DNA from: an uncultured Armatimonadota bacterium | GTDB lineage: Bacteria > Armatimonadota > Armatimonadia > Armatimonadales > Armatimonadaceae | DNA length: 64,000 bases | Assembly (NCBI GenBank): GCA_903910385.1 | Contig: CAIVZM010000019.1 | Location: 62,001 to 126,000, forward strand | Direction: 5' to 3' | Shown: piece after piece, positions 1 to 64,000 of the stretch | Numbering within the stretch: position 1 is the stretch's first letter | How the letters are laid out: the number at the start of each line of letters is the position of its first letter | Notes under the pieces: model-generated | Told to the model about the DNA's origin: nothing | The model's input: the letters and a program-made list of their open reading frames with translations, nothing else | Database searches by the model: none | Position numbers and translations under genes: made by a program

Positions 1-111
1 AACCCGTATGACCTTTACTCCAAGACGCCGGTACGCCCGGATGTGAAAGAACTCCGACCGTACTATGAGGATTTGATCGCGGAATATTTCCCGCCGACGC
101 TACGGTGGTAA
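1..111 (+). CDS. Myo-inositol oxygenase, C-terminal fragment (cut by window start)
   Basis: Reading from base 1, 36 codons run to a TAA at 109-111. The tail contains NPYDLYSK, then [14 protein letters not shown] and a final Trp. From memory of the family, animal myo-inositol oxygenase ends in the same pattern (DLYTK, then LRPYYQGLID, then a terminal W). That enzyme is a soluble di-iron oxygenase of HD fold that cleaves myo-inositol to D-glucuronate. The metal ligands lie upstream of the window, so the call rests on the tail alone, but the match is specific. The gene converges on the prenyl synthase and shares a hairpin terminator with it. Confidence 0.75.
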
Positions 112-126
112 GTGGAAGCAGAAGAA

Positions 127-165
127 AAAGCGCGGCGGGGCATACAGCCCTGCCGCGCTTTTTTT
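127..165. terminator. Bidirectional intrinsic terminator
   Basis: A GC-rich hairpin (arms at 127-136 and 152-161, reading aaagcgcggc and gccgcgcttt, extended by gggc/gccc) is followed by seven T on the + strand and preceded by an A-rich tract that serves the minus strand. It sits between the convergent inositol oxygenase and prenyl synthase genes and can end both. Confidence 0.85.
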
Positions 166-181
166 ATTCGTGTGAAGGAAA

Positions 182-1243
182 CTATTTGTCCCGAACGACG
201 ACGAACCGGGCAAGGTGTTCCATCGCATCCCGATAGGGATTGTGTGGGAAGCGAGAAAGCTCCAGAACGGCGCGTTCGGCGCGTTCCAGAGCGGTCTGAT
301 GCGCGGCGGCGAACCCGCCCAGGCGGGCGATAATCGCCGTAATCGTCGCGATATCCGCATCGGTCAACGACGGCAGAGCGAGAAGGCCGCGCAATTGTGT
401 CCGAGATTCGGCGTCGCCTGTTCGGAGGGCGTGAAGTAGGGGCAGGGTCACGCGCCCGTCCCGTAAGTCCGTGCCCAGCGGTTTGCCCGTCTTCTTGGGA
501 TCGCCAACAAAGTCAAGCAAGTCATCCGCAATCTGGAACGCCATGCCCAGATGATGCCCGTAGGCTCGCAGAGCGGCGGCTTCCGCTTCTGTCGCATCGC
601 CTAAAAGACCACCCATCTCACAGCATCCTGCCAGAAACCGGGCTGTCTTCCTTTCGATCACTTCATTGTAAGTCTCGACCGGAATGTCCATATTGTGAGC
701 GATGGACGCCTGCAAGACTTCGCCTTCCGCCATCGCGACGCAGATATCGGAAAAGACACGGACGATGTGGAGGTTTTCATCGTTGTGCGCCAGCAGGGAG
801 ATAGATTTCGCCAGCAGGAAATCCCCGGTCAGGACGGCGATCCCATTGCCATAGACGGAACCGGCGGTAGCGACTCCCCGTCGCTCTGGCGCTTCATCGA
901 CCACGTCGTCATGCATCAGGGTCGCCATATGAATCAATTCGGCGGCGGCGGCGGCGGCATAGGCGCGGTTAGCGGGAAAGGTCCGCTCCACAACTCGTCC
1001 GCAAAGCAACGCCAGAGCCGGGCGCAGGCGTTTTCCGCCCGCCAGTAGCGTATGGTCGGAGATTTCGCGAACGGCGCCGATATCCGAGCGGGTTTCCTGA
1101 CGGAGCCGATCCTCGACCTGTTTCAGGTCGTTCTCAATACTGTCGAGAAGACCGACAGCGATTTTAGCGTCTCCATGTTCCGAATCCATATCGTCGGTTT
1201 GTAATAGTGATGGCGGCGGCGTGGTCAGCATAGTAGCGTTCAT
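182..1243 (-). CDS. Polyprenyl diphosphate synthase (menaquinone side chain)
   Basis: The 353-residue product is a trans-isoprenyl diphosphate synthase, which adds isopentenyl units to an allylic diphosphate. GGKRLRP at 69-75 binds isopentenyl diphosphate, HDDVVDE at 111-117 is the first Asp-rich motif, and DDLLD at 240-244 is the second; both metal-binding motifs are intact. It overlaps the upstream methyltransferase gene by 4 bases (ATGA), so the two are probably translationally coupled. With menG beside it, a hepta/octaprenyl synthase for menaquinone is the likeliest role; chain length cannot be read reliably by eye. Confidence 0.9.
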   Translation of the reverse strand: MNATMLTTPPPSLLQTDDMDSEHGDAKIAVGLLDSIENDLKQVEDRLRQETRSDIGAVREISDHTLLAGGKRLRPALALLCGRVVERTFPANRAYAAAAAAELIHMATLMHDDVVDEAPERRGVATAGSVYGNGIAVLTGDFLLAKSISLLAHNDENLHIVRVFSDICVAMAEGEVLQASIAHNMDIPVETYNEVIERKTARFLAGCCEMGGLLGDATEAEAAALRAYGHHLGMAFQIADDLLDFVGDPKKTGKPLGTDLRDGRVTLPLLHALRTGDAESRTQLRGLLALPSLTDADIATITAIIARLGGFAAAHQTALERAERAVLELSRFPHNPYRDAMEHLARFVVVRDK

Positions 1244-2004
1244 TTCGACTTTACTCCCCGGTGAACAACTACCGAGCCAAAAGTCAGGTCCGTAATTGTA
1301 ACGTTCTTCAGTCCGGCTCGTTCCATCATCTCTTTTATTTCTTCTCGGCTGTAGAAGGCTTTGACGGATGAGGGGAGGTAATTATAAGCCGCTCGGCGTC
1401 CAGAAATCAGTCCGCCAAGTCGGGGTAAGACGTTAAAAGAATACCACTGGTATAATGCGGCGAAAACGGGATTACGCGGCGAATTGAATTCCAGAATGAC
1501 GACTTTTCCATCCGGCGTCGTCACCCGTGCCATTTCGCGGATTCCCGCTTCAACATCGGCGACATTACGAATGCCGAAGGCGACGGTGACCGCATCGAAG
1601 GCGTTTTCCGGGAAGGGAAGTTTCAAGGCGTCCGCAAGCACAAATTCTAACGCAGGGACGCTCCGTTGGGCTTTCTTTTTTTCGCCCAGTTGGAGCATCG
1701 GAGCGGAAAAATCGCTACCGATCACTAACCCCTTAGCGCCAGCGCGTCGCGCCAGCTCAAGCGCGAGATCGCCTGTGCCAGTACAGATATCCAGCGCGAC
1801 GCCGCCCGATTTCAGCTGGGCTTTATCTGCGGCTACTCGCCGCCATCCGTGATGCATGCGTACGGAAAGTACGGAATTGAGCAGGTCATAGCGGGGCGCA
1901 ATGGCGTCAAACATCGCCTGCACGTAACCCGCTTTTTCTTCTGGCGCTGGCAAAGCGTTGACTGCACGCTCTGTCGAATTTTTCCCCGACGCTTGGATTG
2001 TCAT
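1240..2004 (-). CDS. menG: Demethylmenaquinone methyltransferase (UbiE/MenG family)
   Basis: SAM-dependent methyltransferase that makes the last step of menaquinone synthesis. Motifs: AMFDAIAPRYDLLN near the N-terminus, the SAM loop DICTGTGDLA, AFGIRNV and the late ILEF motif, all typical of UbiE/MenG. A longer reading from an ATG at 2073 is open, but that ATG lies only 2 nt from a TATAAT box, inside the promoter, so I chose the ATG at 2004. This gives 254 residues, close to the family norm. The prenyl synthase follows with a 4-base overlap. Confidence 0.9.
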   Translation of the reverse strand: MTIQASGKNSTERAVNALPAPEEKAGYVQAMFDAIAPRYDLLNSVLSVRMHHGWRRVAADKAQLKSGGVALDICTGTGDLALELARRAGAKGLVIGSDFSAPMLQLGEKKKAQRSVPALEFVLADALKLPFPENAFDAVTVAFGIRNVADVEAGIREMARVTTPDGKVVILEFNSPRNPVFAALYQWYSFNVLPRLGGLISGRRAAYNYLPSSVKAFYSREEIKEMMERAGLKNVTITDLTFGSVVVHRGVKSK

Positions 2005-2075
2005 GACGAAAACCGGATCGATCCGTCTTCTAATGCGGTTTGTGATGAGTTTCACAAACTCACAGGATTGCATGA

Positions 2076-2084
2076 ATTATACCA
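2076..2084 (-). promoter_or_regulatory. Extended -10 promoter for menG operon
   Basis: On the minus strand this reads TGG-TATAAT, an extended -10 element (TGn plus a perfect hexamer). No convincing -35 is visible. Transcription would begin near 2069, giving a leader of about 65 nt before the chosen menG start. Confidence 0.6.
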
Positions 2085-2229
2085 TCGGCGCTACCAATGC
2101 GCCTTCCTCCTTTTACAACCGGATCTACCGCGAAAAATGTCGATATGAGAACGTCATGACTGGTAAGAACGACACGACGGACTGCAGGCATGGTCGCCAT
2201 TAAGGTCACTGATTCCGTGAAATAAATAT

Positions 2230-2265
2230 GGGGTTCCGGGCGAGATACCTCTCACACGGAACCCC
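2230..2265 (-). terminator. Hairpin after the GH172-type gene
   Basis: Nine-base arms ggggttccg (2230-2238) and cggaacccc (2257-2265) flank an 18-nt loop just past the stop of the minus-strand gene. The downstream tract on the minus strand is AT-rich (atatttattt) rather than a clean U run, so termination is probable but not certain. Confidence 0.5.
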
Positions 2266-2271
2266 GTATTG

Positions 2272-3456
2272 TTAAATCACTTCCAGAGAATCCCGATCCG
2301 GCAGCGGCGGGAAGGGCGCATGCGGTTCCGCCTGATACCAGAAAGCGACGCTGGCAATATCGTCCTGCAGGGGGAGATAGCGTCCGTAAGTCCGCCATCC
2401 CAGCGCCTGTATCGTTACGCGTAAGTCCTGTTCGAAGCGGACGGGATCCATAATGTGCCAGCGATACATGCCGAAGCGCTGTTGCACCTGATAATGTCCG
2501 TCGCCCCGTATTACCTGCGGCAGACCGACATAGGGAGTGTTGAATTCCTGATACTCGACATGTTCGACCCCGTATTGATTCTTCAGGCGCACATCGAAAT
2601 CGTAGGAACCGCAGAAGTAATCCTCCGTTCCAGTTCCGCAAATGGTGGGCCATTCTCCATCGCCATCCATATAGAACTTGATTTCGCCTTCGCCCCACCA
2701 ACCGTTATTATTGACTCCCCATGCCATATAAGTCCCGACATAATGCCCATGCCCCTGAATGCCGTCGACAATGGTGTAGACATCTTTGTAAGGCAGCGGG
2801 TTGGTGCGACGGAACTGGGCATGAAGATATGCGGCATCCTCTGGCACTTCGGTCAGTGTGTAGTTGACCTGATAGTAGAGGATCATATCGTCATTGGCGA
2901 GATTCTCCATCGTGATGCGGCACTTCTTACGGAAGGGCATCTCCCAGTAGCAGTTGAACGCCGAACCGGGGTTGACGCAAATTGCCAGCGAGTTGACGGC
3001 GGCGTATTTGCCCCATCCCATACAGAAAAAGTCGCCGACCGGACATTCGATAGACGGTGTTTCTTCGTCATCCCAGTAGAAGCGGATAATCGAATAGCGC
3101 CAGTTACCGGTCGGGGTCATCCAGATTTGCTGGATAGCTCCCGGTCCATCAATTTCAGCGACGGTGAAAGTCGTACCTGCTGCGATCTTTACCGAGGGGG
3201 AGATTTTCCATCCCTGTCCGAGGTCACGTGCGCAGTTCATGCCCGTGCCTTCGGTCGCCATTCCGCCCTTGCCCTTTTCACCATTGAAATTTTCCGGTGA
3301 AATAGAGCGTGTCTTCGCCAGCGAAAGTCGGCTGAGATTGCCGAGATTCATCCCGAGTCCATTAAACAACGCTGTCACTTCCTTACTCTGCCAGAGTTTG
3401 TATTTGTACTCTGGTTTCGGGAACGGAAGGGGGCTTTCCTGCTCGTCCGAGAGCAA
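2272..3456 (-). CDS. DUF2961 / GH172-type glycoside hydrolase
   Basis: About 394 residues with the DUF2961 hallmarks: ISPENFNGEKGKGG near the start, then GQGHY-like and GWWGEGEIKFYMDGD, and TGTEDYFCGSYDF. The family, now GH172, includes difructose dianhydride and arabinofuranan-degrading enzymes, so a glycan-cleaving role is expected, with substrate unknown. No signal peptide is visible. No in-frame ATG precedes the conserved region; the start used is a TTG at 3456 without a good ribosome site. A more upstream non-AUG start is possible because the frame stays open a further 17 codons. Confidence 0.8.
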   Translation of the reverse strand: MLSDEQESPLPFPKPEYKYKLWQSKEVTALFNGLGMNLGNLSRLSLAKTRSISPENFNGEKGKGGMATEGTGMNCARDLGQGWKISPSVKIAAGTTFTVAEIDGPGAIQQIWMTPTGNWRYSIIRFYWDDEETPSIECPVGDFFCMGWGKYAAVNSLAICVNPGSAFNCYWEMPFRKKCRITMENLANDDMILYYQVNYTLTEVPEDAAYLHAQFRRTNPLPYKDVYTIVDGIQGHGHYVGTYMAWGVNNNGWWGEGEIKFYMDGDGEWPTICGTGTEDYFCGSYDFDVRLKNQYGVEHVEYQEFNTPYVGLPQVIRGDGHYQVQQRFGMYRWHIMDPVRFEQDLRVTIQALGWRTYGRYLPLQDDIASVAFWYQAEPHAPFPPLPDRDSLEVI

Positions 3457-3703
3457 ATTCCGACAGACATTTCCCAGATAAAAGAATGCAGGATCAAAAT
3501 GCGAAGGTCAATAGTGGGGTCATTCAAAGGAATCTATTCTGTTTATGAGACAAATATAAAGCTAAAAAACTGCTTTCAGAGAATATAAAGACGAAAATAA
3601 ATGTGTTTTCGCAGGATAAAACAGGACGAATTTGCCTGTAGTGCTGAAAAATGTTTCGTCATGCCATGCGTATTAGCGGTGGCGTAAAGAGACTGAAAAG
3701 TGA
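3457..3703. other. AT-rich divergent intergenic region
   Basis: This stretch separates the GH172-type gene from the + strand leader. It is rich in short A/T runs and TATA-like steps on both strands, consistent with promoters, but I could fix only the box at 3704-3709. No ORF with a credible start was found. Confidence 0.4.
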
Positions 3704-3789
3704 TATAATATTATCGTAACCGTGATGGGAAGTCTTTAGATAGACAAACCAAGCGACAACGCCTGAAGCGAGGCGGTGTCGCTTTTTTT
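3704..3789 (+). ncRNA. Short two-hairpin transcript or attenuator leader, copy 1
   Basis: TGA-TATAAT (extended -10, hexamer 3704-3709) is followed by a small hairpin gtct/agac (3732-3745) and a strong terminator hairpin at 3751-3784: arms aagcgaca/tgtcgctt and cgcct/aggcg, then seven T. No + strand gene lies upstream, so the terminator can only serve a transcript starting at this promoter. The RNA would be about 75 nt. It may be a small RNA, or a leader whose read-through expresses the membrane protein that starts 45 nt later. The element at 4384-4466 repeats the design. Confidence 0.55.
3751..3789 (+). terminator. Intrinsic terminator inside leader copy 1
   Basis: Thirteen base pairs in two blocks with one mismatch, loop gaagcg, then TTTTTTT. 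It lies upstream of the 3835 gene, as an attenuator would. Confidence 0.8.
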
Positions 3790-3834
3790 GTTTTTTACCG
3801 CTCCTTTCATTGCTCTCAGGGAGGCTTGACGATT

Positions 3835-4200
3835 TTGTCCAAAGATTGGTTGGCGCGCTATCTCTTGCCGTTCACAGGATTATCCCTGACACTTCTTCTC
3901 TCCCTGATCTTCTTTTATGCGCCGCGAACGCTGTTTAAGGGACTCACCGAGGTTGGCTTTAAAGAACCGCCACTGCTTTTACAGATGGGTCTGCACCCTT
4001 TTGCCCTGCCTGCCGGAGTCCTTTGCGTATGCGTCCTCTTTCTCGGCGCCGCCTTTTCACGCACGGACGTCTGGCGCGCTATCTGGAACGCCGCTGGCTT
4101 TACCGCTCTGATAGTCTTCGCCATTTTCTGGACAGCCTTTTGCGGTTGGTTAATGAACCTTGTCCAGACGGCGGAGTTATCCCGCACGATGCCCCGGTAA
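3835..4200 (+). CDS. Small three-helix membrane protein, unknown
   Basis: Roughly 121 residues with three hydrophobic segments, the last beginning near FTALIVFAIFW and ending in a short polar tail. I do not recognise the family. There is no ATG: TTG codons at 3826 and 3835 are both in frame, and GGAGG at 3820-3824 is better spaced (10 nt) from the second, which I chose. It follows the two-hairpin leader and precedes a second such leader, so its expression may depend on terminator read-through. Confidence 0.55.
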   Translation: MSKDWLARYLLPFTGLSLTLLLSLIFFYAPRTLFKGLTEVGFKEPPLLLQMGLHPFALPAGVLCVCVLFLGAAFSRTDVWRAIWNAAGFTALIVFAIFWTAFCGWLMNLVQTAELSRTMPR

Positions 4201-4383
4201 CGACGATCCACTCTTCCAATAAAATATGAGGCTTTTTTGACACATGTATATTTACCAAAATCGTGATTACTCGTTCTCTATGAGGCGATTATGAGGATGT
4301 TTCACGATAAAAAATACAGAATATTCAACAGGAGCGAGAATTTGCTTTCTTGATCTCTGTAGCGTCAGCCGCCGTTTTTATGG

Positions 4384-4466
4384 TATACTATATTCATAAT
4401 TGAAATTGGAGAGAAATCTCCTCGCGGCGACAGCGTCCAAGATATTGGCGACGCGGTCGCTTTTTT
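4384..4466 (+). ncRNA. Short two-hairpin transcript or attenuator leader, copy 2
   Basis: TGG-TATACT (hexamer 4384-4389) begins the unit. A perfect hairpin ggaga-gaaa-tctcc follows at 4408-4421, then a terminator hairpin with arms gcgac/gtcgc and gcgtc/gacgc (4427-4460) and six T. The order matches copy 1: extended -10, small stem-loop, terminator containing gcgac/gtcgc, T run. The DUF3445 start codon is only 13 nt past the T run, with AGGA between. The unit is therefore either an attenuated leader for that gene or a small RNA whose leak feeds it. Confidence 0.6.
4427..4466 (+). terminator. Intrinsic terminator inside leader copy 2
   Basis: Ten paired bases in two blocks separated by one A/G mismatch, a 12-nt loop, then TTTTTT. 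It lies directly upstream of the DUF3445 ribosome site. Confidence 0.75.
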
Positions 4467-4479
4467 GTTTTCAGGATCC

Positions 4480-5442
4480 ATGACTTCCGTTGATCTGCCG
4501 CCTCCCGCGTTCTACTTCCCACCTCATAAGGGACGCTTTACCGTTACGCCCGGCCTCTTTCCTCTCGGAACCGATTTCGGTAATGGCGAAATGGATGGAT
4601 GTCTTTTCCAGATAGACCGTGATTATCCCCGGTATTACGAGAACAAAATGCGGTGTCGCGCAGAACGGTTCGGAAAGTATATCGTTCAGAGCGCTTTTGA
4701 TCCCCGGACACAGGAAACCGTCGCTCGACTCATTTGCTATCGTCTGAAGAAAGAATTCCCTGCTCTTTTCCACCGGGAAGAGAAGCGAAGCGGCGCCGGA
4801 ATCCTCCACTGCGCGTTAACGGGCGATGCGCTTGCCTTCGATGATGCAATGAATTTGCAGGCGCACCCCCGCTATAGGGACGCTTTCGACGCGCTTTGTT
4901 GTCAAATACCGGAAGATATTGCTATCGTCCGTCGTAGGACAGTACCGGGAAGCGGTGAATGGGTCGCCGGATTACACCTCTGCGCTCCCAGCCACTGGGC
5001 GGCGGAAGACAAGATCGGAAAACCGTTCGTCGCCGTTCATGCCCCCGTTCCCCATTTTGATAGGATTGCCACGGTCGCCGAATCGCTGACGGATTCGCTG
5101 ATCCATCGCGGACCTTATGTTCGTTTTGCATGGAGTGTGACGGTAGATAATCGTTTGAACGCACACCCTGAACCGCCGCCTCATCTTGGTCCGGAAATAT
5201 GGGATGGCGAAAGCCCGCTTTATCTACGGGTGGAACGGCAGACGTTGCACGGAATGCCGGATGTGGATGCTTACCTTTTCGGCATCCGCATCTATCATTA
5301 TGATCTTCTGGAGGTGTGCGCGGAGCGATCACGCCGGGATGCGCTTCGTGCGGCGTTGCTGTCCATGTCGCCGGAGTCGCAACGTTACAAAGGGCTTGCT
5401 GACCGAATGCCGGGCGTTCTGGCGTATATTGACGCGCTTTAG
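4480..5442 (+). CDS. Haem-dependent oxidative N-demethylase-like protein (DUF3445)
   Basis: About 320 residues. Recognised by the DUF3445 pattern: DRDYPRYYENK near the N-terminus, PEDIAIVRR, then a W-VAGLHLCAPSHWAAEDKIGK block, IHAPVP-like AVHAPVPHFDRI and LYLRVERQTLHGMPD followed by FGIRIY. Characterised relatives are haem enzymes that oxidatively remove N-methyl groups; the substrate here is unknown. An upstream in-frame TTG at 4465 sits within the terminator T run, so I took the ATG at 4480, preceded by AGGA. The stop overlaps the convergent rhodanese stop by 4 bases. Confidence 0.8.
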   Translation: MTSVDLPPPAFYFPPHKGRFTVTPGLFPLGTDFGNGEMDGCLFQIDRDYPRYYENKMRCRAERFGKYIVQSAFDPRTQETVARLICYRLKKEFPALFHREEKRSGAGILHCALTGDALAFDDAMNLQAHPRYRDAFDALCCQIPEDIAIVRRRTVPGSGEWVAGLHLCAPSHWAAEDKIGKPFVAVHAPVPHFDRIATVAESLTDSLIHRGPYVRFAWSVTVDNRLNAHPEPPPHLGPEIWDGESPLYLRVERQTLHGMPDVDAYLFGIRIYHYDLLEVCAERSRRDALRAALLSMSPESQRYKGLADRMPGVLAYIDAL

Positions 5443-5768
5443 TCGGACTCGCCCTGCATTTCACGCCATGCGATCATGCCGCCCGCCAGCAGAGCGACAT
5501 TGGTGAAGTCCTGCGAAATCAGGAATTTTGCGGCGGCGATGGAATTTAGTCCCTTTTCGCAAATGAGGATAACCGAATCATCCGGGTTGATCTCGCGCTC
5601 ATACCGGTCGGCGAAATCATCCGCCGGGAGGGATATCGCTTCGGGAAGATGGCCCTGATGAAACTGGCGCGGCGGGCGGATATCGATCAAAAAGACTTCC
5701 GCTCCGCTTTCGAGAACTTCCGCGACTTCGTGTGGCGTCAGTGAGTGATAGCCTTCGTCGTTTGTCAT
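5439..5768 (-). CDS. Single-domain rhodanese-like protein
   Basis: 109 residues forming one rhodanese domain: FLIDIRPPRQFHQGHLPEA near the start and the active loop CEKGLNS around residues 70-76, with the persulfide-forming Cys present. The usual Arg of the loop is replaced by Asn. The role is likely sulfur transfer in the cytoplasm. The start codon lies exactly 6 nt after a TATAGT box, so the mRNA may be leaderless; there is no Shine-Dalgarno sequence. Confidence 0.85.
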   Translation of the reverse strand: MTNDEGYHSLTPHEVAEVLESGAEVFLIDIRPPRQFHQGHLPEAISLPADDFADRYEREINPDDSVILICEKGLNSIAAAKFLISQDFTNVALLAGGMIAWREMQGESD

Positions 5769-5774
5769 ATGGTT

Positions 5775-5780
5775 ACTATA
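5775..5780 (-). promoter_or_regulatory. -10 box placed for a leaderless rhodanese mRNA
   Basis: TATAGT on the minus strand, then 6 nt (AACCAT), then ATG. The hexamer contains the TAG stop of the upstream channel gene, so promoter and stop codon share bases. +1 would fall on the A of ATG. Confidence 0.6.
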
Positions 5781-7101
5781 TCAAATCGGGACGAACGCCG
5801 TCTGCACTTTCCGCCGTCGATAAGGTGGGGGATTTGAGCGCTACCTGGGCGAATATGGGAGCGGCTATATCCGCTGAAGATAATAGAATGTAATCCGCAG
5901 AGGCTTCCCGAATGCGCCGGGCGAGTTCCGCATCGAAGCACCGGAGGACAATCCGCATACGATGCTCGGGACGGCGCTCCTGTATCAGTGTCTGTGCGGT
6001 TAGTCCGATTTCCAGATTTTTAGCGTCATCGGACAGGCAGGCGATTATCGAACGCGCTCGCAGGACGCCCGCCCGCAATAAAGCGCTCTCCGAGGAAGCG
6101 TCGCCCTGAATAATCGGGATTCTTCCCGCCAGAAGGCGAACTGCGTTCGAGTCCGGAGAATCATCGATAATGACCATCGGCGTTTTTTGCTCACTCAGCA
6201 TACGGACTACTTCGAAACCGACTGTGCCCAGACCGCAGACGATCAAATGATTTTGAGCGCGTTTCGCCATCCGCTCGTTTCGCAATTCGGAAGCGGCCCC
6301 GGAGAGGAAAAAATTGGTTATAAAGGAAGTGAGAAGCGCGACCAGCATGACGCCGCCAAACATCAGGACAGTACCGAACAATTTCAGCGCGGGCGATTCC
6401 TTAAGAAGGTTATAATCTCCGAACCCGACCGTCGTAATGATGGTCGCCGTAAAATAAATTGCATCCACTAATGGCAGGTGGAGCGCTTGCTGAAACACTT
6501 CGACGCCTGCCAGAAACAATGTCATCAACAGTATCGCCAGCAGTATCAAGGGGCGACGCGTGTCATAAGGCGGCGGAAGACGGAACCTTTGCGGAAGAGG
6601 TGACGCGGCGGGCTTGCGACGGGGGCTTACATCTCGCTCCAGTTTCGGAGGGAGCATGTCGGGCATTGGTTCCAGCGCGACAAGACAGAATTCCTGAGCG
6701 GCAAGCGCCGCCGGGGATAGCGCCAGATCGATTCCGAAATCCTGCATCAGGCGTTGTGCAAACCGTCCTTCATCCAGACGGATCAGAATGCGCAGATGCG
6801 GGGCTTCGCCACGGGCATCCAGCGCTGCCGCCAGATTATCGGTATCCGAAGGAGCGCAAAAGATGAGTGAAGTCGCCTCTTTGATTCCCGCTTCGGCGCG
6901 GGTTTCCGCAAACCGGAAATCTCCGAAGACCGTGTGCGCACCCAGGGACTCAATGCGGCGAATGCGGTCGGCGCGGGTGGCGGGCGCTGTGATGACTGTT
7001 ATCGATGCAGAAGGGGATTGCTCACGAACGCATTCTACGACACGGATGCCAAACCGCCCCAATCCGCAGATGATGACCGAAGAAACCTCGTCGTTGCTCA
7101 C
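5776..7101 (-). CDS. Potassium channel with two RCK (TrkA-N) domains
   Basis: About 441 residues. Order: an RCK nucleotide-binding domain starting IICGLGRFG, then a two-helix pore with P-loop TTVGFGDYN (the K+ selectivity filter TVGFGD), then a second RCK domain starting IVCGLGTVGFE. It sits in the inner membrane and is probably gated by nucleotides or ions. A longer reading begins at 7170, but it would run through a perfect hairpin (7124-7158) and past a TATAAT box. The GTG at 7101 lies 6 nt from that box and just before the conserved region, so I prefer it. Confidence 0.85.
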   Translation of the reverse strand: MSNDEVSSVIICGLGRFGIRVVECVREQSPSASITVITAPATRADRIRRIESLGAHTVFGDFRFAETRAEAGIKEATSLIFCAPSDTDNLAAALDARGEAPHLRILIRLDEGRFAQRLMQDFGIDLALSPAALAAQEFCLVALEPMPDMLPPKLERDVSPRRKPAASPLPQRFRLPPPYDTRRPLILLAILLMTLFLAGVEVFQQALHLPLVDAIYFTATIITTVGFGDYNLLKESPALKLFGTVLMFGGVMLVALLTSFITNFFLSGAASELRNERMAKRAQNHLIVCGLGTVGFEVVRMLSEQKTPMVIIDDSPDSNAVRLLAGRIPIIQGDASSESALLRAGVLRARSIIACLSDDAKNLEIGLTAQTLIQERRPEHRMRIVLRCFDAELARRIREASADYILLSSADIAAPIFAQVALKSPTLSTAESADGVRPDLI

Positions 7102-7107
7102 ATCATC

Positions 7108-7113
7108 ATTATA
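7108..7113 (-). promoter_or_regulatory. -10 box placed for a leaderless channel mRNA
   Basis: TATAAT on the minus strand, 6 nt (GATGAT), then GTG at 7101. No ribosome site is present. The spacing equals that at the rhodanese, thpR and DUF1553 genes. Confidence 0.6.
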
Positions 7114-7123
7114 AAGCAGGTTT

Positions 7124-7158
7124 CCCCCTTGCGATGGATTTGCTGTATCGCAAGGGGG
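7124..7158. terminator. Perfect 11-bp hairpin after the DUF1553-DUF1501 operon
   Basis: Arms ccccc-ttgcga (7124-7134) and tcgcaa-ggggg (7148-7158) are exact complements around a 13-nt loop. It lies between the DUF1501 stop and the channel promoter. No U run follows directly, so it is a weak or Rho-assisted terminator or an mRNA 3' stabiliser. Confidence 0.5.
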
Positions 7159-7176
7159 ATTACTTACCATCAGGCG

Positions 7177-8700
7177 TTACGCAATCAGGTCTGGAATGAA
7201 ACGCGCCGGTTCCACCCCGGTCAATTTCTGGTCAAGCCCCTGATATTTATAGGTGAAACGGTCATGGTCGATTCCCAGCAGACGCAGGATGGTGGCATGG
7301 AAATCATGGATATGCACCGGGTTTTTCACGATATTGTAGGAGAAATCATCGGTTTCCCCGTAGACGGTTCCGGGTTTACTACCGCCGCCCGCCATCCACA
7401 TCGTATAGCAACGCGGGTGGTGATCGCGCCCGTAGTTATCTTTGCTCAGGCCGCCTTGTGAGTAGATCGTGCGTCCAAACTCGCCGCCCCAGATGACGAG
7501 GGTGTCGTCGTACAGGCCACGCGCTTTAAGGTCCTGAATCAGACCCCAGCACGCTTGATCGATATCCTTGCATTGCATGGGAAGCCGACCGGCGACATTG
7601 GAGTGGGTATCCCAGTTATTGAGGTATACCTGGACGAAGCGGACGCCTCGTTCGACCATCCTTCGCGCCATCAGGGTGGTATTGGCGAAGGTTCCGGGCT
7701 TGCGAGCCTCCTCGCCATAGAGCTTGTAAGTGGATTCTGGCTCATTGGTAATGGCGGTGAGTTCCGGGACGCTGGATTGCATACGGAACGCCAGCTCATA
7801 TTGCTGGATTCGGGTATGGGTTTCATCATCCCCGACTGTTTTATACGTCAACTCATTCATTTGCCGGAGGCCATCCAGCATCTGACGGCGAACGTTCGAG
7901 GGGACGCCGGGAGGATTATTGATATACAGGATCGGATCGCCCGCCGCACGGAACGAGCAACCGGCATGTTCGCCGGGCAGATAGCCGCTGGACCAGAGTC
8001 GGGCGGAAATCGCCTGCACCTGTTCGGTGTTCGAGGGTTGCGCGACCAGAACGACAAATGTCGGCAAATTCTGATTCAGGGAACCGAGTCCATAGGAAAC
8101 CCAGGAACCGATACAAGGGCGCCCCGTAATCTGATTTCCGGTCTGCATGTAGGTGATCGCCGGTTCATGGTTGATGGCGTCGGTGTGCATCGAGCGGATG
8201 AAGCACATATCGTCGACCATGCTGGCGGTATGCGGCAACAGTTCGGAGACCCACATGCCCGATTTGCCATGCTGTTTGAAGTTGTATTTCGATGGCGCAA
8301 TGGGGAATCGGGACTGCCCGGAGGTCATCGTGGTCAATCGTTGACCATTACGAACGGATGCCGGTAGATCTTTGTCAAAGAACTCCTGCATTCTGGGCTT
8401 GTAGTCATACAAATCCATCTGCGGAGGACCGCCGACCATATGCAGGTAGATAACGTGCTTCGCCTTTGCGACAAAGTCTGGCAAATGCGCCGCCCCTACC
8501 GGAACAGTGAGTTTGCCGTTGGGCAGAGCTTTCCTTGCGCCGGAAGGAGGCGCTGCGAACGCTCCTCCGCCCAGTGACGCCAGCGCCGCCAGTCCGAGCG
8601 CATTGGCGCCCCGGCTCAGAAATTGACGCCGCGTTTCCATCCGAACCCACTCTTCAAAGAGCGGATGAATGTCTTCTTTTTCCCGGTTATTATCGCTCAT
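7177..8700 (-). CDS. DUF1501 secreted protein, Tat signal
   Basis: 507 residues. RRQFLSRGANALGLAALASL from residue 24 is a twin-arginine signal with a 20-residue N-terminal extension. The body has DUF1501 (sulfatase-like alkaline phosphatase fold) motifs: YLHMVGGPPQMDLYDYKP, HTDAINHEPA, CIGSWVSYGLG, MARRMVERGVRFVQVY, WGGEFGRT, NYGRDHHP and HDFHATIL. Members are almost always encoded next to DUF1553 cytochrome-like proteins, as here. The biochemical activity is unproven. The upstream partner ends 137 nt away, so the two are probably one operon. Confidence 0.9.
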   Translation of the reverse strand: MSDNNREKEDIHPLFEEWVRMETRRQFLSRGANALGLAALASLGGGAFAAPPSGARKALPNGKLTVPVGAAHLPDFVAKAKHVIYLHMVGGPPQMDLYDYKPRMQEFFDKDLPASVRNGQRLTTMTSGQSRFPIAPSKYNFKQHGKSGMWVSELLPHTASMVDDMCFIRSMHTDAINHEPAITYMQTGNQITGRPCIGSWVSYGLGSLNQNLPTFVVLVAQPSNTEQVQAISARLWSSGYLPGEHAGCSFRAAGDPILYINNPPGVPSNVRRQMLDGLRQMNELTYKTVGDDETHTRIQQYELAFRMQSSVPELTAITNEPESTYKLYGEEARKPGTFANTTLMARRMVERGVRFVQVYLNNWDTHSNVAGRLPMQCKDIDQACWGLIQDLKARGLYDDTLVIWGGEFGRTIYSQGGLSKDNYGRDHHPRCYTMWMAGGGSKPGTVYGETDDFSYNIVKNPVHIHDFHATILRLLGIDHDRFTYKYQGLDQKLTGVEPARFIPDLIA

Positions 8701-8733
8701 AGCAACAGTCTTTAGTCCTTAGTTCGCTTCTAA

Positions 8734-8811
8734 ATCTCGCACTCTGCCAGAGCGAGATAGTATTCAAGGGAGAATCAAACGGATAAGGAATGGCGTCATA
8801 TCCGTTCGATT
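8734..8811. other. Two hairpins between DUF1553 and DUF1501 genes
   Basis: The first covers 8734-8758 (atctcgc...gcgagat). The second has arms 8773-8785 and 8799-8811 (aatcaaacggata/tatccgttcgatt, one mismatch). Both lie in the 137-nt spacer of an apparent operon and may protect or partly terminate the message, changing the ratio of the two products. No U run follows either on the minus strand. Confidence 0.45.
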
Positions 8812-8837
8812 TTCCCGATTCTTCACCGCCGAAGGCG

Positions 8838-11800
8838 TTATTTGTTCAGCGCCTCATCGAGGTTCATCATCTGATTTGTCAGCATTGTCCATGCCGCCAG
8901 CTGGGTGGTAGGGACGGTGGCATCGGGCTTGGATTCACCGACCGTGACCAGTAATTTTGCATCCTCCGGGCGGCGAACATAGTAGCCTGCAATATCCGCA
9001 AGGGATGATTCCAGAATCTGCGCTTCTTGCGGTTTCAGCGGGCGGGCGAGAATCTTTTTGGAAAGATAATCGAATCGCGCTTCCATGGTCGGGGCGGCTT
9101 TGACCGCTTTCTGCGCAAGGTTACGCGCCGCTTCGACGAATTGCTCATCATTCATGGTCACGAGAGCCTGAAGCGGCGTGTTGGTTCGTTCCCGACGCAT
9201 GGTGCAGACTTCGCGGGCTGGGGCATTGAAGATGTCCATGCTGGCGGGTGGCGCGGCGCGTTTCCAGAACGTATACATACTGCGCCGATAAAGGCTTTCG
9301 CCTGTGTCGCGCTTGTAGTCGCGCGTATTGCTACCGATCATGGCGACCGCTTCCCAGACGCCATCTGGTTGGTAGGGCTTGACGCTCGGACCGCCGATTT
9401 TGGGACTGAGGGTTCCGCTGGCGGCGAGGGCGTAATCACGCACCATCTCGGCATCCATGCGGAATCGCGGACCTCGTGAAAGCAATCGGTTCGCCGGGTC
9501 TTTACGTCGCTTTTCGGGCGTGACGATGGCAGACTGCCGATAGGTCGCGCTGGTAACCATCATCTTGAAGAAGTTTTTGGTATCCCAACCCTTTTCACGG
9601 TACTCCACCGCCATCCAATCGAGAAGCTCTGGATGGCTTGGCGCTTCGCCCATGATGCCGAAGTCTCCGGCAGTCTTGACGATGCCGACGCCAAACAACT
9701 CCTGCCAGTAGCGATTGACCGTGACACGAGCCGTCAGCGGATGCGTTGGCAACAGGAGCCAGCGGGCGAAACCGAGACGGTTCTTCGGATAATTCGCCGG
9801 GAATGCTGGAAGAGCGGTGGGTGTGATCGGCTTAACGGCATCCCGTCGCTTATCGTATTCGCCCCGGAACAGGACATATGCCATCGCCTCCTCGCCCCGT
9901 TCGTTGGCGATATGAGCGATGGTTCCGCGTTGCTGGATTGCGGCGATTTCGCCTTCCAGCTTCGCGACGGTTGCAGTGAGCATCGGATACTGCAAATCGG
10001 CATTGTTCAGATAGTACGCCATCAAATCGGCGCGTTCCGTGTCTGACAGGGGTTTGTTGGACTGAACCGAGGCAAGAAGAGCGGAAATTCGGGCGGTAGC
10101 CGTTCCCTGCGCCAGTTTTCGAGCATCATCGGCGGTCAGAGCGCGACGGAACAGGCGCACATCCTGAATCGCTGTCCCTTCCATCGCAGATGTCGTATTG
10201 CGCTGGGCAAGCGCGAAAGGAACATTGGTTCTGGTAGACCCTTTGAGGCTTTCCGCCTGTGGATCGGTCGCCTTATCGACCCCATCGATATAGATTTTGA
10301 TGGATTCCTTCTTCATGCCGCCATCATAGGTCATGACGACATGGTGCCATTTTCCGGGGGTCAGCATATCGCGTGTGACGACCTTGAGGGCGTCTTCCGG
10401 CCATTTGTGGATAAAGTGGGTGGCAACCCGGTTTCCTTCGATCCAGAGATCCCATCCCCGGAAATCATTCGCTTCATCCATGCGAGCGAAGATCGCGCCG
10501 CCGCCATTATTGGGGGCGAGTTTTACCCAGACTGCAGCGGAAAAGGGTTCGTTATTTTCCCGGTCGCCGATTTCTGGGAATTTGGCGCTGATACCGGTCT
10601 TCTTCTGGAACGCTTTCGCAGCGGCTATTCCTTCCGTCCAATCGTTATCGGCGCTGAGCGAAGCCTTTACCGTTTGCGCTCCGGTTTTCGTGTTCAATTC
10701 CGCAGTGAGGGCGCGTCCCTGACCTTCGTTGAGGGCGATAAATGCCGTCATGCCTTCTGTAGGAATAGCAGGAGCGAAGGAACTGCGGTCGATGGTCTTC
10801 GACCATTTATCGAAGTCGGGGGCAGCGGCGACTTTTCGCGCCTCCTGCGCCTTTTTCGCCAGCGCTATTTCGCCTTTATCGCCATTGAGGGCCGCAAACC
10901 GGTTGCGATCTTCTGGCATCGGAACCGGGACGACCGGCGGCGTATCCTTGATGTTACCGTCCATCGCTCTTTGCGTTGTATTGTTGAAGAACGCCGCTAA
11001 CTGGTAGAACTCTTTCTGCGAGATAGGGTCGAATTTATGGTCATGGCAGACGGCGCATCCGGTCGTCGCTCCCATAAATACCTGAGACGCCGTTTCCGTC
11101 CTGTCACGGGTATAGAGCACGTTGTACTCTTCATCAATCGCCCCGCCTTCATTGGTGGTGATATTACACCGGGTGAATCCTGTTGCGACCTTCTGATCCA
11201 GAGTAGGGCTAGGTAGCAAGTCGCCTGCCAATTGTTCCACCGTAAACTGGTCGAACGGCATATTTTTGTTGTATGCGTTAATCACCCAGTCCCGGTACGC
11301 CCACATTTCGCGGTAGTTATCGAAATGGATGCCGTTCGAGTCAGCATAACGGGCGCCGTCCAGCCAGTAGCGACTACGATGCTCGCCCCAACGGGGGGAC
11401 GCCATCATTTTATCGACATACTTTTCGTAGTAGTCCGGCGATTTGTCCGCGACGAATTTCTCCACATCCGCCGGGTCGGGCGGCAATCCTGTCAAATCGA
11501 GACTGAGACGCCGCGCCAGAGTACGGCGGTCGGCTTCCGGCGCAGGGGTAAGCCCATTGGCTTCCAGTTTCGACAGGGTGAATCGGTCAATCGGGTTACG
11601 TACCCAGGCGGCATTCTTAACGGCGGGCAGGGCGGAGCGTTTCGGGGCGATATATGACCAGTGACTTTCGTATTTCGCTCCCTGTTCGATCCAGCGAAGC
11701 ACCGTCTTCTTCTGCGCATCGGTCAACGCTTTGTGACCGCTGGAGGGCGGCATTCGTAAAGCGTCGTTATCGGGCTTGAGAATACGGGCGACCAGTTCGC

Positions 11801-12095
11801 TGGATATGGGATCGCCGGGAACGATGGTGCGTTTGCCACTCTCCCGAAGGGCGATGGCATCGCCATACTTATCGATTCGCAGTCCCGCTTTTCGTGATGC
11901 GGAATCCGGACCATGACAGGGAAAGCAATTTTCCGCCAGAATCGGACGTATGTCACGATTGTATGTGGGGGTCAGTGGGACAGGCTCTTCCTTTTTTGCA
12001 GGCGGCGCCGCCTGAGACACTACGGCGAGAGCGAGCAGGGAAAGCCCTACTGACCAGCCAAAACCAACAAACTTCTTTGAATGAGTGCGTAACAT
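8838..12095 (-). CDS. PSCyt1/DUF1549-LamG-DUF1553 secreted c-type cytochrome-like protein
   Basis: About 1,085 residues. A signal peptide ends near VSQA-APP. Next come a haem-binding motif CFPCH in ILAENCFPCHGPD (PSCyt1), a DUF1549 region (PVDRF-like PIDRFTLSKLEANGL, GLPPDPADVEKFV), a second haem-like motif CAVCHDHKFDP, a LamG/concanavalin-like insert (WHHVVMTYDG, IYIDGV) and a C-terminal DUF1553 (HPLTARVTVNRYWQELFG, HPELLDWMAVEY, RTNTPLQALVTMND). A longer reading from 12260 is open, but ATG 12095 has the signal peptide immediately after it and a TATAAC box 6 nt before it. It likely works outside the cytoplasm with the DUF1501 partner. Confidence 0.9.
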   Translation of the reverse strand: MLRTHSKKFVGFGWSVGLSLLALAVVSQAAPPAKKEEPVPLTPTYNRDIRPILAENCFPCHGPDSASRKAGLRIDKYGDAIALRESGKRTIVPGDPISSELVARILKPDNDALRMPPSSGHKALTDAQKKTVLRWIEQGAKYESHWSYIAPKRSALPAVKNAAWVRNPIDRFTLSKLEANGLTPAPEADRRTLARRLSLDLTGLPPDPADVEKFVADKSPDYYEKYVDKMMASPRWGEHRSRYWLDGARYADSNGIHFDNYREMWAYRDWVINAYNKNMPFDQFTVEQLAGDLLPSPTLDQKVATGFTRCNITTNEGGAIDEEYNVLYTRDRTETASQVFMGATTGCAVCHDHKFDPISQKEFYQLAAFFNNTTQRAMDGNIKDTPPVVPVPMPEDRNRFAALNGDKGEIALAKKAQEARKVAAAPDFDKWSKTIDRSSFAPAIPTEGMTAFIALNEGQGRALTAELNTKTGAQTVKASLSADNDWTEGIAAAKAFQKKTGISAKFPEIGDRENNEPFSAAVWVKLAPNNGGGAIFARMDEANDFRGWDLWIEGNRVATHFIHKWPEDALKVVTRDMLTPGKWHHVVMTYDGGMKKESIKIYIDGVDKATDPQAESLKGSTRTNVPFALAQRNTTSAMEGTAIQDVRLFRRALTADDARKLAQGTATARISALLASVQSNKPLSDTERADLMAYYLNNADLQYPMLTATVAKLEGEIAAIQQRGTIAHIANERGEEAMAYVLFRGEYDKRRDAVKPITPTALPAFPANYPKNRLGFARWLLLPTHPLTARVTVNRYWQELFGVGIVKTAGDFGIMGEAPSHPELLDWMAVEYREKGWDTKNFFKMMVTSATYRQSAIVTPEKRRKDPANRLLSRGPRFRMDAEMVRDYALAASGTLSPKIGGPSVKPYQPDGVWEAVAMIGSNTRDYKRDTGESLYRRSMYTFWKRAAPPASMDIFNAPAREVCTMRRERTNTPLQALVTMNDEQFVEAARNLAQKAVKAAPTMEARFDYLSKKILARPLKPQEAQILESSLADIAGYYVRRPEDAKLLVTVGESKPDATVPTTQLAAWTMLTNQMMNLDEALNK

Positions 12096-12101
12096 GATTA
12101 A

Positions 12102-12107
12102 GTTATA
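12102..12107 (-). promoter_or_regulatory. -10 box placed for a leaderless DUF1553 mRNA
   Basis: TATAAC on the minus strand, 6 nt (TTAATC), then ATG at 12095. There is no Shine-Dalgarno sequence. Confidence 0.55.
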
Positions 12108-12236
12108 ATACATCAGTTTTTCAAGGATATACCTCCGAGTTTGGTGAATTTTGTCCGAATTCGACAAAATGTCGTCTCTTTTTTTACAGTAGCCCACAAA
12201 ACGATTCAAGGCGCCAGAAAAGGGGTAAAATACGAT

Positions 12237-13925
12237 ATGCTCCGAATTTCCCCATCGCATTGTTGCGTTTTTTCGTTTTTACTTGCTATTATACTTGGTG
12301 GCGTTCCCGTATTCGCTCAAAAACCTACTTCCAGTAAGGGGAATGTTTCCGCAACTTTCCCTTCTCAACGGATGTCCCGAAGATGGCTTTTTATCTGGAC
12401 GAACGTGGGCGATCCTGCGGAGGTCGATAAAGTCATCGAGCGTCTGCCACGCGCCCGTGCGACGGGTTATAACGCTATAGTCCTGTCCCCAAATATTGCG
12501 CCGTCCAAAGTCGCCGCCCTGCGTGATGCTACGCAAAAGAACGGTATGGGAATTGTCGCTACCGTTATGGGTGGTTCGAATGACCGGAATTATATGGAAG
12601 GCGTCCCGGTGCGCGACGCTCCCTTCGTAGCGAAAAACGGTATCGCCACCTATCAGAAAGAGAACGCTCTCCGCATCAATAATGCGGACTTTGAAGAATC
12701 TGAGGGCAATCACTTCAAGGGATGGGGCTTTCAGGACGATGAAGGCGTCACGACCTTTGCTGATCGGGAGGTTTTCCATGGCGGAAAAACCTCGCTTCGC
12801 ATGGAAAATATCGGTAAGAACCCGGTGCGTCATTGTCGCATTTCTCAACCCATTGTTTTAACGCCGTTCCGGCAGTACCATGCCTCTGTCTGGATCAAAA
12901 GCGAAAAACTGACACCTTCAGACCCGGAAGTGAAAATCCTCACGGCGGATGCCGCACGTTCGATCAGCTTTCAAACCTTTACCGTGGAAGCGACCAGCGA
13001 TTGGAAGCGTTACGATATTGTTTTCAACAGCCTGAACAATACAAAGGCGAACTTGTATTTGGGTTCCTGGTATGGGAAAGACGGTAAAATCTGGTGGGAC
13101 GATCTCAAAATTGAGGAAATCGGTCTGGTGAATGTCCTCCGTCGTCCGGGTTGTCCGGTCCGGGTGCAAAACGATAGCGGAGCCGTTTTCGAGGAAGGTC
13201 GAGATTACGCCCCGATCTCCGACCCGCAGTTACATCCCTGGATCGCCTACCACGAAGAACCGATCATTCGTTTAACTTCGAATACGCGCATCAAGGACGG
13301 CGAACGTTTGCGTGTCAGCTACTACCACCCGATTATTGTGTATACCGACCGCATCACCAGTTGTTTGAGCGAACCGAAAATCTTCGATGATTGGCGGATG
13401 GAGGTCAAGAGGGCAAATGAAACGTTGCATCCCGCCGCCTTTCTGATGTCGCACGATGAACTCCGGGTGATGAACTGGTGTGAGGCGTGTCAGAGTAAGA
13501 AGATGACCCCCGGCGAACTTCTCGCCTGGAACGTGCGCAAGGCGGCGCAGATTATTCGGGATATTCGCCCGGATGCCGGAATCTGGGTCTGGAACGATAT
13601 GTTCGACCCGCAACACAATGCCGTCGACAACTTTTACGGCGTCAATGGCTCGCTTACCGGGTCGTGGAAGGGCTTGGATAAGGACGTTGGCATTGTCAAC
13701 TGGCACGGGGGACTTCTGGGGAAAAACTGCCGTTTCTTCGCGGATATGGGCCTAAAACAAATCCTTTCCGGTTACTATGACAGCGACGAAGACGGCTCAA
13801 GCATTACGCAATGGCTGGCGAATACCAGAGATATTCCCGGTATTGTCGGCGCGATGTACACGACCTGGGAAAGCAAGTATGACGCGATGGAACCCTGGGC
13901 GGCGAAAGCCTGGGGCAAGAAGTAA
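12237..13925 (+). CDS. Secreted glycosidase-like protein with carbohydrate-binding domain
   Basis: About 562 residues from ATG 12237. The signal peptide (hydrophobic FSFLLAIILGGV, cleavage near VFA-Q) is clear. A barrel-like N-terminal part (RWLFIWTNVGDPAEVDKVI) is interrupted by a CBM4/9-like segment: NADFEESEGNHFKGWGF, then GGKTSLRMENIG and WWDDLKIEE. The barrel resumes with MSHDELRVMNWC and DAGIWVWNDMFDPQHN. The layout suggests a polysaccharide-active enzyme, but I cannot name a family. A TAAAAT box ends 5 nt before the ATG; GGGG further up is a poor ribosome site. Divergent from the DUF1553 gene. Confidence 0.7.
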   Translation: MLRISPSHCCVFSFLLAIILGGVPVFAQKPTSSKGNVSATFPSQRMSRRWLFIWTNVGDPAEVDKVIERLPRARATGYNAIVLSPNIAPSKVAALRDATQKNGMGIVATVMGGSNDRNYMEGVPVRDAPFVAKNGIATYQKENALRINNADFEESEGNHFKGWGFQDDEGVTTFADREVFHGGKTSLRMENIGKNPVRHCRISQPIVLTPFRQYHASVWIKSEKLTPSDPEVKILTADAARSISFQTFTVEATSDWKRYDIVFNSLNNTKANLYLGSWYGKDGKIWWDDLKIEEIGLVNVLRRPGCPVRVQNDSGAVFEEGRDYAPISDPQLHPWIAYHEEPIIRLTSNTRIKDGERLRVSYYHPIIVYTDRITSCLSEPKIFDDWRMEVKRANETLHPAAFLMSHDELRVMNWCEACQSKKMTPGELLAWNVRKAAQIIRDIRPDAGIWVWNDMFDPQHNAVDNFYGVNGSLTGSWKGLDKDVGIVNWHGGLLGKNCRFFADMGLKQILSGYYDSDEDGSSITQWLANTRDIPGIVGAMYTTWESKYDAMEPWAAKAWGKK

Positions 13926-13994
13926 GGGGACGTCCCTTCGTCGTTGTAACGAATCTGTGTCCGTAAACGTCTAAACCGTTGAGGAAAGGTTCTC

Positions 13995-15422
13995 ATGCAA
14001 ACAGCGGCGGAGTGGCGACGACTGGCGGATTCACTGGTGGCGCAGGAACGCTACCGGGAAGCGGCGGCGGCGTATCGTAAAGAAGCGGCGATCTATCGTA
14101 AACTCGGCGATCCGAATGCGGCGATCATCGAGGAAGCGAAAGCCGACCGCTGGAGTAGCGAGATCAAACTTTTTGCTCGCCTGCCCGGCGCTCGCCCCCC
14201 GGCATTCGGCGCTCTGGAGAAGCACGAACCGGCTTATGGTTGCTACCTCGGCGCGTTTATCGACCGTGATGAACGTCTGGGCAGGGGGGTGATGTTCAAT
14301 GATCAGACCCACCGTAGCCCCGACGCTTTCGGTCAGATGGTTGGTAAAAAGCACGCTTCCGCGTTCTGTTATCTGAACTGGGGGCGTCCCTTTCCCGCGC
14401 AATGGTGCGAGTTTTTGCGGCGGCAAAATGTCGCGCCGCATATTGCTTGGGAACCCAATCAGGGACTTGGTCAGGTGCGTGAGGACGATTACCTGATCAA
14501 CTTCGCCCGGCAGGCAGGTCGGGCGAACGTTCCTATCTTCCTACGCTACGCTTCCGAAATGAACGGCGACTGGACCGCCTATGGCGACAATCCCGCTGAG
14601 TATATCGACCGCTGGAAAATGGTCTACCGGGTCATGACGCGATATGCCCCCAATGTGGCGATGCTCTGGTGCGTCGCCTGCATTCCGGAGCGGCGGATTC
14701 CCCTGTTTTATCCCGGTGATTCTTATGTAGACTGGGTAGGAATAAACTTTTACTCGGTGCCGTTCTACGATAACGATGTGACCCGTCCTGGTCTTGGAGA
14801 TAATCCTGCCGACAAGCTCAAATTCGTTTACCGGGAGTATGCCGCCCGAAAGCCCATCGCTATCTGTGAGTATGGGGCGTCGCGCCTGATACGGGTGGAC
14901 ATGAAAGACCGTGCCGTCTGGGCGGGAAACCAAATCAACCAGTTGTATGCATCTCTGCCGCGACTGTATCCGCGAGTGAAGCTGGTCGATATCTTCGATA
15001 ACGACAATATGAAATATGCGATGGCGGGTCGGCAGTTGAATAACTACTCTGTCACCGATACGGATACCGTCCGACAGGAATATTCCCGCGCCATCGCTCC
15101 GGACTACTTCCTGTCCGAAGTGGGTAGCGCCGCTCGCCCGACGCCGGTCATCCCTCTGCCGGAAACCAGCGGCGCGACCAGCGCAAAGACGCTCAATGTA
15201 TCGCGTGGTCTGATACGGATTTCCTCCTGGGCGCGTTGTTACTCGCAGGACTTTTCCGTCGTCTATGCCCTGAACGGTAAGCGTTTCGCGCCACTCTACG
15301 ATCATGGCGCTCGTGAAATCGAGTTGGGACTGCCAGCGGGAAACCATCAACTTGCCGCAGCGGTTCTGGATAACAAGGGACGGGTCGCCGCCCGGACGGA
15401 AGCCCGGATTATCGCCGGGTAG
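13995..15422 (+). CDS. GH26-type glycoside hydrolase without signal peptide
   Basis: 475 residues. RYASEMNGDW (acid/base Glu188) and AICEYGA (nucleophile Glu292), with WVGINFYS between, fit the GH26 mannanase/endoglycanase pattern. Residues 1-60 form an Ala/Glu/Arg-rich helical hairpin resembling one TPR unit (LADSLVAQERYREAAAAYRK). A small beta domain ends the protein. No signal peptide is seen, unusual for GH26, so it may act inside the cell or leave by another route. AGGAAAGG lies 6-13 nt before the ATG. It follows the 12237 gene by 69 nt and may share its transcript. Confidence 0.8.
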   Translation: MQTAAEWRRLADSLVAQERYREAAAAYRKEAAIYRKLGDPNAAIIEEAKADRWSSEIKLFARLPGARPPAFGALEKHEPAYGCYLGAFIDRDERLGRGVMFNDQTHRSPDAFGQMVGKKHASAFCYLNWGRPFPAQWCEFLRRQNVAPHIAWEPNQGLGQVREDDYLINFARQAGRANVPIFLRYASEMNGDWTAYGDNPAEYIDRWKMVYRVMTRYAPNVAMLWCVACIPERRIPLFYPGDSYVDWVGINFYSVPFYDNDVTRPGLGDNPADKLKFVYREYAARKPIAICEYGASRLIRVDMKDRAVWAGNQINQLYASLPRLYPRVKLVDIFDNDNMKYAMAGRQLNNYSVTDTDTVRQEYSRAIAPDYFLSEVGSAARPTPVIPLPETSGATSAKTLNVSRGLIRISSWARCYSQDFSVVYALNGKRFAPLYDHGAREIELGLPAGNHQLAAAVLDNKGRVAARTEARIIAG

Positions 15423-15445
15423 GGCGAGCGACCCGCAAGGGAAAT

Positions 15446-16252
15446 TTACCCGGACTTGCGCCAGATGAGCGGGTTGGTGACATCGTTATCGAGAACATCG
15501 CCGATGGTCAGGGAGGCGAAATAGTCGTCGGGCAGAATATTTTTGACTCCGTTGAACGTCGCGCCGTCAGGCATATAGGCGCAGGTCATGGCGCGACGGG
15601 GTTTATTGGTCATATTCGCTCCGGCTCCGTGCGCGGTCAACCCGTTATGGAAAACTGCGGAACCAGCGGGGCAGGGGCAAGCCACCGGTTCGATGCTTCT
15701 CCATTCGGGATACACCTTGAATAAATCCGCCATTTTCTCGCCGATACCCACGTTCTCGTACCGCGCTGTTTTATGCGTGCCCGGCAGGTAGTAAAGGCAA
15801 CCATTGCTGAGGGTGGCATCGTCCAGGGCGACCCAGATAGAGAGCGAATCTTTTGAAGAAAACGACCAGTAAGGGTCATCCAGATGCCATGCCGTCGGAT
15901 TGCCGAAGGGGGGCTTGAACAGCGCCTGATCGTGCCAGATACGGATGCCGTCCGTTCCGGCAAGGGTCGCTGCAACCTCACCGAGACGCGGATCGAGCAT
16001 GAGTTCGCGCATGCCGGGATGGGAGTCCGCCAGCTTCAGGCACTGCGTGAATACCTGAGCGTAATAGGCGTCCGGGTCTCCCTGATTGTTCAGGAGATGG
16101 AAGCCTGCGCCCTGCGCTAATCGCTCATCCACCGCTTCCTGAGTCCATCGCTGCCATTTGTCAAGTTCGCTGGCATCCAGAAAGTTTTCGAGAACGATAA
16201 AGCCGTTCTCGCGGTAAAACGCTACCTGTTCGTCGGTGATTTGATTTTTCAT
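15446..16252 (-). CDS. Phytanoyl-CoA dioxygenase (PhyH) family protein
   Basis: 268 residues of the Fe(II)/2-oxoglutarate PhyH family. AWHLDDPYW supplies His123 and Asp125, distal His208 is in TAHGAGAN, and the Arg that holds 2-oxoglutarate is in KPRRAM. Other family marks are YLPGTHK and GSAVFHNGL. The substrate is unknown; such genes abound beside sugar and natural-product genes in this type of genome. GGAG stands 9 nt before the ATG. Converges with the GH26 gene. Confidence 0.85.
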   Translation of the reverse strand: MKNQITDEQVAFYRENGFIVLENFLDASELDKWQRWTQEAVDERLAQGAGFHLLNNQGDPDAYYAQVFTQCLKLADSHPGMRELMLDPRLGEVAATLAGTDGIRIWHDQALFKPPFGNPTAWHLDDPYWSFSSKDSLSIWVALDDATLSNGCLYYLPGTHKTARYENVGIGEKMADLFKVYPEWRSIEPVACPCPAGSAVFHNGLTAHGAGANMTNKPRRAMTCAYMPDGATFNGVKNILPDDYFASLTIGDVLDNDVTNPLIWRKSG

Positions 16253-16590
16253 CGTTGTATTCTCCGGGCTTGCGAACGGCGTTCATCGCCGGGTTTCGTC
16301 TACAGGGAGTTCGACGCGGGACTCCGGTTTTCCCTCCTCTTGTAAACTTGCCTTAAACGTGAAAATACCGGGATAAGGCGAAACGTCGCCATTATCCCGG
16401 TATTCTGTTTCCTCCCGCGCTATCCCGTAGCGATTCAGAAGGTCGGTTCAAAAGGACGGGGTTGCGTCGGGTTCTCCGGCGTTGTGAGAACCTGCGTTTT
16501 GTATTTCCGGTTCGGTTTGCGAGAGTGACGCCATTTGTGTTGCGCTCTCGCCTTTACTGTAGCGTGGACCGTCAGAAACGTTACACTACC
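16253..16590. other. Intergenic region with strong inverted repeats
   Basis: No credible ORF. It holds an 18-bp inverted repeat (16364-16404) and a weaker one at 16519-16551 (gcgagag/ctctcgc). It must also contain the minus-strand promoter of the dioxygenase gene, which I could not place with confidence. Confidence 0.45.
16364..16404. repeat. 18-bp inverted repeat with 4-nt loop
   Basis: Arms aataccgggataa+ggcga (16364-16381) and tcgcc+ttatcccggtatt (16386-16404) pair fully apart from a single bulged A at 16391; the loop is aacg. It is palindromic, so it folds from either strand. A partial U tract (tatttt) follows on the minus strand. It could be a terminator, a small-RNA body or a repeat-family element. 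Confidence 0.6.
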
Positions 16591-16625
16591 AAAAAAAGAC
16601 CGTGGACAACTTGTCCACGGTCTTT
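16591..16625 (-). terminator. recA terminator
   Basis: Perfect 15-bp arms (16595-16609 and 16611-16625, aaagaccgtggacaa and its complement) followed on the minus strand by seven U. It lies 45 nt past the recA stop. Confidence 0.9.
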
Positions 16626-16669
16626 GTGTTTTCTTGATTTAAAGCGGCGTTTGTCGCTCGCTTTTTGAA

Positions 16670-17695
16670 TTATTCGTCTCCGACGTCCGCGCTTCCCAGA
16701 GTAAGGGCTTCTTTAGCGGCATCGCCATTGCGAATTTCGTTGTCGATAGCGTCCATAATATTCGGGTTGGCATCCAGATACTTACGGACATTCTCTCGGC
16801 CCTGACCCAGTCGTTCTCCCTTGTAGGAATAGAACGCGCCCGCCTTGGCGATAACGCCCAGTTCGGCGCCGATATCGATCAGCGAACCGGAACGGGAAAC
16901 GCCCGATCCAAAGAGGATATCGAACTCCGCCTGCTTGAAAGGCGGCGCGACCTTGTTCTTAACGACCTTCACACGGACACGGATACCGACATTGTCATTA
17001 CCGACCTTCAGGGTCTCAATGCGGCGGGTATCCAGACGCACGGAAGCGTAATACTTCAGGGCGCGTCCACCGGGCTGAGTTTCGGGGTTACCGAACATGA
17101 CGCCGATTTTCTCGCGCAACTGGTTGATAAAGACCGCCGCCGTGCCGGTCTTGTTCAGGCTTCCAGTGATCTTGCGGAGCGCCTGACTCATGAGACGGGC
17201 TTGCAGACCGACATGCGAATCGCCCATTTCCCCTTCGATTTCCGCTTTGGGAACCAGAGCGGCGACCGAGTCTAGCACCACGCAGGAAACCGCGTTGGAG
17301 CGCACCAGCGCATCGACGACTTCCAGCGCTTCTTCACCGGTAGATGGTTGAGAAATCAAAAGGTTGTCAATATCTACGCCAAGATTCTTGAAATAGACGG
17401 GGTCAACGGCATGTTCGACATCCACGTAAGCGGCGATTCCGCCATCCTTTTGCGCCTGAGCGGCGATCTGCGCGGCAATCGTCGTTTTCCCCGAGGATTC
17501 CGCCCCGTAAATCTCCGTGACGCGTCCTTTCGGAATACCGCCAATGCCAAGCGCAATATCCAGCGCCAGCGAACCGGTGGAAATGGATTCCACTGCAGCG
17601 TTCTTGGACGATTCGCCAAGGCGCATAATCGAACCCTTGCCGAACTGTTTCTCGATTTGAGAAAGCGCCATATCTAAGGCGCGGTCTTTATCCAC
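16670..17695 (-). CDS. recA: Recombinase RecA
   Basis: 341 residues, normal length. Walker A GAESSGKT at 64-71, the [21 protein letters not shown] region with Walker B, and the MAW-region [27 protein letters not shown] are typical of RecA, which drives homologous recombination and co-protease activation. The usual DAEHALDP appears as DVEHAVDP. The start is GTG, with AAGGAG 6-7 nt upstream. No convincing LexA box is seen in the 32-nt gap to thpR; recA is probably transcribed from promoters within or before cinA-thpR. Confidence 0.97.
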
Positions 17696-17727
17696 GTTTT
17701 GCTCCTTGCATTTGGTTGACGGCGCTA

Positions 17728-18330
17728 TTACGCCGCGTCAACGCTCACATGATTGCTCAATTCCACACTGTTTTCGGTAAAATGCCAGAATCCGCGTTTG
17801 CGGTAACTCGCCCCCTCTGCGCTCAGGACGCTCTCTATAAGCGTCAGACCTTCCGCATTTTGGTCGCCGCAGTCCGTTTCCGCTTCCTGCGTAAGAACCG
17901 CTTTGAGGGCGTCGATGTTCTTACTTCCCTTGACTCGTCCGAGGGTAATATGAGGAATCAGACCACCGTCTCGCGCCGCGCCCATAGGAACAAACCAGGG
18001 TTCGCACCGTCGCACCAGCGTCCGCCATTCTTCCGCACCCTCGGAGACTCCTACCCATAAGGTTTTGGGAATCGGCGCCTTCCGGGGAAAGAAACTCCCG
18101 CCGCCTGCCCGAACCCGGAAAGGTTTCGTCTCCAGACAAATAGTCTGACAGGCGCTGTCGATATCCGGCAACAATGCTTCGGACAACTCCCCCAGAAACA
18201 TCACTGTCAGATGAAAATTCTCTGGCGCTACCCAGCGCACGTCCGCATTTGCCGTCGCCAGACGTTCCTGTAACGCCCCGGCGTTCGCACGAATCCGCTC
18301 CGAAAGCTCGATTGCGAGAAAAAGTCTCAC
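17728..18330 (-). CDS. thpR: RNA 2',3'-cyclic phosphodiesterase ThpR (LigT family)
   Basis: About 200 residues with the two HxTx active motifs of the 2H phosphoesterase fold: HLTV in [10 protein letters not shown] and HITL in [10 protein letters not shown]. It opens 2',3'-cyclic phosphates on RNA. An upstream in-frame ATG at 18372 is possible, but GTG 18330 starts the conserved VRLFLAIEL and lies exactly 6 nt after TATAAT. The gene order cinA-thpR-recA is a known conserved cluster (for example in Deinococcus). Confidence 0.88.
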
Positions 18331-18336
18331 GGCGTC

Positions 18337-18342
18337 ATTATA
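18337..18342 (-). promoter_or_regulatory. -10 box placed for a leaderless thpR(-recA) mRNA
   Basis: TATAAT on the minus strand, 6 nt (GACGCC), then GTG at 18330. No Shine-Dalgarno sequence is present. It gives thpR-recA a promoter separate from cinA. Confidence 0.6.
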
Positions 18343-18423
18343 CCTTTCGTCCCTGCGTCGCCCGTTGGACATCAGGTATTTTTGCTCGGAGTCTCCCGCT
18401 CGTTCCGGCCCGGATTGCGCTTT

Positions 18424-19677
18424 TTATCCTTCCGCTTTCGCCGAAAGAAGGGCAGTCCTCAGCATTGCCAGCGCTGTCTGCGTAGAACGATAGCGGACAT
18501 CATAGCGACTGCCCGTGTACAGGTTCTTACTGGATTTGACCCCGTTTTTGTCAGCGATAGCGATATAGACAAGACCGACCGGCTTTTCCGCCGTCCCGCC
18601 ATCCGGTCCGGCGATACCGGTGATCCCGATGCCGTAATCCGTTCCCGCCAGTTCGCGGACACGACTCGCCATCGCTTTGGCGACTTCCGGCGAGACCGCT
18701 CCCACAGACGCGATCAGAGCATGCGGAATCTGTAGGAGTTGTTGCTTCGCCTCATTGGAGTAAGTGACCAGACCGGAGGAGAAAACGGCGGAGGAACCCG
18801 AAATATTGATAATACGCGCCGAGAGCATACCGCCGGTGCATGATTCTGCGGTGGCGATTGTCTTTCGGGCGTCCTTGAGCATCTGGACGACAGCCGCTTC
18901 CAGAGTGGTTTCATCTTCGCCATAAATCGAATCGCCGAGACGTTCGTAAATCTGGGCGGCGCGAGTGGCGATCAGCGCATCGGCTTCCGCTTCCGTCGGA
19001 GCTTTGGCGGTGACGCGCAAATGCGCTTCGGCGAGTTTGGCGTAAGGCGCAACCGTTGGGTTCGCGTCGTGCATCAAGTCCTTGACCTTCTCTTCAACCA
19101 GAGATTCGCCTACCCCGATAATCCGCAGGTTCTTTGAGCGAATTACCATGCGTTGTCCCGCCGTCCGCTCTCGCAGATAGGGGAACACTTCCGCTTCAAA
19201 GAGAGGGACGAACTCATTTGGGGGACCGGGAAGAGCGATGAGGGTCTTGCCCCCCTTCTCCAACAGGATTCCCGGCGCGGTGCCGTTGGCATTGGGAAGC
19301 GGTCTTGCGCCTTCCGGCACATCCGCCTGTCGCAGGATGGTGGGTGTCATCGTGTACCCGCGTTTATCGAACCATTCGGTCAAATGCGTAGCGATAGCCT
19401 CGTCTCGTTTGAGAGGAGCATCCATGACAGCGGAGATGATGTCACGGGTGAGATCATCCATCGTCGGGCCGAGACCGCCGATCAGAAAAACGACATCCGC
19501 CCGCGAAACCGCCTGCTGGACCGCTTCTACAGCCCGGTCGAAATTATCTCCGACCGTCGCACGTCGGTACATATCGATGCCCAAACCGCTGAGCTGCTGC
19601 GATAGATAGGCGGCGTCCGTATCGACGATCTGTCCTAAAAGCAATTCCGTCCCGATTGAAATGACTTCCGCCACCAT
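18424..19677 (-). CDS. cinA: CinA: competence/damage-inducible protein, NMN amidase
   Basis: 417 residues in two domains. The N-terminal MoCF-like half has ISIGTELLLGQIVDTDAAYL and GGLGPTMDDLTRD; this half hydrolyses ADP-ribose-type pyrophosphates in relatives. The C-terminal PncC half has TAESCTGGMLSARI and ITGIAGPDGGT; this half deamidates nicotinamide mononucleotide. A TTG at 19704 is in frame, but ATG 19677 has GGGGGCG about 10 nt upstream and begins right at the conserved region. Confidence 0.92.
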   Translation of the reverse strand: MVAEVISIGTELLLGQIVDTDAAYLSQQLSGLGIDMYRRATVGDNFDRAVEAVQQAVSRADVVFLIGGLGPTMDDLTRDIISAVMDAPLKRDEAIATHLTEWFDKRGYTMTPTILRQADVPEGARPLPNANGTAPGILLEKGGKTLIALPGPPNEFVPLFEAEVFPYLRERTAGQRMVIRSKNLRIIGVGESLVEEKVKDLMHDANPTVAPYAKLAEAHLRVTAKAPTEAEADALIATRAAQIYERLGDSIYGEDETTLEAAVVQMLKDARKTIATAESCTGGMLSARIINISGSSAVFSSGLVTYSNEAKQQLLQIPHALIASVGAVSPEVAKAMASRVRELAGTDYGIGITGIAGPDGGTAEKPVGLVYIAIADKNGVKSSKNLYTGSRYDVRYRSTQTALAMLRTALLSAKAEG

Positions 19678-19718
19678 AAGCGTTTCGCCCCCGTTTTCCG
19701 GCAAATGACTGTTTGTTG

Positions 19719-19748
19719 ATTATACCCTTTGTGAAGACAAAGAATCAA
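19719..19748 (-). promoter_or_regulatory. Sigma-70-type promoter of cinA
   Basis: On the minus strand TTGATT (19743-19748), an 18-nt spacer and TATAAT (19719-19724). The leader to the cinA ATG is about 35 nt with a ribosome site. It is the best two-box promoter in the window. Confidence 0.7.
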
Positions 19749-19838
19749 GTCACAGAGTCGTCATCGACCCAAGGGGGCGAAAGGGGAGAATATTCGCGTG
19801 AGGTTACCGTAATGATGTCCGTGTCGCAGGTATACGGA

Positions 19839-20270
19839 TCAAAATTTGTTGGATGTACAGTCGGGGCAAAAATGTTTGGAGGTCGTACCAGCGGATAATG
19901 TACCGGAATCTGATTTCTTACCAGATGCTTTATGCGTATGGCAACTGTTCGTAGAATTTCTGGTGGAGTACGTGTAAAGCTGGTAAGTCAGGAAAGAAAA
20001 GGCGAGCGCCAGGAACGCAATAGTCCACGCAAATTGTTGCGCTGATGTTGCTTGGTAACGCCTGAAAAAGAAGGGGAACGCCCCGCTCATGGGATTGCGC
20101 GTCGTAGCCATTTCCTCCTGTAATCGGGCGCGAACGCGGCTTTCCATCTCAGATGGTAAAGCAGGATAGGGCAACGCCGCAAGACGAGCCTCCAGCGATT
20201 GAGGATCGGGTGTTCCTGTCTTGGAAGCGGGCGTCGTCGATTTTTTTTGGTCTGACGTGGCTTCTTTCAC
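19839..20270 (-). CDS. Putative anti-sigma factor, single TM with Cys/His-rich tail
   Basis: 143 residues. A polar N-terminal half includes a helical SEMESRVRARLQEEM. One membrane helix spans about 80-101 (FAWTIAFLALAF...), and a short outer tail carries C110-H111-x-H113 and H133-x-C135-x-x-C138. It overlaps the sigma gene by 4 bases, the usual arrangement for a membrane anti-sigma factor. No ZAS (HxxxCxxC) motif is seen in the cytoplasmic part, so the class is unclear. The outer Cys/His pairs could bind metal or sense thiol state; that is inference. Confidence 0.6.
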   Translation of the reverse strand: MKEATSDQKKSTTPASKTGTPDPQSLEARLAALPYPALPSEMESRVRARLQEEMATTRNPMSGAFPFFFRRYQATSAQQFAWTIAFLALAFSFLTYQLYTYSTRNSTNSCHTHKASGKKSDSGTLSAGTTSKHFCPDCTSNKF

Positions 20271-20953
20271 AAATTATCGTCTCTTTCTAAACGTTCACGC
20301 AAAATCTGCAGGCCGCGACTGACCTGATAACGAATCGTACCCGCAGGGCGCTTCAAAATCTGAGCGATTTCCACTGCCGCGACTCCGCTCAGATACCGTA
20401 AAATCACCGGCGTTCGATAGGGTTCCGGCAATGCCTGAACGGCGCGAGTCAGGCGTCGCTCTTCCTCATTACGCTGATAAAGAACCGCTGGGTCCGGCTG
20501 ATTCATATCGCGCAGTGACGCTTCTGAGGAACCGAACGGCGTTTCGGTGCGTTCTCTCCGGGTGCGTCGTTTTCTCTGTGCGTGCGCCTCATTGACGGTG
20601 ATACGGTACAGGTAGGTGGTGAACGCCGCTTCTCCCCGGAAACGTGGCAATCCCCGGAAAGCGCCCAGAAAAACATTGCCGACCGCTTCCTCGATCGCAT
20701 CGGAATCCCCGTCCAGCAAATGATAGAGAGAAGCATACACTTCATCTTTGCATAAGAGGAATAAATGGTCAAACGCCTCCGCATCCCCGTCCCGGGCACG
20801 ACATAGCAAATTATCCTCCGACACATCTCGTCCCTTCCGAAATGGCGTATCGCGGATTGCGCCGTCCACGGGAGGCGAAAAAGGTGGTAGGGCGGGCCTT
20901 GTTATCATGGTCGGCATTACCGGCTTCGTCGCCTGCACGCGACGCTCCTTCAT
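20267..20953 (-). CDS. ECF-type RNA polymerase sigma factor
   Basis: Region 2 runs from NLLCRARDGDAEAFDHLF to FRGEAAFTTYLYRITVNEAHAQRKRR. Region 4 is LPEPYRTPVILRYLSGVAAVEIAQILKRPAGTIRYQVSRGLQILRE in outline, with the helix-turn-helix at its end. A Pro-rich N-terminal extension precedes region 2. Two starts are possible: ATG 20953, or GTG 20941, which has AAGGAG 6 nt upstream and is the better supported. It is coupled to the membrane protein gene that follows. Confidence 0.9.
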   Translation of the reverse strand: MKERRVQATKPVMPTMITRPALPPFSPPVDGAIRDTPFRKGRDVSEDNLLCRARDGDAEAFDHLFLLCKDEVYASLYHLLDGDSDAIEEAVGNVFLGAFRGLPRFRGEAAFTTYLYRITVNEAHAQRKRRTRRERTETPFGSSEASLRDMNQPDPAVLYQRNEEERRLTRAVQALPEPYRTPVILRYLSGVAAVEIAQILKRPAGTIRYQVSRGLQILRERLERDDNL

Positions 20954-21181
20954 ATCCCATTAGAGAACAAGAACGTTCCTGATGTTGGCTTTTCTTTGTT
21001 CCAACGTTTTCTCCCATTGTTACCTCTTATTAGCGAATCTTAAAAAACACGGGGAAGAGCCCGGAGATTCCCTATGAGATTCCTTATCAGGAGGCGTCAT
21101 GCGTATTTACGCATCGAGGAAATCGCTTCCATCGGCGGACTGCGATGGCTGCCGATGGAAAGCGAAAGCGCAACGTTTCCG

Positions 21182-21937
21182 CTACAAATCTCTGCCGTTG
21201 ATGGAAAGCCGGAAACGACAACCGAGTTTCTCAGCGGAACGTCGGCACAGACTCATGCGACTGGCAAAAATTTCGAAGTACTCCATGATCGAAGCGACTT
21301 CGGAATCGATTTCGAGTTCGAGACGAATCGTTTTGGCGTCCGGCTCGACGCGCAGGAACGAACGTCGCACCGCCGCATTGACGCGGTCGTGAATATCATA
21401 CTCGGCGGAATCTTCCGCCTGAACGCGCGTATAATGGACATCGGACTTGTCCGCGATAATGACCGCCGCAGCAATCGGGGTGATAGGAACGCCGTAAGGT
21501 TCTTCATGGTTGCCAATGGCGGCGACCACATCGGCGATTTCGGTCGGTTCCATGCCCCGGTCCGTTAAAATCTGAAAAGAGATGATACCCCCGGCTTCCA
21601 CATGTCCCTGACGGTTGATCATGCAACCGATGTCATGCAGGTAACCGGCGATAGCGGCGAGTTCCGCCGTTCGCGTTTCAAACCCCAGAGAATTCAGGAT
21701 CGAGCGCGCGATGGTGGAGACGATACCCGCATGACGATGTCCATGCTCCGTATACCCGATCGCTGCCATTTGCTGGTTCGCCTTGGCGATATAGACGCGG
21801 ACACGAGGGTCTTTGCGAACGTCTCGTAAACTCAACAGGCCCGCTTCTGAAGCGGGGATAGGAGCGGACGGCAGTACTGTAGGCTCCGCATCCGTTCCGC
21901 GTATTGTCAGTCCCACCGGGACTTTTTCTGTAAACAT
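21182..21937 (-). CDS. HD-domain phosphohydrolase
   Basis: 251 residues. HGHRHAGIVSTIAR, AGYLHDIG (the His-Asp pair), GHVEAGG and AIGNHEEPYG provide metal ligands of the HD superfamily. The C-terminal third, after VIIADKSDVH, is a smaller mixed domain. I recognise the HDIG-type metal-dependent phosphohydrolase fold but not the substrate; nucleotide or nucleic-acid turnover is typical. A weak box TAGCTA lies 5 nt from the ATG. The 228 nt between its stop and the sigma gene hold no gene I trust. Confidence 0.8.
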   Translation of the reverse strand: MFTEKVPVGLTIRGTDAEPTVLPSAPIPASEAGLLSLRDVRKDPRVRVYIAKANQQMAAIGYTEHGHRHAGIVSTIARSILNSLGFETRTAELAAIAGYLHDIGCMINRQGHVEAGGIISFQILTDRGMEPTEIADVVAAIGNHEEPYGVPITPIAAAVIIADKSDVHYTRVQAEDSAEYDIHDRVNAAVRRSFLRVEPDAKTIRLELEIDSEVASIMEYFEIFASRMSLCRRSAEKLGCRFRLSINGRDL

Positions 21938-22015
21938 ATATTTAGCTACTCAACTGGCGTCCGTCAACCGGAAGCGGCAAAACGACCTCCGTCTCACCTG
22001 ATCCGTCTTCGGGCG

Positions 22016-22834
22016 TTATTTATCATCGGTGAACCCGGAACGGCGGAAGATGTCTTCGAGGCGCTTGCGCTCCTGACGGTCTTTCCACCAGCGGAACGGA
22101 TTCCAACCCGTTCGTGACGGTGTATTTTCCTGTCCTATGTTGCGGAAACGTGCAGCCGAATCCGTGCGAAGGGAATACCCATCGCCACGTCGGGAAGTTC
22201 CACGTGTGCGCGAAGACCGAGAGGAGAAGTAACGTCCCTTGGTGACATACCAGTAGGCGGCGGCGCAGGAAAGCAGGGCGAAGAGGCCCAGCAACGGGTT
22301 CCCGTACGACGCTCCTCCGTAGAACCATACCAGAACCGCGCCCAGAACGCCGATTGCGGGAGCGGGTAACGGAACAAAAAACAGGTTGATAGTCTCACCA
22401 CGGTTTATCAACGCCCAGGCGACCGCCAGTGACCCAGAAATCATCCATAGACCCGAAGCGACGCCATTTCCGACCAGAAAGCTGCCGAGCCACATCCCCA
22501 GCGCTGTAATGGATGCCATCGCCGCCAGAAACAGACCGTAATCCCGTCCGCCCCATGTCCGCTCCAGACTACTGGAAAAGAGGTAGAACCAACCAATGGC
22601 AAAGAGAGCGCTGATGGGTTGCTGTGCGGCGTCTCCGACCGGCCAGGTAAACACTGTCCAGAAACGCGGCAACCAGTCCTGTGTCGAGAAAATAATATTC
22701 TGTAGGATCGGGATGCCGGGTAATGCCAGCGTTATAAAGAAAAGGACGACATAGACAATCAGCACGGATACCGTAATCGGCGTTCCGTTGCGATACAGAA
22801 ATCGGTTTATTTGCTGTCTCTGGTCGTTAAACAT
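22016..22834 (-). CDS. Rhomboid-like membrane protein, probably not a protease
   Basis: About 272 residues with six hydrophobic segments. FWTVFTWPVGDA, ISALFAIGWFYLFSSSLERTWGGRDY and the GxxL helices follow the rhomboid/derlin layout, and an Arg/Ser-rich cytoplasmic tail closes it. The catalytic GxSG is not present (nearest is ISGSLAVAW), and I see no matching His in the last helix, so an inactive family member acting in membrane protein handling is likelier. GGAG lies 7 nt before ATG 22834, better than the ATG at 22858. Confidence 0.65.
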   Translation of the reverse strand: MFNDQRQQINRFLYRNGTPITVSVLIVYVVLFFITLALPGIPILQNIIFSTQDWLPRFWTVFTWPVGDAAQQPISALFAIGWFYLFSSSLERTWGGRDYGLFLAAMASITALGMWLGSFLVGNGVASGLWMISGSLAVAWALINRGETINLFFVPLPAPAIGVLGAVLVWFYGGASYGNPLLGLFALLSCAAAYWYVTKGRYFSSRSSRTRGTSRRGDGYSLRTDSAARFRNIGQENTPSRTGWNPFRWWKDRQERKRLEDIFRRSGFTDDK

Positions 22835-22975
22835 CTGCATACTCCATTGGCGCCGCATCGCTCCTGCGGGGCTGCTGTGAGGCGTTTGCCCTGAGCGTTC
22901 TTCTGAAGAAAACGCTACCTATGATATTGTATTATACGCCGTTAGCGCACCGGTTCGTTGCGGCGTCCTTGCGCT

Positions 22976-24235
22976 ATGAATTCGCCGCTTCGAGTTATCT
23001 CTTCTCCTGAATCCGTTACCGCCTTCGACCCTCGGCGTTCGCGTACCTGGGCGGACGTGAAACTGTCTGCGATATCGCATAATATCCGGGCGCTAAAGCG
23101 ACAGGTTCGAGAAAATTCGCCCCTTGGTGAATTGATTGCTGTGGTCAAGGCGAACGCTTACGGGCATGGCGCATCAGCGATTGCGCGGGCTTGTATCGTG
23201 TCCGGGTTATCTCGGTTTGCGGTTGCGACAGTCACGGAAGCGCTGGAATTACGTCAGGCGGGAATCAGCGGTGAGATCTTTCTGATGTCGGCATTCCTAC
23301 CCGAAGAAGCGGAAACGATTGTCCGTGCGGATATTATCCCCTTCATTTCCTCACTGCGGCAGGCGCAATCTCTGGTGGAAGCGGCGCGTTCCGCTCCTTT
23401 TCCCGCCAGAGCTTTCCTGACAGTAGATACCGGCATGGGCAGGGAAGGCTGTCTGGAGGACGAAGCCTTCTTCCTCTGGAAGTCGTTCTACGGGCATCCG
23501 ACATTGCGGTTCAGCGGCATCGCCACCCATTTTTCCAGCGTCGATGAGCAAGATTGGAAAGAGCCTACCCACGAACAGATCATCGCCTTCAACCGCTTTC
23601 TAATCTCGCTGGGGGAAGAATCGCTTTCCGCTGCGGACGATGGACGCGGCGAAAAGGGAGTCACGCTTTCGCTCTGTAACTCCGCCGCTCTGTTGCGGTC
23701 GTCCGCCCTTCCAGAATTGTTATCCGCTACAGCGGGAGTCCGGCGACTTCTGTTTCGTGCAGGACTGATCTTATATGGGATCGCGCCCTTTCCCGAGATG
23801 CAGGAGGAGGGGACATCGTTGCAGCCGGCGCTTTCGTGGAAGGCGCGGATCATTCTGGTGCGTGAATTACCCGCTGGAGCGACGGTTGGTTATGGGCGCA
23901 CCAGCACCCTCCATCGCGCTTCCTGTATTGCGACCATTGCGGCGGGGTATGCGGACGGGGTTTCGCGCCGTTTGTCTAATATCGGCCATGTCCTGTACCG
24001 GGGGAGTCGCGCCCCGATTGTCGGCAGAGTTTCTATGGATCAATTGCAGGTCGATCTGACGGACATTCTCGCCTCTGATCGGAACCATGATGTCACGGGA
24101 GATGTGGTCACCTTGATCGGCGAAGAGGGTACGGAAAGGCAGACCGCCTATGATCTGGCGAAACAGATTGGTACCACTCCCCATGAGTCCACCTGTTCCC
24201 TTTCCTCAAGAGTCCCGCGACTTTATTCCCTGTGA
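22976..24235 (+). CDS. alr: Alanine racemase
   Basis: About 419 residues. The PLP lysine is in IAVVKANAYGHG, the L-alanine-side Tyr in AAGYADGVSRR, and VGRVSMDQLQVDLTD is the usual C-terminal signature. The enzyme supplies D-alanine for peptidoglycan. An earlier in-frame codon at 22958 is open; ATG 22976 is the first ATG. The N-terminal 25 residues before RTWADVKLSAI are an extension. TTGTATTAT at about 22927 may belong to its promoter. Confidence 0.92.
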   Translation: MNSPLRVISSPESVTAFDPRRSRTWADVKLSAISHNIRALKRQVRENSPLGELIAVVKANAYGHGASAIARACIVSGLSRFAVATVTEALELRQAGISGEIFLMSAFLPEEAETIVRADIIPFISSLRQAQSLVEAARSAPFPARAFLTVDTGMGREGCLEDEAFFLWKSFYGHPTLRFSGIATHFSSVDEQDWKEPTHEQIIAFNRFLISLGEESLSAADDGRGEKGVTLSLCNSAALLRSSALPELLSATAGVRRLLFRAGLILYGIAPFPEMQEEGTSLQPALSWKARIILVRELPAGATVGYGRTSTLHRASCIATIAAGYADGVSRRLSNIGHVLYRGSRAPIVGRVSMDQLQVDLTDILASDRNHDVTGDVVTLIGEEGTERQTAYDLAKQIGTTPHESTCSLSSRVPRLYSL

Positions 24236-24370
24236 CGAGAAAATATAGAAAAAATATAGGAATAAAAATATTCGTTAGACAGAGAGGCAGGTACAGCCGA
24301 AGTCGCGATTATGAGAGACGATGCAGGCGTCAAGTTGCTAGCTGAGACGTAGGGCGGTAGGATTGATCCG

Positions 24371-25960
24371 GTGAAGCGACGCGTATGTATCTGCCTGTTA
24401 CTGACGTTTACCCTGATGGTATGCGGGACTTTGGCTATAGGAAAATCTCCGGACAGCAAGAAAGCTTACTCCGCTCTTGAACCTTACGCGCCACCGGACA
24501 GGATAGAGACGCACCGATTGCGGTTCGTCAATGAAAAGGACGGCGCGATTCAGGTTTCCACAGATAGCGGCGTGACCTGGCGATTGATCGGGCGCGTCAC
24601 TGTTCCGGCAAAGACCTGCGCCGAAGGATTTCAGGCGGTGCAATATGCGAAGCCGGGAACTGTCGTTGCCATTGCCGTGCATGGTCTGCGCATTCGGACT
24701 GGCGGTCCGAATCCCAATGTCCGAAATCCTTTTACTTTAACTATCGAGCCGCAGGAATACTTCGATTCCGCTACGCTGGATGGCAAGGCTCCTAATGTCG
24801 GCTTTGGCGGTCATATCGGCGGTTCTTCCGGCATTTACACGGATATCCATGCGGGAACCTCTATATTCCGTGAGCTTGCTCCTCGTGTCGGCAGTCCGGT
24901 GTTTCTGGAACAGCGAGGGCATCTCGTTCCTTTACCAATCGATTATCTTCCCTCCGGCACGGGCGAAGCGATTGTGATCCCCATTTATGCGCCGCGCAAC
25001 GCTCTCACCGGCCTTCTGCTGGAAAACAAGCGTAACGGAGTGGTGGAAGTGACATACGCGGACGGAGCGACCCGTCAATTATGTCGTGTGATCGCTCCGG
25101 TGCAGGGCGTCGGCCGCTTCGATGGGACAGCATTCACCGGAGTCGGTCGCATCAATACCGCTCATACCGGGGTCGTTACGGTATCCACGGCGCCGGTTAA
25201 TCGCTCCCGACCCGAAGGTGTGGGGGACGAACAACGCGGTGGGTTTCAAATCTGTCCGGCATGGCATATTTCCCGTGCGGATGGCGCGGGTTCTCCGGTC
25301 GTACTGACTATCGGTCCTCCCGGTAAATTGCGTAAGGAACTGGAGGGAGCGCCGCCCCTGTTTCGTGACTTTGTTACGATTGACAATGTGGGCGCTCGCG
25401 TCGAAATTTCGGTAGATGAAGGCCCATTTGAACCGATGCCGATGATACTGGGTTTTCGTCGCGACGCCTTCACTGGTCCTGGTCTGACAACGATTTTTCA
25501 CTCTCAGGGCAACGCTCGTACATCGACGCAGGGAGTGACGGCATTCCAGATCACTTTTCCCGCCGTCGGGTCGGAACGTGCCGTGATAGCGGCGAATGCG
25601 GCGGCGTTAGCTTACCGACAGACGCGACTCGCCGCCGCCCGTGCCGGTAAAATGCCACTCGTCAGCGGAGTTCTCAGTGTTACCGCAAATGCGTCCGGGG
25701 CGAACAATGTTTCCTACGTGCGCTTTTCGGTAGAGGGAGTGACACGCGGGGTGACCAATGTCGCTCCCTTTGTTATTCCCTGGGATACCACCCGTGTCAC
25801 CAATGGAGAATATCTCCTGCAAGCAGATGCGGTAGATGCTGAAGGGGTGACGATACTCAGTACGCGCCGTCGCGTCTTCGTTTTCAATCAGGATGCCAAA
25901 AAGGAGGTGGGTCATGAGTCTGAGGTTATTTCTGCTACGACACGGAGAGACGGAATTTAG
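24371..25960 (+). CDS. Secreted protein with C-terminal Ig-like domain, unknown
   Basis: 529 residues. A signal peptide (MKRRVCICLLLTFTLMVCG) leads into a beta-rich body (VSTDSGVTWRLIG, VVEVTYADGATRQLCR) that I do not recognise. Near the end PFVIPWDTTRVTNGEYLLQA fits a bacterial Ig-like domain that often decorates cell-surface proteins. The start is GTG with AGGA 8 nt upstream; a TAGGAT box 7 nt upstream is an alternative leaderless reading. The 3' end overlaps the histidine phosphatase gene by 47 bases. Confidence 0.7.
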   Translation: MKRRVCICLLLTFTLMVCGTLAIGKSPDSKKAYSALEPYAPPDRIETHRLRFVNEKDGAIQVSTDSGVTWRLIGRVTVPAKTCAEGFQAVQYAKPGTVVAIAVHGLRIRTGGPNPNVRNPFTLTIEPQEYFDSATLDGKAPNVGFGGHIGGSSGIYTDIHAGTSIFRELAPRVGSPVFLEQRGHLVPLPIDYLPSGTGEAIVIPIYAPRNALTGLLLENKRNGVVEVTYADGATRQLCRVIAPVQGVGRFDGTAFTGVGRINTAHTGVVTVSTAPVNRSRPEGVGDEQRGGFQICPAWHISRADGAGSPVVLTIGPPGKLRKELEGAPPLFRDFVTIDNVGARVEISVDEGPFEPMPMILGFRRDAFTGPGLTTIFHSQGNARTSTQGVTAFQITFPAVGSERAVIAANAAALAYRQTRLAAARAGKMPLVSGVLSVTANASGANNVSYVRFSVEGVTRGVTNVAPFVIPWDTTRVTNGEYLLQADAVDAEGVTILSTRRRVFVFNQDAKKEVGHESEVISATTRRDGI

Positions 25961-26552
25961 CAAGACGGGCGGCTACTGCGGCGATCTCGACCCAGAATTG
26001 ACAGCGGAAGGTCTGGAGATGGCGCAACAGTTCGCCGACGCGTATCGCACCATGAAATGGGAAGCCGCCTATGTCAGCCCCATGAGGCGGACGATAGCCA
26101 CCGCTCGCCCGATCTGTGAATCTGTTGGTCTGGAAATGCAATTGCGTGATGGTCTGAAAGAAATCCGTTACGGAACGTGGGAAGGACTGACGCAGGAGTA
26201 CGTTCGGGCGCATTACGCAACGGATTACGAAAAATGGCTTGCAGAACCTGCCTGGAACGCTCCAACCGGCGGGGAGACCGCCACTCAGATCGCCAGTCGG
26301 GCGATTCCCGTGATTGCGGAAATCCTGACCGCGCATTCGTCCGGAAATGTTCTTATCGTCTCGCACAAAGCGACATTGCGCATACTGCTGTGTAATCTGC
26401 TGGGGATCGATCTGGGGCGTTATCGTGACCGCATTCAATTTCTGACCGCATCCGTTTCTGTGATCAAGTTTGATGAACATGGGCCGTTGATGGAGACGCT
26501 GGGCGACCGCTCCCATCTTTCCGCCGCATTACGCAACTTGCCCGGCACATAA
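25914..26552 (+). CDS. Histidine phosphatase family protein
   Basis: About 212 residues of the phosphoglycerate-mutase-like superfamily: LLRHGETEFS (catalytic His), YVSPMRRTIATA, IRYGTWEGLT and LIVSHKATLR (second His). CobC-like and broad-specificity phosphatases share these. AAGGAGGTGGG is placed ideally for ATG 25914, inside the previous gene. Substrate unknown. Confidence 0.88.
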   Translation: MSLRLFLLRHGETEFSKTGGYCGDLDPELTAEGLEMAQQFADAYRTMKWEAAYVSPMRRTIATARPICESVGLEMQLRDGLKEIRYGTWEGLTQEYVRAHYATDYEKWLAEPAWNAPTGGETATQIASRAIPVIAEILTAHSSGNVLIVSHKATLRILLCNLLGIDLGRYRDRIQFLTASVSVIKFDEHGPLMETLGDRSHLSAALRNLPGT

Positions 26553-27980
26553 ATGGTATTGTGGCGGAAACGGATTCTTAACGATGGTGAAAGCGTGACA
26601 GGGTTCAATTTTACAGTGATTCGTTGTTCAGTCATTTTTTTTCTCTGGTTCGGCGCTACTGTAATTGGCGCAACAGGAGCGCTGGCGCAACCGCCCGTAA
26701 CGAAGCGGGAGACGCTTCCGAACGGATTGAGACTGCTGGTTGAGGAACGGGCAGGATCGGCGCTGACGGCGGTAGAGATCACCGTGAAATCTGGTAGCGG
26801 GGCGCAAATGGCGCAGGATGGCGGCGCGGCGCATCTCATCGAGCATCTGGTCTTCCGGGGTTCCGCAAAACGTAAGCCCGGTGAAGCGGATATCATCATG
26901 GAAAGCCTGGGCGGAGAGATTCTTGCCCGAACGACCCGCGATGTAACCCAGTATAGCGTCATTTTGCCTTCCGCGAAGTGGCGGGAGGGATTGACATTAC
27001 TGGCGGAAATAGTGCGGTCTCCGGCATTCCTGCCGAACCAGATAGCGCGTGAGAAAAAGGTCGTGCGACAGGAGATGGCAGTGGCGGAATCCGAACCGGG
27101 ACGACTTGGTTTCGACCGTATCTGCTCTGTCGCGTTTCCCGCCGGAGACCCGTATACGTTTCCGCTGATGGGTACGCTTGAGGCAATGGAAAGCCTCTCC
27201 CCGACGGATTTACGTCAATTCCATAAATCCCACTATCTGCCGGGAAATATGAGCGTCGCCCTTGTCGGAGCGGTGAACAGCGAGGAGTCTCGTCAGGTCG
27301 TAATGACGTTATTTCCGGAGACTGTTACCGTCGCTCCGCCTTCGGAAGCCCCGATGGTCACCATCGCTATCGACCGCGTATCGCGCACGGCGCTGACGCC
27401 TGCTCGTGAACCGATGGAACGGGAATTGTCTACGGTGATCGTTGGCTTTCCTACACCGTCCCCAGTAACGCCGGAACTGATTCCCCTGATGGACGTTCTG
27501 ATGGCGCTTCTCGCCGATGGGCAGGATGGTTTCCTTCCCGAGCAACTTCTGAAAAAAGAACGGGTTGCCATTTCCGTTGCGGCGGAATGGTTCCCGATGC
27601 GCCGAGGGAGTCTTCTAATAGTGACGGCATCGGGGCGCCCGAAGAATTCCCTGGCGATAGAGCGCAGTATCATCGAAGAAATCCGCCGTCTGCGTGAAGA
27701 TGGCGTCCCCGCAAACACGTTGGAGAATGCGAAACGGACAGCGCAGGGACGCACCCGGTATGCCGCTGTGACCGTGGAAGGACGCGCCCGACAGTTATCG
27801 ATGCGTGACGTATGGAATCCGGCACTGACCGAGGATAATTATGCGAAGGCGCTGGAAGAAATCACGACAGAGGATATTCGCGCCGCTATCATCCGCTATC
27901 TGACGCCCTCGCGGTATGCAGCGACCATCATCGCCGATAAAGCGTCTGAACGTCAACCGGCATCAGGAAACCCGCAATAA
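26553..27980 (+). CDS. M16 family zinc peptidase, catalytic member
   Basis: 475 residues. A signal segment (VIFFLWFGATVIGATGALAQ) suggests export. HLIEH at 94-98 is the inverted zinc motif HxxEH, with the third ligand expected near ESEPGRLGF. This is the active partner of the next gene, an arrangement well known in M16B peptidases. The start at 26553 directly follows the phosphatase stop; a GTG at 26595 with GGTGAAAG upstream is an alternative that shortens the n-region. Confidence 0.88.
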   Translation: MVLWRKRILNDGESVTGFNFTVIRCSVIFFLWFGATVIGATGALAQPPVTKRETLPNGLRLLVEERAGSALTAVEITVKSGSGAQMAQDGGAAHLIEHLVFRGSAKRKPGEADIIMESLGGEILARTTRDVTQYSVILPSAKWREGLTLLAEIVRSPAFLPNQIAREKKVVRQEMAVAESEPGRLGFDRICSVAFPAGDPYTFPLMGTLEAMESLSPTDLRQFHKSHYLPGNMSVALVGAVNSEESRQVVMTLFPETVTVAPPSEAPMVTIAIDRVSRTALTPAREPMERELSTVIVGFPTPSPVTPELIPLMDVLMALLADGQDGFLPEQLLKKERVAISVAAEWFPMRRGSLLIVTASGRPKNSLAIERSIIEEIRRLREDGVPANTLENAKRTAQGRTRYAAVTVEGRARQLSMRDVWNPALTEDNYAKALEEITTEDIRAAIIRYLTPSRYAATIIADKASERQPASGNPQ

Positions 27981-29392
27981 TGCGTAACGCCACCGTACGT
28001 CCCACGATGGTCAAGAAGGAAATATTCACCCGCCTCTCTATCTTGTTGATACTGATTGGGTGCAGTTTTTTGCTGGCGCCGCGCTCCTGGGCGCAGAAGC
28101 CGACGATGGTGACGCTCAAAAACGGCGTTCGTTTGCTGGTGCAACGGGAACCGCTGGCGGAAACGGTCACGACCTGCGTCTTTTTCGAGGTCGGGCAGGC
28201 GGATGAGGGAAGCTATCCCGGAATCAATGCCCTCATTGCGCGAGGATGGGGCCGAGATACCGAGTTCCGAAGCGAACGTAGTATTCTGGCAGACCTGGCG
28301 GGCGTGGGGAGCGTCAGCACGGATTTCGGACCTGATTGGGTGTTGTTACGTGGCGTCAGCGGCGGCGATCCGTCGGATGTTAGAAAGATGCTACAGACCC
28401 TGCTTACCAATCTGGTAGCGACTCCACGCTTCACGCCTGAAATCGTGCTTTCAACGCGGGGCGCTCTTGAGGATGCGGCGGCGCTGGAAAAAGATAGCCT
28501 GATACGCAATGCGCTCGCCACATTACGGAGTCGTGTCTGGGGAATTTCGGCGTATGGGCAATCGCCGGTCGGAAGCGAGGGGCGTCTGCCTCTCATCTCC
28601 GCTGAAGCGGTCGAACGCCATTATGCACTCCTGTTCCGACCACAGCGTTGTCTGGTGACGATGACAGGAAATGTCCTCCCAGAGACCATGGCGCAAATCG
28701 TTCGGGCAAGTCTGGGCGCCGCAGGGTGGCAGGTCGGGCGTGTCCCACCGAAGCCGCCGGCGGTGACGATAGAAGAGATTCCTGCCAACCTGCCCGACAA
28801 GATATTGCCCCGCAGCGCTCCCGTATCCCTCACGATGCTGGGGTATCAGGCGCCAGGCGCTATCAGCGGGGCGAACGATTATGCAACGCTTCTGGTACTG
28901 GACGCCGCGCTCTGTGGTGGAAAATCCTCCCGCCTGTTCACGACATTACGCGAGGGAGATACGCCGATAGGCTATGACATACGGACGATTCTCGAAATCA
29001 ACCGTTATCGTAGTCTCTGGGCGTTTACGGTGATTGGCGATGGCGATCCGATAATGGTCAGGGACACTCTGAAGCGGGAACTCGCCGCTGTCGCCGATAA
29101 TTCCCGCCCCTTGCGCGACGACGAAATAGCCCGCGCCCGCGCTTTTGTGATTGCAAAACACGAACGGGAACGTCAGCGTCAACCGGAACGCGCTTTCGCC
29201 CTCGGTTGGTGTGAATTAATGGGACTGAGCGCAGATACCGAACTCGATTTTGTCGCCCGTGTGAACGCGGTTCCTTCGGATGCCGTTAACCACCTTGCCA
29301 CCCGAATTCTTCGTACTTTTCCTGCGGTAGTCTATAGCCAACGGTTCGTTGTGGATAACGGGACAAATCGTGAGGCAGTGACAGGAAAATAA
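27980..29392 (+). CDS. M16 family peptidase homologue, non-catalytic partner
   Basis: 470 residues with an N-terminal signal segment (LSILLILIGCSFLLAPRSWAQ). The M16 fold is evident (LKNGVRLLVQRE, then a long alpha/beta body), but the zinc motif is gone: the corresponding stretch reads EGSYPGINALIARGW. Such members pair with an active HxxEH subunit. The ATG shares a base with the upstream stop (TAATG), so translation is coupled. Confidence 0.85.
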   Translation: MRNATVRPTMVKKEIFTRLSILLILIGCSFLLAPRSWAQKPTMVTLKNGVRLLVQREPLAETVTTCVFFEVGQADEGSYPGINALIARGWGRDTEFRSERSILADLAGVGSVSTDFGPDWVLLRGVSGGDPSDVRKMLQTLLTNLVATPRFTPEIVLSTRGALEDAAALEKDSLIRNALATLRSRVWGISAYGQSPVGSEGRLPLISAEAVERHYALLFRPQRCLVTMTGNVLPETMAQIVRASLGAAGWQVGRVPPKPPAVTIEEIPANLPDKILPRSAPVSLTMLGYQAPGAISGANDYATLLVLDAALCGGKSSRLFTTLREGDTPIGYDIRTILEINRYRSLWAFTVIGDGDPIMVRDTLKRELAAVADNSRPLRDDEIARARAFVIAKHERERQRQPERAFALGWCELMGLSADTELDFVARVNAVPSDAVNHLATRILRTFPAVVYSQRFVVDNGTNREAVTGK

Positions 29393-29471
29393 GCCCCGTC
29401 GCTCATCTCTACCGCCCGTTAACATTCCAACCTTGACGAAACTTCCCGGTGAAGTCTCTCTCAAAAGAGTT

Positions 29472-30908
29472 ATGAAGTTCGTTCCCAATAGCGTTCGCCG
29501 TCTCCTGATATACACACCTGTGTTTGTTATGTCCTGTTTTCTATCGTCTGCTCTGACGGTATCATCGGTTTATGGGCAGACGCCTCCAGAACCGACAATC
29601 GAAGGACGTTCGGCAATGGTTGCGCCGCAGGGAGGGGGAGCTTCGCCCTTTACACCTGCTACAGGAACCGGGGAGTTGCTGTATGAACCTCAGCGTATGA
29701 AGCGTTCCGCGCCTCTGGATATTACCAACGGGCCGGAAGGTTTGTGGGACAAACTATTCAGTGTACCGGGAGCGGATGGAGTGCGGACAGTTTATGTGAA
29801 CTGGGACGCAGATTATATTTATCTGGGGGTGGAAATCCCAGAAGCCACAATGGTGCGTTTTGATATCGATGGCGCAGACGATGGCTGGTTGCGGGGTACG
29901 GATAATTTAGCCGTACAAATTGGGCCGTCTGTGTCCGGTCTGAGTCCGGTCGTTACTGCCTACCGGTTCGATACTGTCCAGAATCGCGATCACCCTGTCT
30001 GGGCCGCCTCTCCGATACCGACCTCACAGATAAAAGCCCTTGCCGGGAAAACGTCTCGTGGAACCTATGCCGCCCTGATCGCCTTGCCGCAAAGCGAGAA
30101 AATTGGTCTTCTGCGAGTGAATGGTAAGAAATTTGGCGTCCGTGTCGATGCGGGAGATTTGCCGGATCCGTCAAGCGAAACGAATTTTCTTTCGCTTCGT
30201 CCGATGTTCCGTCTGTCTCTGAGTGACTTCATTACCGCCCGCACCACGAATAACCTGACAATCCGGGTGACACGAGATAGTCCGGAAGTAGTCATGGGCG
30301 AAGGATTCAAGGCGACCCTCGAAGTGAAGAATAACAATTCGGAACCAGTTCGTGTCGCCCGGATGCACTTGCAGGGCTCCAAAGGAAGCGCCGCGCTTCT
30401 GGATATGTCTACCTTTACTGCGACCGATATTCCGCCTGGAAAGACTATCAAACGAGAATTGCGTAGCGCCCCCGCTCCGAATGCTCCTCTGGGAAGCCTG
30501 ACTATGGAAGGCAAAGTCGAACTCGAAAATGGCGAGACATCTGTCGCCCTGACTTCGATAGATCGGGTAGAACCGTATCAGTTGACTTTTGATATGGATA
30601 AAAACCCGATTCCGCTGTCACTGATTTTGGAGAAAGGCAATATACGGGAGTTGAAAGTTGTCCTTCGCAGTCGCGTTCGCGCTCGCAATACCGCGAAATT
30701 CACCCTGACCTTACCGTCTCAATTGGGTCTGGAGTCCGGTTCTCTCACTCGTGAACGTATTCTGGGATATCGTGATGATGTACAGGGGACGTTGTATAAG
30801 ATACGCATTCCTGCAGGCCTCACCTTCGGCGTTTATCCTTTGGAGGCGACAGCCGAAATCGCCGGGCGTTTATACAAAGGCTCTGGCGAAATCGTGATTG
30901 TCAAATAG
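29472..30908 (+). CDS. Secreted beta-rich protein with CBM9/DOMON-like segment
   Basis: About 478 residues from ATG 29472. The signal peptide ends near SVYGQ-TPP. TVYVNWDADYIYLGVEI and DNLAVQIG resemble CBM9/DOMON-like sugar- or haem-binding domains. The second half is a stack of beta segments (VRDSPEVV-type, EVKNNNSEPVRVARM) like adhesive or Ig-like modules. Family not identified. It follows the M16 pair by 80 nt and overlaps the convergent symporter by 8 bases. Confidence 0.65.
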   Translation: MKFVPNSVRRLLIYTPVFVMSCFLSSALTVSSVYGQTPPEPTIEGRSAMVAPQGGGASPFTPATGTGELLYEPQRMKRSAPLDITNGPEGLWDKLFSVPGADGVRTVYVNWDADYIYLGVEIPEATMVRFDIDGADDGWLRGTDNLAVQIGPSVSGLSPVVTAYRFDTVQNRDHPVWAASPIPTSQIKALAGKTSRGTYAALIALPQSEKIGLLRVNGKKFGVRVDAGDLPDPSSETNFLSLRPMFRLSLSDFITARTTNNLTIRVTRDSPEVVMGEGFKATLEVKNNNSEPVRVARMHLQGSKGSAALLDMSTFTATDIPPGKTIKRELRSAPAPNAPLGSLTMEGKVELENGETSVALTSIDRVEPYQLTFDMDKNPIPLSLILEKGNIRELKVVLRSRVRARNTAKFTLTLPSQLGLESGSLTRERILGYRDDVQGTLYKIRIPAGLTFGVYPLEATAEIAGRLYKGSGEIVIVK

Positions 30909-32199
30909 CGGGGATTTCCGTGAGAGAATCCTCAGTCTCTTCCGGCGTTTTGCCGTCCAGAAGCGAGGCGACTGTCATATCTCCCATTACATTGACAGTG
31001 GTTCGGCACCGATCCAGAAACCAGTCTACCGGGAGGAGCAACAGCACATAACCGGGGTCAAGATTAACGGATTTGAACACCAGCAGCATGGTGACAAGTC
31101 CCGCTTCCGGGATGCCCGCCGCCCCGACTGAGGCTACTACTGCCATAAACACGATGATTATCTGTTGAAGCGGGGCAAGAGGAGCGCCAATCGCCTGCGA
31201 AATGAAGAGGGGAGCCATCGCTTCATAAAGCGCAGTGCCATCGTTGTTGAAGTTGCTTCCTACTAAAGCGCCCATACTGGACGATGTCTCACGCAGTCCG
31301 ATACGATTTTTGTCTTTGAGGGCGTTGTAGGTAATCGGCATGGTGACAGTGGAAGACGCGGTGGAGAAGGCGGTAAAGAACGCTTCCCGCCCACCACGGA
31401 GAAACCGCATCGGCGAAACCCAGGAACCGAATTTGACCCGTGTCAGATAAAAAGCGACCTGCAATGCCAGCGCCAGTAAAACGGCGACGACAAAACCCAG
31501 AAGTTTGACAAACGGCGCAAAGCCTTCTTTGCCGATGATTGCCGCCACGACACAAAAAACGGCAAGCGGAACTAACTGAATAATCCACTGCAAGACAGTC
31601 ATGACCGCATCGAACAGCGTTTCGATAAAGTTCTCGACCGTCTGGTATGCGGTGGAACCTGCCGCCTGTTGGCGGGCGCGAACGTGACGTAACGCAATCC
31701 CGAAGGCGAGACCCAGAATAATTACTGCAATGACGTTGTCATCGTAGAGCGGTTTGATGATGTTGGAGGGGATTTTGCTTTTGAAGTCCTCCAACGGATC
31801 ATAAACTTTCTTTTCTGCGATAGTCTGTTCCTGTTCCGCCGTTGGCGTTCCCAGAGAACCGCCCCAGTGTCCCGGTTGCACCACGTTGGCAACCAGCAGG
31901 CCGATACAGATCGCCGCCAATGTGTTGGTCGTCAGGTAAAATGCCATGCGTCGCGCCATTTTGCCGCCGACTTCCGTCCGCAGAAGCGCATGGAGGATTG
32001 CCAGTAGAATCAATGGCGTCGCCAGAGCGCGTAGCAGGGTCAATACTATGCTGCTGACCTCTTTGAGCCATGCCACCTTCGTTCCGAAAATCAACCCTAC
32101 AGCGACGCCCACCACCATGGCGACGATAATACGACCATAAAGAGGCGTCCGGGTCCAGTAGGATAAAATCCCCACCCCGCCTTTGCGCTCCGGGGTCAT
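30901..32199 (-). CDS. Dicarboxylate/amino acid:cation symporter (DAACS family)
   Basis: 432 residues with the SDF/GltP fold. Signature segments are AFSTASSTVTMPITYNAL (Ser-rich hairpin loop), GALVGSNFNNDGTALYE (Na+/substrate site) and the C-terminal VDWFLDRCRTTVNVMGD. It imports glutamate, aspartate or C4-dicarboxylates across the inner membrane. Its ATG overlaps the stop of a 26-codon ORF (ATGA), suggesting coupling. No strong ribosome site of its own is visible. Confidence 0.9.
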   Translation of the reverse strand: MTPERKGGVGILSYWTRTPLYGRIIVAMVVGVAVGLIFGTKVAWLKEVSSIVLTLLRALATPLILLAILHALLRTEVGGKMARRMAFYLTTNTLAAICIGLLVANVVQPGHWGGSLGTPTAEQEQTIAEKKVYDPLEDFKSKIPSNIIKPLYDDNVIAVIILGLAFGIALRHVRARQQAAGSTAYQTVENFIETLFDAVMTVLQWIIQLVPLAVFCVVAAIIGKEGFAPFVKLLGFVVAVLLALALQVAFYLTRVKFGSWVSPMRFLRGGREAFFTAFSTASSTVTMPITYNALKDKNRIGLRETSSSMGALVGSNFNNDGTALYEAMAPLFISQAIGAPLAPLQQIIIVFMAVVASVGAAGIPEAGLVTMLLVFKSVNLDPGYVLLLLPVDWFLDRCRTTVNVMGDMTVASLLDGKTPEETEDSLTEIPAI

Positions 32200-32276
32200 G
32201 CGACACCCGGCTGAAGAACAAAGTGAGGTTGCGACCTAGTCCCCGTGGTAGGGGAGGGGTCAATCGCCAGAGTCAT
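32196..32276 (-). CDS. 26-residue upstream ORF coupled to the symporter
   Basis: ATG at 32276 has a strong ribosome site (AGAGGAAG, spaced about 4-5 nt) and is preceded by an extended -10 (TGC-TATCAT, hexamer 32310-32315). The ORF ends TCATGA, where TGA overlaps the symporter ATG. The peptide is polar (MTLAIDPSPTTG...) with no recognised motif. A leader peptide that delivers ribosomes to the symporter is the simplest reading; a start of the symporter gene itself in another frame is excluded by the stop. Confidence 0.5.
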   Translation of the reverse strand: MTLAIDPSPTTGTRSQPHFVLQPGVA

Positions 32277-32461
32277 GGAGCTTCCTCTTTCGCTTGCATT
32301 CGATAAGCTATGATAGCACGACTCCGCTAAAAATAGTATGTAAGGAATGAGGAGGGCGTTCAATATCGGTTCCGTGAATCGATCAGGGCAACGGATTGCT
32401 GGCGAAAGTTGAGGTAGGTTTACGGATTTGATAATAATATTCTTGAATGTGGGAAGGCTGA

Positions 32462-32509
32462 CCGCTTTCCGTCCTGCATTTTCTCTTAAAGTAGCGGGAC
32501 GGAAAGCGG
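32462..32509. terminator. 16-bp hairpin downstream of the PEP-CTERM remnant
   Basis: Arms at 32462-32477 and 32494-32509 pair over 16 bases with one mismatch (G-U in RNA); the loop is 16 nt. It lies 12 nt past the stop of the remnant. No clear U run follows on the minus strand. Confidence 0.5.
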
Positions 32510-32520
32510 CGGGAGATTTT

Positions 32521-32739
32521 CTATTTGCGTCGGCGGCGGACAATGCTCGCCATAGCGACCAGAGTCGCCCCTGCTATCAGTCCCGTACTGCTCGGCTCCG
32601 GTGCGGCGACGATACGACATGACTTGGGACTAAAAAGACTATTGGCAATCAACTCTCTGGTATAGGAACGCTGGAGAAAAACTATACTACCTGTGACTCG
32701 ATCTCCTTTTGAATTACCAATAACATAAAATGGTTGTAT
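32521..32739 (-). pseudogene. PEP-CTERM protein remnant (3' end only)
   Basis: The minus strand reads open for 72 codons to TAG at 32521-32523. The C-terminus is a complete PEP-CTERM sorting signal: AAPEPSSTG, then a hydrophobic LIAGATLVAMASIV and the basic tail RRRRK. Such signals are cut by exosortase and mark exported, usually envelope or biofilm, proteins. Upstream only about 45 residues remain (FYVIGNSKGDRVTGS...), with no ATG, GTG or TTG able to start them; a TGA and then the ppk stop precede in the same frame. It looks like a 5'-deleted gene. Confidence 0.65.
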
Positions 32740-32748
32740 TCAGTCAAA

Positions 32749-34917
32749 TTATTTAGCGCTGCGTCGACGCGTCGAGATGGCGGATTCGCCCTGCATGAAA
32801 ATGGCTTGAGAGTCGATTCGCTTTTTACGCGGTTCCGGGTGAATGCGCTCATAAGAGCCATCCGGCAACAATCGTCTTGCCTGTACATTATCGGCAAGTT
32901 GCACTTCCAGAATATCGTTGACAATATGGTTGCGAATTTCGGGATTCTCCACTGGAAAAACCACTTCGACCCGTCGATCCAGATTGCGAGGCATCAGGTC
33001 GGCGGAACCGAGATACAACTGGGGATCGCCGCCATTCTCGAAATAATAAGCGCGAGCATGCTCCAGAAACCTGCCCACGATAGAAATCAACTGGATGTTT
33101 TCGGAGAGTCCCTTGATTCCGGGGCGCAGGCAGGAAATTCCGCGAACGATCAGGTCTATCTTGACGCCGGACTGCGAGGCGGCATAGAGAAGGTCGATCA
33201 TTTCGGCATCTACCAGCGCATTCATCTTGAAAATCAGACGAGCGGGCCGACCGGCACGAGCGTGCTCAGTTTCACGCAAGATCATCTGGGCGATTCGTTG
33301 CCGCAGGTTGATGGGGGCTACCAGCATTTTGCGGAAGCGGGTCTGTCGGGAGTAGCCGGTCAGATAGTTGAACAAGTCTGTGGCGTCCGCTCCCAGATCC
33401 GGGTCGGAAGTCAGGAAGGAAAAGTCGGTGTAGATTCTGGCGGTAACCGCATTGTAATTACCGGTTCCCAGGTGCAGGTATCGGCGTATCCCCTGCGGTT
33501 CTCGACGGACAACCAGAAATACCTTGGAGTGCGTTTTGAGCCCGATCAATCCATAAACGACATGGACGCCGGATTCTTCCAGCTTTCGCGCCCATTCGAT
33601 ATTATTTTCCTCATCGAAACGCGCTTTGAGTTCCACCAGAACGGCGACTTGCGTATCAGCGTCCCGCGCCGCCATCAGCGCCGGTGGAATCGGGGAATTC
33701 GGTCCAAGGCGATAGAGAGTCTGCTTGATCGCGCGTACCTGTGAATCGCGAGCCGCCGTCTCAATGAAATTGATGACCGGCGTAAATGACTCATACGGGT
33801 GATGCATCAGAACGTCGTTCCGTGCAATCAGCGAAAAGATATCTTCTCCGGTAGAGAGCAGTGGGGGCGTCGTCGGGACGAAGGGTGGGAATTTTAAATC
33901 GGGCCGATCGATTTTGGTGAGTTGCATCAGACTGGAAAGGCCCATTTCGCCATCTGCGTTCACGACATTGCGCGAGTCCACTTCCAGATGTTCCACCAGC
34001 AGTCGGTGAATCCGCTCCGGCATTTCTGGCGTCCGCTCCAGACGGGTGACAAATCCAAAATGACGTTCACCGATCGCTTTTTCTATGGTACGCAGTAAAT
34101 CTTCAGCTTCATCTTCCTGTATCTCTATATCCGCATCGCGGGTAACCCGGAAGGGGTAGCAGGCGACCGTTTCGAGACTGGGAAAGAGGGCGTTCATGTT
34201 TCTTTCCAGAACATCCTCAATCCATGCGAAACGCGAGACGCCCGGATCGGACTGCGGGATCTCAATCAACCGCTGGAGGGAACCGGGGACTTTCATACGG
34301 GCGAAGCGTTCGCCGACGACGGGGTCTCGAACGACAACGGCAAGATTAATGGAAAGATTGGAAATGTGAGGAAACGGGTGACCGGGATCAACGGCGAGAG
34401 GGGTAAGAATGGGGAATATCTCTTGCTCGAAGTAGCTGTGCAAGAACGTTTTGTCCGCATCCGTCAGTTCATCATAATGACAAACTTCGATCTTTTCGCG
34501 GCGCAGGGTTGTCTGCAAATCCAGCCAGCATTCTCGCGCCTCCTGCATCAACTTCTCCACGCGCAGGTTGATCAGGCGAAGCGCTTCGGTAGGGGTCAAC
34601 CCATCCGCTACGAGGTCAGCGACGCCCGCCGCTCGTTGCGCTTGAAGACCGGAGACGCGAATCATAAAGAACTCATCCAGATTCGATCCGAAAATGGCAA
34701 GGAATTTGACCCGTTCCAGGAGCGGATATCGCGTATCCGACGCTTCTTCCAGAACGCGCTTGTTAAATTCCAGCCATGAGAGTTCTCGATTTATGTACCT
34801 TGAGGAATCATCAATCACCGTTACATCCGAACTGGCAATGTCTGAAAACTCCACGAGAGCCTTGTTCTCCGTTGTCGTCATCGTCGTTTCCTGAGTTGAA
34901 TTACTCACCGATTCCAT
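32749..34917 (-). CDS. ppk1: Polyphosphate kinase
   Basis: 722 residues. RYINRELSWLEFNKRVLEEA opens the N domain. VRAIKQTLYRLG, KARFDEENNIEWARKLEESGVHVVYGL and the His of LKTHSKVFLVVRR (phospho-His site) lie in the C domain, with YLHLGTGNYN typical. It makes polyphosphate from ATP reversibly. A second ATG 36 nt inside (34881) has AGGA spaced 7 nt and may be the true start. Upstream 34918-35014 holds no gene. Confidence 0.95.
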   Translation of the reverse strand: MESVSNSTQETTMTTTENKALVEFSDIASSDVTVIDDSSRYINRELSWLEFNKRVLEEASDTRYPLLERVKFLAIFGSNLDEFFMIRVSGLQAQRAAGVADLVADGLTPTEALRLINLRVEKLMQEARECWLDLQTTLRREKIEVCHYDELTDADKTFLHSYFEQEIFPILTPLAVDPGHPFPHISNLSINLAVVVRDPVVGERFARMKVPGSLQRLIEIPQSDPGVSRFAWIEDVLERNMNALFPSLETVACYPFRVTRDADIEIQEDEAEDLLRTIEKAIGERHFGFVTRLERTPEMPERIHRLLVEHLEVDSRNVVNADGEMGLSSLMQLTKIDRPDLKFPPFVPTTPPLLSTGEDIFSLIARNDVLMHHPYESFTPVINFIETAARDSQVRAIKQTLYRLGPNSPIPPALMAARDADTQVAVLVELKARFDEENNIEWARKLEESGVHVVYGLIGLKTHSKVFLVVRREPQGIRRYLHLGTGNYNAVTARIYTDFSFLTSDPDLGADATDLFNYLTGYSRQTRFRKMLVAPINLRQRIAQMILRETEHARAGRPARLIFKMNALVDAEMIDLLYAASQSGVKIDLIVRGISCLRPGIKGLSENIQLISIVGRFLEHARAYYFENGGDPQLYLGSADLMPRNLDRRVEVVFPVENPEIRNHIVNDILEVQLADNVQARRLLPDGSYERIHPEPRKKRIDSQAIFMQGESAISTRRRSAK

Positions 34918-35014
34918 TCCCCCATAAACTTTTTTTACCGTTATTGCGGCATCATTGTACCCGTGCTCTTAGAGTTAATGACGCTTGCCAGCAAAATTTA
35001 ATATTTTCTTAATG

Positions 35015-35605
35015 TCATGGTTCGTTTTGCGGATTCAGAACCCAATGAGCGGCATCGAATAGATCTTTTGCCACATAATCCGGCGCAACGGGAAAGCGTG
35101 AGATGTCAGACGCCACATCCGCATGGGGATACTTGCCGGTGAGGGTGAGGATAAATTTCCCTACTCCCGCCGCACGGGCCGCCTGAGCGTCCGTTTCCGT
35201 ATCGCCGATGAAAACGGAGTTCGAAAGGTCCAGATGATGATCGGCGGCGGCGCGGAGGATCATACCGGGATTCGGTTTCCGGTCCGGGTGGTTTTCGGAG
35301 GCGCGAGCAGTACAGTAGTAACTACGCTGGATAAATGCGTGTTCTGCGGCAAGCCGGGCGTGTAAGGCGGCATCAATGGCGGTCAGGTCAGCATCAGTCA
35401 TGACGCCTTTGGAAACGCCCTGTTGGTTTGAGATAACGAAAATCGGATATCCCGCTTCATTAAAGCGACGAACCGCTTCGGCGACATGAGGGAGGAGGAC
35501 CAGTTCCTCCGGGGTTTTGACATAATCTTCTGGCAGATAAACATTTAAGACGCCGTCACGATCCAGAAAAACGGCGGGACGCATTATCAACAAAGTATCG
35601 CTCAC
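35015..35605 (-). CDS. gmhB: D-glycero-manno-heptose-1,7-bisphosphate 7-phosphatase (GmhB-like)
   Basis: 196 residues of the HAD-IIIA family. FLDRDGVLNVYL gives the nucleophile and acid Asp, VISNQQGVSKG is motif II, RKPNPGM motif III and FIGDTETDAQAA motif IV. The Cys/His zinc loop of enterobacterial GmhB is not complete here (a single Cys in YYCTAR). The start is GTG, sharing GTGA with the gmhA stop. It acts with gmhA in heptose assembly. Confidence 0.82.
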   Translation of the reverse strand: MSDTLLIMRPAVFLDRDGVLNVYLPEDYVKTPEELVLLPHVAEAVRRFNEAGYPIFVISNQQGVSKGVMTDADLTAIDAALHARLAAEHAFIQRSYYCTARASENHPDRKPNPGMILRAAADHHLDLSNSVFIGDTETDAQAARAAGVGKFILTLTGKYPHADVASDISRFPVAPDYVAKDLFDAAHWVLNPQNEP

Positions 35606-36249
35606 GGTGCAAGATTTCCTTTGATACGGTCACGCAACGCCGAGAACAGAACGTGACATAGAACCATGTGCAAGTCCTCGACCAGTTGCATATTCCGTTT
35701 ACGGATCACCACCGATTTTTGCGTCAGTTGCGCCAGTTTCCCTCCGCCATAGCCGCAGAGACCCACCGTAATGGCTCCCAGTTCATTAGCGACCTCCACG
35801 GCGCGAAGGACATTAGGCGAGTTGCCGGAACCGGAAATAGCGATGAAAACATCGTTTTTTCGTGTCCAGGTGCGTGCCTGTCCGGCAAAGACGTTCTCAA
35901 AGGAGGTGTCATTTCCCCAGGCGAGCAATAATGCTGGTGAGTCCGTCAGGGCAATCGCTTCGAAGGGCTTGCCGCCATCCAGAAGGATATTCTTTTGAAA
36001 ATCGCAGATCATGTGTGAGGAAGTCGAACCGGACCCGCCATTACCGCACATGATCAGTCGGCGATTGTCCGTATAGGCATCAAACAGTAAGGAGGCTATT
36101 TCCGCAACTTCGCCTTCATCAATCGCATCGATCAGGGTTTTGAGCGTATCGAAATAATTTCGTATATAGGGAGCCGTCCCGGAAGACATGTCCGGCAGTT
36201 CATCGCCGCTATGCGCCGTGGCGTAGGTGAGAGAATTGGAGGGATTCAT
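35602..36249 (-). CDS. gmhA: Sedoheptulose-7-phosphate isomerase (GmhA-like)
   Basis: 215 residues with a SIS domain: CGNGGSGSTSSHMICDF, then SGSGNSPNVLRAVE and VEDLHMVLCHVL. It converts sedoheptulose 7-phosphate to heptose 7-phosphate, the first step to LPS or S-layer heptose. The N-terminal 20 residues before MSSGTAPYIRNYF may be an over-long start. TATACT at 36293-36298 is a likely -10. Confidence 0.85.
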   Translation of the reverse strand: MNPSNSLTYATAHSGDELPDMSSGTAPYIRNYFDTLKTLIDAIDEGEVAEIASLLFDAYTDNRRLIMCGNGGSGSTSSHMICDFQKNILLDGGKPFEAIALTDSPALLLAWGNDTSFENVFAGQARTWTRKNDVFIAISGSGNSPNVLRAVEVANELGAITVGLCGYGGGKLAQLTQKSVVIRKRNMQLVEDLHMVLCHVLFSALRDRIKGNLAP

Positions 36250-36292
36250 GAATAAATAGCTGACGCTTTCCGAGAATGAGAAATCACGGATT

Positions 36293-36298
36293 AGTATA
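36293..36298 (-). promoter_or_regulatory. -10 box upstream of gmhA-gmhB
   Basis: TATACT on the minus strand, about 44 nt before the gmhA ATG. No clear -35 was found. Confidence 0.4.
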
Positions 36299-36359
36299 TC
36301 GCAAGGGGATACAGGGGCGATTCAGCCGCATTTCTCCGTCACTCTTTCGATATCGTGGT

Positions 36360-37367
36360 CTATACTGAGATACGGGCATTGGCAGGAACCTCCGTACCAT
36401 CGGGGATATGAACGTTGTCCGCGATAACAGCGCCGTCCTCGATTCGCGCCGCCGCGCCGATACGCACATTTCTTCCCAGTATGCAGTTCCGCAGAATCGC
36501 GCCGGGACCGACAACGACATTGTCCCAGAGGATACATTCGTAGAGTTGGCATTCCTCGCCGATGATGACTCTATCACCCAGAACATTGCGTCCATGAAGG
36601 GTTGCGGAGTGTGCTACCCGGGCTCCGGGGTGGATTCCCGACTCGGCGGGTCCTGCGACGCCCTCCAATATATCCCAGTTTGCCTGTCGGTAGGAAGGTA
36701 TCGTTCCCGTATCTTGCAGATAGCCGTTCATGGCAGTCGCCGCCATCCGACCGGGATATCTACGTAGCAGTTCTGGAAAGATGTCCTTGCCAAAGTCACA
36801 AATTGTATCGGGGGGAATCAGCGAAAAAACATCCGGTTCCAGAATGTAGACTCCGGCATTCGCCTGGTCGGTAAAGACTTCCTCAGGCGGTGGCTTTTCC
36901 TGAAACCGCGTGACGATCCCGTTTTCATCCGTGACGACCAACCCGCAGGCGGATGGATTCGGTGCAGTGAAAGTCGCAATGGTCGCCAGAGAGGCGCTTT
37001 TGCGATGGAAATCCAGAATCGGCGCGTAATCAAAGCGATAGAGGTTGTCGCCATACAGGATCAGGAACGAATCATCGGCAAGGAAGGATTCCAGACGCTT
37101 GACGCCACCCGCCGTCCCCATCAAAGTCGATTCGTCCGAGTAATGCAGCGTGACGCCGAGGGATGCGCCCGTTCCCAGCGATTCCCGGATAATTTCCGGG
37201 CGATGGTACAAATTAACGGCGATCTCAGTGATCCCCTGAACGGCAAGCATCCTCAATGTCCGGGTCAATAACGGGACATTTGCAACCGGGCACATCGGTT
37301 TGGGCATCGTCCCGGTGAGTGGGCGTAATCGTGTGCCTTCTCCAGCGGCAAGAACCATCGCTTTCAT
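36360..37367 (-). CDS. Sugar-phosphate nucleotidyltransferase with hexapeptide domain
   Basis: About 335 residues. LAAGEGTRLRPLTGTMPKPM is the nucleotide-binding signature of the GMPP/RmlA-like family (split here by eye into GEGTRLRPLT and the KP that follows). The C-terminal third has left-handed beta-helix repeats (GPGAILRNCILGRNVRIGAAARI). Next to gmhA/gmhB it may be a heptose-1-phosphate guanylyltransferase or a mannose-1-phosphate guanylyltransferase. ATG 37367 has AAGGA upstream; an ATG at 37421 gives an odd extension and was not used. Confidence 0.82.
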   Translation of the reverse strand: MKAMVLAAGEGTRLRPLTGTMPKPMCPVANVPLLTRTLRMLAVQGITEIAVNLYHRPEIIRESLGTGASLGVTLHYSDESTLMGTAGGVKRLESFLADDSFLILYGDNLYRFDYAPILDFHRKSASLATIATFTAPNPSACGLVVTDENGIVTRFQEKPPPEEVFTDQANAGVYILEPDVFSLIPPDTICDFGKDIFPELLRRYPGRMAATAMNGYLQDTGTIPSYRQANWDILEGVAGPAESGIHPGARVAHSATLHGRNVLGDRVIIGEECQLYECILWDNVVVGPGAILRNCILGRNVRIGAAARIEDGAVIADNVHIPDGTEVPANARISV

Positions 37368-37451
37368 AGTCCTTGTTGTTCGGCAACAGGAAGCAATGTT
37401 CCTATCTCCGGGAGTCTTCAAAAAGGTAAGAAAATAAAAAGCGCTTCCGGA

Positions 37452-37841
37452 TTGTCACCATTTCAGGGGGATTATGTCTTTCTTTGCTTGGAACTATCGG
37501 ATGTTGGAAAAGTATTCTTCCTGCTTCGGTTTTTCATGATGAGGGGATCAGGTCCTGCTCTACTCCTGTTCCTGTCACCGTCAAATCACCCTGCAGGCCG
37601 TTTCGCCCCGGCCTGCCCGGAGAAAACTCGCTTGAAACCAAATATACAGTCTCAACTTCATCACTCCGCCTATCCCTGGCGCAAGCTTCTTCCCTGGGAA
37701 GGCATCGCCTATCAGTTTGTGATTCCGATGTCAAGGGAAGACCATCTTGGTTTAGTGGACGGTCTCTCATCCCTTTTCCATGAAGATACCTTCGAAGGAC
37801 GAGTGTCGCTCCTGACGGAAGACTCGTCCGTCGAGCAATAA
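37452..37841 (+). other. Uncertain small ORFs or decayed gene before cysS
   Basis: The 590-nt gap before cysS contains an ATG at 37473 with an excellent ribosome site (AGGGGG), but its frame closes after 21 codons at TGA. That TGA overlaps an ATG at 37536 opening a frame that runs to 37841. The later part of that frame (PWRKLLPWEGIAYQFVIPM) looks protein-like. The pieces could be two coupled small genes or one gene broken by frameshift. No family is recognised, so I treat it as unresolved. Confidence 0.3.
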
Positions 37842-37938
37842 GCTCGTTATCTGCGGCGCGATGCTTTGCCTTTAGCGCACGCAATACAATCCCCTTTAAT
37901 CGAGGCTCTCTGACGGGCGCATAGCGTAATATAGAGGC

Positions 37939-37944
37939 TATAAT
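37939..37944 (+). promoter_or_regulatory. -10 box of cysS
   Basis: A perfect TATAAT ends 14 nt before the cysS ATG, giving a leader of only about 8 nt. No clear -35. Confidence 0.5.
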
Positions 37945-37958
37945 GAGTGGGAAGACCC

Positions 37959-39401
37959 ATGCAAGACATTTTCCTCTATAACACACTGACCCGTACTAAA
38001 GAAAAGTTCCTCCCGCTCGTTCCTGGAAAGGTCGGTCTTTATACCTGCGGGCCAACCGTCTACAACTTTGCGCATATCGGCAATCTGCGGACATTCCTTT
38101 TCGAAGACCTGCTAACGCGGACGCTACGATTCAATGGTTACGATGTCCAGTGGGTTATGAATGTCACAGATGTCGGACACATGACCAGCGATGGCGATGC
38201 AGGCGAGGATAAAATGTCCGTCGCCGCCCAGAGGGAAAATCTCGACCCCTGGAGCCTCGCCCGCAAGTATGAGGACGCTTTCCGGTTCGATATGCAACGT
38301 CTGGGAATCCATCTGCCGGATGTCCTGCCCCGCGCCACCGAGCATATCGAGGAGATGATCCGTCTCAACAAAACGCTGGAAGAGCGTGGATTTACCTACG
38401 AGACTCCTGAAGGTCTGTACTTTGATACCAGCAAATCGTCCGATTACGGCAAACTCGCCCGTCTTCGTCTGGACGACCAGCTACAGGGAGCCCGTGCGGA
38501 TGTGAATGTCGATTCCGAGAAGCGCAACCCGCAGGACTTTATCCTGTGGTTCGGAAACAAACCGACGCACATCATGAAGTGGGACTCTCCCTGGGGAGTC
38601 GGCTACCCCGGATGGCATATCGAGTGCTCCGCCATGAGCATGAAATATCTGGGAGATACCTTCGATATCCACTGTGGCGGTAACGACCATATCCCCGTCC
38701 ATAACACCAACGAAATCGCCCAATCAGAGGCAGCGACCGGAAAGACATTCGCCCGCTACTGGATGCACGCTGCGTTCCTGAACCTGAAAAATAAAGAAAA
38801 CCCTAATACCAAACTCAAGATGAGTAAGTCAAAGGGAGGCTTCATTCAGGTGCAAACGCTGGTCGATTCAGGCTATGATCCGATTGCTTACCGTTATCTC
38901 TGCCTTCAGGCGCATTACCGTAGCGAACTGGAACTTGCCTGGGAATGGCTGGATGCTGACGGAAAGACCGGTCGCGCTGACTCCCTCGACACTGCCGCTG
39001 CGAGTTTGAAGCGTCTTTATGAGCGCATTGCTCGCGCCGAAAAAGATAATGAGGAATCGCTGTCGGAAAACTCTCAGTTCGACGCCGCCCGTATCGAAGT
39101 TCTGAACGCTCTGAACGACGATTTGAATGTCCCAAAAGCGGTTGGTCTTCTGCATACGTACGCTTCGCCGCGTCTGTGGCGGGCGTTCGATGCGGTTCTT
39201 GGACTGGATATCGAAAATCACGCCGTACTGCCCGCAGAGGAAGAAGCTCCTGCGGAAATCTGGAAGTTAGTCGAAGCCCGTCTCGAAGCCCGTAAAGCGC
39301 GTGACTTCGCCCGCTCCGATGCCCTGCGCGATGAAATCGCCGCTCTGGGATGGGAAGTCGCCGACAGTCCTCAGGGACCGACACTGAAGCGTAAGCAATA
39401 G
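37959..39401 (+). CDS. cysS: Cysteinyl-tRNA synthetase
   Basis: About 480 residues. [17 protein letters not shown] carries the zinc Cys and HIGH-like motif (HIGN), with MNVTDVGH next. [10 protein letters not shown] supplies a second zinc Cys, and [10 protein letters not shown] is the KMSKS loop. It charges tRNA-Cys. An earlier in-frame GTG at 37947 is possible; ATG 37959 starts the conserved [12 protein letters not shown]. The last six codons and the stop are exactly duplicated after the gene. Confidence 0.96.
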
Positions 39402-39421
39402 ACACTGAAGCGTAAGCAATA
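39380..39421 (+). repeat. 21-bp tandem duplication across the cysS stop codon
   Basis: The unit gacactgaagcgtaagcaat+a occurs at 39380-39400 and again at 39401-39421 without mismatch. It spans the last codons and TAG of cysS; the second copy ends in TAA, so the frame is preserved. Confidence 0.95.
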
Positions 39422-39472
39422 AGTGATGAAAAAGAGGAAAATAATTGATTTCCTCTTGCCGTCCTGAGGAAA

Positions 39473-42058
39473 ATGGGTCATAGTGTTAGAATACCGTTCC
39501 TCAAAATGCGCATGAACCGAATAACCTTCTCACAACTGTGGCGCGTCGGCGTCGCATCTTCTCTGGGATTGCTGGCGGTTTCCGCCGCCGTTCCCGTTTT
39601 GTCCGGACCGCCCGCGAAAAACCCGAACGCGGACAACAACGCCTTCTATGAAACGAAGGTAAGACCGATCCTGACCGCCCGGTGTCTGACCTGTCATACC
39701 GGGGCGGGCGGAAGCGGCGGACTGGACCTGACCGACCGTGCGGCGATTCTCAAAGGCGGAGAGTCCGGCGCGGCGGTAAACCTCTCCAAAAACGCTGATA
39801 GTCTGATTCTGCGTTTCATCAATTACCATGAATCACGCAAGATGCCGCCGCAGGGCAAAATCCCGCAACCCGAAATCGATGTCCTGACAAAGTGGGTTGC
39901 CATGGGCTTGCCTATGACTGCCAAGAAGGTATCGTCCGCCGGGAGCGCGACAGGAAGTTTTCATGGCCCGCCAAAGGTGAATGCGGAGACGAAGAATTTC
40001 TGGGCGTTTCGACCCGTCAAGCGTCCCGCCGTTCCTGCGGTGAAAAATATGGCGTGGGTACGCAACCCGATGGACGCCTTTGTGCTGGCGAAGTTAGAGA
40101 AAAACAACCTGATGCCTGCGCCGCCGCTCGGTAAAGCCGCATGGCTCCGTCGGGTGACGTACGATCTGATTGGATTACCGCCGACCCCGGAGGAAACGAA
40201 AGCGTTTCTGGTGGATACTGCGCCCAACGCTTATGAAAAAGTCGTCGATCGTTTACTGGCATCGCCGCACTACGGGGAAAAATGGGGACGGCACTGGCTT
40301 GACCTCGTGCGCTACGCCGAGACCAACAGTTTCGAACGCGATGGCGCAAAACCGTTCGCCTATCGGTATCGCGATTATGTCATCAAGTCCCTCAACGACG
40401 ACAAACCGTACGATGTCTTCATCAAAGAGCAACTGGCGGGCGATGAACTTGACAAAGTGACCCCGGAAACGTTGACCGCGACAGGATATTATCGTCTGGG
40501 GCAGTGGGACGATGAACCTGCCGATCCTGAACAGGCGCGTTACGATGAACTGGATGACATTGTGGCAACAACAGGTCAGACGATGCTCGGTCTGACCGTC
40601 AACTGCGCCCGCTGTCATGACCACAAACTTGATCCAATTCCGCAAAAAGATTACTACCGCATGCTGGCATTCTTCCAAAATGTGCGTCGTTATCAGCAGG
40701 GTGGATGGGAACGTAACGATGTCACCGCTCTACGCGTCATCGCTACGGAAGAGGAGCGGAAAAGTTTTTCGGGCGCCGAAGTAGCCTGGAAAGCGAAATT
40801 AGACCCGTTCAACAAGGCGATTACTACCGTGGAGAAAAAGGTCTCTGCGACGTTCGTGCCGGTGGAAGTGGAAGAATTCCGGGATGAGGCAAAGCGCCCG
40901 GAGATTATCAAGAAGCGGATTCCAACTCTGATCACAGAAGCGGAATATACAGAGTATCTCAAGAATGTCGAGGCGCGAAATGCGCTTCGTGATAACCCTC
41001 CGCCCGGACTCACCCGCGCTCTGGGCGTCGTGGAGGGGGATATCTCCGCTCCGGCGACTCATGTCCTCTTGCGAGGAAATCCGCACGTTCCGGGGCAAGA
41101 AGTGACGCCGGGCTTCCTCTCTGTCCTTTCACCGCCAGACCCCGAAATATCTCCCAACGCCGATGGCTCTTCGTCCGGGCGCCGCCGTGCGCTGGCGGAA
41201 TGGATTGCAAGCCCGAAAAATCCTCTGACCGCCCGTGTCATGGCGAACCGACTGTTTCAGCATCATTTTGGTCGTGGCATCGTGCGCTCCACATCGAACT
41301 TTGGTCGTCTGGGCGATACTCCGACGCATCCGGAACTGCTGGATTTTCTCGCGACCGAACTGGTTAAAAACAACTGGCGACTCAAGCCGATGCACCGGAT
41401 GATGACGCTGTCCACCGCTTACCGTATGTCCTCGCAAGGGAATAAGACGGCTCTGGCGAAAGACCCGGAAAACAATCTCCTCTGGCGAGTAGATATGCGT
41501 CGCCTGACCGCAGAGGAAGTCCGCGATTCCATTCTGGCGGTCAATGGGACATTGAACCGTACCCTGTACGGTCCCTCGGTGTACCCGCGTATCCCGAAGG
41601 AAGTGCTGGCGGGGCAGAGCGTGCCCGGTTCCGGATGGGATGTCAACTCCGGCCCGGAACAGCAAACGCGTCGGAGCATTTACACGCATATCAAGCGCAG
41701 TCTTGCGCTTCCCATACTGGCAAGTTTCGATGCCGCTGACACAGATTTCACCTGTCCCGTTCGCTTCGCCACCACCCAACCGACGCAGGCTCTCAGCATG
41801 CTCAATAGCCCGTTCCTGGGTCAACAGGCGGCGGATTTTGCGGCTCTGTTGCAAAAACAGGCGGGAGACGACCCGAAAGCGCAAGTCCTGCTGGGACTCT
41901 GGCGTGCGCTACAACGGCCCCCAACCGAAAAAGAAATCGCACGTGGTATGGCTTTTTTCCGCGATATGACACAGGAATCCAACATCAGTCAGAAGGAAGC
42001 GCTTCGCCGCTACTGTCTGGTATTGCTAAATTTGAATGAGTTTATGTACCTGGATTAA
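39473..42058 (+). CDS. PSCyt1/DUF1549-DUF1553 secreted c-type cytochrome-like protein, second copy
   Basis: 861 residues. A signal segment (VGVASSLGLLAVSAAVPVLS) precedes the haem motif CLTCH (ARCLTCHTGAGG). DUF1549 follows (PMDAFVLAKLEKNNL, GLPPTPEETKAFL, HYGEKWGRHWLDLVRYAET), then CARCHDHKLDPIPQKDYY and DUF1553 (NPLTARVMANRLFQHHFG, HPELLDFLATELVK, TQPTQALSMLNS). Unlike the 8838-12095 protein, it lacks the LamG insert. ATGs at 39506 and 39512 are alternative starts. It is followed by its DUF1501 partner 9 nt later. Confidence 0.9.
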   Translation: MGHSVRIPFLKMRMNRITFSQLWRVGVASSLGLLAVSAAVPVLSGPPAKNPNADNNAFYETKVRPILTARCLTCHTGAGGSGGLDLTDRAAILKGGESGAAVNLSKNADSLILRFINYHESRKMPPQGKIPQPEIDVLTKWVAMGLPMTAKKVSSAGSATGSFHGPPKVNAETKNFWAFRPVKRPAVPAVKNMAWVRNPMDAFVLAKLEKNNLMPAPPLGKAAWLRRVTYDLIGLPPTPEETKAFLVDTAPNAYEKVVDRLLASPHYGEKWGRHWLDLVRYAETNSFERDGAKPFAYRYRDYVIKSLNDDKPYDVFIKEQLAGDELDKVTPETLTATGYYRLGQWDDEPADPEQARYDELDDIVATTGQTMLGLTVNCARCHDHKLDPIPQKDYYRMLAFFQNVRRYQQGGWERNDVTALRVIATEEERKSFSGAEVAWKAKLDPFNKAITTVEKKVSATFVPVEVEEFRDEAKRPEIIKKRIPTLITEAEYTEYLKNVEARNALRDNPPPGLTRALGVVEGDISAPATHVLLRGNPHVPGQEVTPGFLSVLSPPDPEISPNADGSSSGRRRALAEWIASPKNPLTARVMANRLFQHHFGRGIVRSTSNFGRLGDTPTHPELLDFLATELVKNNWRLKPMHRMMTLSTAYRMSSQGNKTALAKDPENNLLWRVDMRRLTAEEVRDSILAVNGTLNRTLYGPSVYPRIPKEVLAGQSVPGSGWDVNSGPEQQTRRSIYTHIKRSLALPILASFDAADTDFTCPVRFATTQPTQALSMLNSPFLGQQAADFAALLQKQAGDDPKAQVLLGLWRALQRPPTEKEIARGMAFFRDMTQESNISQKEALRRYCLVLLNLNEFMYLD

Positions 42059-42067
42059 AGGGACAAT

Positions 42068-43531
42068 ATGATGGATAAAGAGTTTTGCGGACGAACCCGG
42101 CGGCAGTTCCTGTGGGAAATGGGAGCGGGCTTTGTCGGAACCGCGATGGCGGGAATGTTCGAGGATTCGTTCTTTGCGAAGCAGTCTCTTGCGGCGGACG
42201 GTGTAACGCCTTATGCGCCGCCGAAGCTCGGCAAAGGCGGCAAGGCCCCGATGATCCCGGCGAAGGCGAAAAGTGTCATCTTCCTGTATATGTACGGCGG
42301 GCCATCACAGATCGATACATTCGATTATAAGCCCGGGATGAAGGGCATGGACGGCAAGACGATCAACGTTAAGACGTTCGGGCGCGGCGGACACAAGAAT
42401 CAGGGACGGATTGTCGAACCCAAATTCGAATTCAAGCAATATGGGCAGTGCGGTAAGTGGGTATCGTCCCTCTTCCCGAATCTGGCGACCTGTGTGGACG
42501 ATATCGCGTTCCTTCATTCGATGACCGCCGATTCGCCTATCCATGGTTCCGCCATGCTGCAGATGAACTCTGGTAAGATTCTGAGCGGCAGTCCGTGTAT
42601 CGGATCGTGGGTAAACTATGGTCTGGGCAGTGTCAACGAAAACCTGCCGGGCTTTGTCGTCATGCTCGACCCAAGAGGGGGGCCGATTTCCGGACCGAAA
42701 AACTGGTCTAGCGGTTATATGCCCGCCACCTATCAGGCAACCGTTGTTAGCGCTACCGATACCCCGATTCTGGATTTACGTCGCCCGGATGAACTGCGGG
42801 ATGTCGATCAGCGAAAGATTCTGGACACGCTCAAAGCGTACAATTCGGAGCATGAGCGACCCCGTAGCGACAACTCCAACCTTGCCGCCCGAATTGAGTC
42901 TTACGAACTGGCATATCGGATGCAGGCAGCGGCTCCGGAAGCGACCGATCTGCATAGCGAACCAGAACACATCCGCGAACTCTATGGCTTGAATGACAAA
43001 CGCACCGAAGTCTTCGGACGTCAATGTTTGATGGCACGTCGTATGGTGGAGCGTGGGGTTCGCTTCATTCAGATATACTCGGGTGGAGCGCATGTCGATT
43101 CGACCTGGGATGCGCATAATGACCTGGTAGAAAACCACTCCTTGCACGCAGGGGAGACGGACAAACCTATCGCCGGACTGATCAAAGACCTGAAACAACG
43201 CGGTCTGCTGGATGAAACCCTGATTGTCTGGGGCGGAGAATTCGGGCGTCAACCGACTGCCGAGTACGCTGTTGGTACAGGGCGGGATCATAATGCGTAC
43301 GGCTTCACCATGTGGATGGCGGGCGGCGGTGTCAAAGGTGGCGTCAGTGTCGGTCAGACCGACGAATTAGGAAGCAAAGCTGTAGAAGATCCTCTGAAGG
43401 TCAAGCACCTTCACGCCACGATACTGCATCAGATGGGACTCGATCAGAACCGACTGACATATTTCTACGGAGGATTGAATCAAAAACTGGTCGGAGTCGA
43501 AGGCGCTGAACCGATCAAACAGATTATTTGA
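42068..43531 (+). CDS. DUF1501 secreted protein, second copy, Tat-like signal
   Basis: 487 residues. TRRQFLWEMGAGFVGTAMAG is a twin-arginine signal. Body motifs match the first copy: FLYMYGGPSQIDTFDYKPG, CIGSWVNYGLGS, MARRMVERGVRFIQIYSG, WGGEFGRQP, GRDHNAYGFTMWMAGGG and HLHATILHQMG. It forms an operon with the DUF1553 gene 9 nt upstream. Function inferred only as the exported partner of that protein. Confidence 0.9.
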   Translation: MMDKEFCGRTRRQFLWEMGAGFVGTAMAGMFEDSFFAKQSLAADGVTPYAPPKLGKGGKAPMIPAKAKSVIFLYMYGGPSQIDTFDYKPGMKGMDGKTINVKTFGRGGHKNQGRIVEPKFEFKQYGQCGKWVSSLFPNLATCVDDIAFLHSMTADSPIHGSAMLQMNSGKILSGSPCIGSWVNYGLGSVNENLPGFVVMLDPRGGPISGPKNWSSGYMPATYQATVVSATDTPILDLRRPDELRDVDQRKILDTLKAYNSEHERPRSDNSNLAARIESYELAYRMQAAAPEATDLHSEPEHIRELYGLNDKRTEVFGRQCLMARRMVERGVRFIQIYSGGAHVDSTWDAHNDLVENHSLHAGETDKPIAGLIKDLKQRGLLDETLIVWGGEFGRQPTAEYAVGTGRDHNAYGFTMWMAGGGVKGGVSVGQTDELGSKAVEDPLKVKHLHATILHQMGLDQNRLTYFYGGLNQKLVGVEGAEPIKQII

Positions 43532-43648
43532 GACGGTATCCCCGGGGAATGAAATTGACTCCGGGGGACTCTGTTTCGTCTAATAATGATAGAGCGCAAA
43601 GATGGCGCAATGTTCCTTACGGCAAAGTGCGCCGGGGTGAATACGGGA

Positions 43649-44425
43649 ATGAAAGTTTTACGGGAAACAATTACCAGTGAAGAGTGGGAGCGCTACGACC
43701 GTGATGGCTACCTGAATCTGGGGCGCGTTCTGGCGGAAGATGATCTGGCAATGTTGCAAGAGCGCATCGATGACATCATGCTGGGCAAAGCGGAAATCGA
43801 TTACGACCGCTTGCTGATGCAATTGGACAGTCCGGATGGCAAGTATGAGAACGCTGGGCAACAATCACGCGGACACAAAGGCGCGACTCTGGCTTACCGG
43901 AAGATTCAGGAACTGGAGCATGATCCTCTGTTCCGCGAATATACTGAAGCCCCGTTGTTCCGACAAATTTGCGCCCGAGTCTATGGAGCGGAGACGCCTA
44001 TCGCCGCTTTCCGCGCGATGTTTATGAACAAGCCAGCACGTCAAGGAACGCTTTTACCCTGGCATCAGGATCGCTGGAACTATCTGGATAGAGATCCGCT
44101 CATTACGCTCTGGACCGCTCTTGATCCAGCGACAATCGCGAATGGATGCGTTCAAATCATTCCCGGCAGCCATAAGCAGGGCGTGATAAATCCGGAACAC
44201 ACTTCCGGCTTTCTGAATGAAACTCAGGTACAGGAGCATACATCACCCGATAAAATCGTGTACCTGACGCTGGAACCCGGTGAGGCTGCTCTGTTGCACA
44301 ACTGGTTACTGCACCGTTCCGACACCAATGCCACAGATATTTCGCGCCGTGCGTTCAGCGTTTGCTACATGGATGGCGATACAGTCGCCAGTAATGGGGA
44401 ACAGTATACAAGATTGTTCTTGTAA
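43649..44425 (+). CDS. Phytanoyl-CoA dioxygenase (PhyH) family protein, second copy
   Basis: About 258 residues from ATG 43649. LPWHQDRWNY supplies the His and Asp, HNWLLHRSDTN the distal His, and SRRAFSVCYMD the Arg; CVQIIPGSHKQG is the family loop. An open frame extends back to ATG 43586; GGGGTG and CGGGA lie before 43649, where the conserved MKVLRETITSEEW begins. It follows the DUF1501 gene by about 115 nt and may belong to the same locus. Substrate unknown. Confidence 0.85.
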   Translation: MKVLRETITSEEWERYDRDGYLNLGRVLAEDDLAMLQERIDDIMLGKAEIDYDRLLMQLDSPDGKYENAGQQSRGHKGATLAYRKIQELEHDPLFREYTEAPLFRQICARVYGAETPIAAFRAMFMNKPARQGTLLPWHQDRWNYLDRDPLITLWTALDPATIANGCVQIIPGSHKQGVINPEHTSGFLNETQVQEHTSPDKIVYLTLEPGEAALLHNWLLHRSDTNATDISRRAFSVCYMDGDTVASNGEQYTRLFL

Positions 44426-44530
44426 CTGTTTCACAACGGCGACCATTGCATCCTTTTCCGTCCAATGCCATCATTCTTCGGTAATACCGATAAACGCTCT
44501 CCCGCAATAGCGCGAAAACATATGAGGCAT

Positions 44531-44815
44531 TTATTCGCCGTGGAATTGCCAAAGTACAGCATTGCAGTGGCAGTGCACAGCCCCAATCGTCAGACCTGTA
44601 TAGTGATTATGGTGCAAATGCACAGGCCATTTAAAGAAATTTGGCGGGAACAGACTGGTTTCTATATGTTTGTTCATAATTTCTGCTAAAGCCTCTCCGT
44701 TCAACGGGTTTCCGCAATGGCTACATTTTCCATCTTGCAACCGTATGTATTCTTCTCGTACTGCCCGACGTTGATGAGGTAAAAGCGTTTTGTAGTTTGT
44801 TGGTAGTTTCATCAT
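44531..44815 (-). CDS. Small HNH nuclease-like protein
   Basis: 94 residues. CSHCGNPL and HCHCNAVLW are the two zinc-knuckle pairs, and HLHHNHYTGLTIGAVHC is the HNH core, close to the recombination-endonuclease-VII/HNH type. Nothing else is attached. It may be a stand-alone nicking nuclease or a selfish endonuclease remnant. A stop codon directly precedes the first ATG, which fixes the start; no good ribosome site is seen. Confidence 0.75.
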   Translation of the reverse strand: MMKLPTNYKTLLPHQRRAVREEYIRLQDGKCSHCGNPLNGEALAEIMNKHIETSLFPPNFFKWPVHLHHNHYTGLTIGAVHCHCNAVLWQFHGE

Positions 44816-44902
44816 TCAGTCACGATGCCTAACCAGTCCCTTTAGCTGTCGCTTCATGGCTCTACTGAACTCCAATGTTATCGGGAGATTTGTTAAGACA
44901 AT

Positions 44903-45376
44903 CTAACCTGTAGCGCTGGCAAGCGATTCTAATGCGCTCAGAGTCGATTCTCGTTCGTTCGGACTCAGAGAACCGAGCGCAACAAGAATGCGATTTCTGC
45001 GCTGATTTTTGCGAGCGTCCATCAACGCTTTTCCCTGTGGCGTCAGCGTAAGGAAACGTGTTCGACGGTCTCCGCCGGAATCCATATGACGTTCGACAAA
45101 TCCGGTGCGTTCCAGTCTGTCGGCAACCTGGGTCACAGCGCTGACAGAAATTCCCAGTTCCTCCGCGATGTCCGACATTGTCCTTTTTCCCATTTGATGC
45201 AACAAAATGCATAATCGCATTTGCGCTGAAGGCAAATTGGCTAAAGGATGCCCTGCATCTTCTTCGAACAATCGTGCGGTGACAATGGGTAATAGCTTTT
45301 CGAGACGTTCCGCCTGGGATTCTGAAATTCCATCACTGGAGTGTAAATGATTCAAAGACAACTCTTGACTGGACAC
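44903..45376 (-). CDS. MarR-family transcriptional regulator
   Basis: 157 residues. The winged helix is clear: KRTMSDIAEELGISVSAVTQVADRLERTGFVERH, followed by the wing GGDRRTRFLTLTPQGKAL (seen here in two adjacent blocks). MarR proteins usually repress their own gene and a nearby efflux or detoxification gene; the RND operon on the same strand ends about 515 nt upstream. The start is GTG 45376. The inverted pair ttaag/cttac at 45396-45413 near a TAATAAT box is a possible operator. Confidence 0.88.
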   Translation of the reverse strand: MSSQELSLNHLHSSDGISESQAERLEKLLPIVTARLFEEDAGHPLANLPSAQMRLCILLHQMGKRTMSDIAEELGISVSAVTQVADRLERTGFVERHMDSGGDRRTRFLTLTPQGKALMDARKNQRRNRILVALGSLSPNERESTLSALESLASATG

Positions 45377-45841
45377 AATAAACCCGCCTGCATTATTAAG
45401 ATAATTTACTTACCGTAACTACCTCCCTGTTCAGTTCCAAAAAAGCGATTCTTATCAATTGTGTTACACTTTAATGTTAGTTTTGAGAAGATGAATATGT
45501 CGACACTTTCTGCATTTTCGATACTATTAACATGAGTTTGGGATAAGTCATCGTAATTAATTGTGATTTGGTATTAACATATAGTAACAATATTGAGATT
45601 TTGCGGCGTTGCCCAGGCTGTGACGCTCTACTACGTAGTAAGCGCTTGTCGGGTGAAGAAAAAGGGCGTCCTCAAAAGCGATTTTGAGAGGCAAAAATCC
45701 TACTCGTCGCCTCTTGATACTATTCCTTTTCCCGAACTTTCGTTATTATCATTATAGGTGGTGATTTAGAGACGTCAGTGATTATTTTGAAATGACATTG
45801 ATTGACATTTATGGCAGGGGTCAAGAGAAAGTCCGAGAAAA
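45377..45841. other. Low-GC intergenic region with palindromes
   Basis: Markedly AT-rich compared with the rest of the window, without a credible gene. It contains a perfect 12-bp palindrome tactacgtagta (45629-45640), a 7-bp hairpin ctcaaaa/ttttgag (45671-45688), and two copies of tattaacat near 45526 and 45572. It holds the marR promoter; the other elements are unexplained. Confidence 0.45.
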
Positions 45842-45877
45842 GAAAAACGCTCCCGAAAATTTTTTCGGGAGCGTTTT
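45842..45877 (-). terminator. Terminator of the RND efflux operon
   Basis: Arms aacgctcccgaaaa and ttttcgggagcgtt around a 3-nt loop, then U-rich tttttctttt on the minus strand, 15-20 nt past the RND stop. Confidence 0.9.
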
Positions 45878-45891
45878 GAAGAATTTCGAAA

Positions 45892-48800
45892 TCACATCCG
45901 ACTGCGTGTCACTTCAAGCTCGGAATCCACCGATTCGATGGAGGGCTCTAAAAGGGGAGGTCGATCCAGGTCTTTGTCTGATCCACGCAGACGTCGCCCC
46001 AGATCGTCGAATAAAGTATAGACGACCGGGACAACGAAGAGGGTAAGAATGGTCGATGTGGTTAGTCCGCCGACAACCGCCGTTGCCAGTGGCGCCTGCG
46101 TTTCGGAACCTTCGCCCAGTCCCAACGCCAGCGGCAGCATTCCCAGACCGGCGGCGAGACTTGTCATCAGAATGGGACGAAGACGAGTCGGACTGGCTTC
46201 CAGAATCGCTTCGTTCCGGGTGCGTCCTCGTGATCGCAACAGATTGGTGTAGTCGATCAGCAAGATACCGTTTTTGACGACGATCCCTACCAGCAACAAC
46301 AGGCCGACCAGTGCTGTCAGGCCAAACGCTCTGCCGGAGAGAAACATCGCCAGAATCACGCCCGGACTCGCAAGCGGGACGGAAAGCAAAATCGTCAGCG
46401 GGTGGATAAACGACTCGAACTGCGAGGCAAGAATCATATAAATGAGCGCGATGGCGAGAAAAATCGCCATATTCATGCCCGCGAATTCCTGCCCGCGCCG
46501 CTTCTGGTTGGTTCCCCAGTCCCAGCGATAACCGGCAGGCAGCGTAATCTGGCTCATTCGCTTTTCGACATCACTTTGAATCTCGCCGGCGGAACGACCT
46601 TCCGGCGTCCCCGTGACGGCGATAAACCGCTGGCGATTCAATCGCGTAATCTGACTCGGGCCGGTAGAGAAGACCGGTTGAGCGATTTGTCCCAGTTCGA
46701 TGAGCGGCGCCACCCCGGTCAAACCTGGAGTACCCACCCGCGAAACGCCCGAGGCGGTTGCGCCTGCAGGAGTAGCGAAGCTGGGCTTGAGCGGCAGGGA
46801 TTTTAATTTATCCACTGTTTTGCGCTCCGATTCCGGCAATTGCACCTGAATCGGATACTGATAGCCGTTTTCCTGATAGTAGGACGCAATATTGCCGTTG
46901 GTCGCTGTATTGAGGGTAGTCGCAATATCAGAGAATGAAAGACCCAACTGCGTCGCTTTGGAACGATCAACTTTCCATTGCAGTTCCGGGGTGGCGTCCT
47001 GCCAGTTGACATCGATATTTTCGTAGCCGGGAATATCACGCACTTTCCCCTGTACCTCTTTAGCGATACGCGAAAGTTCATTCAGGTCTGGGCCAATGAT
47101 ATTGACTTCTACATTCTGGTTACCGCCCGAAAGGATCTGCGTGACCAGGTCGAACTGGTTCAAGCGTGGATTCGCGCCGGGAATGGCGGACATTTTCCGG
47201 CGCAGATCCGAAATGACATCCTGTGTCGATTTTTTGCGGTCTTCCTTGAGCTTGACGATGCCGGAACCCAGATTCGAAGTCGCCTGAACTCCTGCGCCGC
47301 GAATAGAGAGCGTAGTACCAGAAGCGGTGAACGCAGTGGCGACATTATCATTATCGCGCAGGATTTTTTCCGCCTGCTGCATCGCCCGCTCCGTTTGAGC
47401 GAGGCTGGTCCCGATTGGCATCTTGATGGAAAACTGGAAATCACCGCTATCGGTTGTTGGCATCAACTCCACGCCGACATAAGGAATTAGGAAGAAAGTC
47501 ACTGCGGAAATCGCTATCGCTCCGCCCAGCACCACCAGACGATGATGAATCGCCCATTCAAGCGCGTTACGGTAACTATGATCCATCGCTTCGAAACGTC
47601 GGTTCGCCCAGAGAAAGAACCGGCCCAGCAGACTGTGGTCGCGTTCCAGAGCGGCTTCTTCGCCGTCGTGATATTTTTCCGCCTGAATCATACGGGAAGC
47701 GAGCATCGGAACGACGGTTACTGCATCGAGCAGGGAAACTCCCAGCGAGAAGATAACGACCAGCGCCAGCTGAGTGAACATCTGGCCCGCCTGCCCGCGA
47801 ATCAACAGCAACGGAAGGAAAACGACCATGACGGTAAGGGTAGAAGAGAATACCGCCGTCATAATCTCCTGTGCGCCGTAGACGGCTCCCTCAGCGGCGC
47901 GGCGCTTATCGCGTTCGATGTGGCGGAAGATATTTTCCAGTACCACGACCGCATCATCGACGATGAGTCCGACCGCCAGAGCCAGACCAGAAAGTGACAT
48001 CGTGTTGAGTGTAAAACCGCAGACATAAATCAATGCAAAGGTGGAAATCAGCGAAATCGGAATGGAAAGCGCGACGACCAGAGTTGAACGGACATTTCGC
48101 AGGAAGAAGAGCAGAATTAGGACGGCGAGAGCCGCTCCGATGATGGCGTCTTCCTGAACACGATGGACGGCATTCCCGATAAATCGAGATTGATCATAGG
48201 CAAGACCGAATTTCAGTTGCGGATAAAGCTTCGCCGCTTGTGCGATCTTCGCTTTGACATCGTCGGCGGTCGCGATTGTGTTGGCGCCACTTTGCCGAAC
48301 AATCAGAAGACCGACCGCTGGTTCCCCGTTCAATCGCGTGTAAATGCGTTGCTCCGGCGCCGCATCCCTTACCGTTGCCACTTCCCCCAGAGTGATGATA
48401 TTTCCGCCGATATTAACCAGCGGAATCTTGCGGATTTCTTCCGGACTGACGAAGAAACCGGTGGAGCGGATTGTGTATTCCGTCTCGCTCTGTTTGGCGA
48501 TTCCTGCGGGAAGGTTCAAATTTTCCGCCGCGATACGGTCAGAAATCTGTTTGAGCGACAGGCCGCGCGCCCGCAATTTTTCCGGATTCACTTCTACCAG
48601 AATCGCTCGGGATTGTCCTCCCGTCACATTGACAGCGGCGACTCCGTTCGCCGATTCCAGAATAGGGGCGACTTCATTATCCAGCAACGTTCGCAGTTTG
48701 ATAGTATTGGATTCGCCGGAGACGCCATAGACCAGAATAGGAGACTGCGAGGGGTCGTACTTGAAAACGGTCGGTTCCTGTAGGGTCGGATCGGTTGGGA

Positions 48801-49155
48801 AACTGCGCTTCGCTCTCTGGACAAGCTGAAGAACATCAACCGCCGCCCGACCAATATCTGTGCCCCACTGGAACTGCACACGGACACTGGATTGCCCTTG
48901 ATCCGAAGTGGAATCGACCTGATATAAACCCGGCGCGGAGGAGACGGCGCGTTCAATGGGACGCGTCACCTGCATCTCGATCTCTTCCGGCGCCACGTTG
49001 GGCCAGGTGGTGTTGATGGCGACTGTCGGCAGGGAAACATTGGGAAGGAGATCAACAGGAAGACTCCAGAAACAGACCGCCCCTAACAGGACCAGCGCCG
49101 CGATACGCATCGTCACCGCTACCGGTCTTGTCACCGAAAATTGAGCAATGTTCAT
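45892..49155 (-). CDS. RND multidrug efflux pump, inner-membrane subunit (HAE1/AcrB-like)
   Basis: 1,087 residues, normal for the family. The N-terminus FSVTRPVAVTMRIAALVLLG is helix 1. GLIVDDAVVVLENI holds the proton-relay Asp400-Asp401 pair in helix 4. Two large periplasmic loops and a second membrane half (VELMPTTDSGDFQFSIKMP opening the second loop) complete the pattern. It exports drugs or lipophiles by proton antiport with the adaptor encoded upstream. No outer-membrane TolC gene is in the window. Confidence 0.94.
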   Translation of the reverse strand: MNIAQFSVTRPVAVTMRIAALVLLGAVCFWSLPVDLLPNVSLPTVAINTTWPNVAPEEIEMQVTRPIERAVSSAPGLYQVDSTSDQGQSSVRVQFQWGTDIGRAAVDVLQLVQRAKRSFPTDPTLQEPTVFKYDPSQSPILVYGVSGESNTIKLRTLLDNEVAPILESANGVAAVNVTGGQSRAILVEVNPEKLRARGLSLKQISDRIAAENLNLPAGIAKQSETEYTIRSTGFFVSPEEIRKIPLVNIGGNIITLGEVATVRDAAPEQRIYTRLNGEPAVGLLIVRQSGANTIATADDVKAKIAQAAKLYPQLKFGLAYDQSRFIGNAVHRVQEDAIIGAALAVLILLFFLRNVRSTLVVALSIPISLISTFALIYVCGFTLNTMSLSGLALAVGLIVDDAVVVLENIFRHIERDKRRAAEGAVYGAQEIMTAVFSSTLTVMVVFLPLLLIRGQAGQMFTQLALVVIFSLGVSLLDAVTVVPMLASRMIQAEKYHDGEEAALERDHSLLGRFFLWANRRFEAMDHSYRNALEWAIHHRLVVLGGAIAISAVTFFLIPYVGVELMPTTDSGDFQFSIKMPIGTSLAQTERAMQQAEKILRDNDNVATAFTASGTTLSIRGAGVQATSNLGSGIVKLKEDRKKSTQDVISDLRRKMSAIPGANPRLNQFDLVTQILSGGNQNVEVNIIGPDLNELSRIAKEVQGKVRDIPGYENIDVNWQDATPELQWKVDRSKATQLGLSFSDIATTLNTATNGNIASYYQENGYQYPIQVQLPESERKTVDKLKSLPLKPSFATPAGATASGVSRVGTPGLTGVAPLIELGQIAQPVFSTGPSQITRLNRQRFIAVTGTPEGRSAGEIQSDVEKRMSQITLPAGYRWDWGTNQKRRGQEFAGMNMAIFLAIALIYMILASQFESFIHPLTILLSVPLASPGVILAMFLSGRAFGLTALVGLLLLVGIVVKNGILLIDYTNLLRSRGRTRNEAILEASPTRLRPILMTSLAAGLGMLPLALGLGEGSETQAPLATAVVGGLTTSTILTLFVVPVVYTLFDDLGRRLRGSDKDLDRPPLLEPSIESVDSELEVTRSRM

Positions 49156-49242
49156 CAGATTCGTCTACTAACTAAAGCTGCGCTAATACCGCGTGAGAGA
49201 CGCTTGGTTTTCCGCCGCCACGGCGTACGGCGGAAAGGCTTC

Positions 49243-50928
49243 TTAAGGTTTTGCGGAATTCGTTGCGCCGGGAGAGGGGGCGCCCGTCCCGGAGGGTTGC
49301 GCTTTCGATGCGCCCTTGCTATCCCCTAACTTTATTTTTTGACCGTCTTTGACATCCCGACCACTGAGGATGATGACGGACTCACTCGGTTGAAGACCAC
49401 TGGTAATCTGCACGGAATTGGTATCTTCCGCGCCGATTGTGACCAGGTGGAGTTGTGCAGTATCGCCGTTTACGACGGCAACCTGCCCTGCCCCCGGTTT
49501 TTCGCCTTTGCGAACGGCCTCACGCGGGACGGTCAATGCATCGGGTATCCGCTCGGTAATAAAGCTGACATGGGCGAAAGCGCCGGGGCGCAATCGTCCC
49601 ATCGAATTCTCCAACCGGACACGGACGGTAAATTGTCTGGTCTGTGGATCGGCTCCCGGATTGAGTCGCTCGATCTTGCCCTGGAAGTTCGAACCTTCTT
49701 CCGAGTCGATAGTGACAGTTGCGGTCTGCCCGACGGAAAGTCTGCCGTAAATCTCTTCGGGAACCCCCAGAGTCAACCATATCTGATCCAGATTCTGGAG
49801 CGACAAAACCGGCTGATTCGCCGTCGCCAGCGCTCCGGTGTCAAGATTGCGTCGCGTGACGACGCCGGAAATGGGAGCGCGCAGAATCGTATAGTCACGT
49901 TGCGCTTCCGCCGCACGGACATCCGCTTCCCCTGCCGTAACTCCTGCCCGTAACGCGGCGATATTCTGGGCATAAGCGGGTGTTTGCGCCCGGTTCGCCG
50001 TCGCCGCTTCCAGAGTCGCTTGTATCTGTTTTACGTTGGATTGCGTGGAAAGGCGGCTCGCTCGTGTGGCGTTGCGGGTCAGTTCCACCTGTCGTTCCAC
50101 CGATACGCGTGCGGCAATCGCAGAGTCTCGTACCGCGATTGCAGCATCCCGTCGTTTTTTCGCTTCGGCTAGAGCCGCATCCTGCACTCGTTTGGCAGTG
50201 CGAGCGTTATCCAGATTTTGCTGAGCGGTGGCGCCTTCCTGAACCAGAACGGTCTGACGTTCCAGTTCCGTATTTGCGCGGTCAACATTCGCCTGTGCTG
50301 TCGCTACCGCCGCCTCGGCGGAACCGATATCCGCTGTAGCGGAACTTACCTTGCCCTGCGCCTCGGTCACATTTGCTTGCGCCGCTCCGATTTGCGAAGC
50401 TTCATCCGCAATAGCTTTGGCGGCAAGCGCACGAGCGGAATTCAATGCCGTTCGCTGGCGACTGATTTCCGATTCGATGCTAACGCCCGCTGCGCCCTGA
50501 GTGGTTTGCGCTTCCGCCAGACGGGATCGCGCTTGCGCCAGAGTTGCCTGTTTCTGGCCGATCTGCGCCTGAATTTCTGATGTGTCCAAACGCGCCAATA
50601 CCTGCCCGGTGAAGACCCGATCGCCTTCTCGAACGCTCAGTTCCAGAATTCTGCCTGTTACCCTCGGGGTGATATCTACCGCCACCGGGGCTTCCAGAGA
50701 TCCTACGGAATTGTACGTTCGGATAATGTCGCGCACTTTCGCCGTGACCGCCTGGACGGGGATCGCCGCACTGGCGCGCATGGTTCGTTGCTTTGCCCGG
50801 TCGGCGGTCTCTGCCTTTTTGGCGCTTATCTTCCATCCAACGACAGCCAACAGGGCTATTAAAGCGACCGCCGCCACCAACCATCTTTTCATAAGAATAC
50901 CAGCCGGGGATGAATCCCTGTTTCCCAT
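49243..50928 (-). CDS. RND efflux periplasmic adaptor (membrane fusion protein)
   Basis: 561 residues, longer than the usual 350-420. One N-terminal helix (WLVAAVALIALLAVVGW) anchors it. The lipoyl halves (GRILELSVREGDRVFTGQVLARLD and YTILRAPISGVVTRRNLDTG, each read in parts) flank a very long alanine-rich coiled-coil hairpin of about 200 residues, which would make a long reach to the outer membrane. The C-terminus is rich in Gly, Pro and Ser. ATG 50892 is an alternative start. Promoter-like TATACT lies at 50972-50977. Confidence 0.92.
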   Translation of the reverse strand: MGNRDSSPAGILMKRWLVAAVALIALLAVVGWKISAKKAETADRAKQRTMRASAAIPVQAVTAKVRDIIRTYNSVGSLEAPVAVDITPRVTGRILELSVREGDRVFTGQVLARLDTSEIQAQIGQKQATLAQARSRLAEAQTTQGAAGVSIESEISRQRTALNSARALAAKAIADEASQIGAAQANVTEAQGKVSSATADIGSAEAAVATAQANVDRANTELERQTVLVQEGATAQQNLDNARTAKRVQDAALAEAKKRRDAAIAVRDSAIAARVSVERQVELTRNATRASRLSTQSNVKQIQATLEAATANRAQTPAYAQNIAALRAGVTAGEADVRAAEAQRDYTILRAPISGVVTRRNLDTGALATANQPVLSLQNLDQIWLTLGVPEEIYGRLSVGQTATVTIDSEEGSNFQGKIERLNPGADPQTRQFTVRVRLENSMGRLRPGAFAHVSFITERIPDALTVPREAVRKGEKPGAGQVAVVNGDTAQLHLVTIGAEDTNSVQITSGLQPSESVIILSGRDVKDGQKIKLGDSKGASKAQPSGTGAPSPGATNSAKP

Positions 50929-51049
50929 CCTTCGTTGCGCGGGAGTCTTCCGCAGTAAGGGTATGCGTTATAGTATAGACGATAGTTCCTCAGTAATAAC
51001 GATTCCTCCTGAGATATTGTTCAGATATTGTTTGTCGAGACTTTGAAGT

Positions 51050-51688
51050 ATGCCGAGAATCACCGCGATTGAACCGCAGGAAAAGAACCATGAACGGGTA
51101 TCCGTTTTTGTCGAAGGGAAGTTCGCTCTGGGCCTCTTCGCGGACGTTGCGGCGTTTCTGGGATTGCGAGTCGGTCAGGAAATGACGACCGAGCGATTGA
51201 CCGAGGTCGCTCAGGCGGAAACCGTTCGCCGCGCCATGGAAAGCGCGGGAAAATTGCTGGGATTTCGGGCGCGTTCCGAGCGTGAGATACGCGACCGATT
51301 AACGCAAAAAGGCTATGAACCAGAGGTCGTTGAGGAAACGATCACTCGTCTGACAAGGCTCGGTTATCTCAATGATGCTGATTTCGCTTCTCGTTGGGTG
51401 GAATCACGTGGTAAGACGCGAGGAAGCCGCGCTCTTTCACACGAACTACGTCAAAAAGGCGTCGCGCCCGATATTGCTGCCGAAACGCTGGCGGAATCCC
51501 GTGATTCCCATACCGAATACGCAACTGCACGCGCCGCCGCCGTCCGAAAAGTCGGAGAACAACCTCCTGACCAGAGTCGTGAAGCGCAGACCCGATTAGC
51601 CGCTTTCCTCCAGCGGCGCGGGTTTGGCTGGGACGCCATACGCCCGGTATTGCGTGAATTGTATCAGGCGGAGATAGAAGAAGAATAA
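51050..51688 (+). CDS. recX: Regulatory protein RecX
   Basis: 212 residues of three tandem helical repeats. LLGFRARSEREIRDRLTQKGYE and TRLGYLNDADFASRWVE are the RecX signatures. It binds and restrains RecA filaments. Here it lies about 33 kb from recA rather than next to it. Start ATG 51050 has no strong ribosome site. A terminator follows immediately. Confidence 0.9.
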   Translation: MPRITAIEPQEKNHERVSVFVEGKFALGLFADVAAFLGLRVGQEMTTERLTEVAQAETVRRAMESAGKLLGFRARSEREIRDRLTQKGYEPEVVEETITRLTRLGYLNDADFASRWVESRGKTRGSRALSHELRQKGVAPDIAAETLAESRDSHTEYATARAAAVRKVGEQPPDQSREAQTRLAAFLQRRGFGWDAIRPVLRELYQAEIEEE

Positions 51689-51696
51689 ATCATAAT

Positions 51697-51723
51697 GACG
51701 CCGGGGTCTGGCGTCGCTTTTTT
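51697..51723 (+). terminator. recX terminator
   Basis: gacgcc (51697-51702), 7-nt loop, ggcgtc (51710-51715), then gctttttt. Its 3' end ggcgtcgctttttt resembles the ends of the two leader terminators at 3751 and 4427. Confidence 0.85.
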
Positions 51724-51788
51724 AACGTTTCCCTCTTATATTTGTTCTTTTCTTCTGTTATATTATTATATTATCCTCGGAGGAACGA

Positions 51789-53516
51789 ATGCCCGATTAT
51801 CCGTCGCCTCGGATGACGCTTTGTCTGGCGATTGACCTGAAAAAATCAACCGCCGCAGGTTTAAAGCTTTCCACAAAACTGTTAGACCGATTCAATCTTG
51901 CTCTCGTTCGTCAGGTGACACCGCACTTGACAGCCGTCGGATTGACGAAAGCGGTCATCAAATTCACCGGAGACGGGTGGCTCATTATCACCGATAATAC
52001 CGATGATGCCGCGCCGATTTGTTGTCTGGCGATCATCATGGCATGCCGGTTTCAGGAAGAAATCAGCGAAGAAACGGGTCTGCCTCTGGATGGAGTTCCT
52101 GCGCTTCGTCTCTCTGTCTGCTGGGGGCGTGCGCTTCCGGTGGAATTGCCCAATGGACAACGGGACTTTGTTGGAGATAGCGTCCGTCACGCCGTTCGCG
52201 CCTGCCAGTTATGCGATGATAACGAGATTTTGATCGACGATACGGTGTTGCGCTGGATCGATCATGATTTCGTCTGTACTCCGCTTATGTTCGATGAGCG
52301 ATTGGCTCGCCATCCGGAAGCGAAAATGGAGCAACCGCTGGCTCTGCATACCCTCGAAGAACTCAAACTGGAGTCCGCCGCAGAAGGGGATGCCCCCGAA
52401 TACTTTGTCAATACCCTGACCATAATCGGACGACGATTAGAAGCGGAAGCATTGGCTTATCGGGTATCGGACGCCTTGCAGAACGAAGCGGAAAAATCGT
52501 CTGCTGATATCGAAGAATTGACCGAGCGGTACAATCGCCTCTTCGCCAGTAATCTGGACTATGAAACGGTCAGCCGCATTCTGCGCGATATGCGCGATTC
52601 CGGACTGCAACCGGATGTCGAAACCTACAATTCCCTTATCGTCAAAGCGCGGGATTCCGAAACGCGCTCTCGCTGGCTGATGCGAATGAAGCAGGAGGGG
52701 ATTTCTCCCGATGTCAAAACGTTTACTATCCTGATTCGTCACGCAGAGGATGAACCCGCCGTGCAACGCTGGCTAGCGCGAATGCGTCGCGCCGGTGTCG
52801 CGCCGGATGTTATTTTGCTGAACGCTCTGATCGACCAGGCGAAAACGTATCCTGTCGCTCTGCAATACTTGCGCCGATTACAGGAAATGGGGGTGACGCC
52901 GAACGCTAGCTCCTATGACCTTTTGATCGAGAAGTCTGATGATGTGGCATCCGGTCGTATCTGGATCGAAGCGATGTTCGGGGAAGGGATACGCCCGAGC
53001 GTGGTGACCTTCCGCTCACTTTTTCGGAAAGATCTGTCGACTATCTCCGCAGAGGAACTACTGTCGTGGTTTCTTGAACTGCCCTACCACCCTTCTGAGG
53101 CGATGTGGCAGGCTATCGCCGAGTACCGCCGACGCGGTCGTATCGACGATGCCCTACGGCTTTGTCTCGATTATCCGAACACTCAGGCGGCGCAAAAAAT
53201 CTTTCGCGCTTACCCCGAGCAGGCGTTGACCTACTTCCGTCACGTCGATGAGGCGATCGCGAACCATCCCAACGCCGCCTACGCTATCGGAATGGCGCTT
53301 CAGACTCTGGGGCGAGCTGACGAGGCTCTGCCGTATCTTTACCGCGCTTATGAACTTGCCTTCTCCGGTCCTCGCCGCGAGGAACTGAGCCGTTTTCTTA
53401 CTCAAGCCGCTACCGGTCGCGCCCTGACGGAAAAAGAACATTCTCCAATCTCTCCGAAGCGCCTTATCGTACAAAGATCGGGCGAACCGGATGAAAGCGC
53501 CATCATCAAGAATTAG
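51789..53516 (+). CDS. Class III cyclase-like domain fused to PPR-like repeats
   Basis: 575 residues, no signal peptide. Residues 10-170 resemble a class III nucleotidyl cyclase: LAIDLKKS (Asp16) and KFTGDGWLI (Asp62) match the two metal Asp, and FVGDSVRHAVRACQL matches the helix that carries the catalytic Asn/Arg, though the Asn is not conserved. From 257 on, an array has Pro at 275, 307, 339, 371, 403 and 435, exactly 32 apart. Units read GLQPDVETYNSLI, GISPDVKTFTILI, GVAPDVILLNALI, GVTPNASSYDLLI, GIRPSVVTFRSLF, the pattern of PPR repeats (usually 35). A TPR-like NAAYAIGMALQTLGRADEAL follows. GGAGG stands before the ATG. Possibly RNA- or protein-binding signalling; function unknown. Confidence 0.8.
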   Translation: MPDYPSPRMTLCLAIDLKKSTAAGLKLSTKLLDRFNLALVRQVTPHLTAVGLTKAVIKFTGDGWLIITDNTDDAAPICCLAIIMACRFQEEISEETGLPLDGVPALRLSVCWGRALPVELPNGQRDFVGDSVRHAVRACQLCDDNEILIDDTVLRWIDHDFVCTPLMFDERLARHPEAKMEQPLALHTLEELKLESAAEGDAPEYFVNTLTIIGRRLEAEALAYRVSDALQNEAEKSSADIEELTERYNRLFASNLDYETVSRILRDMRDSGLQPDVETYNSLIVKARDSETRSRWLMRMKQEGISPDVKTFTILIRHAEDEPAVQRWLARMRRAGVAPDVILLNALIDQAKTYPVALQYLRRLQEMGVTPNASSYDLLIEKSDDVASGRIWIEAMFGEGIRPSVVTFRSLFRKDLSTISAEELLSWFLELPYHPSEAMWQAIAEYRRRGRIDDALRLCLDYPNTQAAQKIFRAYPEQALTYFRHVDEAIANHPNAAYAIGMALQTLGRADEALPYLYRAYELAFSGPRREELSRFLTQAATGRALTEKEHSPISPKRLIVQRSGEPDESAIIKN

Positions 53517-53577
53517 CGTTATGCCGTCTGGTTATGTCGCTTCAAAGCTTGAGAAGGAATACCTGTAGAATACGCCG

Positions 53578-53583
53578 TATAAT
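53578..53583 (+). promoter_or_regulatory. -10 box upstream of rny
   Basis: TATAAT, about 115 nt before the proposed rny start. No clear -35. Confidence 0.4.
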
Positions 53584-53697
53584 AGGTTTACTTCCGCCGG
53601 AAGATTCGCCGGTACAGATATGAGATCACTGCCAGTCAGAGGAAATAATCGCTTCGCCCGCCCGTCAAGACCATAGAAGTCTGGGGGTGAGGGGACG

Positions 53698-55251
53698 CTG
53701 GATACTTTTTATAGACTGCTGTCGGAGGGGACTCTCTTCTTCGTCGCAGTAGTAGGTTTTGTACTCTATTATCGCTATCGCATCGAACCGCAACAGAAAA
53801 TGTTGCAGCAGGGCATTGCGGAACTACAAAAGAGTCGTGAGGATATTGAGCGTGAATTAGAGACCCGTCGTAAGGAAATTTTGGTAGCGGCAAAGGAGGA
53901 CGCCTTCCGGGTTCGCGCCGAGATGGAACAAGAAGACCGCGAAAAGCGGGCGGAATTAGGACGGGCGGAGCGCCGACTGGCTCAAAAAGAGGAAAACCTA
54001 GAGCGTCGCCTGGACGCTTTGAATTTCGAAGAAAATGCGCTTAAGCAACGCGGTGTAGAGGCTGATCGTCTCCGTGAGGAGTTGACAAATCTACTTGTTC
54101 GTCAGAGAACGGAACTGGAAAGGGTCGCGCTCCTTTCTGCGGAGGAAGCGCGGGCGCAGGTTTTGAAATCGGTGGAGGACGAGTCGCGTATGGAAGCGGC
54201 GCGTCTGACACGCGACATTGAAGAGGACGCCAAACGCGAAGGGGAACGGCGTGCGCGAAATATCATCTCGCTCGCTATTCAGCGCTGCTCAGTTGAGCAG
54301 ACCATGCAGACAACTGTCTCTGTGGTGCCTTTGCCATCGGATGACCTGAAGGGGAGAATTATCGGTCGAGAGGGTCGCAACATCCGTGCGTTCGAGACTC
54401 TGACCGGGGTTGATGTGGTGATCGATGACACGCCGGAAGCGGTCGTCATTTCCTCGTTCGATCCGGTTCGGCGCGAAATCGCTCGTGTCGCATTGACAGC
54501 GCTGGTCGAAGATGGTCGGATTCATCCCGGTCGTATCGAAGAGACTGTCGAAAAGGCGCAGGCGGAAATCGAAGACCGAATGCGGGAGGCGGGCGAACGC
54601 GCCGTTCTGGAGTCCGGCGTTACGGGTCTGCATTCGGAATTGATCCGTTTGCTGGGGAGAATGCGCTATAGAACCAGTTACGGTCAGAACATTCTGACTC
54701 ATTCCATCGAAGTCAGTCAGTTATGCGCCTCTATCGCCGCTGAACTGGGAGCGAATGTCGAGATTGCACGGCGGGCTGGCCTGCTGCATGATCTTGGTAA
54801 AGTCTATTACGAGTCCGACGAACCGCATGCGCTGGTTTCGCGAGACCTGATGTTGCGTTATGGGGAGCATGAGGAGGCGGCTCATGCGGCGGGTGCGCAT
54901 CATCATGAGATCGAACCGGAAACGATAGAGGCGATGCTGGTGATCATCGCGGACACGATTTCGGCGTCGCGCCCCGGAGCGCGGCGTGAAATGCTGGAAA
55001 ACTATATACGGCGTCTGCATAAGTTAGAGACGATCGGGGATGCCTTTCCCGGCGTCGAAAAGACCTATGCGGTTCAGGCGGGACGAGAGATTCGGTTACT
55101 GGTTCGGCCGGGCGAAGTGGATGATTTGGCAGCGATACAACTGGCGCGCGCTGCCGCTAAAAAAATAGAAGAAGAAATGGCTTCCGAATTTCCCGGACAT
55201 ATCAAAGTGACCGTCATTCGTGAAACTCGTGCTGTAGACTACGCAAAGTAG
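53698..55251 (+). CDS. rny: Ribonuclease Y
   Basis: The first ATG is at 53800, but the same frame is open upstream and encodes GTLFFVAVVGFVLYYRYR, the membrane anchor expected of RNase Y. Starting at CTG 53698, which follows GAGGGG, gives 517 residues, the normal length (about 520). Then come a long coiled coil, a KH domain (LKGRIIGREGRNIRAFE), and an HD domain (HSIEVSQL, GLLHDLGK, HAAGAHHHE). It is the endonuclease that starts mRNA decay at the membrane. The exact non-AUG start is inferred. Confidence 0.92.
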   Translation: MDTFYRLLSEGTLFFVAVVGFVLYYRYRIEPQQKMLQQGIAELQKSREDIERELETRRKEILVAAKEDAFRVRAEMEQEDREKRAELGRAERRLAQKEENLERRLDALNFEENALKQRGVEADRLREELTNLLVRQRTELERVALLSAEEARAQVLKSVEDESRMEAARLTRDIEEDAKREGERRARNIISLAIQRCSVEQTMQTTVSVVPLPSDDLKGRIIGREGRNIRAFETLTGVDVVIDDTPEAVVISSFDPVRREIARVALTALVEDGRIHPGRIEETVEKAQAEIEDRMREAGERAVLESGVTGLHSELIRLLGRMRYRTSYGQNILTHSIEVSQLCASIAAELGANVEIARRAGLLHDLGKVYYESDEPHALVSRDLMLRYGEHEEAAHAAGAHHHEIEPETIEAMLVIIADTISASRPGARREMLENYIRRLHKLETIGDAFPGVEKTYAVQAGREIRLLVRPGEVDDLAAIQLARAAAKKIEEEMASEFPGHIKVTVIRETRAVDYAK

Positions 55252-55262
55252 GTATCGACTTT

Positions 55263-55289
55263 GGGAGATGGTCAACATGACCGTCTCCC
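55263..55289 (+). terminator. 12-bp hairpin between rny and ymdB
   Basis: gggagatggtca-aca-tgaccgtctccc pairs over 12 bases with one G-U wobble in RNA. No U run follows, so it may limit rather than stop transcription into ymdB. Confidence 0.55.
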
Positions 55290-55321
55290 GATGCCGGTGA
55301 TCTGATTAGAATTGTTGGGCG

Positions 55322-56101
55322 ATGGTAATTTTGTTTCTTGGCGATATTGTCGGTAAACCGGGGAGAGACGCGGTGGTATCCTGTCTCCCTTCGTTGAAGG
55401 CGGATTACAGGTCCGACATGGTAATCGCTAACGCTGAAAATGCGGCGGGGGGGTGGGGCATTACCCCACCGATCGCACGACAATTGCTGGGCGCAGGAGT
55501 GGATGTGATCACACTGGGGAATCATACGTGGGCAAAAACGGATGGTTTCGATGTGATCGACGCCGAACCGCGTATTTTGCGTCCTGCAAATTACCCTCCG
55601 GGATCGCCGGGACGCGGGTGCGGTCTCTTTAAGGCGTCGTGCGGCGTGACAGTGGGGGTCGCGAACTTGAATGGGCGAATTTTTATGGAGCCGCTGGATG
55701 ACCCATTCCGGATGGCGGAGTCGATTATCGACTGCATCGCCCATGCGGCGAAAGTTATCATTTTCGATTTCCATGCGGAAACGACATCCGAGAAGCAGGC
55801 TTTTGGCTGGCATTGTGATGGTAAGGTGTCTGCGGTCATAGGGACTCATACCCATGTACCAACAGCGGATGAACGCGTTCTCCCCGGAGGCGCCGCCTAT
55901 ATCACAGATGCCGGAATGTGCGGCCCTGAAAATTCGGTGATCGGTATGGAGGTCGAAACGGCGATAAGCCGCTTTACGACGCAAATGCCGCATAAATTTC
56001 GGGTCGCGGAGGGTAAAACGATTGTGTGCGGGGTTGCGATAGATATTGATGAAGAAACGGGGAAGGCCCGAAGCATCGAACGATTTTGCCGCCGCGATTG
56101 A
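55322..56101 (+). CDS. ymdB: YmdB-family metallophosphodiesterase
   Basis: 259 residues. FLGDIVGKPGR, NAENAAGGWGI, TLGNHTW, DFHAETTSEKQA and GTHTHVPTAD carry the di-metal ligands of the YmdB (TIGR00282) family, 2',3'-cyclic-nucleotide phosphodiesterases. It follows rny, as in many Gram-positive genomes, and can join RNA turnover. A TAGAAT box lies 9 nt from the ATG. Confidence 0.93.
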   Translation: MVILFLGDIVGKPGRDAVVSCLPSLKADYRSDMVIANAENAAGGWGITPPIARQLLGAGVDVITLGNHTWAKTDGFDVIDAEPRILRPANYPPGSPGRGCGLFKASCGVTVGVANLNGRIFMEPLDDPFRMAESIIDCIAHAAKVIIFDFHAETTSEKQAFGWHCDGKVSAVIGTHTHVPTADERVLPGGAAYITDAGMCGPENSVIGMEVETAISRFTTQMPHKFRVAEGKTIVCGVAIDIDEETGKARSIERFCRRD

Positions 56102-56152
56102 GTCCCTCGTCGGAACTGTGAAGCAGGGCTTCGCAAAAGCGTACAAAATGAT

Positions 56153-56158
56153 TATAAT
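56153..56158 (+). promoter_or_regulatory. -10 box of the PKD-like protein gene
   Basis: TATAAT just past the ymdB stop, about 28 nt before the proposed TTG start. Confidence 0.5.
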
Positions 56159-56186
56159 AGCCGGGGAAACCCGAAAGGAACTTCGT

Positions 56187-57155
56187 TTGCGAATGCATTG
56201 GAATAGACGACGCATTGCCGCGCTCACCGTCGCGAGCGCTTTCGCCGCTGGAACGGTGGCCGCTGGAACGTTTTTCGTCCTCAGTCCGAGCGTGGCGCAT
56301 GCCCGCCGACAGGACGGAGGACCCGTTTTTCTCTTTCGGGGCGATTTGACCAACGGATCTGTATCCCTGGGCGGATGGGGGAGCGGAAACGCCGAGGCGA
56401 CCAAGGAAGTGACGCCTCCCTTTGGCGGTCAGGCTATCAAGATTACGACGCACGGTCTGTATCAGGGGGGAAGGCTTGATTTCTCCTCGCCGATCAACCT
56501 GAACGCTGGTTTCGCTAATTCAGCTACCTATCTTCGCTTCACCGTTCGGTTTCAAGGCGCCGGAGCGCGAACGACCGGATTCAATTCCGCCGCTTCTCAG
56601 GATACGACTCAGGCTATCTCGCCCTTCAAACGGATGCGTTATCTTTTGACGATGGCGGATGGGTCACGATTTGAATTGATTCGCCCGACGGAAATTCCTC
56701 CCTCGGACGACCCGGATCGCTGGGTACAGCTTTCTTTCCCTCTGGCGGCTATTGTCAAAGCGAATAAGGGGAAGATGCCTACCGGAGATGGCGCTCGACT
56801 CAAAAGTCTATCCATCTTTGGCGATAAGTATCAGCAGTTTTATCTGGCGGAAATCGGTACGGTCATTGATGAAACGGAAATTTCCGTCGCTCCTCTGGAA
56901 GATCAAGTCTTTTTCGCTGATCAGGAAACGGTATTCGTCGGGAATGCGGAGGGCGGAGCCGCTACCTTGAAATACTCGTGGGACTTCGACTCCTCCGATG
57001 GAATCCAAGAAGATGCTGTGGGTCGGGTGGTCAGTCATGTCTTTCCCCGTACCGGAGGAGAGAAGAAATATAATATTACCCTGACCGTTTCCGATTATGA
57101 TGGCATCAAGAAAGCCGTCAAGACCCCGCCTCTCGAGGCGGTCGTTAGCGATTAA
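56187..57155 (+). CDS. Secreted protein with PKD-like domain
   Basis: About 322 residues. I start it at TTG 56187 (AAAGGA 7 nt upstream); an ATG two codons later is equally good. The signal peptide ends near VAHA-RRQ. The middle resembles a carbohydrate-binding beta sandwich (FANSATYLRFTVRF, RWVQLSFPLAAI). The C-terminus, YSWDFDSSDGIQEDAVG then VSHVFPRTGG and NITLTVSDYDG, is a PKD-type Ig domain. A cell-surface or extracellular role is likely. Confidence 0.7.
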   Translation: MRMHWNRRRIAALTVASAFAAGTVAAGTFFVLSPSVAHARRQDGGPVFLFRGDLTNGSVSLGGWGSGNAEATKEVTPPFGGQAIKITTHGLYQGGRLDFSSPINLNAGFANSATYLRFTVRFQGAGARTTGFNSAASQDTTQAISPFKRMRYLLTMADGSRFELIRPTEIPPSDDPDRWVQLSFPLAAIVKANKGKMPTGDGARLKSLSIFGDKYQQFYLAEIGTVIDETEISVAPLEDQVFFADQETVFVGNAEGGAATLKYSWDFDSSDGIQEDAVGRVVSHVFPRTGGEKKYNITLTVSDYDGIKKAVKTPPLEAVVSD

Positions 57156-57211
57156 TCGAAGCTACAATCGTATCGGCGCGTCGCCCTCAAAAGCGGCGCG
57201 CCGGAGTTATA

Positions 57212-58141
57212 ATGTTTCCTCTTCTTGAAGCGTTACGCCCCCGGCAATGGGTGAAGAACCTGTTATTGTTCGCCGGGTTGCTGTTTACCTTTGACGTTCC
57301 CCATTCCGTCAACGATTATCTCCACGCCTTGCTCGGGTTCGCCCTGTTTTGCTTGCTTTCCGGATGCGCCTATCTGGTCAATGACATCCGCGATGTTGCG
57401 GCAGACCGTTTGCATCCTGTCAAGAAGAATCGTCCCATCGCTTCAGGGCGCTTATCTGTCTCCGTCGCTACCCTGTTTGTTGTCTGCGCCGCTCCGCTGA
57501 CCTTACTGCTCGGGTGGCGATTGCTGGGAACCGCCTTCTGTATCACTATGACGGCCTACCTCGCTCTGACGTTGAGCTACTCCTGGGGGCTGAAAAAGAT
57601 CGTCATCGTGGACGTTATGGCGGTAGCGACCGGCTTTGTATTACGTGCGGTCGCTGGAGCCGCCGCCTTGCCGGTAATGGCGTCCGAATGGTTATTGCTC
57701 TGCACCTTTTTGCTTGCGTTATTCATCGCCCTGATGAAGCGTCGAGCGGAAATTGTAGCGCTGGGTCAGAACGCTCCGACGCGATCCATTCTGGCGGAGT
57801 ATTCACAGGAATTTCTGGAACAACTGGCGACATTGACCGCAACTACCTGCCTGATCGCCTACCTTCTGTACACGGTTTTATCTCCGACGGGACGGAATCA
57901 TCCGTATCTGATAGCGACATCGCTTTTCGTGCTTTACGGCATCTTCCGGTATCTTTACCTGACATACCGACAGGGATTGGGCGAAGCGCCTGAAGTTGTC
58001 CTGCGCCATGACCGTCCATTGCAGATCGCGGTGATTCTCTGGGTTCTCGCTGTCATCGTGGCATTACAGTTCCGTAATGTCCCGACCGGAACGCCGCATA
58101 CGGCTTCACGATCATACTCCTGTTTCAGAATTCTTACCTAG
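57212..58141 (+). CDS. UbiA-family prenyltransferase (decaprenyl-phosphate phosphoribosyltransferase-like)
   Basis: 309 residues with about nine membrane helices. LVNDIRDVAADRLHPVKKNRP is the first Asp-rich motif (N57-D58-D61-D65), in the form found in decaprenyl-phosphate 5-phosphoribosyltransferases. LSYSWGLKKIVIVDVMAVATGF is the second region (read in parts). It would attach phosphoribose to a polyprenyl phosphate for cell-envelope sugars; other UbiA roles are possible. GGAG lies 7 nt before the ATG. Confidence 0.82.
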   Translation: MFPLLEALRPRQWVKNLLLFAGLLFTFDVPHSVNDYLHALLGFALFCLLSGCAYLVNDIRDVAADRLHPVKKNRPIASGRLSVSVATLFVVCAAPLTLLLGWRLLGTAFCITMTAYLALTLSYSWGLKKIVIVDVMAVATGFVLRAVAGAAALPVMASEWLLLCTFLLALFIALMKRRAEIVALGQNAPTRSILAEYSQEFLEQLATLTATTCLIAYLLYTVLSPTGRNHPYLIATSLFVLYGIFRYLYLTYRQGLGEAPEVVLRHDRPLQIAVILWVLAVIVALQFRNVPTGTPHTASRSYSCFRILT

Positions 58142-58150
58142 ACTTCACTA

Positions 58151-58999
58151 TTATGGCTTCACAGGCGCCGCCGGGGCGGGCAGGCCATTCGATTCCGAAA
58201 GAGAGGGAGATACCTGCTCTGTGGCTGGCGTGGGAGTCGGAATGGGCGTTGCAGTCGCCGTGGTATCGGGAGATGTCCCATTGCCAGCTTGCAGCGATCC
58301 GCCAGCGGTGGCGCGATCCTTACCCGTCTTCCAGGAGGAACCCGTTCCATACTTTGGTTTGAAGATGGTGTAGCGCAAGGCGGCGCCGATGCCCAGTAGA
58401 AGAAAAGCGATCAGAGTGGTCAGAAGGAGACGCCAGTTTTCCCGCTTTTGATTGCGGTTGGAGAAGTACTCTTCCGCGTTGAAGGTGGTCGCCATTTCAC
58501 TGGGCAATTCCGGCGCCGAAGCCATCATCGCACCGGATACAGGAACCGCCAATGGGATAGACGCTGGCAGGGTGGAACCCACTGCTCCCAATCCGGGCGA
58601 GCGTCGACTGCGCCACGTAGGATGTGAACAGAGTTCGATCAGGTTACCATCAGGATCGCGGAGGTAGGCGGACTGTGAACCGTCCTCATCCCGAACGAAA
58701 GTGACCTGTTGCATTTCCGCTCCCCCGGAAAGACAGGCGGCGACGGCATTGTGGATATTATCCACCTCAAGGGCGAGGTGGCTTTCGCGAGGGTCTGGCG
58801 TCTCGTGAATAAGAGGTAGATAATCCACTTCCAGTAAATGAACTTCCGCTTCATCCAGTTCGTAGCGTACGGTGCGCGTGACCATTCCTGGTTGCGGCTT
58901 CCGCTTGAGACCGAAAACTCCCTCATAAAATGCGGTCGCCCGCTTCAAATCGCTGGTGCGGAGGGTGTAATGATGTAGTCCGAGAATCTCTACCGGCAC
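58151..58999 (-). CDS. VOC (glyoxalase-fold) domain fused to a membrane anchor
   Basis: 282 residues. The VOC domain (about 5-125) has GLHHYTLRTSDLKRATAFYE, ESHLALEVDNI and AYLRDPDGNLIEL, with His and Glu metal ligands in place. A linker follows, then one membrane helix (190-210, LLLTTLIAFLLLGIGAALR) and a Pro/Thr/Ser/Ala-rich tail. VOC proteins are normally soluble, so the anchor is unusual. GTG start with GGAGAG upstream, 12 nt after the lipoprotein stop, suggests one operon. Confidence 0.8.
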   Translation of the reverse strand: MPVEILGLHHYTLRTSDLKRATAFYEGVFGLKRKPQPGMVTRTVRYELDEAEVHLLEVDYLPLIHETPDPRESHLALEVDNIHNAVAACLSGGAEMQQVTFVRDEDGSQSAYLRDPDGNLIELCSHPTWRSRRSPGLGAVGSTLPASIPLAVPVSGAMMASAPELPSEMATTFNAEEYFSNRNQKRENWRLLLTTLIAFLLLGIGAALRYTIFKPKYGTGSSWKTGKDRATAGGSLQAGNGTSPDTTATATPIPTPTPATEQVSPSLSESNGLPAPAAPVKP

Positions 59000-59011
59000 G
59001 TTCGCTCTCTC

Positions 59012-59812
59012 CTATTGCGGCTTAGCCTGAGGCTTCGTCGCCGTATTAGGCGAAGGGCCGGATTCTTTGACTGCAACGCTGCCGTCCGAGTTCAACATGA
59101 TCTGCCAGATGTGGCGCGAGATGCAACCGGCGGAACAATCTCCCCAACCAAGGGAAAAGGCGTAAAGTCTTGCCCCTTCCTTATCCTGAAGACCGATAAG
59201 ATTGCCATCACCCGACGTATAGTTTTTACTGAGTGACTCCCAGGAATCACTGGTCTTCTGCAACTGTTGTAACAGCGCAGGTATATGGATCGGATCTTTA
59301 AAGGTAAGGATGAAATGCGTTCCCCCGGCGCCGCTATCACCCAGCGATCGGACGTTGGTCAGTGAGGCACCCGCCAGAACTGCATTAATTTTTTCCTCAC
59401 CGGTCGTCGAAACGCCATTGCGCCATTGAGAGATCCAGGGCGTTCCCGGCTTGACCGTGGCGATCAGGGAATACAGGTCATATTCCGCAACGGTATGGAT
59501 ATCTCGCACTGCCGGAACCTGCTCACGAATCGTTTTGAGTTCGTCCTCAATACGTCTTGCTTCGGCAGCTGATATCCGGATGTCTGTGGAACGCTTCGAA
59601 GCCAGAATCAATGCATCTGAAGAAAAGCCAGCGGCGGATTCACGCGTAACGGCCGCCACTTTATCTGAGGAACTTCCTCCTCCTCCGCCACAACCGGACA
59701 AAAGGAGAGTCATGCCTGACAGGAGGGCTATTGCTAACGCAGGTAATGTGAACGCAGGTAATGTGAACGCAGGTAATGATAACGCAGGTAATGATAACGC
59801 AGTTGATCGCAT
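59012..59812 (-). CDS. Lipoprotein with repeated signal sequence, unknown
   Basis: 266 residues. LLLSGCGGGGG gives a lipobox with Cys41; the 40-residue signal is about twice the usual length because it contains LSLPA, LSLPA, FTLPA, FTLPA in tandem. The mature part (KRSTDIRISAAEARRIEDEL, HFILTFKDPIHIPALLQQL) is not recognised. It may work with the anchored VOC protein in the same operon. GAAAG lies upstream of the ATG. Confidence 0.7.
   Translation of the reverse strand: MRSTALSLPALSLPAFTLPAFTLPALAIALLSGMTLLLSGCGGGGGSSSDKVAAVTRESAAGFSSDALILASKRSTDIRISAAEARRIEDELKTIREQVPAVRDIHTVAEYDLYSLIATVKPGTPWISQWRNGVSTTGEEKINAVLAGASLTNVRSLGDSGAGGTHFILTFKDPIHIPALLQQLQKTSDSWESLSKNYTSGDGNLIGLQDKEGARLYAFSLGWGDCSAGCISRHIWQIMLNSDGSVAVKESGPSPNTATKPQAKPQ
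59736..59802 (-). repeat. 15-bp tandem repeat in the lipoprotein signal sequence
   Basis: Unit aacgcaggtaatgtg twice (59736-59765), aacgcaggtaatgat twice (59766-59795), then a partial aacgcag. Each unit adds five in-frame residues. Confidence 0.95.
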
Positions 59813-59849
59813 CGGTTTATCTTTCAGGCTATCGTACTGTCATTTCTGA

Positions 59850-61952
59850 CTATTTGCTCCGGGATGCATCACTCTTTTTCTTTCCGGATTTACGCTTGGT
59901 CGTTTTTGGCATCTCCAATGGCGCGTCTGTTCGGAAAGGGGACGCCGGAAGACCACTTTTGCTGTAGAGATTCACAACAGGATAATCTGCCCAGCCAAAG
60001 CGCACGACCGACGGATTAGGAACGGTGGCAGCGGAGACGGTCACCTCGTTTTTACCAGTGATGACCGCATCACCCCAGACGAATTTCCCTTCCGATCCGG
60101 CAATCGCGAAGCCAACCAGTTTCCCCTCTGGTACGGGATGTCCTGCGGAGTCCGTGGGATGCCATTCCAGTCCCTCGCCTGTGTTACGGAAAGTCAGGAT
60201 CGCTTTACCATCACGAATGTCCATCTTTTCGAGTACGGGACTCTCTGCGACGATTTTCTCGCCATAGGCGATTTTTCGCGCCAGTAAAGCCAGTCGCTCT
60301 CCGGCGAGATGCTTCTTCGCCGGGTGGATGTCCTTCTCGTCGCCCGCATCGGTGATGACAGCCACCCCGACGTTTTTATCCATCGCAGCGGTATGGCTCT
60401 GCGCTTCCCGCAACGCCGCCCAGTTGGTGTCCGTTGGCTCATTGGCGATTGCCATAAATGGCGCCAACTGCACGGCAAGAAAGGGCATATCTTCGATATT
60501 GAAGAGCTTTCGCCAGTTCTCGATCATCGCAGGCAACTGGCGGCGATAAGCGGAGGGATTACCCGCATTGGATTCGCCCTGATACCAGAGCGCTCCTTTG
60601 ATCGTGTAATGGCGCAAGGGGTACAGCATCCCATTGTAAAGGACGGAAGGCGCATTCGGATCATTTTCACCGGGCGGAGCGCCAGGCTTCTGCGGACGCG
60701 CGATTTCGATGCGCCAAAACCATTCTCCTGCAAGAGGGATTGGCGTCTCTGCCAGAGTGGCGTCAACCGCCGTCAGAAACATATCCGCCTTCTGACCGGT
60801 AAAGCCACCCTCGCCCGCTTGATCCCAGATGCGAACGGCGATAACGTTATCGCCCGCTTTTACCAGTTCGCCGGGAATAGCATATTTGCGGGTACGCGAG
60901 TAGGCGTTTTCACCGATGGTCGATCCGACTTTGATGCCATTGAAGAAGGTAACATCTTCATCATCGATGGTTCCCAGATTCAGTGTCATTGGTTTCCCCG
61001 CCAGAGCGGTCGGGACTTTGATCTTCTTGCGGAACCAGACTGCACCGTCGAGAGCTTCTAAATCTGGGACGGAAGAATTTTCCCATGCGCCGGGAGCCTG
61101 AATCCTCCCCCATACATGGTCATCATAATCGACATTTCCCCAACCCTTTGCGGTCGGGAGCGAGCCAGGGTCTTTCCAGTTACCTTCCGGAGAGCCTGCT
61201 GCTTTCCATCGGTCTACCTGTCGCGCATGACGCGCTTTCGCTTCCTGAAAAAGCGGTGATGCCGGGTCGGCGAGCGCAAATTCCAGAGGAGGCGTACCAC
61301 CGGTCAAAAGGACATTGCGCGAAGTCCACGCTTCGATACGAGTCCCGCCCCAGGAGGTGTGAATCATCCCTATAGGAACTTTGAGCGCCTCGCGCAAGCT
61401 ACGGGCAAAATAATACCCGACAGCGGAGAAATGAGGAGCAGTCTCCGCCGTTGCCGCTTCCCACTTTCCTCGAACATCGTCCAGCGAGGTGGGAGATATC
61501 TTCTTCTCTACGGTGAACATTCGCAACAGGGGGTCACTGGCGGTGGCGGCATCCGCTTTCGAGTCCGGCGACCATCCCATATTCCATTCCATGTTGCTCT
61601 GCCCGGAGCAGACCCACACTTCACCGACGTACACATCCTTCAGAAGAATTTTGTTCGTTTTGCCTTCGATAGTCAGTGCGAACGGGCCGCCTGCGGACAG
61701 TGACTTGAAAATAACTTCCCAGTCGCCTTTCGCATTGGTCTTGCCCTTGCCTCGCTTGCCCTGAATGGAGACGGAAACTTCTTCTTCCGGATTCGCCTTG
61801 CCATAAATACGGACGGGCGTATTCCGTTGTAGCACCATACCCTCGGAAATTACCGTAGGGAGGGTCACTTCCGCGTGAGCCTCCTGCACGGTGCCGATGC
61901 CGCCTACTCCGGCTGCCGCCGCAAAGACTATAACTAAATCGCGCATTCGCAT
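59850..61952 (-). CDS. Sialate O-acetylesterase-like protein
   Basis: 700 residues. Signal peptide to about AHAEV. GMVLQRNTPVRIYG opens the N-terminal beta domain. GQSNMEWNMG at 117-126 is the SASA nucleophile loop, IGMIHTSWGGTRIEAW and GALWYQGESNAG the other catalytic blocks, interrupted by a jelly-roll insert (VWFRKKIKVP...GTIDDEDVTFFNG). The tail is Lys-rich. It removes acetyl groups from sialic acid or plant polysaccharides outside the cell. Confidence 0.9.
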   Translation of the reverse strand: MRMRDLVIVFAAAAGVGGIGTVQEAHAEVTLPTVISEGMVLQRNTPVRIYGKANPEEEVSVSIQGKRGKGKTNAKGDWEVIFKSLSAGGPFALTIEGKTNKILLKDVYVGEVWVCSGQSNMEWNMGWSPDSKADAATASDPLLRMFTVEKKISPTSLDDVRGKWEAATAETAPHFSAVGYYFARSLREALKVPIGMIHTSWGGTRIEAWTSRNVLLTGGTPPLEFALADPASPLFQEAKARHARQVDRWKAAGSPEGNWKDPGSLPTAKGWGNVDYDDHVWGRIQAPGAWENSSVPDLEALDGAVWFRKKIKVPTALAGKPMTLNLGTIDDEDVTFFNGIKVGSTIGENAYSRTRKYAIPGELVKAGDNVIAVRIWDQAGEGGFTGQKADMFLTAVDATLAETPIPLAGEWFWRIEIARPQKPGAPPGENDPNAPSVLYNGMLYPLRHYTIKGALWYQGESNAGNPSAYRRQLPAMIENWRKLFNIEDMPFLAVQLAPFMAIANEPTDTNWAALREAQSHTAAMDKNVGVAVITDAGDEKDIHPAKKHLAGERLALLARKIAYGEKIVAESPVLEKMDIRDGKAILTFRNTGEGLEWHPTDSAGHPVPEGKLVGFAIAGSEGKFVWGDAVITGKNEVTVSAATVPNPSVVRFGWADYPVVNLYSKSGLPASPFRTDAPLEMPKTTKRKSGKKKSDASRSK

Positions 61953-61994
61953 ATTTTTCTTGAATTCAAAGGACGAACGAAACGGCGGGAAAGA

Positions 61995-63239
61995 TTATAC
62001 CCATTTCGCTCCACGGGAAAACTCGCTTGTTTTATATTCTTCCCAGATACGGGAGTAGATTACCTGTGTCTGTTTCGCCAGAACATCCCAGTCGAACACG
62101 GTTTTCAGGCGTTCATAGGCGGCGTCCGCCATGTGGCGGGCGAAACCGGGATTCTTCAGGACGCGTGCAATGCCCCATGCAAGCGAGTCTAGATCGCCGC
62201 TGAAGGTGACCGTGCCAGTAACATCATGCTGTACTACTTCGGCTAATCCGCCGGCATTGGACACCACAACAGGAACATGCGCCGCCATCGCTTCCAACGC
62301 AACGATGCCAAAAGGCTCATACAGGGAGGGATATACCGCTACATCCGCCACGCGATACAGATGGTCGCGATCCTCATCGGAGACGCGACCCGCAAAATAA
62401 ACCTGTTGGGTTACGCCCACAGAAGCGGCGAGGCTTTCCAGATGCGCCCGATTACCGCCTCCGGCGATCACGATCTTGGAATCGTAGTATTGACTGCGAA
62501 GACGCGGCAGAACCTCAATCAGAAGTTGCGCTCCCTTTTCTCGCACCATCCGACCGATGAAGAAGATGATTTTCTCATTGGGAGTCGCAAACCGCTGTCG
62601 GAACGCCGCTCTTTCTGGGTCTTCAAAAGGCGTGGAATATTCCCCGATGGAGACGCCGTTGTAGATGATGTCGATTTTGTCCCAGGGGGTCTTCAAGGCG
62701 TACTCAACTTCGCGTCGCATAAAATCGGAGCAGACGATGACACGCCATGCTTCCCATTGCAAATCCCATTCACAGCGGTTGATATAGCGCTGCATATCGT
62801 TGTGGATACCGTTATTCCGACCAAATTCCGTTGCATGAATCGTCGCGACCAGCGGAAGATGGAAGCGATGTTTGAGAGACCGGGCGGAAAACAGTCCCAG
62901 CCAGTCATGCACATGTAGAAGGGTAGGAATTTTCTTTTTGCGTGGCTTCGCCGCTTCAACTGCCCATTGGTCCAGCAGGAGCGCTGCCCTCTCTTCCATT
63001 TTGGCGTTCAGCAGATGCACCCAGTGAATAAAATCGTTGGACGGTTGGTCTACCTGAACGCGATAAATAAAGAGGTTTTCCGCCTGAATCTCCTCCGTTT
63101 CGCCCCCTGCCGCGCCACAGGTGACGACATGGACTTCGATGCCCTGTCGGGCGAGCGCCGGGGAGAGTCCCTCCAGAGCCGCCGCAATTCCCCCTACCCG
63201 CATGGGAGGATACTCCCATGTTAACATTAAAATTCGCAT
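61995..63239 (-). CDS. GT4-family glycosyltransferase (glycogen synthase-like)
   Basis: About 414 residues. MRILMLTWEYPPMRVGG starts an N domain of starch/glycogen-synthase type. FIGRMVREKGAQLLIEVLP and YPSLYEPFGIVALEAMA hold the donor-site Glu residues of GT-B enzymes. It transfers a sugar from a nucleotide donor; a role in alpha-glucan or envelope glycan is inferred. A TTG at 63251 is an alternative start. Confidence 0.88.
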   Translation of the reverse strand: MRILMLTWEYPPMRVGGIAAALEGLSPALARQGIEVHVVTCGAAGGETEEIQAENLFIYRVQVDQPSNDFIHWVHLLNAKMEERAALLLDQWAVEAAKPRKKKIPTLLHVHDWLGLFSARSLKHRFHLPLVATIHATEFGRNNGIHNDMQRYINRCEWDLQWEAWRVIVCSDFMRREVEYALKTPWDKIDIIYNGVSIGEYSTPFEDPERAAFRQRFATPNEKIIFFIGRMVREKGAQLLIEVLPRLRSQYYDSKIVIAGGGNRAHLESLAASVGVTQQVYFAGRVSDEDRDHLYRVADVAVYPSLYEPFGIVALEAMAAHVPVVVSNAGGLAEVVQHDVTGTVTFSGDLDSLAWGIARVLKNPGFARHMADAAYERLKTVFDWDVLAKQTQVIYSRIWEEYKTSEFSRGAKWV

Positions 63240-63328
63240 TGAAACTGCCAAAATTTGGGTTAACCCTCCCGCGAGATTCTAACACGAACCGCGCGAGAAG
63301 TACAGACGCCCCAACCGTCCAGACCTTG

Positions 63329-63370
63329 AATGACTAACGGTAATCTCGAAATGACTAACGGTAATCTCGG
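63329..63370 (-). repeat. 21-bp tandem duplication across a stop codon
   Basis: The unit aatgactaacggtaatctcg plus one variable base is present at 63329-63349 and 63350-63370. It spans the stop of the 63355-63621 gene and keeps the frame, as at cysS. Confidence 0.92.
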
Positions 63371-63621
63371 GAAGAGCGCGTCTGCCGGGACGCTTCGATT
63401 TCTTTCATCCGCTTTTCCAATCGAGTACAGATATCCTGAATCGCCTTCTGGCGTGTCGCTGCGGTAATGGGGGCGTCGCCGCCGCTATGGTTCAACAGAT
63501 GACCATGCGCCGGAGCGTTCGCACGCCATCGCGTCTTTTCCGGTTCATACCAGGAAGTAATGGTAACGCCTTGCCCGGCAACATCGAATCGGGCGCGTTC
63601 GAACTGCTGTAACTCATCCAT
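63355..63621 (-). CDS. Small hypothetical protein
   Basis: 88 residues, no recognised family. The N-terminal half is beta-like (RARFDVAGQGVTITSWYEPEKTRW), and the rest has a charged amphipathic helix (AIQDICTRLEKRMKEIEAS). AAGGA about 10 nt before the ATG supports translation. The final four codons and the stop are repeated beyond the gene. Confidence 0.6.
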   Translation of the reverse strand: MDELQQFERARFDVAGQGVTITSWYEPEKTRWRANAPAHGHLLNHSGGDAPITAATRQKAIQDICTRLEKRMKEIEASRQTRSSRDYR

Positions 63622-63659
63622 GATTCCATCCTTACCTCTTTGATTCGAGGCTCTTACAA

Positions 63660-63702
63660 AAACGAAAAGCGCAGTCAGATCGAAATTTCGATTTGACTGC
63701 GC
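63660..63702 (-). terminator. Terminator of the RRM gene
   Basis: Arms at 63669-63685 and 63686-63702 (gcgcagtca.atcgaaat and its near complement, one mismatch), then cttttcgttttt on the minus strand. Confidence 0.85.
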
Positions 63703-63765
63703 CCTCTAACCGTGTTTCACCGTCCTGCGGTGAGGGTGGTTTTTCGTCGCTTACGCAACAGGGAA

Positions 63766-64000
63766 CTACCAGCGTCCGCCGCCACCGCCGCCGCGATTAC
63801 CGCCGCCGCCGCCGTAGCCGCCACCGGAGCGTCCGCCGCCGCCGCCCGCGCGATCTTCACGGGGCTTGGCTTCGTTGACCGTCAGCGAACGTCCGTCCAG
63901 GTTGTAGCCATTGAACTTCGCGATAGCCGCCTGCGCTTCAGAAGCGTTGGGCATTTCGACAAAGCCGAAGCCTTTGGACTGACCGGAATACTTGTCTTCG
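63766..64000 (-). CDS. Glycine-rich RNA-binding protein (RRM), C-terminal part (cut by window end)
   Basis: The frame is open to the window edge. KGFGFVEMPNASEAQAAI is the RNP1 motif of an RRM, followed by FNGYNLDGRSLTVNEAKP and a tail of Gly/Arg/Ser repeats ending GGGGRW. Such proteins bind RNA and are often induced by cold or stress. The RNP2 strand lies beyond the window. The tail is encoded by a gcc-rich low-complexity tract. Confidence 0.92.
   Translation of the reverse strand, partial: EDKYSGQSKGFGFVEMPNASEAQAAIAKFNGYNLDGRSLTVNEAKPREDRAGGGGGRSGGGYGGGGGNRGGGGGGRW

Follow-up and report, generated by a model that had tools for sequence, protein, structure and literature searches.

To our knowledge, sequence-specific RNA recognition by PPR proteins is regarded as essentially a trait of eukaryotic organelles, and these proteins are generally thought to be absent from archaea. 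P-type PPR proteins, such as maize PPR10 and the designer dPPR and cPPR proteins, are built of 35-residue units, one helix pair each. The structures of dPPR proteins show base reading by residues 5 and 35 (ND for U, NS for C, SN for A, TD for G, NN for C or U); Val2 clamps the base, and Lys13, located close to the phosphates where helix a ends, also contributes (PMC4837458). The plant S and SS motifs are shorter, at 31 residues, and SS motifs also occur in tandem arrays (PMC7303307). One paper describes PPRs as mainly eukaryotic and absent from bacteria (PMC4029402); bacterial PPR proteins have nevertheless been reported in Ralstonia, Rhodobacter and Legionella longbeachae (PMC2824747), and they share with the protein described below, by description only, the presence of a PPR array in a bacterium.

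We analysed a stretch of 64,000 nucleotides from an uncultured Armatimonadota bacterium (the window), which encodes a protein that we call CHD-PPR32. With P-type proteins it shares one helix pair per unit, a hydrophobic residue 2, N5, D or N at the last position, the predicted RNA code and a Lys at the phosphate-contact position. It differs in having units of 32 residues, with three fewer at the end of helix A, in being fused to a cyclase-homology domain (CHD) and in being prokaryotic. No publication describing this architecture was found in the open-access literature searched: the family is real and, as far as that literature shows, undescribed.

Results

The gene and its genomic context

The open reading frame singled out by the sequence-only reading is a real gene, with GGAGG ahead of its ATG and full-length relatives at 40-54% identity (Table 1). 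In the window it lies between recX and rny, directly upstream of the latter. In three genomes of the same family, recX, rny and ymdB follow one another without it, so we regard it as an insertion; it was also absent from all 11 same-family genomes searched. The neighbours of its relatives are unrelated from locus to locus, and at none of the loci inspected does a conserved neighbour gene point to a pathway. On the strength of this synteny, these unrelated neighbours and this absence, it is a patchily distributed, probably acquired single gene that stands outside any RNase Y operon.

Its place next to rny would suit a part in an RNase Y operon, where the protein would target RNase Y to transcripts. 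We reject membership of such an operon because of the recX-rny synteny without the gene, and with the unrelated neighbours elsewhere this role is very improbable. Elsewhere in the window, positions 8838-12260 and 39473-43531 look by eye like genes for planctomycete-type c-type cytochrome/DUF1553 and DUF1501 proteins.

Table 1 Features of the CHD-PPR32 locus (positions in the window)
Feature	Position	Strand	Basis
Intrinsic-terminator-like hairpin and T run after recX, between recX and the CHD-PPR32 gene	51696..51724	+	
Shine-Dalgarno sequence GGAGG, 5 nt before ATG	51779..51783	+	Read from sequence
CDS, 575 aa, CHD-PPR32-TPR protein	51789..53516	+	Full-length relatives
Class III cyclase-homology domain, residues 8-192	51810..52364	+	Foldseek, strand/helix order, weak sequence matches
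Asp16, metal ligand 1, invariant	51834..51836	+	Relatives' alignment
Lys58, adenine-contacting Lys position, invariant	51960..51962	+	Alignment; role as in class III cyclases
Asp62 of TGDGW, metal ligand 2, invariant	51972..51974	+	Relatives' alignment
Asp126, second adenine-contact position, invariant	52164..52166	+	Relatives' alignment
Arg133 replacing the catalytic Asn, invariant	52185..52187	+	Relatives' alignment, RhoGC column alignment
Arg137, transition-state Arg position, invariant	52197..52199	+	Relatives' alignment
Helical linker, residues 193-244	52365..52520	+	AlphaFold helices
PPR unit 1, code N5-D32 (U)	52521..52616	+	PSSM parse
PPR unit 2, code N-D (U)	52617..52712	+	Pfam, PSSM parse
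PPR unit 3, code T-D (G)	52713..52808	+	PSSM parse
PPR unit 4, code N-N (C/U)	52809..52904	+	PSSM parse
PPR unit 5, code D-S, no clear reading	52905..53000	+	PSSM parse
PPR unit 6, degenerate, code R-S; conserved LF.KDLS cap motif	53001..53096	+	PSSM parse, relatives' alignment
Conserved TPR-like alpha-solenoid cap, residues 437-548	53097..53432	+	TPR matches mostly below cut-off, helices, conservation

A PPR array of 32-residue units

The sequence-only reading had listed prolines at residues 275, 307, 339, 371, 403 and 435, all of which are present; the pattern D-V-x-T-Y/F-N-x-L-I, said to follow each of them, is exact after Pro275 only and degenerate after the other five. The exact 32-residue spacing it proposed is borne out by lag-32 self-similarity and a PSSM parse, which agree. 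Compared with themselves at lag 32, residues 245-436 score 1.21 per position (BLOSUM62). In 2000 shuffles the highest score over 50 lags was never above -0.04, and since none reached the observed value, chance is excluded. The parse places six units at residues 245, 277, 309, 341, 373 and 405, all 32 apart. The array thus begins one unit earlier than had been implied, the first unit having been missed.

Profile searches identify the array as PPR-like, in line with the initial proposal: Pfam PPR_3 (9.7e-19) and PPR_2 (8e-18) match the window protein far above their cut-offs, PPR_1 and TIGR00756 are also above theirs, and PPR_2/PPR_3 exceed the cut-off in relatives too. TPR and SEL1 models do not claim the array; TPR matches are restricted to the C-terminal cap (residues ~476-538), where they fall below cut-off in the window protein, and this cap is conserved across full-length relatives. 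The best PDB matches are designer PPRs (dPPR-U10, 4e-43; cPPR-Telo1, 5e-43). The assignment of the window array to true PPR repeats is supported.

The AlphaFold model of the full-length window protein (pLDDT 87) has tandem antiparallel helix pairs in a solenoid, one pair per 32 residues, as the sequence-only reading would have it. We also modelled the array of an eight-unit relative, L021 (pLDDT 94), whose Foldseek matches are almost only PPR proteins. It superposes on cPPR-NRE at 2.3 A over 168 columns and on 4ozs at 2.6 A, a close local fit, despite a large rmsd over the longest alignments. A changed superhelical pitch might account for this combination.

Every parsed unit is exactly 32 residues long, off the canonical 35 but within the accepted PPR range of 31-36; the PDB PPRs aligned here have units of 35 or 31. 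In these alignments a gap of three residues follows TYNSLI immediately in nearly every unit, which places the loss where helix A ends. The plant S/SS motifs are likewise short PPR units. In S units, however, the A-B turn is intact and the residues are missing from the unit end (...DEMPERD), whereas PPR32 units have a shortened A-B turn and keep the ...EGIxPD end; S/SS-type shortening after helix B was not seen in the alignments. The proposal of a new short PPR-like class survives in part: the 32-residue period recurs in every relative found, but short length alone is not new, because 31-residue plant S and SS motifs are known (PMC7303307). The novelty lies in where the unit is shortened (the end of helix A, not the unit end), in shortened units making up whole prokaryotic arrays and in the fusion to a CHD.

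Variation within arrays is focused on the base-reading positions

Residues 5, 35, 2 and Lys13 of dPPR map to positions 5, 32, 2 and 10 of the 32-residue units, the Lys13 equivalent being position 10 because three residues are lost before it. Among 54 units, N, S or T at position 5 and D or N at the last position predominate, with 18 ND, 18 NN, 5 SN and 2 TD pairs; position 10 is Lys or Arg in 41.

At the DNA level the repeats of several arrays are nearly identical: most adjacent pairs agree at 90-99%, and two at 78% and 84%. As a mean of seven genomes, 35% of the variation within arrays falls on positions 5 and 32; this pair ranks first among 496, and does so in every leave-one-out run; position 2 comes third. 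The pairs used at positions 5/32 in near-identical arrays are NN, ND and SN, read as C/U, U and A in dPPR (PMC4837458). At one locus (L042) the codons for position 5, TCA and AAC, are three base changes apart, between repeats that are 95% identical elsewhere. In L021, L022 and L024, three of the seven arrays, little or none of the variation falls on code positions; the sample is small. By analogy only, the pattern resembles TAL effector repeats, which are also near-identical in DNA and vary mainly at two base-reading residues, but which have an unrelated fold and a DNA target.

This focus is the chief argument for active base reading. RNA reading by the 32-residue arrays is likely; the behaviour of the code positions supports RNA binding better than did the grounds offered at first. 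In the window protein the predicted site would be short and of low specificity, since only four of its six units have readable codes.

The PPR scaffold could instead have been kept for protein binding. The protein would then be a TPR/SEL1-like interaction scaffold whose resemblance to the RNA code is inherited and unused, as the TPR-like cap, the non-code residues of window units 5 and 6 and the frequent binding of protein by alpha-solenoids might suggest. We find this quite unlikely in view of the PPR profile matches, the concentration of variation on two base-reading positions and the Lys/Arg kept at the phosphate-contact position.

Relatives in bacteria and an archaeon

A scan of a contig collection (genome_contigs) gave no match with a single-sequence query and 12 loci with a two-row alignment query, labelled as Armatimonadota, Dehalococcoidia and other Chloroflexota, Brocadiaceae, Bacteroidota, Acetothermia, Argoarchaeum and Methanophagales. 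A profile search of 291 Armatimonadota genomes (E 1e-8) found relatives in 11; in ten of them the repeats are short, and in one (G247) they are ordinary PPRs. Because the scans pre-filter by pattern, both counts are lower bounds.

Relatives of full length come from Armatimonadota, Chloroflexota and one contig of archaeal origin (Argoarchaeum); those from Planctomycetota, Bacteroidota, Acetothermia and Methanophagales are partial or broken. The Armatimonadota copies and L020, L021 and L022 are intact over their full length. Contig ends truncate L024, L025 and L028; L026 and L027 are broken, and a Chloroflexi copy has an in-frame stop inside the PPR array (L023:2623-2625) with the frame continuing on both sides. 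The homologues keep the period: PSSM spacing is 32 wherever at least two units parse as an array, a single spacing of 38 in L031 coming from a weak false match upstream of the array. The arrays have between four (Argoarchaeum) and eight (L021) units. The intact four-unit copy of Ca. Argoarchaeum (L022:5944-7422, + strand) lies on a 219 kb contig, and its neighbours match the archaeal models Arch_GlmM, Arch_glmU and B12_SAM_Ta0216, so the locus is not a simple binning error.

The mainly eukaryotic distribution of PPRs (PMC4029402) might raise the suspicion that the gene was recently acquired from a eukaryote or stems from eukaryotic contamination. Such an origin is hardly credible for a gene with a Shine-Dalgarno sequence and bacterial neighbours, whose CHD-PPR32-cap architecture is shared by several prokaryotic phyla at 40-54% identity and whose unit length differs from the 35 or 31 residues of the aligned PDB PPRs.

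No CHD-PPR32 relatives were found in the viral contigs, phages or plasmids searched. A hypothetical protein of a Rahnella aquatilis plasmid (CP036489.1:38425-38868) matched by its repeats only, at ten PPR-like places; its 148 codons for 136 matched residues suggest ordinary PPR length.

Other arrays came to light in Armatimonadota. In genome G278, contig ends carry parts of near-identical repeat arrays, L042:1483-2208 (-) and L031:2-1156 (-), which are probably one array split by assembly. L039, on contig C203 of G247, is an open frame of 1499 residues in which ordinary PPR units of ~35 residues are numerous, with no CHD in the part read. A second architecture with short PPRs is L073:2824-5742 (+) on contig C223 of G185: a 972-residue STAND/AAA_16-like protein with a C-terminal array of ~32-residue units (PPR_2, 3.8e-23); the N-terminal part of the protein looks by eye like a regulator DNA-binding domain.

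The cyclase-homology domain

The cyclase-like character proposed for the N-terminal domain is supported by its predicted structure, a class III cyclase fold: Foldseek against the PDB matches 5oyh, 7yz9 and 3uvj at TMt 0.7-0.8 over ~200 columns, the matches including RhoGC, Rv1625c, AC and sGC domains, and the strand and helix order of the AlphaFold model is consistent with this assignment. Sequence matches to cyclases and PycC are weak. Pfam Guanylate_cyc, one of the profiles named for checking the domain, does not recognise it; the PADLOC PycC profile matches the CHD of four of nine members, at best with 3.5e-5, and the base-selecting residues of PycC (PMC11224242) have no match in the CHD. 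The CHD tree is poorly resolved, with strong support only for a seven-row Armatimonadota clade that includes the window protein.

Asp16 and Asp62, first picked out from the window sequence, are present and, together with K58, G61, D126, G129, R133 and R137, invariant across relatives in bacteria and an archaeon. By comparison with adenylyl cyclase, we take D16/D62 to be metal ligands, K58/D126 adenine contacts and R137 the transition-state Arg. The loss of the catalytic Asn was also seen correctly: its place in the column alignment to RhoGC is taken by Arg133. The strict conservation argues for a working nucleotide site, and the change from Asn to Arg against ordinary catalysis; cyclase activity is doubtful because this transition-state residue is invariantly Arg. 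For the same reason the domain is more likely to be a nucleotide sensor, or an enzyme with weak or altered activity on nucleotides, than a standard cyclase.

The domain could nonetheless be an active RNA-gated cyclase, in which a target RNA switches on cyclic nucleotide synthesis, making the protein a sensor of foreign or regulatory RNA with a logic like that of Pycsar or CBASS. The CHD shares with class III cyclases, PycC included, the fold, the metal Asp pair, the Lys/Asp adenine positions and the transition-state Arg, all these residues being invariant from bacteria to the archaeon; the weak PycC matches, the patchy spread, the insertion between recX and rny and the STAND-NTPase-like protein with similar short PPRs would fit as well. 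We nevertheless judge an active cyclase unlikely, given the invariant Arg133, the unmatched PycC base-selecting residues and the lack of matches in phages, plasmids and viral contigs; by inspection, no adjacent effector gene was recognised at any locus. Membership of Pycsar itself we reject, the PycC profile match being weak and no adjacent cyclic-pyrimidine effector gene being seen.

Discussion

We propose that CHD-PPR32 is a modular receptor for single-stranded RNA with a nucleotide-binding, perhaps inactive CHD, a reading that we consider fairly probable. The 32-residue units would stack into a right-handed solenoid, each reading one base through residue 5 and the last residue, as in plant PPRs. 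Helix A would be shorter by about one turn, removed at its end, with the basic phosphate contact (Lys/Arg10) kept. For the window array the predicted target is roughly 5'-U-U-G-(C/U), with two further positions left unread. The CHD would probably dimerise and bind a metal-nucleotide, ATP-like to judge by the conserved Lys and Asp, and would be altered by RNA binding. RNA binding, domain coupling and nucleotide chemistry are what we infer from the domains, repeat length, conservation and code-position variation described above; a signalling role is plausible.

More broadly, prokaryotic 32-residue PPR arrays might be RNA-sequence-sensing receptors, diversified by repeat homogenisation and changes of code residues, with the CHD making or sensing a nucleotide signal on matching RNA. 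We put this forward tentatively, as a rather doubtful generalisation.

The family has been kept in several bacterial phyla as well as an archaeon, has a unit length of its own and concentrates its variation on the base-reading residues, which suggests that prokaryotes, too, use the PPR code. PPR32 could serve as a compact scaffold for designed RNA binders, at 96 bp per base read, and CHD-PPR32 is a candidate for RNA-gated nucleotide signalling. Altogether, it appears that the RNA-binding code of plant organelles has a prokaryotic counterpart with shorter repeats, perhaps coupled to signalling.
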